Positions 1-38,173 of a stretch of 38,173 nt of DNA are shown piece by piece. A program made the translations under genes and the position numbers. This DNA comes from Desulfovibrio sp. (GTDB taxonomy: Bacteria > Desulfobacterota > Desulfovibrionia > Desulfovibrionales > Desulfovibrionaceae). The stretch is from positions 1-38,173 of the forward strand of contig JAEEPQ010000007.1 of NCBI GenBank assembly GCA_016284885.1, written 5' to 3'. The notes under the pieces were generated by a model. That model was not told the DNA's origin and ran no database searches. It saw nothing but the letters and a program-made list of their open reading frames with translations. The stretch's first letter is position 1. Every line of letters starts with the position of its first letter.

Positions 1-901
1 GGCCGAGGCCCGGACGGTCTCTGAAGTCCGGAACCAGCAGCTTCATGAAGAGCATCTTGGGGGGCACCGGCGTCTCGCCGCCCTTCCGGATGGCCTCCCC
101 GTTGTCGCCGCGCCCGTCGGTCATGCCGATCAGTTCGTAGCCAGCGGCCTTGTAGCACGCTCCGTCGTGCTTCGCGGGGTTCACGAACGTTTCGATCAGG
201 CAGGCGTCGACGCCCCATTCATCCCTGTACACCTTCCTGGCGAAGTCTTCTCCCATGGCGATGACTTTGGATGCCAGGTTGCGGCAGCCTTTCGTCCGGA
301 CGAGAAGGCGGCTGTTGAAGATGATGATTTTCCTGGCGAGCGCGTCCCTCTGCTCCGGAGTGAACTGCACGAAGTCGTCCCTCAGCGCAAGGGCGTCCAC
401 GGCAGAGGAGAAGCACATGCACGCCAGAAGGCCGTGGACGGAATAGAACAGGAGTCTGAGCGCACGTCCGGGAGGCACGGAGGCTCCGACGTCGTGCTCG
501 GTTTCAAGCGCGGTGTTCCAGGTCAGGAGCTCCAGGTCGGTTGTGACTCTGACAATCCAGATCTTCCCGATCTTTTCGACGCTGTCCGGAACCCCCTCGG
601 GCAGGGGCACCGGCTCAGGGAGGCACCGGGGCTTGCGGGAGCGCTTTTCTCTGGGAGGCTCCCAGCGGAGCGAGCTCTGGAGATCGAGGATCCCGTCGCG
701 GTGAAGCTCCTCCAGAGCCCGTGCGCAGGTGTGATCCCGGTAGCTGCCGCAGGCGTTGCGCAGCTTAAGCGCTGCGCAGAGAAAGTACGCGAACTGGAGA
801 AGGGTGCGTCCAGCCTGATCCAGAAGCCACTGCCGAACCTTTTCCAGTACCTCGGGCGCGGAAAGGGTTTGCTTGAGAGTAGAAATGTCATGCGTATCCA
901 T
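1..901 (-). CDS. DUF4338 / DruA-like protein, 3' end truncated by window edge
   Basis: Hand translation of the minus strand from ATG at 901 is open to base 1: MDTHDISTLKQTLSAPEVLEKVRQWLLDQAGRTLLQFAYFLCAALKLRNACGSYRDHTCARALEELHRDGILDLQ...GLLACMCFSSAVDALALRDDFVQFTPEQRDALARKIIIFNSRLLVRTKGCRNLASKVIAMGEDFARKVYRDEWGVDACLIETFVNPAKHDGACYKAAGYELIGMTDGRGDNGE... The patterns FxSA..RD, NxRxL, NLAS, LIETFV, GxCYxAAxxxxxGxTxGRG are those of DUF4338. Not in the ORF track because there is no stop inside the window. Confidence 0.78.
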   Translation of the reverse strand, partial: MDTHDISTLKQTLSAPEVLEKVRQWLLDQAGRTLLQFAYFLCAALKLRNACGSYRDHTCARALEELHRDGILDLQSSLRWEPPREKRSRKPRCLPEPVPLPEGVPDSVEKIGKIWIVRVTTDLELLTWNTALETEHDVGASVPPGRALRLLFYSVHGLLACMCFSSAVDALALRDDFVQFTPEQRDALARKIIIFNSRLLVRTKGCRNLASKVIAMGEDFARKVYRDEWGVDACLIETFVNPAKHDGACYKAAGYELIGMTDGRGDNGEAIRKGGETPVPPKMLFMKLLVPDFRDRPGLG

Positions 902-2226
902 GCCAGGGAGGATGGCAGATTTTTCCCGGTTTGTTTATAAAATCCAGTCTGGGCAAAGGTCAGACCGAGCCTGAGTCGATCCAGCTCATCGGCGTACCAC
1001 TGCATCAGCGCACGCCGTCGCTCCAGAAATTCGCTGCGGTTGTACGCGGCTCTAACGCTGTTCTTGTCCGCGTGCGAGAGCTGGGCCTCGATGATGTCCG
1101 CCTCCCACTGGCCGTCCGCATTGGCGTAGGTCGAGAACATGGCGCGACATCCGTGGGGCGTCATCTGCTCCTTGTTCCAGCCCAGATCGCGGATGGCGGC
1201 CAGAAGGGCGCCGTCCGACAGGTGCTTGGACGCCGAACGCGCGGACGGAAAGCCCCATGCCGACCGGCTCGAATCCTTCAACTCCCTGAGCAGCTCCAGC
1301 GCCTGCCGCGGGAGCGGAACGCGGTGCTCCCGCCGGCGCTTCAACCGGCCTGCGGGCACGGTCCACGTTGCGGACTCCAGGTCGATTTCCTCCCATTGCG
1401 CCCCAAGGACCTCTTGGGAGCGGCCTGCGGTCCAGACCGTCATGAGCAGGGCCGCCCGCACGACGGGCGAGTGCGGATAGTTCCAGACGTGCTGCATGAA
1501 CCGGCCGATTTCTCCGTGGTCGGTCTGCGCCGCGAAATGGCGCTTGCCATGGCTTGGCTGGAGGATCATCTGGACCTCAAGGTCCCGGCTCGGGTCCGAC
1601 TGGACGGCGCCGATCCCCCGGCCGTACTTCAGCGGACCCGCGATCGACTGGAATACGCGCCTGGCCGTCTCCCGCTTGCCTTTGAGGGATGGCTGGGAGA
1701 CAACGCGGACAATGTCCTGAGGCTCGAGCCACGCGGCGGGGAGAGAGCCGATTTTTCCGGCGATGTAGGTCTCGTAGTGGGTCCGGCGCTGGGCCACGTG
1801 GGCGTCTCCCCAGGACGGCCGCATGGACTGGTACCATCGCTCGTGGAGCTCGCCAAAGGACATCTCCCCTGAAAGTCGCGGATCGTGGCCTTCCCCGGCC
1901 TGCTTCCGGTTCTCTTCATGCCGTTTCCGCGCCTCCTTGATGGAGGCTTCCGGCCAGACGCCGAGGCCGATTCGGATGCGCTTCCCGCAACGGAATACCC
2001 TCGACTCCCATCGCTTGCTTCCGCTGGGCTCAACAATGATGAAGAGGCCGTTGCCATCGGCGAGCAGGCGCGACCGAAGCTTCCCATCCTCTCCGCGCTC
2101 GGGCTTAAGGGCCTCAATGTCGGAGTTCGTGAGCCGTTCCTTGCCACGGTTCTCGGCCAGACGAGGCCGGCCCCGTCCTTTTTTCTGCGCCTTATTGCCT
2201 GAATCTGCTCTCTTTTTCGCGTCCAT
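523..2226 (-). CDS. P4-type tyrosine recombinase/integrase (with anomalous C-terminal extension)
   Basis: ORF 523..2283; likely start MDAKKRADSG at 2226 with upstream AGGAGG. Arm-binding region (ADGNGLFIIVEPSGSKRWESRVFRCGKRIRIGLGVWPEASIKEARKRHEENRK), RSQEVLGAQWEEID, TPHGCRAMFSTYAN, IEAQLSHADKNSVRAAYNRSEFLERRRALMQWYADELDRL. Recognisable integrase homology ends near position ~950. Confidence 0.9.
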   Translation of the reverse strand: MDAKKRADSGNKAQKKGRGRPRLAENRGKERLTNSDIEALKPERGEDGKLRSRLLADGNGLFIIVEPSGSKRWESRVFRCGKRIRIGLGVWPEASIKEARKRHEENRKQAGEGHDPRLSGEMSFGELHERWYQSMRPSWGDAHVAQRRTHYETYIAGKIGSLPAAWLEPQDIVRVVSQPSLKGKRETARRVFQSIAGPLKYGRGIGAVQSDPSRDLEVQMILQPSHGKRHFAAQTDHGEIGRFMQHVWNYPHSPVVRAALLMTVWTAGRSQEVLGAQWEEIDLESATWTVPAGRLKRRREHRVPLPRQALELLRELKDSSRSAWGFPSARSASKHLSDGALLAAIRDLGWNKEQMTPHGCRAMFSTYANADGQWEADIIEAQLSHADKNSVRAAYNRSEFLERRRALMQWYADELDRLRLGLTFAQTGFYKQTGKNLPSSLAWIRMTFLLSSKPFPRPRYWKRFGSGFWIRLDAPFSSSRTFSAQRLSCATPAAATGITPAHGLWRSFTATGSSISRARSAGSLPEKSAPASPGASLSRCPCPRGFRTASKRSGRSGLSESQPTWSS

Positions 2227-2330
2227 TGGCCACCCGACCTCCTCTGCTCCCGTGAGGCGGCCAGAAAGGCGGCCAGTACGCAATCAAAATAGAGGCCCGT
2301 TCCTACCGCGGTTCGGGGAAAAAGACAACA

Positions 2331-2376
2331 AAACCCGCGGTCTGGTCCTCTGCAGGACCCAAGAGACCGCGGGTTT
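2331..2376 (-). terminator. Long hairpin downstream of tRNA-Ser
   Basis: Arms aaacccgcggtct (2331-2343) and agaccgcgggttt (2364-2376), with nested ggtcct/aggacc; T-rich sequence follows on the minus strand (GTTGTCTTTTTC). Confidence 0.7.
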
Positions 2377-2385
2377 GAAATGTGC

Positions 2386-2478
2386 TGGCGGAAAGGGTGG
2401 GATTCGAACCCACGTGCCCCATCTCTGGGACAACTCGATTTCGAGTCGAGCTCGTTGCGACCGCTTCGATACCTTTCC
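2386..2478 (-). tRNA. tRNA-Ser (anticodon CGA)
   Basis: Reverse complement GGAAAGGTATCGAAGCGGTCGCAACGAGCTCGACTCGAAATCGAG...GTGGGTTCGAATCCCACCCTTTCCGCCA; 7-bp acceptor GGAAAGG/CCTTTCC, T-loop TTCGAAT, long variable arm, encoded CCA. Confidence 0.93.
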
Positions 2479-2532
2479 GCTCCGGAGAAGGCCGGACCAG
2501 CCAGCAAGGCAGGCGTTCGGCCCTTCCTACGA

Positions 2533-2562
2533 AAAGACGCACATATCGCTATGTGCGTCTTT
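2533..2562 (-). terminator. Intrinsic terminator/processing hairpin between tRNA-Glu and tRNA-Ser
   Basis: Perfect 13-bp inverted repeat aaagacgcacata-tcgc-tatgtgcgtcttt; minus strand ends in GTCTTTTC. Confidence 0.7.
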
Positions 2563-2574
2563 CCTAGAAATTTA

Positions 2575-2650
2575 TGGCGTCTCCAAGCAGATTCGAACTG
2601 CTCTTAGCGACGTGAGAGGCCGCTGTCCTAACCGGATAGACGATGGAGAC
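2575..2650 (-). tRNA. tRNA-Glu (anticodon CTC)
   Basis: Reverse complement GTCTCCATCGTCTATCCGGTTAGGACAGCGGCCTCTCACGTCGCTAAGAGCAGTTCGAATCTGCTTGGAGACGCCA; acceptor GTCTCCA/TGGAGAC, anticodon loop CTCTCAC, encoded CCA. Confidence 0.93.
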
Positions 2651-2664
2651 GTACCGCACGTGTA

Positions 2665-2693
2665 GAAGTACGCTTAAAGCCCCCTGCTGTCAA
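2665..2693 (-). promoter_or_regulatory. Candidate sigma70-type promoter of the tRNA-Glu/tRNA-Ser unit
   Basis: Perfect TTGACA (RC of 2688-2693), 17-nt spacer, weak -10 TACTTC, 15 nt before the tRNA 5' end. Confidence 0.45.
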
Positions 2694-2746
2694 CAGCTTT
2701 TTCCGCCTTAAGAAAAAAAAGTTTGCGCCAAGGCAAAGAACAAAAT

Positions 2747-2781
2747 CGGGCGACCCCGGAGCACATCCGGACGGTCGCCCG
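2747..2781 (-). terminator. Terminator hairpin downstream of uspA
   Basis: cgggcgacc ... ggtcgcccg inverted repeat followed on the minus strand by ATTTTGTTCTTT. Confidence 0.6.
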
Positions 2782-2808
2782 TTCAAAAACTTTTTCTTGT
2801 GATTCAGG

Positions 2809-3252
2809 CTACTTGGAAGGACGGATGGTCAGAACCGGAATAGTGGAGTTCTTGACGACCTTCTCAGCCACGGAGCCGAAGATGATGCGGTCGATGCCCT
2901 TGCGCCCGTGCGTGCCCATGACAATCATGTCAACGCCGTCGCGCTTGGCCTTGGCCAGGATTTCATCGGAGGCGTAGCCGACGAGGACTTCGCCCTCGGC
3001 CTTCACGCCCTCGAAGTGCTCGGCGACGAAGGCGTTCATGCTGGCCTGGGCGCCACTGACGATCTCGCCGACAAAGGCGTGGATGTCGCTCTGGGGAACC
3101 TTGAAGCCGGTGTACTGGCTCAAGGTAGGAGCAACGTAGACGACGGTTACTTCAGCGCCGAGCTTGGAGGCGATAAGGGAAGCGTATTCGGCGACTTCCG
3201 CACTGTGCTCGGACAGGTCGATAGAGCAGAGAATCTTCTGGATGGACTTCAT
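2809..3252 (-). CDS. Universal stress protein (UspA family)
   Basis: 147 aa; MKSIQKILCSIDLSEHSAEVAEYA...DMIVMGTHGRKGIDRIIFGSVAEKVVKNSTIPVLTIR is the Usp G-2x-G-9x-G(S/T) signature. Confidence 0.95.
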   Translation of the reverse strand: MKSIQKILCSIDLSEHSAEVAEYASLIASKLGAEVTVVYVAPTLSQYTGFKVPQSDIHAFVGEIVSGAQASMNAFVAEHFEGVKAEGEVLVGYASDEILAKAKRDGVDMIVMGTHGRKGIDRIIFGSVAEKVVKNSTIPVLTIRPSK

Positions 3253-3440
3253 GTCGTACCCTCACTAGCAAACCTATGATTGATAACGCTTCTCCATACG
3301 GATTGGCGCCGAGACTGTGCACTTGAGACTGCACAGCGTTGACGATCAAAACATACATTCACGATCGCAAAAAAGCAAACGGCTGTTGGCAAAAAATGGA
3401 CAAGAACATGCCTGCAGCCTAGCCGGCGACGGCGCCAGGG

Positions 3441-4160
3441 CTATGCTCCCGGAGCCTTGCGTCCGCCAAGCCAGTGCCGGGCAAGGTCGGCCCGCCGCGA
3501 CTCCAGCAGTCTGGCAACGCCGGCTGGCACGAGGAAGTCGAGGCTACGGCCCTGCGCCCAGCGCTCCCTGACGGCGGAGGAGCTCACGTCGAGCCAGGGT
3601 ACGGGCAGAAAAAGCATCTCGCCCTGAGACGTGCGCATGCCCGAGGCTCCGGGGACGGTGGCTTCAGACGGCTCCGCCCCTGGCCAGAAGCTCCGGACCA
3701 TCGCCTGGAAGCGCTCAAGGGGATAGAAGCCTCTCGGCACGACGACCGGCGTGCAGCGCTCCGGCAGGCGCAGGCCGTTCTTCCAGCTGGGCAGCATCTC
3801 GAAGTCCCCGCTGCCGAGCACGAAGTAGAACCTGCGCCCGGGCTCGCGTTCGGCGAAGATGCCGAGCGTGTCCCATGTGTAGGACTGGTCTTCGCGCTCC
3901 CCTTCCAGCTCGTTGCAGAAGAGCCAGGGATAGGGGGCGCAGGCCTCCCGGATGAGGGCCGCGCGGATGGCGAAGGGGAGGATGACGGCATTGGCCTTGT
4001 GAGGAGGACGCGAGTTGGGAAGGATGTCCACCCTGGAGACGATGCCCGCAAAGGCCTCGTGCACCTCGATGGCGAGGCGCAGATGGCCCACATGGAGCGG
4101 GTTGAAGGTGCCGCCGAGAAGGGCTATGCCCTGCCCTGCGTCCGGCGCGCCCTCAGCCAT
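3441..4160 (-). CDS. nadD: Nicotinate-nucleotide adenylyltransferase
   Basis: GIALLGGTFNPLHVGHLRLAIEV (GGTFNPxHxGH), C-terminal LDVSSSAVRERWAQGRSLDFLVP (ISST-like motif). Start overlaps the proA stop (TGATG). Confidence 0.93.
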   Translation of the reverse strand: MAEGAPDAGQGIALLGGTFNPLHVGHLRLAIEVHEAFAGIVSRVDILPNSRPPHKANAVILPFAIRAALIREACAPYPWLFCNELEGEREDQSYTWDTLGIFAEREPGRRFYFVLGSGDFEMLPSWKNGLRLPERCTPVVVPRGFYPLERFQAMVRSFWPGAEPSEATVPGASGMRTSQGEMLFLPVPWLDVSSSAVRERWAQGRSLDFLVPAGVARLLESRRADLARHWLGGRKAPGA

Positions 4161-5416
4161 CAGCCGCGCACCTGTCCGTCGCCCAAGACCACGAACTTGG
4201 TGGTCGTGAGCTCCATGACGCCCATGGGGCCGTAGGAGTGCAGCTTGGAGGTGGAGATGCCGATCTCCGCGCCGAGGCCCAGCTGACCGCCGTCGTTGAA
4301 GCGCGTGGAGACGTTGACGCCGACCATGGAGGCGTCGGCCTCGCGGAGGAAGCGCATGGCGTTGGCGTGGTCGTTGGTGCAGATGACCTCGGTGTGGTTG
4401 GAGTTGTACCTGGCGATGTGGTCCAGGGCCTCGTCCATGGAGTCGACGACGCGCACGGCGAGGACGAGGTCGTGGAACTCCATGCCGCAGTCTTCGGGCT
4501 GCATGGGCTTGGCCGTGGCTCCGAGCAGGGGGAGGGAGCGCGGATCAGCCCGGAACTCGACGCCAGCCTTGCCGAGGCGAACGGCGACCATGGGCAGGAA
4601 GACCTCGGCGCAGGCCCTGTGGACAAGGAGGCATTCGAGGGCGTTGCACACGCCCGGGCGCTGCACCTTGCCGTTGAACACGATGCCAAGCGCCTTGTCG
4701 AGGTCTGCGGACTCGTCGACGTAGCAGTGGCACACGCCCTTGTAGTGCTTGAGCACGGGCATGGTGGCAGCTTCCGTGACGGTGCGCACCAGGCCCTCGC
4801 CGCCGCGGGGGATCATCACGTCGATGAATTCGTCGAGCTTGCACAGGGCTGCCACGGCCGCGTGGTCCGTGGTCTGCACGAGCTGGGCCGCGTCTCCGGG
4901 AAGGCCGGCCTCCTGCAGCGCCTGCTGGAGCATGGAAGCGAGGTAGCGGTTGGAGTTGATGGCCTCGCGGCCGCCACGCAGGATGACGGCGTTGCCGGCC
5001 TTGAGGCAGAGAATGGCGGCATCGATGGTGACGTTGGGACGGGCCTCGTAGATCATGGCGACGACGCCGAGCGGCACTCGCATCTTGCCGACAAGGAGGC
5101 CGTTGGGGCGCTGCCACTGGCGGTCCATGGCGCCGATGGGATCGGACATGTCGGCCACGTGGATGCAGGCCTTGTGCATCTCCTCGACAATGGCCGGCGT
5201 GAGGGTCAGGCGGTCGAGGCGGGGCGCATCGAGGCCGAGCTTGCGGGCCTCCTCCACGTCCTTGGCGTTGACGGCGATGATGTCCTTCCTGTGCTCCATG
5301 AGCAGCCTAGCCAGAGCGTAGAGCATGTCCGTCTTGGCCTTGGGGCTGGCGCTGGCCATGAGCCTGGAGGCCTGGCGGGCCCGTTCGCCCATCTGGCGTA
5401 CTGTGTCGAATACCAT
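4160..5416 (-). CDS. proA: Glutamate-5-semialdehyde dehydrogenase (gamma-glutamyl phosphate reductase)
   Basis: 418 aa; VPLGVVAMIYEARPNVTIDAAILCLKAGNAVILRGG, YKGVCHCYVDESADLDKA, GVNVSTRFNDGGQLGLGAEIGISTSKLHSYGPMG. Confidence 0.96.
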   Translation of the reverse strand: MVFDTVRQMGERARQASRLMASASPKAKTDMLYALARLLMEHRKDIIAVNAKDVEEARKLGLDAPRLDRLTLTPAIVEEMHKACIHVADMSDPIGAMDRQWQRPNGLLVGKMRVPLGVVAMIYEARPNVTIDAAILCLKAGNAVILRGGREAINSNRYLASMLQQALQEAGLPGDAAQLVQTTDHAAVAALCKLDEFIDVMIPRGGEGLVRTVTEAATMPVLKHYKGVCHCYVDESADLDKALGIVFNGKVQRPGVCNALECLLVHRACAEVFLPMVAVRLGKAGVEFRADPRSLPLLGATAKPMQPEDCGMEFHDLVLAVRVVDSMDEALDHIARYNSNHTEVICTNDHANAMRFLREADASMVGVNVSTRFNDGGQLGLGAEIGISTSKLHSYGPMGVMELTTTKFVVLGDGQVRG

Positions 5417-5631
5417 AAGTGGCGTCCTCCTTTGGAAATAGCCTAAAAACCTTAATCGACTTCACAGGCCTGCGCAATGCACTTACGCCGTCCCGCATCC
5501 GGACAGGCCCGGACAGCTCCCTGGCAGGAACTTTTGCATTGCGCTCACGGGCCATATGGCCGAATATGGCACGCAGGGCAAAGCTTCCGCCAAGGCGGCG
5601 GGCGCCCTCCCCTCTCCGGAGCATCCCAAGC

Positions 5632-7455
5632 ATGATGAAATTCCTCCCCCTCGAGCTGCTCATGGCCCTCATGTCCAAGGGCGCGACCAGAAAGCACGAG
5701 TCGTTCGTGCGGCGCTACATGGCCATCCTCGTCCTGTCGCTCGCGGTCTTCAGTATCGTCTTCCACTTCATCATGCTCTACGAAGGCCAGCAGCACTCCT
5801 GGCTGACGGGCCTGTACTGGTCGCTCACGGTCATGACGACCCTCGGCTTCGGCGACATCACCTTCACAACGGATCTCGGCCGGACTTTTTCCATTCTGGT
5901 CCTGCTCTTCGGCATGCTCTACTTCATGGTGCTCCTGCCATTCACCTTCATCCAGCACGTCTACCAGCCCTGGCTGGAGCGGCAGAAGAAGGAGCGCGTG
6001 CCGCGATCGCTTCCGCCGGAGACGGCTGGGCACGTGCTCATTGCCGGCACCGATGCCATCGCGCTCGATCTGGCGCTCAACCTCGGCCGCGTGGGCGTCG
6101 AGCCAATTCTCATCTGCGACGACACCCAGAAGGCGCTGACCCTCATCGAACAGGGCTTCCGGGTCGTGCTTGGCTGGCACGACAATCCCGAAACCTACCG
6201 CCGCCTGCAGGCGGACAAGGCGGCCCAGCTCGTGGTGCTCGATTCGGACGTGCGCAGCTGCAACATCGTCTTCTCGGCCCGCGAGGCGGCCCCCAAGCTC
6301 ACCATCGTGACGGGTGTGGCCCAGCTGGCGGCCCGGGACGTCCTGCGCATGGCCGGCTGCTCGCGCTGCTTCCACTTCTACAGCCTGCTCGGCGAAGCCT
6401 TGGCAAGGCGCGTCATCAAGCCCAGCCACCGCCTCAGCGTGCTCGGCCGCTTTGGGCGCATCTGCATCGGCGAGGCGCCCGTCATGCGCACGCCCCTCGC
6501 CGGCAAGACGCTCCTGCAAAGCGCCCTGCGCCACGACACCGGCGTCAACGTCGTCGGCGTCTGGGAGCGTGGCATCTTCTCCCTGCCCCGCCTGGACACG
6601 GTCTTTACCAACTCGACCGTGCTGGTCGTCGCCGGCACCGAAGAGCAGCTCGAAGCCTTCAACCGCCTGGTGAGCCAGGCCGACAGCGTGCCGGAAAAGC
6701 AGCAGGCCACCATCATCCTCGGCGCCGGCCGCGTGGGCGTCGCCGTGGCCAGGAGTCTCGCCCGGCGCGAACTTCCCTGCGTCATCGTGGACAAGAAGCC
6801 AAACCTCAAGGTCGGCGGCACCCCTGTCGTGTGCGGCGACGCGGCGGATCTCAACGTGCTGGAGCAGGCCGGCATCCGCACCGCGCCTTCCATCATCGTC
6901 ACCACCCACGACGACGACTCCAACATCTATCTCACCATCTACTGCCGCAAGCTGCGTCCGGACGCCCAGATCATCTCGCGCGCCTCGCTGGACCGCAACG
7001 TGAGCGTCCTGCACACGGCGGGAGCGGACCTTGTGCTCTCGCTCTCCTCCATGGTGAGCTCCACCGTGGTCAACCTGCTCTCCCCGGACAGCATGATCAT
7101 GCTCAACGAGCGCCTGGCCGTGTTCTGCTACACCGTGCACGGTCGCCTCGCCGGCAAGTCCCTCAAGGAAAGCGGCATACGCAACAACACCCGCTGCAGC
7201 GTGCTCGCCGTGCACAGCGCGGACGGCTCGGTGGCCGTCAATCCCGTCGCCACCTACGTCTTCAAGATGGCGGACAAGCTCTACCTCATCGGCGACTCCG
7301 ACAGCCAGGAGGCCTTCCGCAAGCGCTACGGCATGGACGATGATCTCGGAAGCCAGCTCATGGCCGCCCACTGGGGCGAGGCCGACGGCGCCCAGAAGCC
7401 AAAGGACCAGAAGCCAAAGGAAGCCGCGCCCCAGGCCGAGCGGGCCCAAGGCTAG
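5632..7455 (+). CDS. Potassium channel with two TrkA-N/RCK-type domains
   Basis: In-frame start MMKFLPLELLMAL at 5632 inside ORF 5419..7455; pore loop TVMTTLGFGDITF; two Rossmann RCK modules (HVLIAGTDAIALDLALNLGRVGVEPILICDD; ATIILGAGRVGVAVARSLARRELPCVIVDKK) and a TrkA-C-like end. Confidence 0.9.
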   Translation: MMKFLPLELLMALMSKGATRKHESFVRRYMAILVLSLAVFSIVFHFIMLYEGQQHSWLTGLYWSLTVMTTLGFGDITFTTDLGRTFSILVLLFGMLYFMVLLPFTFIQHVYQPWLERQKKERVPRSLPPETAGHVLIAGTDAIALDLALNLGRVGVEPILICDDTQKALTLIEQGFRVVLGWHDNPETYRRLQADKAAQLVVLDSDVRSCNIVFSAREAAPKLTIVTGVAQLAARDVLRMAGCSRCFHFYSLLGEALARRVIKPSHRLSVLGRFGRICIGEAPVMRTPLAGKTLLQSALRHDTGVNVVGVWERGIFSLPRLDTVFTNSTVLVVAGTEEQLEAFNRLVSQADSVPEKQQATIILGAGRVGVAVARSLARRELPCVIVDKKPNLKVGGTPVVCGDAADLNVLEQAGIRTAPSIIVTTHDDDSNIYLTIYCRKLRPDAQIISRASLDRNVSVLHTAGADLVLSLSSMVSSTVVNLLSPDSMIMLNERLAVFCYTVHGRLAGKSLKESGIRNNTRCSVLAVHSADGSVAVNPVATYVFKMADKLYLIGDSDSQEAFRKRYGMDDDLGSQLMAAHWGEADGAQKPKDQKPKEAAPQAERAQG

Positions 7456-7539
7456 CGCAGAGGGCGCCAGGGCTGTGCCTATCCTGTCGCAAAGGACCGG
7501 ACGCGCCCGAAGGACCGCCTCGATGCCCGGACGCCTGGC

Positions 7540-8079
7540 CTAGCGAGACTTCGGCGCGTCTGCGCCGCTGGCGGCCCGCAGGAGCTCTCCCAGATGCCTG
7601 CGGACCAGGCCGCATTCCTTCTCGGAGACGGCAGGCATGTCGCTGGGGCGGGACTTGAAGTCCTCGCCTTCGGAAACCATGGCCATGGCCGCCGCCGTGC
7701 GCCCCATGACGCAGAAGAAGCGCACCGGCTCCCAGCCACGGGACGAGGCCCAGGAGGCAGCGGCGGCCGAATAGACGAAGCCCGGCTTTCCACCGGCAAG
7801 GGCGGGATGCGCCTCTTCGCCCGTCGCCCTGCTCCAGGACCTAAAGCTCCCGATGTCGCCGGCAAAGCGCACGATCTCGTCCTCCGTCATGTCGGGCTGT
7901 CCCCGGTAGACGTCGAAGGCCTGGCCCGGAACCGGAACGGCCTGGCTGGGCGCGGCTTTCGGCGCCTTCTGCTTCGGTCCTGCGCAGGGGGCCGGCTGGG
8001 CCAGACAGAGGGTAAGGCAGGCCAGCGCCAGGGCGCCCCTGGCCGCGGCTTTGAGCGTGTACTGCAGGGATGTCTGCAT
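7540..8079 (-). CDS. Small secreted hypothetical protein
   Basis: 179 aa with N-terminal signal peptide (ALALACLTLCLAQPAPCAG) and no recognised domain; 31 nt downstream of the GH3 gene. Confidence 0.65.
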   Translation of the reverse strand: MQTSLQYTLKAAARGALALACLTLCLAQPAPCAGPKQKAPKAAPSQAVPVPGQAFDVYRGQPDMTEDEIVRFAGDIGSFRSWSRATGEEAHPALAGGKPGFVYSAAAASWASSRGWEPVRFFCVMGRTAAAMAMVSEGEDFKSRPSDMPAVSEKECGLVRRHLGELLRAASGADAPKSR

Positions 8080-8110
8080 AGTCGTCTTCCTTGCGCGGCG
8101 TCCGCGCGGG

Positions 8111-9244
8111 CTACAAGCCTGCCGGGCCGGCCTTCTCGAGCCGGTTCAGCAGGCGCTGGATGCGAAGCCAGGAGGCTTCGATGCGGGCTTGGGGCACGAC
8201 GCCGGCGTCGACCAGGCGGCGCAGCGTCGTGAAGGCGCGCTCCGCCATGCCGGGGTCCCAGTGCAGGTTGTTGCCGAAAAGCAGGATGTCCACGCCGGCG
8301 TCCACGGCCAGGCGCACAGCCTCTTCCAGGCTGTAGTGGTCCGCCACGGCCCGCATCTGCAGATCGTCGCTCACAACGACGCCCTGCCAGCCTAGCTGGC
8401 CGCGCAGGATGCCGTCAACGGCGGGCTTGGAAAGCGATGCCGGACGGTCCGGCTCGATGGCGCCGCAGACGGCGTGGCTGACCATGACCATGCCGGGCCA
8501 GCCACTGGCCGCTGCCTTGCGGTAGGGCGCCAGATCGCGGGCCTTGTCGAAGCAGGCCGTGACGTCGGTGCGGCCGAGATGCGAGTCGGCGGACGCGCAC
8601 CCAAGGCCCGGAAAATGCTTGAGGCAGGGGACGACGCCAGCCTGGGCAAGCCCCTCGCCGAAGGCTAGGGCGTGCCGGGCGGCCAGCTCGGGATCCCGCC
8701 CGAAGCAGCGTTCCTGGCTAGCGATCAGGGAGACGCGCGGGCCTTTCGTCGCGTCGACGTCCACGACAGGCGCGAAGTCCAGGTTGATGCCAGCTTCCTT
8801 CAGCTCGCGACCCATGCCAAGCGCAAGGCGCCTAGTTGCTTCGGGCGTGCCCTGGCCCATGGCTTTGGCGGAGGGAAGACTGGCAAAGCCGTGTCTGGGA
8901 AGCAGGCGGGCCACCCGGCCTCCTTCCTGGTCGACGGCGATGAAGAGGGGCCTTGCGGCAACGGCGCGCAGCTCGTCCGTCAGGCGCTTCAACTGAGCCT
9001 TGGAGACGACGTTGCGGGAGCCTTTGGTCGCCATGTCGCGGTCGAAGAGGATGACGTGGCCAAGACGGCCCTCCTGCAGCAGAAGCCTGACGGGATCGTC
9101 CTTTGCCAGTTCGGCGCCCCGAAAGCCACACATGATCATGGAGCCTATCATGCGGTCGAGGGAGGGCTTGCCACCGGCGCAGAGAGCCCGGCAGGGGAGT
9201 AGGAGCGGAACAGCAGCCGCAAGGACAAGAAGCAAACGAAGCAT
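8111..9244 (-). CDS. Glycoside hydrolase family 3 (NagZ-like beta-N-acetylhexosaminidase), with signal peptide
   Basis: VDQEGGRVARLLPRHGFASLPSA, VPCLKHFPGLGCASADSHLG, GVVVSDDLQMRAVADHYSLEEAVRLAVDAGVDILL. Start at 9244 supported by GGGAGG upstream; N-terminus MLRLLLVLAAAVPLLLPCRALCAGG. Confidence 0.93.
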   Translation of the reverse strand: MLRLLLVLAAAVPLLLPCRALCAGGKPSLDRMIGSMIMCGFRGAELAKDDPVRLLLQEGRLGHVILFDRDMATKGSRNVVSKAQLKRLTDELRAVAARPLFIAVDQEGGRVARLLPRHGFASLPSAKAMGQGTPEATRRLALGMGRELKEAGINLDFAPVVDVDATKGPRVSLIASQERCFGRDPELAARHALAFGEGLAQAGVVPCLKHFPGLGCASADSHLGRTDVTACFDKARDLAPYRKAAASGWPGMVMVSHAVCGAIEPDRPASLSKPAVDGILRGQLGWQGVVVSDDLQMRAVADHYSLEEAVRLAVDAGVDILLFGNNLHWDPGMAERAFTTLRRLVDAGVVPQARIEASWLRIQRLLNRLEKAGPAGL

Positions 9245-9276
9245 GGATGCCTCCCGCATGCCTCGGGAAACAACGG

Positions 9277-9308
9277 GGCTCCGCCGGGCAGGCCGGCCCG
9301 GCGGAGCC
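9277..9308 (-). terminator. GC-rich hairpin between glpX and the GH3 gene
   Basis: 13-bp inverted repeat ggctccgccgggc / gcccggcggagcc. Confidence 0.5.
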
Positions 9309-9350
9309 GCTGGCGGCGCAGAGCGCCAGAGCTTTGCTGAAGCGCCTTCG

Positions 9351-10334
9351 CTAGTAGGTCACGGCGCTGAGCTGGCGCAGGCGGTTGATGTCGTGGAAGG
9401 ACTCCACGTAGCGTATCGTGCCGGTCTTGCCTCTGAGCACCATGGAGTGGGTGATGGCATGGCGGCCGCAGTAGCGCACGCCGTGGAGGAAGTCGCCGCC
9501 GGAGATGCCGGTGGCGGCGAAGAAGCAGTCGTCGGACTTGACCAGATCATTCGTCGAGAGCATTTCGCGCAGATCCCAGCCGGCGTTCTGGATGGCTTCC
9601 TTTTCGGGATAGGACTGGGGATCGAGGCGGCCGAGGATCTGGCCTCCGAGGCCCTTGAGGGCGCAGGCGGTGATGACGCCTTCGGGGGTGCCGCCGGTGC
9701 CCATCATGACGTCGACTTCGCTGCGCGGATCGGCGGCCATGAGGGCGCCGGCCACGTCGCCGTCGGTGGCCAGGGTGATGCGGGCGCCGGCCTTGCGGAT
9801 ATCTTCGATGAGCTTGGCATGGCGGGGCTTGTCGAGGACGAAGACCACGAGGTCGCTGACCTTCTTGCCGAGGGCCTTGGCCACGCGTTCCAGGTTCACG
9901 TCGACAGGTGCGTCGAGATCGACGACGTCCTTGGCCTCGGATCCCACGACGAGCTTCTGCATGTAGAAGGAGCGGTCGAGGCTGAACATGGAGCCGCGGG
10001 GCGCGACGCCCATGACGGAGATGGCGTTGGGACGGCCGTAAGCGAGCAGGTTGGTGCCCTCCACGGGATCGACGGCCACGTCGAGGCTGGGGCCGTCGCC
10101 CATGCCCACGTTCTCGCCGGTGTAGAGCATGGGGGCCTTGTCCTTCTCGCCCTCGCCTATGACCACGACGCCGTCGATGTGCAGCGTGGTGAAGCTGTTG
10201 CGCATGGCCTCAACGGCAGCGCCGTCGCCGGATTCCTTGGCGCCACGGCCGAGCCAGCGCGCAGAGGCAAGCGCGGCTGCTTCGGTGATGCGGACGATGT
10301 CCATTGCTAGGTTTTTTTCTGGTGCTTCAGCCAT
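9351..10334 (-). CDS. glpX: Fructose-1,6-bisphosphatase class II
   Basis: MAEAPEKNLAMDIVRITEAAALASARWLGRGAKESGDGAAVEAMR, VVIGEGEKDKAPMLYTGE, VDPVEGTNLLAYG, MGTGGTPEGVITACALK; AGGAGG upstream of the ATG at 10334. Confidence 0.95.
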   Translation of the reverse strand: MAEAPEKNLAMDIVRITEAAALASARWLGRGAKESGDGAAVEAMRNSFTTLHIDGVVVIGEGEKDKAPMLYTGENVGMGDGPSLDVAVDPVEGTNLLAYGRPNAISVMGVAPRGSMFSLDRSFYMQKLVVGSEAKDVVDLDAPVDVNLERVAKALGKKVSDLVVFVLDKPRHAKLIEDIRKAGARITLATDGDVAGALMAADPRSEVDVMMGTGGTPEGVITACALKGLGGQILGRLDPQSYPEKEAIQNAGWDLREMLSTNDLVKSDDCFFAATGISGGDFLHGVRYCGRHAITHSMVLRGKTGTIRYVESFHDINRLRQLSAVTY

Positions 10335-10455
10335 GGGAAATCCCTCCTGAGGATATCTGTCGTGAAAAAAGTGAACGTTCCTACACCAGCCTGCCGCAGG
10401 CTTCAAGCGCCGGTCCGGAGAGAATGTTGGGACGGCGCCGGGGCGGCCGGCCGCG

Positions 10456-12102
10456 CTATTCGGGCAGGCGGAAGCGGCCGGCCAGCGGCACAGACCAGGC
10501 CCTGCCGAAGGGGCGCTGGCTCACGTAGAGGGGCTGGGGCTCCTGGCGGCGCTTGAACTCGGCCCGGAAGATGCGGGTGCGCACCTCCTCGGCGCGGGGG
10601 CCAAGGTCGCCCGTCGGCACGCGGGACTCGGCCGAAATGACGGCCTCGATGATGGGGTCGAGTTCATCGTAGGGCGGAATGGTGTCGGAATCCTTCTGGC
10701 CGGGCCGAAGCTCCGCCGACGGAGCCTTCTCGAAGATGGCGCGGGGGATGACGTTGCTGCCTTTGGCCTTGTTGTACCATTCGGCCACCTGGTAGACCTG
10801 GGTCTTGGTGAGGTCGGCGATGACGCCCAGGGCGCCCACGGCGTCGCCGTAGAGCGTGGAGTAGCCGACGGCGCCCTCGCTCTTGTTGCCGGTGTTGAGC
10901 ACCAGGGCCCGTGCACGGTTGGCCAGGGAGGAGATCAGGGTGCCGCGGATGCGGGCCTGGATGTTCTCGAAGGTGAAGTCGCCCTCGTAGGTCTCGAAGA
11001 GGTCGAGGCAGGGCTTCATGGCGCCGGCAAAGGCCTGCATCATGGGCTCGATGGGCACGACGACGTACTTGACGCCGAGATTGTCGGCGAGCTCCACGGA
11101 ATCGTCGACGGATCCCCTGCTGGAATAGGGCGAGGGCATGAGCACGGCGGTGACGTTGTCCGCGCCCAGGGCGTCCACGGCGATGGCGAGCACCAGGGCC
11201 GAATCCATGCCACCGGACAGGGCGAGCACGGCCCGGGAGACGCCGCACTTGTGCACGAAGTCGCGGGTGCCCAGCGTGAGCGCGCCGAGCACGCCCTCCT
11301 CCCAGCAGCCGGAGACGCCCGCCACGGGGGCGGAGCCTTCGGCCATGTCCACGACGAGCACGTCCTCCTCGAAGGCCCGGCCCCGGGCGTAGACGGCGCC
11401 CGTGGGGTCGAGTGCGAGGCTCTGGCCGGAATAGACGAGGCCGTCGTTGCCGCCAACGGCGTTGACGCTAAGCAGATGGACGTGGTGGCGGGCCGCCACG
11501 TGGGTAAGCACGGCTTCGGTTTCGGCGCGGCTGCCCATGGTGTAGGGCACGGCGGTCATGTAGACCAGGCCGTCCACGCCGCGGGCGATGAGGTCGAGCA
11601 GGGGATTGTGGTCCGTGCCCTGCACGGTCCAGAACTCCGCCTCGGTGTCGCTTTCGCACAGAACCACGCCGAGGCGCCAGCCTTCGACGGTGAGTATGCC
11701 GCAGCTCACGCCGCGGTCAAAGAAGCGCGCTTCGGGATCGCGGCTGCTCTTGGGACGGATCTTGCGCGACACCACGTCCCAGCCGCCGCCGTGCACGTGG
11801 ACGGCCGCGTTGCTGAGCAGGGAGGCGTTGTAGACGCTCACCACCGGCGCCCCGACGAGCAGCTCCGGCCCGTCCTTGAAGCGCTCGGCCAAGGTGTCCA
11901 GACCCTTGCGGCAACCTTCGACGAAGTCGTTCATAGACAGGTAGTCGCCGGGATTGACGCCGGAAAGGGCAAGCTCGGGCGTCACGCAGAGGTTGACCTG
12001 GGGAGACCTGGCAACGGCGTCGCGCACCGCCTGGGATATCTTCTCCACGTTGCCCCGGATGTCGCCGGTGACGGGATTGCACTGCAGCAGGGCTGTAATC
12101 AT
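10456..12102 (-). CDS. nadE: NAD+ synthetase, glutamine-dependent (nitrilase domain plus synthetase domain)
   Basis: Start MITALLQCNPVTGDIRGN at 12102 within ORF 10456..12633; nitrilase Cys in VVLCESDTEAEFW; SGGMDSALVLAIAVDALG PP-loop; NTGNKSEGAVGYSTLYGD; FEKAPSAELRPGQKDSDTIPPYDELD. Confidence 0.95.
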   Translation of the reverse strand: MITALLQCNPVTGDIRGNVEKISQAVRDAVARSPQVNLCVTPELALSGVNPGDYLSMNDFVEGCRKGLDTLAERFKDGPELLVGAPVVSVYNASLLSNAAVHVHGGGWDVVSRKIRPKSSRDPEARFFDRGVSCGILTVEGWRLGVVLCESDTEAEFWTVQGTDHNPLLDLIARGVDGLVYMTAVPYTMGSRAETEAVLTHVAARHHVHLLSVNAVGGNDGLVYSGQSLALDPTGAVYARGRAFEEDVLVVDMAEGSAPVAGVSGCWEEGVLGALTLGTRDFVHKCGVSRAVLALSGGMDSALVLAIAVDALGADNVTAVLMPSPYSSRGSVDDSVELADNLGVKYVVVPIEPMMQAFAGAMKPCLDLFETYEGDFTFENIQARIRGTLISSLANRARALVLNTGNKSEGAVGYSTLYGDAVGALGVIADLTKTQVYQVAEWYNKAKGSNVIPRAIFEKAPSAELRPGQKDSDTIPPYDELDPIIEAVISAESRVPTGDLGPRAEEVRTRIFRAEFKRRQEPQPLYVSQRPFGRAWSVPLAGRFRLPE

Positions 12103-12116
12103 GGAAACCTCCGGGG

Positions 12117-12136
12117 GCGCCGGCAGACGCCGGCGC
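12117..12136. repeat. Inverted repeat upstream of nadE
   Basis: gcgccggc-agac-gccggcgc, 8-bp perfect stem. Confidence 0.6.
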
Positions 12137-12205
12137 TGATAGGGACGGGGGGCAGGTCGTGCGGAACGTCCGGAAGATCCGGAAGGTCCGGAAGGGGCGA
12201 AGCGG

Positions 12206-12727
12206 CTAGGCCTTCCTGCCTGCGGCCCTGCCCTGGGGCGTGGCAAGCCAGTCTGTGGAAAGGGAGGCCAGGGCGCGCCTGCCTGCGCGGTACTCGAGAT
12301 AGTCGGCCAGCATGCGGGCGTGGTCGAAGCACAGGGGGGAGGGTGGATTGCCAGGATCGATCCAGACGGCCGAGCCTGCGTCGTCGCCAGCCTTGAGCGC
12401 CGAAGGATCGGCGGGGAAACCGACAAAGACGGTGGTCTGGGTGTGGCGCCTGGGGTCGCGGTCGGGCCGGGAATAGACGCCAAGCAGGCCCTCGAGCACC
12501 ACGTCGAGGCCGGTCTCCTCCTGCATTTCCCTGCGGGCTGCGTCCTCCACGTACTCGCCCTCGTCGACGAAGCCGCCGGGCAGGGCCCAGCCGAGGGGCT
12601 CGTTTTTGCGGGCAATGAGCACAACGCGCCCATCGGGAGCGTGGATGATCACGTCCGTCGTGGGCGCGGGGTTGGCGAAAACGGGGAAGCTACCCTTGCA
12701 CAGGGGGCAGGTCAGCTGCTTTTCCAT
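12206..12727 (-). CDS. NUDIX hydrolase
   Basis: 173 aa; Nudix box GGFVDEGEYVEDAARREMQEETGLDV. N-terminal short Cys pair CPLCKGSFP. Confidence 0.92.
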   Translation of the reverse strand: MEKQLTCPLCKGSFPVFANPAPTTDVIIHAPDGRVVLIARKNEPLGWALPGGFVDEGEYVEDAARREMQEETGLDVVLEGLLGVYSRPDRDPRRHTQTTVFVGFPADPSALKAGDDAGSAVWIDPGNPPSPLCFDHARMLADYLEYRAGRRALASLSTDWLATPQGRAAGRKA

Positions 12728-12897
12728 GCATCGTCCTCCTTAACCTTGTTGCATCCTAGGAAGTATGCCCTCATGGCAGGACGCATGCAAGGGCAGGAGC
12801 ACGGCGGCTACCGCTCGCCGCGACGCCTTCCCCGGCGCAGGCTTCCGCTTCCTGCGCAAGCCTGCACGTCCAGGGGAGGCATTCTCCCCCGCTTCCG

Positions 12898-13548
12898 TCA
12901 GGCCAGCGCTATGCCCTGCTTCGCCAGGGCGCAGGCCGGCACGGCTCCTTCCCGGAGGATCCGCGCCTTCAGCCCCCCCAGCGGCTCGACGATGGTGGAG
13001 GGAAGTCCGCCCTGCGGTTCGGGACCGGCATCGAAGACGCAGTCCAGACGCGCCAGCAGATCCGGATCGAGCTCGCCAGCCAGCCTCGCCGGCGGCCGGC
13101 CCTGAAGGTTGGCGGAGGTTGCCGTGATCGGGCCGCCCAGGGTCTGCGCAAGGGCCCGGGCAGCCGGATGGGGCGTGACGCGCAGGGCAATCTTGCCTCT
13201 GGCATCGACGAGCTTCGGGTTGAAGAAGCCTGCTCTCGCCTTGAGGACAAGGGTCAAGGGGCCTGGCCAGAAGGCGAAGAAGGCAGGGTGCAGCTGCTCC
13301 TTTCCCGCTCCCAGATCCAGATCGGTCACGGCCAGGACCATGTCCTTGTCCGCGCACACGAGGGGCAGGGGCTTCGTTGCCAGCCGCCCCTTGGCCTGAT
13401 ACACCCTGTCCACGGCGCACGCATTGCGCGCGTCGCAGGCAACGGCGAAGTAGGTTTCCGTGGGACAGGCCGCGAGCCCGCCGGCCCGAAGCAGGCTGGC
13501 GGTCCCGTCAAGACTGGCGGCAGGCACGGGGAGAGGGGAAAGAGACAT
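12898..13548 (-). CDS. YrdC/Sua5/TsaC-family protein (L-threonylcarbamoyladenylate synthase-like)
   Basis: MSLSPLPVPAASLDGTASLLRAGGLAACPTETYFAVACDARNACAVDRVYQAKGR...FFAFWPGPLTLVL...ITATSANLQGRPP...LPSTIVE; start at 13548 inside ORF 12898..13929. Confidence 0.9.
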   Translation of the reverse strand: MSLSPLPVPAASLDGTASLLRAGGLAACPTETYFAVACDARNACAVDRVYQAKGRLATKPLPLVCADKDMVLAVTDLDLGAGKEQLHPAFFAFWPGPLTLVLKARAGFFNPKLVDARGKIALRVTPHPAARALAQTLGGPITATSANLQGRPPARLAGELDPDLLARLDCVFDAGPEPQGGLPSTIVEPLGGLKARILREGAVPACALAKQGIALA

Positions 13549-14020
13549 GCTTGGCAAACCTCTGCGTCTTGTGTGCGTGGGCCGGATCAAGACCGGCTGG
13601 TGGAAAGATGCCGCCGGGGAGTACGCAAAGCGCATCGCCCGCTTCCGCAAGCTCGCCGTGGCCGAGGTGCGCGATGCCGATCCGTCGCTGGAGCCGGCCA
13701 AGCGGAGCGCTCTGGAAGGGGTACGCATCCTGAAGGAGCTGGGCCCCCAGGATCTGGTGCTCGCCATGGACGAGCGGGGGGAGGAGTTCACCTCCGAGGG
13801 CTTTGCCCGCTTTCTCGAAAAGCTCGACCGCGAGGCGCAGGGCACGCCCTGCTTCGTCATCGGCGGCCCCTTCGGGCTGGCGGACGAGGTGCGCAGGCAC
13901 GCCCGCCGGCTCGTGCGGCTCGGGCGCATGACTCTGCCTCACGAGCTGGCGCGCGTCGTGCTGCTCGAGCAGATCTACCGCGCCGAGTGCATACGGCGAA
14001 GCATCCCCTACCACCACTGA
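13547..14020 (+). CDS. rlmH: 23S rRNA (pseudouridine1915-N3)-methyltransferase
   Basis: MLGKPLRLVCVGRIKTGWWKDAAGEYAKRI...LAMDERGEEFTSEGFARFL...FVIGGPFGLADEVRRHA...RMTLPHELARVVLLEQIYRAECIRRSIPYHH; start at 13547 with GAGAGGGGAAAG upstream. Confidence 0.95.
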   Translation: MLGKPLRLVCVGRIKTGWWKDAAGEYAKRIARFRKLAVAEVRDADPSLEPAKRSALEGVRILKELGPQDLVLAMDERGEEFTSEGFARFLEKLDREAQGTPCFVIGGPFGLADEVRRHARRLVRLGRMTLPHELARVVLLEQIYRAECIRRSIPYHH

Positions 14021-14036
14021 GCCCTGTCGCGACGCC

Positions 14037-16280
14037 CTACATCACCTCGTAGACCCTGGCGAAGACGTTGTCGTACAGCAGCTTGAAATAGGGGGAGAAG
14101 CGAGGATCCTGGGGGTCGGCCAGGAGGAGCTGGACCATGAGCGAGTTGTAGAGGCGCGCGTCCATGGCGAGCTTCTCGCCTGTCACCCGGTTGAAGAAGA
14201 AATTCACGTTGCGGCGGGTGTTGAGGAAGGCCTTCTGCTCCTCGGGCGAGGCATCGCGGTGGCTGTCGAACCACTCCTGGACGTAGTTGCGGCAGGTGAC
14301 GCCGGTCTCCTCGAAGACGTTGATGGAGCAGGGATGGACCGGGGATCCCCCGCCCTGCACCTGCACCTGGCCGGCATCGAGCTTGTAGGCCAGGGCCTGG
14401 GGAACGATGGAGAGCGCCCCGCCCTCGCCCTTGCACGAGAGGAAGTTCCAGCCGCCGAAGTTGGAGATCCAGAAGCCCAGGCGCAGCATCTCGAAGCTGA
14501 CCACGATGAACTGCCGGCCCTTGCCCGTGACGAGCGGGGTGTCCGGCGAGCGGAGCCGCTCCACGAGGGCCTGGGCCTGGACGGCGTCCATCCCCTTGAA
14601 GACGTCGCCAGGCGTTCCGCCGGCTTCGGCGGTATAGCGTATGAGCTGGCGGGCGAAGCGGGGATTGTCCGTCGCGAAGACGGCTGCCGGCAGGTAGAGA
14701 GAGGGGCCGCCGTGCTGGGCGCCGTCGGCGATGGTGGCCCTGCGGGAGAAGTGGTGGGCCGCATAGCCCCAGTCCCACCACAGCCATACCATGGCGTTTT
14801 TCGGCGTGATGGTCTGGATGCGGGCCAGGGCTTCGGCATGGCGACGGTTGATCATGGGTCCCTGGCTCATGGCGGGAATGAGCTCCAGGAAGGGGGCAAC
14901 GAGCAGGGTGCCAACGAGGACGCTGGCCGCTACGCCGCAGGGCGCCCCGCGGAAGCGTTCGGCGACGAGGCGCTGCAGGCACCAGCACACTGGCAGGACG
15001 ATGCCGATGGCGACCACGGGCGCGCCGAACATGACCATGCGGCCGCCGAGCTTGGTGCTTAAGATAGCCAGAGATGCCAGCGGGAGCAGGAAGAGGGCGC
15101 CGGGACGGCGGAAGCAGACCAGGGCGTAGCCGGCAAGGCCCGCCAACGAGGCCTCCATCCAGGGATGGAAGTAGGAAAGGGCCGCCCTCAGGCTCAAGTC
15201 CTGCACCTCGATGATGGACTGGGCCACCGAAGGGAAGACGATGGCCGCCTCGCCCTCGCCCTTGGCGTCGGCCGCGTGCTTGAGGTAGGCCTGGACGTGG
15301 TTGGCAATGGCAGCGAAGATCTCGCCACTGACCATGAGCCAGAAGGCGGCAAGCCACAGCAGGGAGAGCACGCGCCAGTCGGTGAAGAAGCGCTGGAGCC
15401 TGGCGCTTCTGGTCACGGCGAACATGACGGCAACGCTGAGCCCGAAGCCCCAGGGGCCGGCCAGGGCCGGCAGGGCGTAGGCCATGGCGCCGACGAGGAG
15501 CAGCTTCCTGCGTCCCCGGGGGGCCAGAAAGAGGCTCATGCACAGGAGCAGGAGCACGTTGTAGCGGATGAGGTAGGGAAAGACCGAGTGCCACTCCTGG
15601 GTCCACCAGGAGACGACGCCGGAAAGCCCGAGCACGCAGACCCACTGCCAGCGCAGGGGGTTGCCGAAGTGCATCTGGGAGGCGCCCCCAAAGAAGCGCC
15701 GCATGGACTGCGGGCCGAAGCTGGCCGCCAGCTTCTGGAGCAGCATGTTGGGCACGAGCATGAAGCGCATGGCCCAGCTGGCGGGCGCCAGGGTCATGAA
15801 GAGCGGGAAGAAGAGCGTGACGAGGTCGGTGTCGTAGAAGCCAAGCAGGGTTCTGGCGAGAAAGCCGGGTGCGATGGAGGTCAGCAGGCCTGCGGCCACG
15901 CCCGCCTCTAGGCTTCCCAGGGCCCAGACCCAGGCGCAGACCGTGCCGGCCACGAGGCTCGAGAGCACGGCCGGAAACCAGAAGGCCACGGCCACGGGAG
16001 GCAGGTTCACGGCCTTAGCCATGAGCCGGAGCATCTCGCTCATGGGATGCCCCGCGCCGAAGCCGAAGCCTTCGGCGCCGGCGACCCAGTGGTAGGCATC
16101 GTGGGTGGCGAGCAGCCATTCGCCGCTCAGGCGGAACTCGGGATCGTGCCAGGCGGGCCACTCGAGCATGCGCATTGCAAAGGCCAGGAGCACCGTGACG
16201 AGGATCCAGAAGCAACCCTTCAGCCGCCATGCCCTGTCGCCGGCGTCCGTGAAGGCGGAAAAGGCCTGGTCGCCGTTCAT
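14037..16280 (-). CDS. STT3/PglB-like oligosaccharyltransferase
   Basis: 747 aa multi-TM protein; catalytic signature MVWLWWDWGYAAHHFSRRATIADGAQHGG (WWDxG) and N-terminal WHDPEFRLSGEWLLATHDAYHWVAGAEG. Confidence 0.88.
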   Translation of the reverse strand: MNGDQAFSAFTDAGDRAWRLKGCFWILVTVLLAFAMRMLEWPAWHDPEFRLSGEWLLATHDAYHWVAGAEGFGFGAGHPMSEMLRLMAKAVNLPPVAVAFWFPAVLSSLVAGTVCAWVWALGSLEAGVAAGLLTSIAPGFLARTLLGFYDTDLVTLFFPLFMTLAPASWAMRFMLVPNMLLQKLAASFGPQSMRRFFGGASQMHFGNPLRWQWVCVLGLSGVVSWWTQEWHSVFPYLIRYNVLLLLCMSLFLAPRGRRKLLLVGAMAYALPALAGPWGFGLSVAVMFAVTRSARLQRFFTDWRVLSLLWLAAFWLMVSGEIFAAIANHVQAYLKHAADAKGEGEAAIVFPSVAQSIIEVQDLSLRAALSYFHPWMEASLAGLAGYALVCFRRPGALFLLPLASLAILSTKLGGRMVMFGAPVVAIGIVLPVCWCLQRLVAERFRGAPCGVAASVLVGTLLVAPFLELIPAMSQGPMINRRHAEALARIQTITPKNAMVWLWWDWGYAAHHFSRRATIADGAQHGGPSLYLPAAVFATDNPRFARQLIRYTAEAGGTPGDVFKGMDAVQAQALVERLRSPDTPLVTGKGRQFIVVSFEMLRLGFWISNFGGWNFLSCKGEGGALSIVPQALAYKLDAGQVQVQGGGSPVHPCSINVFEETGVTCRNYVQEWFDSHRDASPEEQKAFLNTRRNVNFFFNRVTGEKLAMDARLYNSLMVQLLLADPQDPRFSPYFKLLYDNVFARVYEVM

Positions 16281-16948
16281 GCGTCCGCCTCCCCCTGCCC
16301 TTCCCTGTCAAGGGGGGCAAGGGCGCAGAGCTGCCGGCGCTTGCCGCCAGCCTCGTAGACCGCTTCGGCGTACAGGCGCCAGCCGGCGGGAAGGGGGCGG
16401 CCCTGGAGGGATTCGTTCAGCATGAAGACGGCAAAGCCCCCGCCGGCCACGCGGGGGCCGGCGAAGGCAAGCAGCTTTTCCCAGGGCATGAAGGCCCGGC
16501 TCACCAGCACGTCGCAGGCCCCTTCCCTGGCCATGAAGTCTTCGGCCCGGCCCATGAAGACCTCCGTGCCCCCGAGCTTGAGGGAAAAGACGGCCTGGCG
16601 CAGGAAGAGGGCGCGCTTTTCCCTGGCCTCGACAAGCCAGTAGCGGCCCTTTTTCCAGACGCAGCGCAGGGGAATGCCGGGCAGGCCCGCGCCTGCGCCC
16701 AGATCCCAGACGCGGGGGGCCGCGGGCAGGGGAAGCTGGTCCAGCAGGCGCGCCAGCGGCAGGCTGTCCTGGGCAAGCTCCGCGGCCTCCTGCCAGGAGC
16801 GCGCGCCGACGAGGTTCATGCGCTGGTTCCAGCGCACGAGCATGTCCAGATAGGCCGCGAGGGACCGGGCCGCGTCCATGGCCAAGTCGAGGCCAAGGCC
16901 GGCATAGAAGGCCCGGAGCGCTTCCGGCGTAGGAGATGGCTGCTTCAT
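16277..16948 (-). CDS. rsmG: 16S rRNA (guanine527-N7)-methyltransferase
   Basis: WNQRMNLVGARSWQEAAELAQDSL...VWDLGAGAGLPGIPLRCVW...LVEAREKRALFLRQ...DVLVSRAFMPWEKLL; 4-nt ATGA overlap with the next gene. Confidence 0.9.
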   Translation of the reverse strand: MKQPSPTPEALRAFYAGLGLDLAMDAARSLAAYLDMLVRWNQRMNLVGARSWQEAAELAQDSLPLARLLDQLPLPAAPRVWDLGAGAGLPGIPLRCVWKKGRYWLVEAREKRALFLRQAVFSLKLGGTEVFMGRAEDFMAREGACDVLVSRAFMPWEKLLAFAGPRVAGGGFAVFMLNESLQGRPLPAGWRLYAEAVYEAGGKRRQLCALAPLDREGQGEADA

Positions 16949-17171
16949 GGGAGAGTCGGCGTCAGGGGAGCCTTCGCGCATCGTCAGCCGCTCCGCGCAG
17001 GAAAGGCCCCGGAAGACGAAGGTCTGGAGCGGCGAAACTACCTTTTACCGCGCAGGCCCTGCACTTGCAAGCCGAAACAAAACAACGTAAAAATGGCAGT
17101 CTGTATGCCCCTCTCTCCCCCCACCTACCCGCCTCCCCTCGCGTGGCGGCGACGCAAAGGACGCAACCATC

Positions 17172-18101
17172 ATGCAGGAGTTCTCCCTTCTTTTCCCAGG
17201 CCAGGGCGCCCAGATCCCCGGCATGGGTCGCGACGTAGCCGACAGCTCCAAGGACGCCATGGACATCTGGAAGAAGGCCGAAGCCGCCAGCGGACTGCCC
17301 CTGAGGGGCATCTACTGGGAGGGCGACAAGGAGGCCATGGCCGACACCCGCGCCCTCCAGCCGGCGCTCACCGCCATGAACCTCTCCCTGTGGCAGGCGC
17401 TCTCCAGGAACGTGCGCCCCCAGGCCTGCGCAGGCCACAGCCTCGGCGAATACAGCGCCCTGTGCGCGGCCGGCGTGCTCGACCTCGACACGACCCTGGC
17501 CGCCGTCTCGCTCAGAGGCGCCCTCATGGCCGACTGCGACCCCGACAGGAAGGGCGCCATGGCGGCCATCGTGAAGCTTGCCCTGGAGGAGGTGGAGACC
17601 ATGGTGGCCGAGACCGCCAGGGAGACCGGCCTCACCATTCTCATTGCCAACTACAACACCCCGGGCCAGTACGTCGTCTCCGGCGACCGCGAGGCCGTGG
17701 ACATGGTGGGCCAGAAGGCCAAGGCGGCCAAGGGCCGCGCCATCGCCCTCGAGGTGAGCGGCGCCTTCCACTCCCCGCGCATGCAGGGCGCCTGCGACGA
17801 ACTGGCCAAGATGCTGAAGAAGGCCGTCTGGCGCAAGCCTTCCTGCCCCGTCTACTCCAACGTCACCGGCGGCCCTCTGGCCGACGGCGAGAGCATTAAG
17901 GACGCCATGCTGGTCCAGATGGTCTCTCCGGTGCGCTGGATAGACATCATGGAGAGCATGCACCGCGACGGCATGCGCGCCTATCTGGAAGCGGGCCCCA
18001 AGGCCGTGCTCGGCAAGATGGTGTCCAAGTGCGTCCCCTCCATGGACGGCGTGAGCGTGGGCCTTGCCTGCGACCAGGCCTCCCTGGAGAGCTACCTCTA
18101 G
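17172..18101 (+). CDS. fabD: ACP S-malonyltransferase
   Basis: MQEFSLLFPGQGAQIPGMG, GHSLGEYSALCAAGVL, VSGAFHSPRMQGAC, VYSNVTGGP. Confidence 0.9.
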   Translation: MQEFSLLFPGQGAQIPGMGRDVADSSKDAMDIWKKAEAASGLPLRGIYWEGDKEAMADTRALQPALTAMNLSLWQALSRNVRPQACAGHSLGEYSALCAAGVLDLDTTLAAVSLRGALMADCDPDRKGAMAAIVKLALEEVETMVAETARETGLTILIANYNTPGQYVVSGDREAVDMVGQKAKAAKGRAIALEVSGAFHSPRMQGACDELAKMLKKAVWRKPSCPVYSNVTGGPLADGESIKDAMLVQMVSPVRWIDIMESMHRDGMRAYLEAGPKAVLGKMVSKCVPSMDGVSVGLACDQASLESYL

Positions 18102-18149
18102 CGGGCGCCCTCCCCCCTCGGCGTCAACGATTTTCAGGAGTTTCAAGAC

Positions 18150-19805
18150 ATGCAGGCATTCGACATCGTGCGCTCCGCGCTGGCGGACTTCCTCAAGGAA
18201 AAAGGACTGGAATGGCCGGCCAAGGCCGTGGTGGAGCCGCCCAAGGATCCCAGGCACGGCGACTGCGCCACCAACATGGCGCTCCTTTTGGCAAAGCCCC
18301 TCAGGAAGTCCCCGCGGGACGTGGCCGCCGAGCTCTGCGCCTTCCTCGAGGCGCACGGCCAAGACGTCGAAAAGGCCGAGAGCGCAGGACCCGGCTTCTG
18401 CAACGTCACCTTCTCCCAGGACTTCTGGCGCCGGGTCGTCCTCGAGGCCGAGGAGCAGGGCGATGCCTTCGGCGCCTCCGACGCCGGCAAGGGCAGAAAG
18501 TGCCTCGTCGAATACGTTTCCGCCAACCCGACGGGTCCCCTGCACGTGGGCCACGGCAGGGGCGCCGCGGCCGGCGACAGCCTCGCCCGCATCCTGCGCA
18601 AGGCCGGCTACGAGGTCACGACCGAATACTACATCAACGATGCAGGCCGGCAGATGCGCCTGCTGGGCCTGGCCGTCTGGTACCGCCTCAGAGGCCTCGC
18701 CGGCCGGCCCATGCCCGAGCCCGAGGAGTACTACCGCGGCGCCTACATCGTCGACATCGCCCGCGAGATGCTGGAGCAGGATCCCGGCCTCGCCGGGCTT
18801 TCCGACGCCGAAGGGCAGGACCGCTGCTACGAGTACGCCAAGGACCAGATCCTTGCCGGCATCAAAAAGGATCTCGACGAGTTCCGCGTGGAGCACCAGG
18901 TCTGGTTCTCCGAGAAGACCCTGGTCGACGGCGGCAAGGTGGACAGGGCCTTCCAGGCGCTCAAGGACGCCGGCTACACCTACGAGAAGGACGGCGCCCT
19001 GTGGTTTGCGACCTCGAAGCTCGGCGACGACAAGGACAGGGTGCTGCGCAAGTCCGACGGATCCCTCACCTACTTCGCCTCCGACATCGCCTACCACCAC
19101 GACAAGTACGGGCGCGGCTTCGACTGGCTCATCGACGTCTGGGGCGCAGACCACCACGGCTACGTCCCGCGCATGAAGGCCGCCGTCCAGGCCATGGGCC
19201 GGGATCCCGGCTCCTTCGACGTGGTGCTCATCCAGCTCGTCAACCTGCTGGTTGCCGGCAAGCCCGTGGAGATGTCCACCCGCAAGGGAACCTTCGAAAC
19301 CCTCGCCGACGTAGTCAAGGAAGTGGGCGTGGACGCGGCCCGCTTCATGTTCCTCTCGCGCAAGACCGACGCAGCCGTGGACTTCGACCTCGAGGCCGTG
19401 AAGCAGCGCACCATGGAGAACCCGGTCTACTACGTCCAGTACGCCCACGCCCGCATCAAGGCGGTGCTCCGCAGGGCGGAGGAAGCCGGCTTCGTCCTGC
19501 CCGCGCGCTCGGAGCTCAAGGACCTGGCAGGCCTTGCCAGCCAGGACGACATGCTCCTGCTGCGCAAGCTGGCCCTCTTCCAGGACATGGTGGAGACGGC
19601 AGCCAGGACCCTCAACGTGCACCACGTGAGCCACTACCTCATGGAGCTGGCCCAGATGCTGCACAGCTACTACACCAAGTACCCCATCCTCAAGGCGGAA
19701 ACGAAGGCGCTCGCCTGCGCCCGCCTGGCCCTGCTGCGCGCGGCCGCCCAAGCCGTTGCCAGCGGCCTTGCCCTCATGGGCGTGAGCGCCCCCGAGCACA
19801 TGTAG
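18150..19805 (+). CDS. argS: Arginyl-tRNA synthetase
   Basis: 551 aa; VEYVSANPTGPLHVGHGRGAAAGDSLARIL, YFASDIAYHHDKYGRGFDWLIDVWGADHHGYVPRMKAA, MSTRKGTFETLADVVKEVGVDAARFMFL. Confidence 0.97.
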   Translation: MQAFDIVRSALADFLKEKGLEWPAKAVVEPPKDPRHGDCATNMALLLAKPLRKSPRDVAAELCAFLEAHGQDVEKAESAGPGFCNVTFSQDFWRRVVLEAEEQGDAFGASDAGKGRKCLVEYVSANPTGPLHVGHGRGAAAGDSLARILRKAGYEVTTEYYINDAGRQMRLLGLAVWYRLRGLAGRPMPEPEEYYRGAYIVDIAREMLEQDPGLAGLSDAEGQDRCYEYAKDQILAGIKKDLDEFRVEHQVWFSEKTLVDGGKVDRAFQALKDAGYTYEKDGALWFATSKLGDDKDRVLRKSDGSLTYFASDIAYHHDKYGRGFDWLIDVWGADHHGYVPRMKAAVQAMGRDPGSFDVVLIQLVNLLVAGKPVEMSTRKGTFETLADVVKEVGVDAARFMFLSRKTDAAVDFDLEAVKQRTMENPVYYVQYAHARIKAVLRRAEEAGFVLPARSELKDLAGLASQDDMLLLRKLALFQDMVETAARTLNVHHVSHYLMELAQMLHSYYTKYPILKAETKALACARLALLRAAAQAVASGLALMGVSAPEHM

Positions 19806-19854
19806 CAGCCTGTGCGCCCGCGACCTGCGGGCGCCATCCCCCAGGGAGAATGCC

Positions 19855-20583
19855 ATGGCAATGCATCTGCAGAACTTCTTCCGGCAGACCCAGGGGCGCG
19901 ACGGCACGTCCCACTTCGTCGTGACCCTGAGCGCGCCCGCCTTCGCGCTTGCCGTCGCCGTCGTCGCCGTGACCCTCGGCTGGTGCTTCTTCATGGGCTT
20001 CATGGTCGGTCGCGGCCAAAACCCGGAAAAGCACCTCGAGGAGATTGCGGGCATGCTGCAGCCGGCAGGCCAGCAGGCCCAGGCGCCTGCCGCGAAGCCC
20101 GAAGACGCCGCGCAGGGCCAGGACGGCGCTGCCGGACAAGGCGGGCAGGACGGCCCCGGCGGCCAGGATGCGGGCGCCCAGGGCGCCGAAGCGGGACAGG
20201 ACGCCACAGGCCAGGACGTCGAGGAAGCAGGCCAGGCCCAGCGCTCTCAGGCCCAGAAGCCGCAGGCGCCGGCGGTTCCGGCGCAGGCGCCGCTCAAGGA
20301 CGCCATCAAGCCCAAGCCCCAGGACAAGCCCAAGGCTGAGCCTGCCGTTCCCACCTTCACCTACACCTACCGCCTGGCCACGGTGAAGTCGCAGGAGGCC
20401 GCCAAGAGCGAGCAGAAGCGCTACGCCCGCAAGGGCTTCAGCTGCGTCATCCGCAACCTCGGCACGGGCTTCAGCCTCAACCTCACCGTCACGGGCACGG
20501 AGAAGGACGACCAGGCCCTGCGCCAGAAGCTCAAGAGCGCCGGCCTCGGCGCCCCCATGCTCCTCTCCAAGAAGAAGCGCTAG
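19855..20583 (+). CDS. SPOR-domain membrane protein
   Basis: One TM (FALAVAVVAVTLGWCFFMGFMVGRG), G/Q/A/D-rich linker, C-terminal SPOR-like module (YRLATVKSQEAAKSEQKRYARKGFSCVIRNLGTGFSLNLTVTGTEKDDQALRQKLKSAGL). Confidence 0.75.
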   Translation: MAMHLQNFFRQTQGRDGTSHFVVTLSAPAFALAVAVVAVTLGWCFFMGFMVGRGQNPEKHLEEIAGMLQPAGQQAQAPAAKPEDAAQGQDGAAGQGGQDGPGGQDAGAQGAEAGQDATGQDVEEAGQAQRSQAQKPQAPAVPAQAPLKDAIKPKPQDKPKAEPAVPTFTYTYRLATVKSQEAAKSEQKRYARKGFSCVIRNLGTGFSLNLTVTGTEKDDQALRQKLKSAGLGAPMLLSKKKR

Positions 20584-20616
20584 GCCCAGGCCTCAAGGCG
20601 CGCCCAAAGGGACGCT

Positions 20617-21405
20617 ATGAAGGACAACATCTTTGCGGCCGTGGGCCGGACCTTTCTGGAAGCCGTCGGCTTCATGGGAAGCGTGGCGATCTTTCTCTTC
20701 GAGGGCCTTGTCCAGACCTTTGCCAGCGCCAAGATCTTCCCCAGGTCGCTGCGCCAGATCTACGTCATTGGCCACAAGTCTCTCTTCCTCATCCTGCTCA
20801 TCAGCCTCTTCTGCGGCATGGTGCTGGGACTCCAGGGCTACTACACGCTCATCAAGTTCGGCTCCGTGGGCTTCCTCGGCGCCGTGGTCTCCCTCTCGCT
20901 CATCCGCGAGCTCGGCCCCGTGCTCACCGCCATCATGCTCACCGGCCGCGCCGGATCCTCCATGACGGCGGAGATCGGCGTCATGCGCATCACGGACCAG
21001 ATCGACGCCCTCGACGTCATGGACATCAACTCCATGTCCTATCTGGTGAGCCCGCGCCTGGCGGCCTCCCTGGTCTCCTTCCCCCTGCTCACCGCCGTCT
21101 TCGACGTGGTGGGCATCGTCGGCGGCTACCTCACGGGCGTCGCCATGCTCAACATGAACCAGGGCGCCTACTTCTACCGCATCTCCTCCTCGGTAAGCAT
21201 GGACGACATCGTCTGCGGCTTCGTCAAGGCCGTGGTCTTCGGCCTGCTGGTGACGACCGTGTGCTGCCACCAGGGCTACTACACCCACAGGCGCCGAGAC
21301 AGCGTGGGACCGGAGGCCGTCGGCAACGCCACCACGAGCGGCGTGGTCATCTCCTGCGTTCTCATTCTGGCCTCGGACTACGTGCTCACCTCCATCTTCC
21401 TCTAA
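20617..21405 (+). CDS. mlaE: MlaE-family ABC transporter permease
   Basis: GMVLGLQGYYTLIKFGSVGFLGAVVSLSLIRELGPVLTAIMLTGRAGSSMTAEIGVMRITDQIDALDVMDI. Confidence 0.94.
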   Translation: MKDNIFAAVGRTFLEAVGFMGSVAIFLFEGLVQTFASAKIFPRSLRQIYVIGHKSLFLILLISLFCGMVLGLQGYYTLIKFGSVGFLGAVVSLSLIRELGPVLTAIMLTGRAGSSMTAEIGVMRITDQIDALDVMDINSMSYLVSPRLAASLVSFPLLTAVFDVVGIVGGYLTGVAMLNMNQGAYFYRISSSVSMDDIVCGFVKAVVFGLLVTTVCCHQGYYTHRRRDSVGPEAVGNATTSGVVISCVLILASDYVLTSIFL

Positions 21406-21414
21406 GGAGCGGCC

Positions 21415-22230
21415 ATGGCAAGCTGGGACATACGCTTCGACCGCCTCCAGGCGGGCTACGGCGAGCGCAGGGTGCTCACCGACGTCAACGGCGTCCTTCC
21501 CGGAGGCGCCGTCTCGGTGATCCTCGGCGGCTCCGGCTGCGGCAAGTCCACCCTTCTGCGCCAGATCATCGGCCTCTCCAAGCCCATGGGCGGCAGCATC
21601 GTCATCGGCGGACAGGACATCTCGACCATGGACAGGAAGGCCTTCCGAAGGCTGCGCCGCCACATGGGCGTGCTCTTCCAGGACGGCGCCCTGCTCGGCG
21701 CCCTGACGCTCGGGGAAAACGCGGTCCTGCCGCTCTCCGAGCACCTCTCCCTGCCGAAGGACCTTTTACGCCGGGAGGCTCTGCGGGTGCTTTCCATGGT
21801 GGGGCTCGCCGAGTTCATCGACTACTACCCTAACGAGCTCTCCGGCGGCATGCGCAAGCGCGCAGGGCTCGCCCGCGCCATCGTCGCGGAACCCAGGATC
21901 CTGCTCTGCGACGAGCCCACCTCGGGCCTCGATCCCATCACGGCAGCCCGCATGGACGATCTGCTCCTCTCCATGCACCGCCACTACCCCGACATGACCA
22001 TCGTCGTGGTCAGCCACGACCTCGACAGCCTCGAGCGCATCGCCGGCCACGTGCTCGTGCTCAGGGACGGCGTCTCCTCCTTCTGCGGCAAGCTCGAGGA
22101 GCTCAGAAAGGCCGACGATCCCTACCTCAGGCAATTCCTGCGCCGCGATGCCGGCGAGGTCAACGACTGCGGAGCCCAGGCAATGGACGGCACCGTTGCG
22201 GCCAGCCTCAAGCGCTGGCTCGAGAGCTGA
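21415..22230 (+). CDS. mlaF: MlaF-family ABC transporter ATP-binding protein
   Basis: Walker A GGSGCGKSTLL, signature LSGGMRKRAGLARAI, Walker B ILLCDEPTSGLDP; follows mlaE by 9 nt. Confidence 0.94.
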   Translation: MASWDIRFDRLQAGYGERRVLTDVNGVLPGGAVSVILGGSGCGKSTLLRQIIGLSKPMGGSIVIGGQDISTMDRKAFRRLRRHMGVLFQDGALLGALTLGENAVLPLSEHLSLPKDLLRREALRVLSMVGLAEFIDYYPNELSGGMRKRAGLARAIVAEPRILLCDEPTSGLDPITAARMDDLLLSMHRHYPDMTIVVVSHDLDSLERIAGHVLVLRDGVSSFCGKLEELRKADDPYLRQFLRRDAGEVNDCGAQAMDGTVAASLKRWLES

Positions 22231-22235
22231 GCTCA

Positions 22236-22251
22236 GGGGCTGGAAAGCCCC
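22236..22251 (+). repeat. Small hairpin with GGAA tetraloop between mlaF and mlaD
   Basis: ggggct-ggaa-agcccc in the 115-nt gap, 6 nt after the mlaF stop. Confidence 0.45.
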
Positions 22252-22345
22252 TTGCCGCCGGGCATCCAGCTTGCCTTGCAGGCTGCCGGAAGCTATATTT
22301 CCCATGTTTTACCGCGCTCGCAGCGCTTCTTGAGGAACAGCATTC

Positions 22346-22804
22346 ATGAACAGCAGCACCCGCGCCACGGCCGTCGGCGTCTTCGTCCTCATCGGCCTCC
22401 TCTGCGTCGCCTACATGACGGTCAAGCTCGGCAAAATGGAGCTCTTCACCGGCGACGGCTTCGAGCTGACGGCCCGCTTCACCAACGTCTCAGGCCTTCG
22501 GGTCGGCGCAGACGTGGAAATGGCCGGCATTCCCGTGGGGCATGTGCAGAGCATCGTCCTCCACCGCACGGAGACCGACACCCTCGCCGTGGTCACCATG
22601 CGCTTCGAGCGGGATCTCAAGATCCCTGACGACACCATTGCCTCGGTCAAGACCGCAGGCCTCATCGGCGACAAGTTCATAGCCGTCACCCCCGGCGGAT
22701 CCCCCGACATCCTGCCGCGGGGCGGCGAGATCAGCGACACGGAGCCCGCCGTTGATCTGGGCTCGCTTATCAGCAAATACGCTTTCGGAGATGTGAAAAA
22801 ATGA
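22346..22804 (+). CDS. mlaD: MlaD-family (MCE domain) protein
   Basis: ATAVGVFVLIGLLCVAYMTVKLG...ELTARFTNVSGLRVGADVEMAGIPVGHVQSI...VKTAGLIGDKFIAVTPGG; ATGA overlap with mlaC. Confidence 0.93.
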   Translation: MNSSTRATAVGVFVLIGLLCVAYMTVKLGKMELFTGDGFELTARFTNVSGLRVGADVEMAGIPVGHVQSIVLHRTETDTLAVVTMRFERDLKIPDDTIASVKTAGLIGDKFIAVTPGGSPDILPRGGEISDTEPAVDLGSLISKYAFGDVKK

Positions 22805-23448
22805 GCACTGCACGCTTCACCGCCTTCCGCGCGGGCGTCATCGCCCTGGCCTTTGCCTTTGTCCTGCTGGCGGCCTACGCCTGCGAGGCGGCCTCGCCCT
22901 CCCGCCAGACCCTGGAAAACTCCATCACCCGCGTCCTCAACTTCATCAAGGATCCCGGCTACGTCAATCCGGCCACCCGCGGCCCCCTGCGCCGGCAAAT
23001 CGAGGACGAAGTCTACCACATCTTCGACTTCACCGAATTCTCCGCCCGCACCGTCGGCCAGCGCTGGAGCACCTTCACGCCCCAGCAGCAGAAGAAGTTC
23101 TCCGATGCCTTCGCCGAACTGCTCCTGTGCACCTACCTTGGCAAGATCGACGGCTACAACGGCGAGAAGGTCGCCTTCGTGGGCGAGCGCGCCAACCAGG
23201 CCGGCGACCGCGTGGAGCAGAAGACCCTTCTCACCATGAAGGACGGCAAGAAGATCCCCGTGGACTACAGGATGATGCCCAAGAACGGCGGCTGGTGCGT
23301 CTACGACGTCATCGTCGAGGGCGTGAGCCTCGTCAAGAACTACCGCACCCAGTTCCAGGACATCCTGCAGACCTCGAGCCCCGACGAGCTCACCGCCCGC
23401 GTCAAGACCAAGGCCCTCGAAGCCAGGAATGCCGGCAATGCTAAGTAG
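22801..23448 (+). CDS. mlaC: MlaC-family periplasmic phospholipid-binding protein
   Basis: Signal peptide; FDFTEFSARTVGQRWSTFTPQQQKKFSDAFAELLLCTYLGKIDGY...DYRMMPKNGGWCVYDVIVEGVSLVKNYRTQFQ. Confidence 0.93.
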   Translation: MSTARFTAFRAGVIALAFAFVLLAAYACEAASPSRQTLENSITRVLNFIKDPGYVNPATRGPLRRQIEDEVYHIFDFTEFSARTVGQRWSTFTPQQQKKFSDAFAELLLCTYLGKIDGYNGEKVAFVGERANQAGDRVEQKTLLTMKDGKKIPVDYRMMPKNGGWCVYDVIVEGVSLVKNYRTQFQDILQTSSPDELTARVKTKALEARNAGNAK

Positions 23449-24388
23449 CACATTCGCCGGACGCTTCCTGCCGCTCGCCCTCGCTCTGCTTCTGGGGCTG
23501 GCAGTCCTGCATGTCCCTGCCGGAGCCAAGGCCAGCCAGCAGCCGACGGCAGCGCAGCGGCCCGGCGCCGTGACAGCCCGCGTCAACGTCGCCAAGCCCG
23601 CCGGCACGAAGGACGCCGTGCCCTCCGCCGTCTACGGTCAGCGCGGCGGCGGACTGCCCACGACAGGCATCTTTGTCAGGAAGAAGCGCTCCCTCGAACA
23701 GCAGGTCACCGCCTCCATCGACGAGCTCGAGGAGCTCGACGACTACGCCAGCGGCGAGCCCCAGCTCATTGCCGACCCCATCGAGCCCTGGAACCGCTTC
23801 TGGTTCGGCTTCAACGACATTTTCTACCTTTACGTGGCCAACCCTGCCTACCGCTTCTGGGAGACCGTCACGCCGAGGCAGCTGCGCACCGGCATCAGCA
23901 ACGTCTTCCGCAACCTGCTCTTCCCCATGCGCTTCATCAACAACCTGCTCCAGTTCCGCTTCAAGGAGGCGGGCGTGGAGTTCGGGCGCTTCATCGTCAA
24001 CTCCACGGCCGGCCTCGGTGGGCTCGTGGACATCGCCAAGCACAAGAAGACCATCGTCCCCGTGCATCCGGAAGGCGAGGACTTCGGTCAGACGCTCGGC
24101 CGCTGGGGCTTTGGGCACGGCTTCTACATCGTCTGGCCCTTCATCGGCCCCTCCTCGGTGCGCGAAACCTTCGGCCGGGCCGGCGACTACTTCCTGTATC
24201 CTGCCTTCTGGGCATCCTACGCCATCCACCCCTGGTACGTGCCCACGGGCATCCAGACCGGCTTCTTTTTCAACGACCTCGATGACGTGCTTCCCACCTA
24301 CTTCGATCTGAAGAAGGCGGCCGTGGATCCCTACATCATGATGCGCGAGGCCTGGGTCAAGCACCGCGCCGTGCAGGTCGCCCGCTAG
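23429..24388 (+). CDS. mlaA: MlaA (VacJ) family lipoprotein-like protein
   Basis: DPIEPWNRFWFGFNDIFYLYVANPAYRFWETVTPRQLRTGISNVFRNLLFPMRFINNLLQ...GFGHGFYIVWPFIGPSSVRETFGRAGDYFLYP. Alternative start ATG at 23438. Confidence 0.93.
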   Translation: MPAMLSSTFAGRFLPLALALLLGLAVLHVPAGAKASQQPTAAQRPGAVTARVNVAKPAGTKDAVPSAVYGQRGGGLPTTGIFVRKKRSLEQQVTASIDELEELDDYASGEPQLIADPIEPWNRFWFGFNDIFYLYVANPAYRFWETVTPRQLRTGISNVFRNLLFPMRFINNLLQFRFKEAGVEFGRFIVNSTAGLGGLVDIAKHKKTIVPVHPEGEDFGQTLGRWGFGHGFYIVWPFIGPSSVRETFGRAGDYFLYPAFWASYAIHPWYVPTGIQTGFFFNDLDDVLPTYFDLKKAAVDPYIMMREAWVKHRAVQVAR

Positions 24389-24394
24389 CGGCGT

Positions 24395-25351
24395 ATGGGC
24401 CAGCTCGACATCCAGGGCCTTGGCGTTGCCTTCGAGGACGGCGATGGACGGCTTCTGCCGGCCGTGCAGGACGTCTCCTTCAGCGTCAAGGAGGCCTGCG
24501 TCACCTGCCTCGTGGGCGAGTCCGGCTGCGGCAAGAGCCTCACCGCCAAGGCCTGCATGCGCCTCCTGCCCGCCCAGGCCCGCGTCGCAGGCGCCGTCTC
24601 ATTCGACGGCCTGGACCTGCTGAGCCTGCCTGAGCGCCGCATGCGCTCCCTGCGGGGAAGGGAGCTTGCCATGATCTTCCAGGAGCCCATGACGGCCCTC
24701 AACCCGGTGCTCACCGTGGGCTTCCAGGCTGCGGAGCCCCTGCGCACGCATCTGGGGCTCTCGAAGCGGGAGGCCAGGGAGCGGGTGGTGGAGCTCTTCC
24801 GGCAGGTCAACATCCCCTCGCCCGAAGCACGCTTCGACGTCTATCCCCACGAGCTCTCCGGCGGCATGCGCCAGCGCGTCATGATAGCCATGGCCCTTGC
24901 CTGCGGGCCCAAGGTGCTCCTGGCCGACGAGCCGACGACGGCCCTCGACCCCACCATCCAGGGCCAGATCTTGAGCATACTGCAGGAGCAGCGGGAGCAG
25001 CGGGGCATGAGCGTGCTACTCATCACCCACGACCTTGGCGTCGTCGCCCAGACGGCCGGTATGGTGGGCGTCATGTACGCCGGCAGGCTCGTCGAGTTCG
25101 GCACGGTGCGCGATGTCCTGCTCTCCCCGCGCCACCCCTACACCCAGGGCCTCATGGCCTCGGCGCCATCCAAGGACGCCATGCTGCTCAAGCGCCTGCC
25201 GGCCATTGCCGGCACGGTGCCTCCGCTCGGCAAGATTCCTCAGGGCTGCCCCTTCCATCCGCGCTGCCCCAGCGCCGCGCCAGCGTGCCGGGAAGCCCTG
25301 CCGCCGGAGCGGGAAGACGGTGGCCACAGAACGCTGTGCTGGCAGGCCTGA
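24395..25351 (+). CDS. Oligopeptide/dipeptide ABC transporter ATP-binding protein (OppD/DppD type)
   Basis: Walker [47 protein letters not shown]-terminal oligo_HPY-like module [26 protein letters not shown]. Confidence 0.93.
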
Positions 25352-25369
25352 GCCACCTTTTCCCGCTTC

Positions 25370-25407
25370 GCGCCAAGGCAGGCGACAGGCCGCAGGGGCC
25401 TTGGCGC
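25370..25407. terminator. Hairpin between convergent oppD-like and hydrolase genes
   Basis: gcgccaaggc ... gccttggcgc, 10-bp stem without a clear T tract. Confidence 0.4.
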
Positions 25408-25467
25408 AGCCCAGGGATTCCGGGGATGCTACGGACCTTGCGCAGAAGAAGGTCGCAGACTCAAGCC

Positions 25468-26418
25468 TTAAGCGGGATGCCTGCGCAGAGCAAAGTCCCT
25501 GAGTTCCTCCAGGGCCGCCCGGCTTTCCGGCAGATCCGGCAGCAGGAGCGCAAAGTCGTGCGGCATGCCGGGATAGACCGTAAGGGAGACCTCGACGCCG
25601 TCCCTGGCGGCCTTGGCTGCCAGCGCCAGCGCATCGTCCAGGATGGCTTCGTGCCCGCCGGCCTGGATAAGCAGGGGCGGAAGGCCCGAGAGATCCGCAT
25701 AGACCGGCGAGAGCCTCGGATCAGAGATGTCAAGGCTGCCGGCGTAGGGTGAAGGCCTGCTCACCGCATGATGGAGGGGGGCTCCCTCCCCGAGCACGCA
25801 GTCGCGCCTGGAGTTGGCCCGCCTTGAGGGCGAGTCCAGCTCCATGCAGGCCCAGGGCGAGAGCAGCGCGAGGAAGCCCGGCTGTGCACGGCCCTGGCGC
25901 TTGAGCTCGAGGCAGAGCGCCAGCGCCAGATTGGCGCCCGCCGAGTCGGCGCACAGCACGATGTCCGAAGCCTTGCGCCCTTGACTGCGCAGAGCATCCC
26001 AGGCCGTCACGGCGTCCTCAAGGGCTGCCGGATAGACGTGCTGGGGCGCCAGCCTGTAGTGGACCATCCAGGCCTCGCCGGCGCCCACGCAGGGCGCCTG
26101 CAGCGCGGCCATCCTGCGGAAGATATCCTGCATGGCGAGCTGGTAGCCTCCGCCGTGCAGCTGCAGGAGCACGCGCGAGCTCTGGATCGCGGGCATCGCC
26201 AGGCGCTCCAGCTTCAGCCCCTTCGATCTGATGCGCTCGTGGATCCAGCCTTCCGGGAGCTGGAAGCGGACTGGTTCCCGCCCGCTGAAGAAGGCCGCCA
26301 TGCGCTCCGCCACCCTGGCCAGCCGCCCGCTTTCGTCGCTGCTGCCGTTCACTGCCATGACTCCGTTCCCGCCTCCGTCCCTGCCGGTGCAGGCTGCGGC
26401 TTGCGCCTTGCCGTGCAC
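25468..26418 (-). CDS. Alpha/beta hydrolase (HSL/acetyl-esterase-like)
   Basis: LLQLHGGGYQLAM (HGGG oxyanion motif), CADSAGANLALAL (DSAG), LSPVYADLSGLPPLLIQAGGHEAILDDALALA, GMPHDFALL. The start codon is uncertain. Confidence 0.88.
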   Translation of the reverse strand: MHGKAQAAACTGRDGGGNGVMAVNGSSDESGRLARVAERMAAFFSGREPVRFQLPEGWIHERIRSKGLKLERLAMPAIQSSRVLLQLHGGGYQLAMQDIFRRMAALQAPCVGAGEAWMVHYRLAPQHVYPAALEDAVTAWDALRSQGRKASDIVLCADSAGANLALALCLELKRQGRAQPGFLALLSPWACMELDSPSRRANSRRDCVLGEGAPLHHAVSRPSPYAGSLDISDPRLSPVYADLSGLPPLLIQAGGHEAILDDALALAAKAARDGVEVSLTVYPGMPHDFALLLPDLPESRAALEELRDFALRRHPA

Positions 26419-26534
26419 CGCTCTCCCTCCCGTCCGGAAAAGACCTCCAGTCCAGACGCGAGCCTCTCGCGCGCCGCAGCCAGAAAGCGTACAGGCCCGA
26501 AGGCCACGTCCGGGGTCTCAGCCTGAAAAGGGAA

Positions 26535-26566
26535 AAGGCTGGACCCTGGCGACAGGATCCAGCCTT
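26535..26566 (-). terminator. Rho-independent terminator after ilvC
   Basis: Minus strand AAGGCTGGATCCTGTCGCCAGGGTCCAGCCTTTTCCCTTTTC. Confidence 0.75.
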
Positions 26567-26596
26567 GCTTGCACGATGTGCCTGACGGCAGACGGG

Positions 26597-27697
<1,101 letters not shown>

Positions 27698-27713
27698 GAA
27701 ATGGTCGCTGATG

Positions 27714-28205
27714 CTAGTCGGCGCGGCTGGAGCGGCGCATGACCACGGAGCCGGTCCTGGCTATCTCCTTGATGCCGAAGCGGTGGAGCAGGCCGATGAT
27801 GGCTTCGAGCTTCTCATGGTCGCCCGTGGCTTCGATGGTCATCTCGGTGGGGCTCACGTCGATGACCTTGCAGCGGAAGATGTCGACGGTGCGCAGGATT
27901 TCGCCGCGCATGGCGCCTTCGGCCTGGACCTTGACGAACATCATTTCGCGCTCGACGGCGGGGATGTCGGTGTATTCGGCCACTTTGATGACGGAGACGA
28001 TCTTGTGCAGCTGCTTCATGATCTGCTCAAGAATCTGGGCGTCGCCAAAGGTGGTGATGGTCATGTGGCTGGTGCCCTCTTCGAGGGCGGGAGCCACGTT
28101 GAGCGAGTAGATGTTGTATCCGCGTCCCGAGAAGAGGCCGGCCACGCGGGAGAGCACGCCGGGCTCGTTCTCCACGAGCACGGAAAGGACATGTCTTTCT
28201 TGCAT
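27714..28205 (-). CDS. ilvN: Acetolactate synthase small subunit
   Basis: 163 aa; HVLSVLVENEPGVLSRVAGLFSGRGYNIYSLNVAPALEEGTSHMTITT (ACT domain). Confidence 0.95.
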   Translation of the reverse strand: MQERHVLSVLVENEPGVLSRVAGLFSGRGYNIYSLNVAPALEEGTSHMTITTFGDAQILEQIMKQLHKIVSVIKVAEYTDIPAVEREMMFVKVQAEGAMRGEILRTVDIFRCKVIDVSPTEMTIEATGDHEKLEAIIGLLHRFGIKEIARTGSVVMRRSSRAD

Positions 28206-28217
28206 TTCTACGCCCTC

Positions 28218-29912
28218 CTACACAAGAAGCATCTCGTCCAGGGCGGCCCCTGCGGGCACCATGGGATAGACGTCTTCTTCAGGTTCCACAGTCACGTCGA
28301 TAATGGCCGGGTTCGGGGAGGCCAGGGCCTTCTCGAGCGTGGGCTTCAGCTCCTCTTCGGTGTTGATGCGGTAGCCTTCGGCCCCGTAGGCCTCGGCGAG
28401 CTTCACGAAGTCGGGCTGGCCGGTCATGCTGGTGTGGCTGTAGTTGTGCTTGTAGAAGAGCTCCTGCCACTGGCGGACCATGCCGAGGTAGGTGTTGTTC
28501 AGGATGAGGACCTTCACGGGCAGCTTGTTCTGCACGAGGGTCGCCATTTCCTGGATGTTCATCTGGATGGAGCCGTCGCCGGCCACGTCCACGACGAGCT
28601 TGCCTGGGAAGGCCACCTGGCAGCCCATGGCTGCGGGCAGGCCGTAGCCCATGGTGCCGAGGCCGCCGGAGGTGATCAGGGTGCGGGGCTTGTCGAAGTC
28701 ATAGAACTGGGCGGCCCACATCTGGTTCTGGCCCACTTCGGTGGCGACGATGGCGTTGCCCCGGGTGATCTCGTTGAGAACGCGGACCACGTGCTGGGGC
28801 TTGAGGTACTTGCCGCCCTTGGACCACTGCAGAGGCTTGGCCTGCTTCCAGGAGTCGATGGTGCCGAGCCAGGAGGCCCTGGCCTTGCCCCAGTCCTCGC
28901 CGGTGAGCTTGGTCTGGGCGATCTCGTTGAGGGCTTCCAGCGCCAGGCGGCAGTCGGCCACGACCGGCACGTCGACCCGCACGTTCTTGCGGATGCTGGT
29001 GGGGTCGATGTCGATGTGCACCACACGGGCCTTGGGGGCGAAGGTGTCGAGCTTGCCGGTGACGCGGTCGTCGAAGCGGGCGCCGACGCAGACGATGAGG
29101 TCGGCGTTGTTGAGCGTCATGTTGGCCGCGTACGTGCCGTGCATGCCGCACATGCCGAGCCACAGCGGATCGGAAGCCGGGAAGCAGCCTATGCCCATGA
29201 GCGAGCAGGTCACCGGGATCTTGACCATCCTGGCAAGCTCGGTCAGGGCGGAGGAGGCGTCGGAAAGGATGACGCCGCCGCCGGCCAGGATCACGGGCTG
29301 CTTGGCGTCGCGGATCTCCTTGATGGCCTTCTTCAGCTGCCCCTGGTTGGGATTGTAGTTGGGATTGTAGGACCGCATGAAGACGTCTTCGGGCCACACG
29401 AACTCGGTCTTGCCGAGCTGCACGTCCTTTGGCAGGTCGACCAGCACGGGACCGGGACGGCCGGAGCGGGCCAGGTAGTAGGCCTGCCTGATGGTCTTCG
29501 CGAGATCCTTGACGTCCTTCACGAGGAAGTTGTGCTTGGTGCAGGGGCGCGTGATGCCCACGATGTCGACTTCCTGAAAGGCGTCGTTGCCGATGAGGGC
29601 CGTAGACACCTGGCCAGTGAAGACAACCAGCGGAATGGAGTCGCAGTACGCCGTGGCAATGCCGGTGACGGCGTTTGTGGCGCCGGGGCCGGAGGTTACC
29701 AGAGCCGTGCCTACCTTGCCCGTGGCACGGGCGTAACCGTCGGCCGCATGCAGGGCAGCCTGCTCGTGGCGCACCAGAATATGGTGCAGCTCAGGATGCT
29801 TGGTCAGTTCGTCGTATATGTCGATAATGGCTCCGCCCGGGTACCCGAACAGAACATCCACGCCTTCTTTCTTAAGCGATTCAAGAAGGATTTGCGCACC
29901 TGTAAGTTCCAT
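28218..29912 (-). CDS. ilvB: Acetolactate synthase large subunit
   Basis: MELTGAQILLESLKKEGVDVLFGYPGGAIIDIYDEL...RHEQAALHAADGYARATGKVGTALVTSGPGATNAVTGIATAY; ThDP motif GDGSIQMNIQEMATLVQNKLPVKVLILNNTYLGMVRQWQ. CGGAG 6 nt upstream of the ATG at 29912. Confidence 0.97.
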   Translation of the reverse strand: MELTGAQILLESLKKEGVDVLFGYPGGAIIDIYDELTKHPELHHILVRHEQAALHAADGYARATGKVGTALVTSGPGATNAVTGIATAYCDSIPLVVFTGQVSTALIGNDAFQEVDIVGITRPCTKHNFLVKDVKDLAKTIRQAYYLARSGRPGPVLVDLPKDVQLGKTEFVWPEDVFMRSYNPNYNPNQGQLKKAIKEIRDAKQPVILAGGGVILSDASSALTELARMVKIPVTCSLMGIGCFPASDPLWLGMCGMHGTYAANMTLNNADLIVCVGARFDDRVTGKLDTFAPKARVVHIDIDPTSIRKNVRVDVPVVADCRLALEALNEIAQTKLTGEDWGKARASWLGTIDSWKQAKPLQWSKGGKYLKPQHVVRVLNEITRGNAIVATEVGQNQMWAAQFYDFDKPRTLITSGGLGTMGYGLPAAMGCQVAFPGKLVVDVAGDGSIQMNIQEMATLVQNKLPVKVLILNNTYLGMVRQWQELFYKHNYSHTSMTGQPDFVKLAEAYGAEGYRINTEEELKPTLEKALASPNPAIIDVTVEPEEDVYPMVPAGAALDEMLLV

Positions 29913-29941
29913 TTGCAACTCCGTGTCTGGTATTACTGAGC

Positions 29942-30166
29942 CTACTGAGCCCTCTTGGCGTCGATCAGGTCGGCAAGACGGGTCTTGGCTTCGAGTTTCT
30001 GCTTTTTGAGCTGCTTGAGCTGCACTTCCTCGGAGGGAGAGCGGAAAGGCTTGGATTCAAGCTTCTCCACCTGCTTCTTCAGGAGGATGTGGTCTTCCCA
30101 AGCAGCCTTCAGGTCAGGATCAGTTTCCGCGTTCTTGGCAATGAAATCGAGATCCCGCTGATCCAT
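29942..30166 (-). CDS. DUF465/YdcH-family small protein
   Basis: 74 aa; LDFIAKNAETDPDLKAAWEDHILLKKQVEKLESKPFRSPSEEVQLKQLKKQKLEAKTRLADLI. Confidence 0.85.
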   Translation of the reverse strand: MDQRDLDFIAKNAETDPDLKAAWEDHILLKKQVEKLESKPFRSPSEEVQLKQLKKQKLEAKTRLADLIDAKRAQ

Positions 30167-30243
30167 GTCTACTACTCCATGTCTTGAGTGTTTACCGCCG
30201 GCGCAGGGCGCCGCGCGGCCTGAATACGTAGGGGCCGGCCGCG

Positions 30244-30543
30244 CTACATGGCGCGGGCCAGCTGAGCTAGCGACCTGACGAGTATCAGGTCGATAAGTTC
30301 CAAAAGGACGACGGCTGCCACGGGCGTGAAGTCCATGCCGCCCTGGCAGAGGAAGGGCAGGTGCTGGCGGATCCGGCCGAAGACGGGCTCCGTGAGCGAG
30401 CGCAGAATGCGCACCGGCTGCGACCAGGGATCCACGCGCAGCCAGGATACCACGCAGGCCGCAAGCACCACGAAGACGTAGGCCCCGATGAGCATGTGGG
30501 CCACCTGTGCGACCGCATCGACGATGTTGGCAACAACGAACAT
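30244..30543 (-). CDS. YggT-family membrane protein
   Basis: MFVVANIVDAVAQVAHMLIGAYVFVVLAACVVSWLRVDPWSQPVRILRSLTEPVFGRIRQHLPFLCQGGMDFTPVAAVVLLELI; in-frame start at 30543 in ORF 30244..30756. Confidence 0.9.
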   Translation of the reverse strand: MFVVANIVDAVAQVAHMLIGAYVFVVLAACVVSWLRVDPWSQPVRILRSLTEPVFGRIRQHLPFLCQGGMDFTPVAAVVLLELIDLILVRSLAQLARAM

Positions 30544-30554
30544 TGGCTTTCCGC

Positions 30555-31247
30555 CTACCCTATTGCTGAAGGAATATCCATGAAGGGCGCGAGCCGTTCC
30601 AGCAGCTCGGCGTAGCTTTCCGCCTCCACGTCGCCGCAGGGTTCCCTGCGGCCATCGGAATGGAGGGCCGCAAATGGGATGCCTGCCCGCTCCGCGGTCA
30701 GGCGGTCTACCTCGCTGTCCCCGACGTAGACGACCTCCTCTGGCGCCAGCCCCCACTGCGAGAGAATGAGCTGGGCGCCGCCGGGATCGGGCTTGGAAAA
30801 GCCGCAGGAAGCGGTCACTACCGGATTAAAATACGAAGGCAGGGAGAAAAAGTCCAGAACAGCCTGCATCCCGCCCCGCGTCCTGTTGGTGAGCACCGCC
30901 ATCCTAATCCCATGGTGGTGCAGATGCGCGGCGAAATCAAGAAATCCGGGGAACAGTTTCACGTAGGGCATGATTTCCGCCCGGTAGTCGACAATCTCGC
31001 GACCCATTTTCGGAATGTCGGCGTGCAGGCGCTCGGGCAGAATGCGTGCGAGGGCCTGCCTGGAGGTGGCCATGAAGGCGTAGGCCTCCTGCTCGGGCGT
31101 CATGGGCGCAAGGCCGTAGTAGGCGAGGATGCGGTTGTAAAACTCGCGGTTGGCGTCGATGGAGCTGATCATGACGCCGTCGCAGTCGAAGGCGACGCCC
31201 TTGACGGGTCCGATGGCGCGTCCGAAGCGCGCTCCTGCAAGGCTCAA
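30555..31247 (-). CDS. HAD-superfamily phosphatase (phosphoglycolate phosphatase-like)
   Basis: GVAFDCDGVMISSIDANREFYNRIL, MAVLTNRTRGGMQAVLDFF, GFSKPDPGGAQLIL, VYVGDSEVDRLTAERAGIPFAAL. Likely TTG start at 31247 (GGAGG 6 nt upstream), overlapping the preceding stop (TTGA). Confidence 0.88.
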   Translation of the reverse strand: MSLAGARFGRAIGPVKGVAFDCDGVMISSIDANREFYNRILAYYGLAPMTPEQEAYAFMATSRQALARILPERLHADIPKMGREIVDYRAEIMPYVKLFPGFLDFAAHLHHHGIRMAVLTNRTRGGMQAVLDFFSLPSYFNPVVTASCGFSKPDPGGAQLILSQWGLAPEEVVYVGDSEVDRLTAERAGIPFAALHSDGRREPCGDVEAESYAELLERLAPFMDIPSAIG

Positions 31248-32104
31248 TGCAGGCCTCCGTCGGCCGTTTCCGGCAGCAGGGGCACGGCAAGGCGCAGGCG
31301 GCCCTCCACCTTGACCTCTTCGAGCACGTCGCCGAGGATTTCGGCCGCGTCGCCCTCGAACGAGAGCGCAAGCATGCCTTCCGGCATGCCGGCAGCCTTG
31401 GCAAGCTCCGGATCGGGGCTGAAGCAGAAGCGCTCCTGCATCTGCTCCGCGGCCTCGCCCTCGAGGAAGAAGACGGCGCCGGGGCACAGGGCCGCGGCTG
31501 CTGCCAGGCAGATGCGCCATTCGGGCAGGAGATCCGCAAGCATGTCGTCGATGGACGGCGAGTAGCCGTCCTCCGCCAGCTTCAGGGCGGAGCCGCCGTC
31601 CTCGGCGCCGTAGCCCTCGCTGAGGCTGTCTCCGAGGCTGTTCACCTTGCCGACGAGGCCCTCGACCTCGCTGAGGGTCACCTGCTGGCGCCAGAACCAG
31701 ATGAGCATCTGCTGGGCACGCGTGCGCCAGATCCGTTCGTCATCGCGGCTCCAGCGGACATCCGTCCCGGGCGCGAGCCTTGCCACCTCGTCTATCTCGC
31801 CGCGCAGCCGTTCCTCGAGCTGCCTGTCCTGCTGCATGGCGTACAGGGTGCCACTCTCGTCCGAGCTCTTCTCCAGGTTCGCGACGTAGGTGTCGAGGTC
31901 GTTGAGGTAGGCCCTGGCCTCCCTGGGGCCGTAGGGCAGATCCTCCGGCACGAAGGCGCCGTCCAGGGTCTTGCCTGCGGCCATGCTCTCGGGAAAGCCT
32001 GGCCACAGGCGCCTGACGGCGGGGCAGAGCGCTTCTGCCATCGTCGGCTGGGAGGCTGTGCTGTAGAGGCTGGGCATCCAGAGAAGAAGGGGCGATGCAG
32101 TCAT
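31244..32104 (-). CDS. Uncharacterised soluble protein
   Basis: 286 aa, MTASPLLLWMPSLYSTASQPTMAEALCPAVRRLWPGFPESM...; coupled to the HAD gene, no domain recognised. Confidence 0.75.
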   Translation of the reverse strand: MTASPLLLWMPSLYSTASQPTMAEALCPAVRRLWPGFPESMAAGKTLDGAFVPEDLPYGPREARAYLNDLDTYVANLEKSSDESGTLYAMQQDRQLEERLRGEIDEVARLAPGTDVRWSRDDERIWRTRAQQMLIWFWRQQVTLSEVEGLVGKVNSLGDSLSEGYGAEDGGSALKLAEDGYSPSIDDMLADLLPEWRICLAAAAALCPGAVFFLEGEAAEQMQERFCFSPDPELAKAAGMPEGMLALSFEGDAAEILGDVLEEVKVEGRLRLAVPLLPETADGGLH

Positions 32105-32207
32105 GGTTGCTCCTATAGGGAAGCTGGAGAAAGGCCAGAGGAAGGCAGGTCCCGCCTGGCTGGCGGACAGGGGACCCTGAGAAGAGCGGACTTTGCCGGG
32201 GCCTGCG

Positions 32208-35200
32208 CTAGCCGGAGCCGAAGACGGCCTTGTGCGTGCTCATGGCGCGGGAGCGGCCGGGCTGACAGAGATGGACCACGTCCTTGACGTAGGCCTTGCG
32301 CCTGTTGAGGAAGAAGGCCAGCGGACGGGCGAAGCTGCGACCCACCAGGCCATCGACCATGAGCTGGCTCACTTCGCGCTCGCGCATGAGCACGAGCTGG
32401 GAGAGGGCGAACACCGTGCGGTCGGCGTTGGTCAGGCCGGCGACCATGCGCTTGAAGGCGTCCTGGGCCCGGGGCTGGCAGTACCAGAAGTACATGAGGT
32501 CGAGGGCGTTGACGATGAGGGCGCGCTCGAGCCGCTTGGCCTCGGCGCCGCCTCTGCCCTCGAGCCCGCCGGGACGCGCCAGCTTGATGAGGGCGTCCTC
32601 CTGGGGGAAGAGCAGCTCCAGGCGGGTGTAGCAGTCAAAGATGCTCTGGAGCTTCTTCCTGTAGTCGATGGCGCGCATGTGCATGTTCATGTGGCTGTCG
32701 GCGAAGCCCTCGATGACGGCCGCCACCGTGTCCGAGGCCACCTTGGAGACCACGGCCGTGCTCGGGATGAGGTAAACGCTGGGATCCGGCACGCCGCAGG
32801 CGAAGAGCAGCTGGGTGAGGCCGGCGTGGTACACGGCCGCAATGGGGATGGCCGGCACGGCGCGGAAGATGTTGCCGTAGGCCGCCGAGCGCGGGAAGCC
32901 CCGGTAGATGTTGTGCCAGAAGATGTAGAGGCCGTTGACGCAGTTGTAGACCGTGAAGACGAGCACCGGATTGGTGACGACGTTCATGCCGAAGAAGTCG
33001 TCCAGCACCCAGACGCGGACGATGACCTCCAGCAGGAAGACGCTGATGCCGGTGTACATGAGCGAGTCGCAGAGCCGGCTGACGCTGACCTGGTCGCGCC
33101 AGTGCAGGAGGGTGTTGCGGGACACGCCCTTGGCCGCCAGCACCATCTGCACCACGTTGCGCACGCCCGTGATGCCGAACCAGATGACGGCGCCGAGCCA
33201 TTGGAGCACCCACCAGTCCTGGGTGTAGATGAAGGAGAGGAAGGCGGGCACGAAGCCGATGACGAGCTTGAGAAAGTTGGAGACGCCGCTGTTGAGGTAG
33301 TGGATGCCGGGCGACCTGCCACCCTCCTCCATGTCCTCGATGGGCGCGCCGCTGTTGGAAGCGAGGCCGCCGAGGTTGGCGATGTTGCCATGCTGGCTTA
33401 CGCTCATGCTGTCGCGGGGAGAAACCCACTCCTTGCGGCGCTCGCGGCCGAAGCGGGAGAGGCCGGGCAGCCAGCTGAGGCTCTTCAGCCAGGAGCCCTT
33501 GCTGTCGGAGCCCTTGCTGTCGGAGCCCTCGGGCTCGCGCGAGATGACGTGCTCCTCGACCGGAGCCCACACCGGGATGACGGGCGAGGGATTGCGCTTT
33601 TCCAGCATCTTCACGCCTCTGGCGGGCAGGGTGTCCGTGACCACGAGGCCCATGCCGAAGCTGCGGGCCCGGCTGGAGGAGCCGGTGCCGATGCGCGACT
33701 TGAGAGGGCTGTGGCGGTAGTGCTCCCAGAGCGTGGGGATGGCGTGCAGAATCTGCTCGAACTTGGCGCGCCGCTCCTCGTCGCCACTCTCCTGCATGTC
33801 GCGTATCATCTGCCGCACCATCTGCTTGAGGCGGGGGCCCTGGCCGGAGTTGAGGGCGACCTGCAGCTCTCCTATCTCGTGGATGTCCGGCATGAGGCCG
33901 TCCATCCAGCCACGCATGCTGAAGATCTCGAGGTGGGTGATCATGCCCTTGCAGTCCCAGAGCAGCTCCATGACGTCCTGCACCGAGAGACCCGTGGTGC
34001 AGAGCACCATGCGGTAGCCGGCGTTGACCTTGGCGAGCTCCTTCATGAGCTCGTAGGGCGCGAGACGCCTGAGTTCAGGCAGCTTTTCCAGATCCCTGGG
34101 GAGGGAAAGCTGGGGGAGCTCCCCGTGCAGATCGGGGTTGAGCCACTCGTCCTGGATGGTGTCGGAGCGTATGCCCTCGAGGCTGGCCTTCTTCTTGAGC
34201 AGCTCCTCGGTCTGCTCGCTGGCCGGCAGCTGGGACAGGGCCTGGATCCGGGCCTCGATGGGGGCGCGGACGAGCCGGAAGATGCACTCGGCAAGCCTCG
34301 GCAGGCTGGCGTGGCCGCGCCCGAGAAAGTTGAGAAAGTCGTCGGCCCCCAGGGGCGGAATCGCGATGCCGTACTTGGCCGCATAGCGGGGGCGGAGGCT
34401 GTCGTTCCAGACGGCGAGGAACTGGAGCACCTGGTCGCGCTCCCAGCTCACCACCTCCCGGCCCTTGTCCGAGAAGGCCTGCATCTTGTCCGAGGCGAGA
34501 AATTCGAGGAAGTCCTCGTTGGAGGAGAAGCCGCGCGGCGCCCAGAGCACGTCGATGAAGCGCCCCCGGAAGGGCACGCGGAACTCGAGGCCGATGCGGA
34601 CGCTGATGCCGACGATGGCGGCTGCCGAAAGTATCTCCCGGGCAGCCTCGATGGACACGCAGTTGTCGTAGATGACGGTCAGGGTCTTGATGCCCTTGAT
34701 CCAGGCGTCCATGATGAGGTGCGTGGGACTTTTGCGGCCCTTGGTGTTCATGTCGTAGACATGGTCGTCGAAGGCGATCTGGTTCCAGGACTCGTCCATC
34801 TCCGGCAGGTGGTAGCGCTTGAGGAGCCGGCGCACGATGCGCGGCGTGCCCTGGGCGGCGGCCCGGAAGTCGTGGGCCAGCTTGAGCTGGCGCTGCTCCT
34901 TGCCGTGGGCGCGCACGATGCTCTTCATAATCTGCATGAGCACGCGGGCCGTGTTGCGCCGCAGGGTCGTGTGGGCGCTGCTCAAGACCTCGTCGTAGAG
35001 CACCTGGAGGCCCAGGAGGCGGTCTCTGGCCTGGACGCCGCCGGACTCGAGGTTGCGGAGCAGGTTGGCCACCGCATAGGCCATGCGGGCCACGGGCGTG
35101 TCCACCAGCTCCTTGATGCCGTGCGGGTGTAGGTGCGGCTCCAGCACGGGTTCGCTGGAAATGGAGCGGGAGTCGATGATGCGGTTGACCAGATGGAGGA

Positions 35201-35246
35201 TGACCTCGTCGCTCTTGTCGAAATATATGCTTGAGGAGGAAGCCAT
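32208..35246 (-). CDS. Large uncharacterised protein: N-terminal degenerate PHP-like segment, C-terminal multi-TM region
   Basis: 1012 aa; N-terminal FDDHVYDMNTKGRKSPTHLIMDAWIKGIKTLTVIYDNCVSIEAAREILSAAAIVGISVRIGLEF; C-terminal TM segments (FLKLVIGFVPAFLSFIYTQDWWVLQWLGAVIWFGI, SLMYTGISVFLLEVIVRVWVL, NPVLVFTVYNCVNGLYIFW, IPIAAVYHAGLTQLLFACGV). Confidence 0.8.
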   Translation of the reverse strand: MASSSSIYFDKSDEVILHLVNRIIDSRSISSEPVLEPHLHPHGIKELVDTPVARMAYAVANLLRNLESGGVQARDRLLGLQVLYDEVLSSAHTTLRRNTARVLMQIMKSIVRAHGKEQRQLKLAHDFRAAAQGTPRIVRRLLKRYHLPEMDESWNQIAFDDHVYDMNTKGRKSPTHLIMDAWIKGIKTLTVIYDNCVSIEAAREILSAAAIVGISVRIGLEFRVPFRGRFIDVLWAPRGFSSNEDFLEFLASDKMQAFSDKGREVVSWERDQVLQFLAVWNDSLRPRYAAKYGIAIPPLGADDFLNFLGRGHASLPRLAECIFRLVRAPIEARIQALSQLPASEQTEELLKKKASLEGIRSDTIQDEWLNPDLHGELPQLSLPRDLEKLPELRRLAPYELMKELAKVNAGYRMVLCTTGLSVQDVMELLWDCKGMITHLEIFSMRGWMDGLMPDIHEIGELQVALNSGQGPRLKQMVRQMIRDMQESGDEERRAKFEQILHAIPTLWEHYRHSPLKSRIGTGSSSRARSFGMGLVVTDTLPARGVKMLEKRNPSPVIPVWAPVEEHVISREPEGSDSKGSDSKGSWLKSLSWLPGLSRFGRERRKEWVSPRDSMSVSQHGNIANLGGLASNSGAPIEDMEEGGRSPGIHYLNSGVSNFLKLVIGFVPAFLSFIYTQDWWVLQWLGAVIWFGITGVRNVVQMVLAAKGVSRNTLLHWRDQVSVSRLCDSLMYTGISVFLLEVIVRVWVLDDFFGMNVVTNPVLVFTVYNCVNGLYIFWHNIYRGFPRSAAYGNIFRAVPAIPIAAVYHAGLTQLLFACGVPDPSVYLIPSTAVVSKVASDTVAAVIEGFADSHMNMHMRAIDYRKKLQSIFDCYTRLELLFPQEDALIKLARPGGLEGRGGAEAKRLERALIVNALDLMYFWYCQPRAQDAFKRMVAGLTNADRTVFALSQLVLMREREVSQLMVDGLVGRSFARPLAFFLNRRKAYVKDVVHLCQPGRSRAMSTHKAVFGSG
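33492..33536 (-). repeat. 15-bp in-frame tandem repeat within the 1012 aa ORF
   Basis: ggagcccttgctgtc (33492-33506) x ggagcccttgctgtc (33507-33521) x ggagccctcgggctc (33522-33536); encodes the SDSKGSDSKGS linker. Confidence 0.9.
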
Positions 35247-35396
35247 GGCTCTTGCTCCGAAAATTCAATGAAGTCGCAAAGACCAGAATAGCCTTTTCCA
35301 CGGCATTCTTCAAGGGCGCAGCCCGCTTCTTCACAGGAAAGGCCCTTTTGGCTATGCTTGAAGCTTCAGCCCTGCAAAGCCCCAAGGAGGCCTGCC

Positions 35397-36428
35397 ATGT
35401 CCGTATTTCCGCCCCTGCGCGCGATCCTCGCCGGCGCCCTACTCCTGCTCCCCGCCCTCCTGCTTCCGGCCTGCCCCGCCCTGGCCGGGGAGGCGGCCAA
35501 GCCCGCCTGCGCCCTGCTGCTCGAGAGCGCGGCCCCCGACGGCGGCATGGCGGACATGCTGCGCGAAGGCTTTGCCCGGACCTGCCAGCGATTTGGCCTT
35601 CAAGGCGAGGTCGTCATCGCCGACCCCGACAGCCAGGACCAGACGGCCGTCTTTCAGGACGCCTGCCAGCGATTCGGCCTCGTGCTCGTGGCCGAGGGGC
35701 GGCTGCACGAGATCCTGCGCAACAACGCGGCCCGCTATCCCAGGGTCATGTTCGGCTGCATCGACACGGGCGTGCGCGCCCGCAACATCATGTCCGTCAC
35801 CTTCGAGGACAACCAGGGCACCTTCCTGGCAGGGGCGCTGGCGGCCATGCTCGTCCAGCCAGGCCAGCACCTCGGCTGGCTCGGTTCCGAGCCCACGCCC
35901 GTCATGAAGAACATGCTCAAGGGCTTCACCGACGGTGCCCAGGTCACGAGGCCCGGCACGCGCGTCTTCGCCCGCATGACAGGCTTCAACAAGGCCCTCG
36001 AGACCGGCGAGGCCGTACGCGATCTGGCAGGCAGGAACTGCGGAGCCATTCTCGTCGCAGCCGGCTACGGCTCCCGCGGCGCCTACAACGCCGCCGGGTC
36101 CTCCCCTGCCCTGCTGATCGGCCTTGACCGCGACCAGTCCGGCCAGGCGCCCTCCCGGGTGCCCTTCTCCGTGGTCAAGCGCTTCGACCGGGCCGTGGAG
36201 GAAATCGTTGCTGCCTATGCCAGCGGCCAGTTCCAGGGCGCGAAGATTCTGGTCTACGATCTGGCCAACCAGGGCGTGGACATCGCCGTTGCCAAGGCCT
36301 TCAAGGCCAAGCGGGGCCTTCCTGCCAACTTCGAGACCAGGCTTGGCGAACTGAGGCGCGAGATAGCCAAGGGCGCCATCCGCTTCGAGGACCTGCACAA
36401 CCCCACCCTTTGCGAGTGCAACTTCTAG
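35397..36428 (+). CDS. BMP-family substrate-binding protein (Med/basic membrane protein type)
   Basis: Start MSVFPPLRAILAGALLLLPALLLPACPALAGE at 35397 with AAGGAGG upstream; FGCIDTGVRARNIMSVTFEDNQGTFLAGALAAMLVQPGQHLGWLGSEPTPVMKNMLKGFTDGAQ. Confidence 0.82.
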   Translation: MSVFPPLRAILAGALLLLPALLLPACPALAGEAAKPACALLLESAAPDGGMADMLREGFARTCQRFGLQGEVVIADPDSQDQTAVFQDACQRFGLVLVAEGRLHEILRNNAARYPRVMFGCIDTGVRARNIMSVTFEDNQGTFLAGALAAMLVQPGQHLGWLGSEPTPVMKNMLKGFTDGAQVTRPGTRVFARMTGFNKALETGEAVRDLAGRNCGAILVAAGYGSRGAYNAAGSSPALLIGLDRDQSGQAPSRVPFSVVKRFDRAVEEIVAAYASGQFQGAKILVYDLANQGVDIAVAKAFKAKRGLPANFETRLGELRREIAKGAIRFEDLHNPTLCECNF

Positions 36429-36503
36429 GCTGCGTTCGGCAAGTCCCCCTGCATGCAAGAGGCTTCTTCCCGAATCCTGGAGATGGGGCCCCAGAGTCCG
36501 GGC

Positions 36504-36530
36504 AAAAAAAGAGCGCCCTCTTCAGGGCGC
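36504..36530 (-). terminator. Intrinsic terminator of ffs
   Basis: Minus strand GCGCCCT-GAAG-AGGGCGC-TCTTTTTTT. Confidence 0.88.
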
Positions 36531-36546
36531 GTCTTGATGCTTTTTC

Positions 36547-36636
36547 GCTGGTGGGCCGGGCACCCGGCAACCTCTGTTACCGCTGCTTCCTTTCGGACCT
36601 GACGGGGTTGGCAGCGCTGCCGCCACCCGGCTTGGG
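36547..36636 (-). ncRNA. ffs: Small signal recognition particle RNA (bacterial 4.5S type)
   Basis: Reverse complement CCAAGCCGGGTGGCGGCAGCGCTGCCAACCCCGTCAGGTCCGAAAGGAAGCAGCGGTAACAGAGGTTGCCGGGTGCCCGGCCCACCAGC; contains the conserved GTCAGGTCCGxAAGGAAGCAGC domain IV. Ends are approximate. Confidence 0.93.
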
Positions 36637-36642
36637 AGCTTC

Positions 36643-36670
36643 TTTACATGCTGGCGCACCTTGCTGTCAA
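36643..36670 (-). promoter_or_regulatory. Candidate ffs promoter
   Basis: TTGACA (RC of 36665-36670), 16-nt spacer, TGTAAA (RC of 36643-36648), about 6 nt before the inferred 5' end. Confidence 0.6.
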
Positions 36671-36707
36671 CGGCAAAAGCAGGGCATGCGTGAACGGCCT
36701 TGCCCAG

Positions 36708-37544
36708 CTACGCCCCGCGCGTCCCGTCCAGCATGCCGTAGTCCGCAAGGAGCGAGGCCGCGTTGCCCATGAGGCGCTCGAGGCGGTCGTCGCTCCAGTC
36801 GGTCTTCTTCTTGAGGCGCCGCATCTCCTCCTCGGGGCGGTAGATGGGCCAGTCCGTGCCAAAGCAGTAGTGGTCCTCCGGAAGGAGGCCGAAGAGCCGG
36901 CCGAGATCCGAGCGGGAGACGAAGGGCGTGGTGCTTGAGGTGTCGAGCCAGAGGTGCGCCGGCGGGATCCCCCTGAGCACGTCCATGGCGAGGTTCCACA
37001 TGCGGTAGCCGCCCATGTGGGCGGCAATGACGTCGAGGCGCGGAAAGCGGTGCACGATGCGCTTGAGCTCCATGGGCGAGGAGAGCGCAAGGCTGGCGTG
37101 CTCAGTGAAGCTGCCGATGTGGAAGAGGATGACGAAGCGCCCGCTGCAGGCCTCAAAGATGGGCTCGAACGCTGGATCGGCCATGTGGAAGCCCTGGAAG
37201 TCGGGATGCAGCTTCAGGCCCCGTATGCCGGCCCGCTCGAGGCGGTCGAGCTCGGCCTCCCACTTGGCAAAGCCCGGATGCAGGGTGCCGAAGGCAACGC
37301 CGCATCCCGCGTCGCTGCCGTGCACCTCGATGGCGTAGTTGTTGGCAGGGACGACCTGCGAGGCCGAGGTGGCCGCGCACAGGAGGGCGTAGCGGTCTAT
37401 GCCGGCCGCCTGCTCCTGCCGTTCCAGATCCGCGAGCAGGCCCGAGGCCTGGCAGCGGAGGCCGTAGGTGCGCTCGAGGGAGGCCACCGCTCTGGCGGCG
37501 ATGCGGGGATGGAAGGCGTGGGTGTGGATGTCGATGGCAAGCAT
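36708..37544 (-). CDS. Amidohydrolase family (amidohydrolase_2-like) metal-dependent hydrolase
   Basis: MLAIDIHTHAFHPRIA, GIRGLKLHPDFQGFHMADPAFEPIFEAC, VIAAHMGGYRMWNLAMD, CFGTDWPIYRPEEEMRRL. Confidence 0.88.
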   Translation of the reverse strand: MLAIDIHTHAFHPRIAARAVASLERTYGLRCQASGLLADLERQEQAAGIDRYALLCAATSASQVVPANNYAIEVHGSDAGCGVAFGTLHPGFAKWEAELDRLERAGIRGLKLHPDFQGFHMADPAFEPIFEACSGRFVILFHIGSFTEHASLALSSPMELKRIVHRFPRLDVIAAHMGGYRMWNLAMDVLRGIPPAHLWLDTSSTTPFVSRSDLGRLFGLLPEDHYCFGTDWPIYRPEEEMRRLKKKTDWSDDRLERLMGNAASLLADYGMLDGTRGA

Positions 37545-37569
37545 GCCCCAGTATTCCCCAGAAGCGCTC

Positions 37570-38173
37570 CTAGGCCTGCCGTGCCGGCTTGTTGACGACG
37601 TTGACGGGCGTGCCTTCCATCCAGCGCCTGATATTCTCGCCGACCATGCTGATGATGCGCTGGCGGGACTGGACCGAGGCCCAGGCGATGTGGGGCGTGA
37701 TCACGGCGTTGGGCGCTGCCAGCAGGGGATTGTCCTCTGCCGGCGGCTCAGTGGAGAGCACGTCCGTGGCAAAGCCCGCCACCTTGCCCTCCACGAGGGC
37801 CCTGGCGAGATCGGCGTCGCAGACGAGGCCTCCGCGGGCCGCGTTCACGATGTAGGCGCCGTCCTTCATCTCGGCGATGCGCTCCGCGCAGACGAGGCCC
37901 CTAGTCTCCGGCGCGAGCGGGCAGTGCAGAGAAATCACGTCCGACTCCGCGAAGACCTGGTCCATGGAGGCAAAGGCGAAGGGCGTGTAGCTAGGCGGGT
38001 TTTGGGGCGTGCGACAGCAGGCGAGCACCTTCATGCCGAAGGCGTGGGCGAGCTCGCCCACCTTTCGGCCTATGGCGCCGAAGCCCACGAGGCCCATGGT
38101 GAGGCCAGCCAGGTTGACCGGAGTCTTGAGCCAGTAGCACCACACGTTGCGGCGGGTCCAGCCGCCGCGGCGC
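37570..38173 (-). CDS. D-isomer-specific 2-hydroxyacid dehydrogenase (glycerate dehydrogenase-like), 5' end beyond window
   Basis: GLTMGLVGFGAIGRKVGELAHAFGMKVLACCRTP, DVISLHCPLAPETRGLVCAERIAEMKDGAYIVNAARGGLVCDADLARAL, PNAVITPHIAWAS; frame remains open to the right edge. Confidence 0.92.
   Translation of the reverse strand, partial: RRGGWTRRNVWCYWLKTPVNLAGLTMGLVGFGAIGRKVGELAHAFGMKVLACCRTPQNPPSYTPFAFASMDQVFAESDVISLHCPLAPETRGLVCAERIAEMKDGAYIVNAARGGLVCDADLARALVEGKVAGFATDVLSTEPPAEDNPLLAAPNAVITPHIAWASVQSRQRIISMVGENIRRWMEGTPVNVVNKPARQA

What the first reader, a model, noticed from the sequence alone, without database searches (positions are those of the whole stretch)
1..901. Off-track DruA/DUF4338-like gene directly downstream of a tRNA-linked integrase
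Seen: the minus strand from ATG 901 is open to the window edge and encodes at least 300 aa that the ORF track omits. The NxRxL...NLAS...LIETFV...GACYKAAGYELIGMTDGRG pattern matches DUF4338 as I know it. Established knowledge: DUF4338 defines DruA of the Druantia anti-phage system and also occurs in transposase-like proteins. Inference: a DUF4338 protein as the first cargo gene after an island integrase makes this a candidate defence or mobile module whose other genes lie left of the window. It is either Druantia, a stand-alone variant, or a transposon protein.
Basis: partly seen in the sequence, partly recalled or inferred. Interest (0 to 1): 0.78.

Follow-up and report, generated by a model that had tools for sequence, protein, structure and literature searches.

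The report
DruA-domain transposase interrupting an island integrase
The gene at the window's edge is the front part of a cut-and-paste jumping gene (IS4/Tn5 type) that carries an extra DNA-modification-like "DruA" domain and has landed in the tail of an island integrase; it is not an anti-phage Druantia system, but the repeated pairing of this domain with unrelated jumping genes is worth a closer look.

Summary
Minus-strand ORF 901..2 is open to the contig end and matches Pfam DruA (46 bits, cut-off 27), beside a tRNA-Ser-linked integrase. The defence reading does not hold. The 86%-identical orthologue in a congener (Desulfovibrionaceae bacterium UBA3823) continues without a break from the DruA domain into an IS4/Tn5-type DDE transposase, as do more distant relatives, one in the window's own genome. 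Two identical copies of such an element in another genome have 5'-CTGA ends and perfect 10-bp target duplications. The same end sequence occurs once in the window, at 963, exactly where the integrase loses homology to its relatives. So 1-963 is the left third of an insertion sequence that truncated the last residues of the integrase gene; the rest is missing from this MAG. The DruA domain folds as a GNAT whose closest solved structure is phage Mu's DNA-modifying Mom. In sampled relatives it is fused to IS4, IS701 or ISAs1 transposases, or sits beside ISKra4 or IS66 transposases: apparently a recurrent accessory of unrelated DDE transposons. What it does there is inferred, and the window's lineage has two motif residues changed. 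I found no description of this association in the papers I could search.

The parts
1..963 (-). left part of a DruA-carrying IS4/Tn5-type insertion sequence, cut off by the contig end
   Evidence: 90% DNA identity to L021 over window 1-926; TIR match at 963; relative encodes a DruA-transposase fusion
942..963 (-). terminal inverted repeat (outer end at 963): CTGACCTTTGCCCAGACTGGAT
   Evidence: 13/14 match to the right TIR of the duplicated G703 element, the only such site in 38 kb with 0 expected; CTGACCTTTGTCCAGA at the putative right end of L021
2..901 (-). 5' 300 codons of the transposase gene: N-terminal helical region plus DruA (GNAT/Mom-like) domain; the transposase part lies off the contig
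   Evidence: AlphaFold2 model pLDDT 88.9
104..592 (-). DruA PF14236 match (residues 104-266), GNAT fold
668..901 (-). N-terminal helical region, residues 1-78 (four predicted helices)
964..2226 (-). tRNA-Ser-linked tyrosine integrase, intact to residue 421 (...YADELDRLRLG); native last residues and stop removed by the insertion
523..963 (-). out-of-frame read-through of the integrase ORF into the insertion sequence (no homology)
   Evidence: homologues end 0-26 aa after the LDxLR motif
2386..2478 (-). tRNA-Ser(CGA), presumed attachment site of the island

Best explanation
Window 1-963 is the left end of an insertion sequence of the IS4 (Tn5-like) family. Its single gene encodes a fused protein: N-terminal helical region, DruA (GNAT/Mom-like) domain, Tn5-type DNA-binding domain, DDE nuclease. 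Shown: the ORF, the DruA domain, the fusion in the 86% orthologue, a CTGA terminal repeat at 963, the break in integrase homology at the same base, and mobility of a related element with 10-bp target duplications. Inferred: that the window copy itself continues into a DDE domain beyond the contig end, and that it moves by cut-and-paste transposition. It inserted into the 3' end of the tRNA-Ser-linked integrase gene, removing only the last few codons. The DruA domain is proposed to be an acyl-CoA-dependent, DNA-acting accessory related to phage Mu Mom, which modifies or at least binds transposon DNA to help the element; this last step is inference only.
For: Orthologue G056:C106 (86% aa identity over all 300 residues) continues in frame to 736 aa; it matches Tnp_DNA_bind at 27.8 bits (cut-off 24) and IS4 transposase NF033590 at 169 bits (cut-off 160). 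The own-genome relative in C189 has DruA + DDE_Tnp_1 in one frame and NF033590 at 192 bits. L022, L066, L078 and L027 show the same architecture at 211-428 bits. G703 carries two identical copies with ends CTGAGCC/CTGACC and perfect 10-bp duplications CCTTAGCCAA and CCTTGGCTAA. The CTGACCTTTRCCCA end occurs once in the window, at 963-950, with 0 expected. All 19 integrase homologues compared end within 0-26 aa of the point where integrase and element meet. For the DruA domain: top fold match of both models is Mu Mom 8bv8, 14 of 36 members hit Pfam Mom, and DUF4338 is called a GNAT in PMC10853773.
Against: The DDE half of the window copy is not in the held genome and its right-hand junction was not found, so the fusion is read from relatives. 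DNA identity to L021 stops at 926, 37 bp inside the proposed end; only the outer TIR part is similar beyond it. L021 shows no target duplication and its transposase frame stops short of the C-terminus. The Mom link is weak by sequence (hhalign E 0.046, probability 1%) and Mom TM-scores are moderate (0.43/0.61).
Confidence: 0.92

Rival explanations
1. Druantia anti-phage module (druA first, other dru genes to the left).
For: Pfam DruA hit; position next to an island integrase.
Against: The orthologue is a transposase fusion; no PADLOC hit; only the short profile region matches; the only MZB/DUF1998 protein in the genome is a 1021-aa frame read as MrfA/YprB-like; a TIR lies 62 bp upstream of the ATG. 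A Druantia on DNA missing from the MAG cannot be formally excluded.
Confidence: 0.02
2. Two-gene transposon: a stand-alone DruA gene followed by a separate transposase gene (as with ISKra4 and IS66).
For: Such arrangements exist: L033 and L053 beside ISKra4, five loci beside IS66; G606 carries a 2.36-kb element with DruA + IS66-type transposase at two sites.
Against: The 86% orthologue and the IS4-type relatives of this lineage are fusions; the TIR is of the IS4/Tn5 type.
Confidence: 0.04
3. A decayed or truncated remnant of such an element rather than an intact one.
For: Only the left 963 bp are present; the orthologue L021 has a shortened transposase; C200 of the same genome holds a decayed-looking double copy; motif residues are changed.
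Against: The 300 codons have no stop or frameshift and 86% identity to the orthologue; the contig end, not a mutation, ends the frame.
Confidence: 0.25
4. The DruA domain of these transposases acts only as a DNA-binding or oligomerisation module and has no enzymatic role.
For: The window lineage replaces Y137 by D and the D of ETFVD by N, so chemistry may be lost; a helical N-terminus precedes the GNAT fold.
Against: HY, RD, NxRF, NLAS and ETFVD..GTCYKAANW motifs are near-invariant across the wider family, as expected of an active site.
Confidence: 0.35

Closest known systems
IS4 family, IS50/Tn5-like transposases (NCBIfam NF033590; Pfam PF14706, PF01609, PF02281)
   Same: DNA-binding domain, DDE core, CTGA termini, ~10-bp target duplications, one gene per element
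   Different: an extra ~300-residue N-terminal DruA region makes the protein about 740-830 aa
Druantia DruA (PF14236)
   Same: shares the core GNAT-like DruA domain
   Different: long-form DruA proteins (390-430 aa) match the whole profile; the window protein matches 40-222 of 297 and belongs with transposon proteins, with no DruE-type helicase found
Phage Mu Mom (PF25680, PDB 8bv8)
   Same: best fold match; alignable HY and F(V/A)D...G..Y.A.N(W/F)..(L/I)G motifs
   Different: 14-15% identity; window lineage has HD and FVN at those motifs; no activity shown
ISKra4, IS66, IS701 and ISAs1 elements with a DruA gene or domain
   Same: same domain as fused or adjacent accessory
   Different: unrelated transposase families and different ends

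Membership tests
IS4/Tn5-like insertion sequence | DDE transposase of the IS4 family in the same frame | tested here: inconclusive
   Met in the 86% orthologue and other relatives; the window copy is cut by the contig end
IS4/Tn5-like insertion sequence | CTGA-type terminal inverted repeat just upstream of the transposase gene | tested here: met
   Single 13/14 match at 963-950, 0 expected; similar ends in G703 and L021
IS4/Tn5-like insertion sequence | 9-12 bp target site duplication | tested here: inconclusive
   Perfect 10 bp in both G703 copies; right end of the window element not held
Druantia | DruE-type large helicase (DUF1998/MZB) in the same locus | tested here: inconclusive
   Only a 1021-aa MZB protein on another contig with an RNase H-like C-terminus; the left flank of the locus itself is not held
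Druantia | full-length DruA recognised by defence-system models | tested here: not met
   No PADLOC hit; PF14236 match is partial, 40-222 of 297
GNAT superfamily / Mom-like | GNAT fold | tested here: met
   AlphaFold2 model pLDDT 88.9; Mom 8bv8 first (E 6e-7), then many GNATs below 1e-3
GNAT superfamily / Mom-like | adenine N6 acyl modification of DNA | not testable with these tools
   needs biochemistry; two motif residues differ in the window lineage
P4-type tyrosine integrase | Arm-DNA-bind_3, central and catalytic domains next to a tRNA gene | tested here: met

The most novel reading that the evidence does not exclude
DruA is a Mom-like DNA-modifying GNAT that several unrelated DDE transposon families (IS4, IS701, ISAs1, ISKra4, IS66) acquired independently to mark or protect their own DNA during transposition, as Mom protects Mu DNA; Druantia's DruA would be a co-opted relative of this transposon accessory.
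Probability: 0.25. Interest if true: 0.78.

Novelty: new variant of a known kind. Interest (0 to 1): 0.42.

Why it matters
Defence-gene scans based on DUF4338 alone will call transposons 'DruA'; the gene here is such a case. If the domain is a DNA-modifying enzyme, its repeated pairing with unrelated transposases links Druantia (whose DruA has no assigned function in the papers read) to Mom-type DNA modification, and makes both testable with a small, clonable insertion sequence.

Tried and rejected
A direct look left of position 1: impossible, the contig ends there. Recovery of the rest of the element from the own genome by its DDE half, by the contig-end DNA and by a predicted junction pattern: nothing. 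Simple equation of the element end with 926, where identity to L021 stops: given up because the TIR and the integrase homology break both point to 963. Target duplications around L021, L027, L005 and L024: none found; for L022 only an imperfect 7/8 candidate. Viral contigs: no relatives. Phages: none. An island attR copy of the tRNA 3' end: only weak 29-40-base tRNA-like matches. Alignment A1 was too diverse for the collection scan. Literature on DUF4338 with transposases: only three held papers mention DUF4338 at all, and the passages read do not discuss the association; papers not held and ISfinder could not be checked.

Full report
What is there. The minus-strand ORF 901..2 is real, is open to the window edge, and carries Pfam DruA at 46 bits. 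The window is a whole contig (C202, 38,173 bp) of a 332-contig MAG, so there is nothing to read to its left.

The integrase frame does not stop near its conserved C-terminus but runs on to 523, inside the DruA gene in another frame. Homologous integrases in 19 congeneric loci end 0-26 residues after the motif WADYLDxLR; the window's keeps ...YADELDRLRLG and then continues into unrelated sequence.

What the gene is. A search of 288 genomes of the family found an 86%-identical orthologue (G056:C106; Desulfovibrionaceae bacterium UBA3823). It continues without interruption from the DruA domain into a Tn5-type DNA-binding domain and an IS4-family DDE transposase (736 aa). The relative in contig C189 of the window's own genome has the same architecture, as do L022, L066, L078 and L027.

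Element ends. In genome G703 two identical 2.35-kb copies of such an element sit at different sites. Both begin CTGAGCC and end GGTCAG, and each is flanked by a perfect 10-bp duplication. The right-end sequence CTGACCTTTACCCA has exactly one one-mismatch match in the 38-kb window, at 963-950, oriented as an element end facing the DruA gene, with none expected in shuffles. It also resembles the putative right end of L021. Position 963 is the base after the last integrase codon that aligns to homologues. The insertion sequence therefore entered the last codons of the integrase gene. Whether the integrase still works with a foreign tail cannot be told.

What the DruA domain is. An AlphaFold2 model from 36 relatives (pLDDT 88.9) has a GNAT fold after four N-terminal helices. 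Its closest solved structure is phage Mu Mom (8bv8, E 6e-7), as it was for a shallower model of the same sequence. Fourteen of 36 members hit Pfam Mom at E up to 0.01, best 3.7e-5. Alignment with Mom pairs its KHY and SFAD...GVVYQASNFDFIG segments with DruA YHYLG and TFVD...GTCYKAANWxxLG, though the profile comparison alone is not significant. Published work already calls DUF4338 a GNAT (PMC10853773) and describes Mom as a GNAT that transfers an acyl group to adenine N6 (PMC7824862). From memory, unverified here, H48, Y49 and D139 are important Mom residues; these are the very positions that align. In the window lineage they read H, D and N, so its chemistry may be lost or changed.

How general it is. 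In the sampled phylum (395 genomes; 60 with a DruA match) and order the domain occurs fused to IS4, IS701 or ISAs1 transposases and beside ISKra4 or IS66 transposases. It also occurs as a long form (390-430 aa) that matches the full Pfam profile. One DruA + IS66-type element of 2.36 kb sits at two places in G606. Some ~300-aa DruA genes had no recognisable transposase next to them within the ~1.5 kb read (L057, L061, L072, L087). This is a sample, not a census.

Mechanism. Shown: domain make-up in relatives, ends, target duplications, insertion point. Inferred: the window copy has the same DDE half; cut-and-paste movement; a DNA-acting role of the DruA domain. Candidate roles are marking or protecting transposon DNA as Mom does for Mu, regulating transposition, or plain DNA binding. 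I put the enzymatic protection role at about one in four for the transposon family and lower for the window copy.

Verdict. The local finding is an ordinary IS insertion with an unusual accessory domain. The wider association is the interesting part.

Noticed in passing
L006:5151-9410 (own genome, contig C200): A frame of about 1,490 codons without a stop holds two DruA-transposase units in tandem, cut by the contig end, next to recN- and uppP-like genes. By eye the DDE residues look lost in both units while the frame is kept, which would fit a domesticated transposase pair.
   Followed up: partly
L028:1-1049 (G079:C77): A metK reading frame is joined within its GGGAFSG motif to a DruA-transposase fragment at the contig end; either a real insertion or deletion or an assembly chimera.
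   Followed up: no
G606:C1 (L143, L144): A compact 2.36-kb element with GATCACAGG-type ends carries only a DruA gene and an IS66-type transposase, without tnpA/tnpB.
   Followed up: partly
L026:165-2688 (G226:C61): DruA gene overlapping an ISKra4-family transposase gene, with the strongest DruA Pfam score among the family's genomes.
   Followed up: partly
NZ_CP020372.1:282572-283450 (Candidatus Thiodictyon syntrophicum plasmid): A DUF4338 gene lies between two DUF2235 pieces in a cluster of IS4, IS91 and integrase genes, another transposon-rich context.
   Followed up: no
L021:741-3320: The orthologous element has recognisable ends but no target duplication, and its transposase lacks the C-terminal ~50 profile positions, so this copy may be decayed.
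   Followed up: partly
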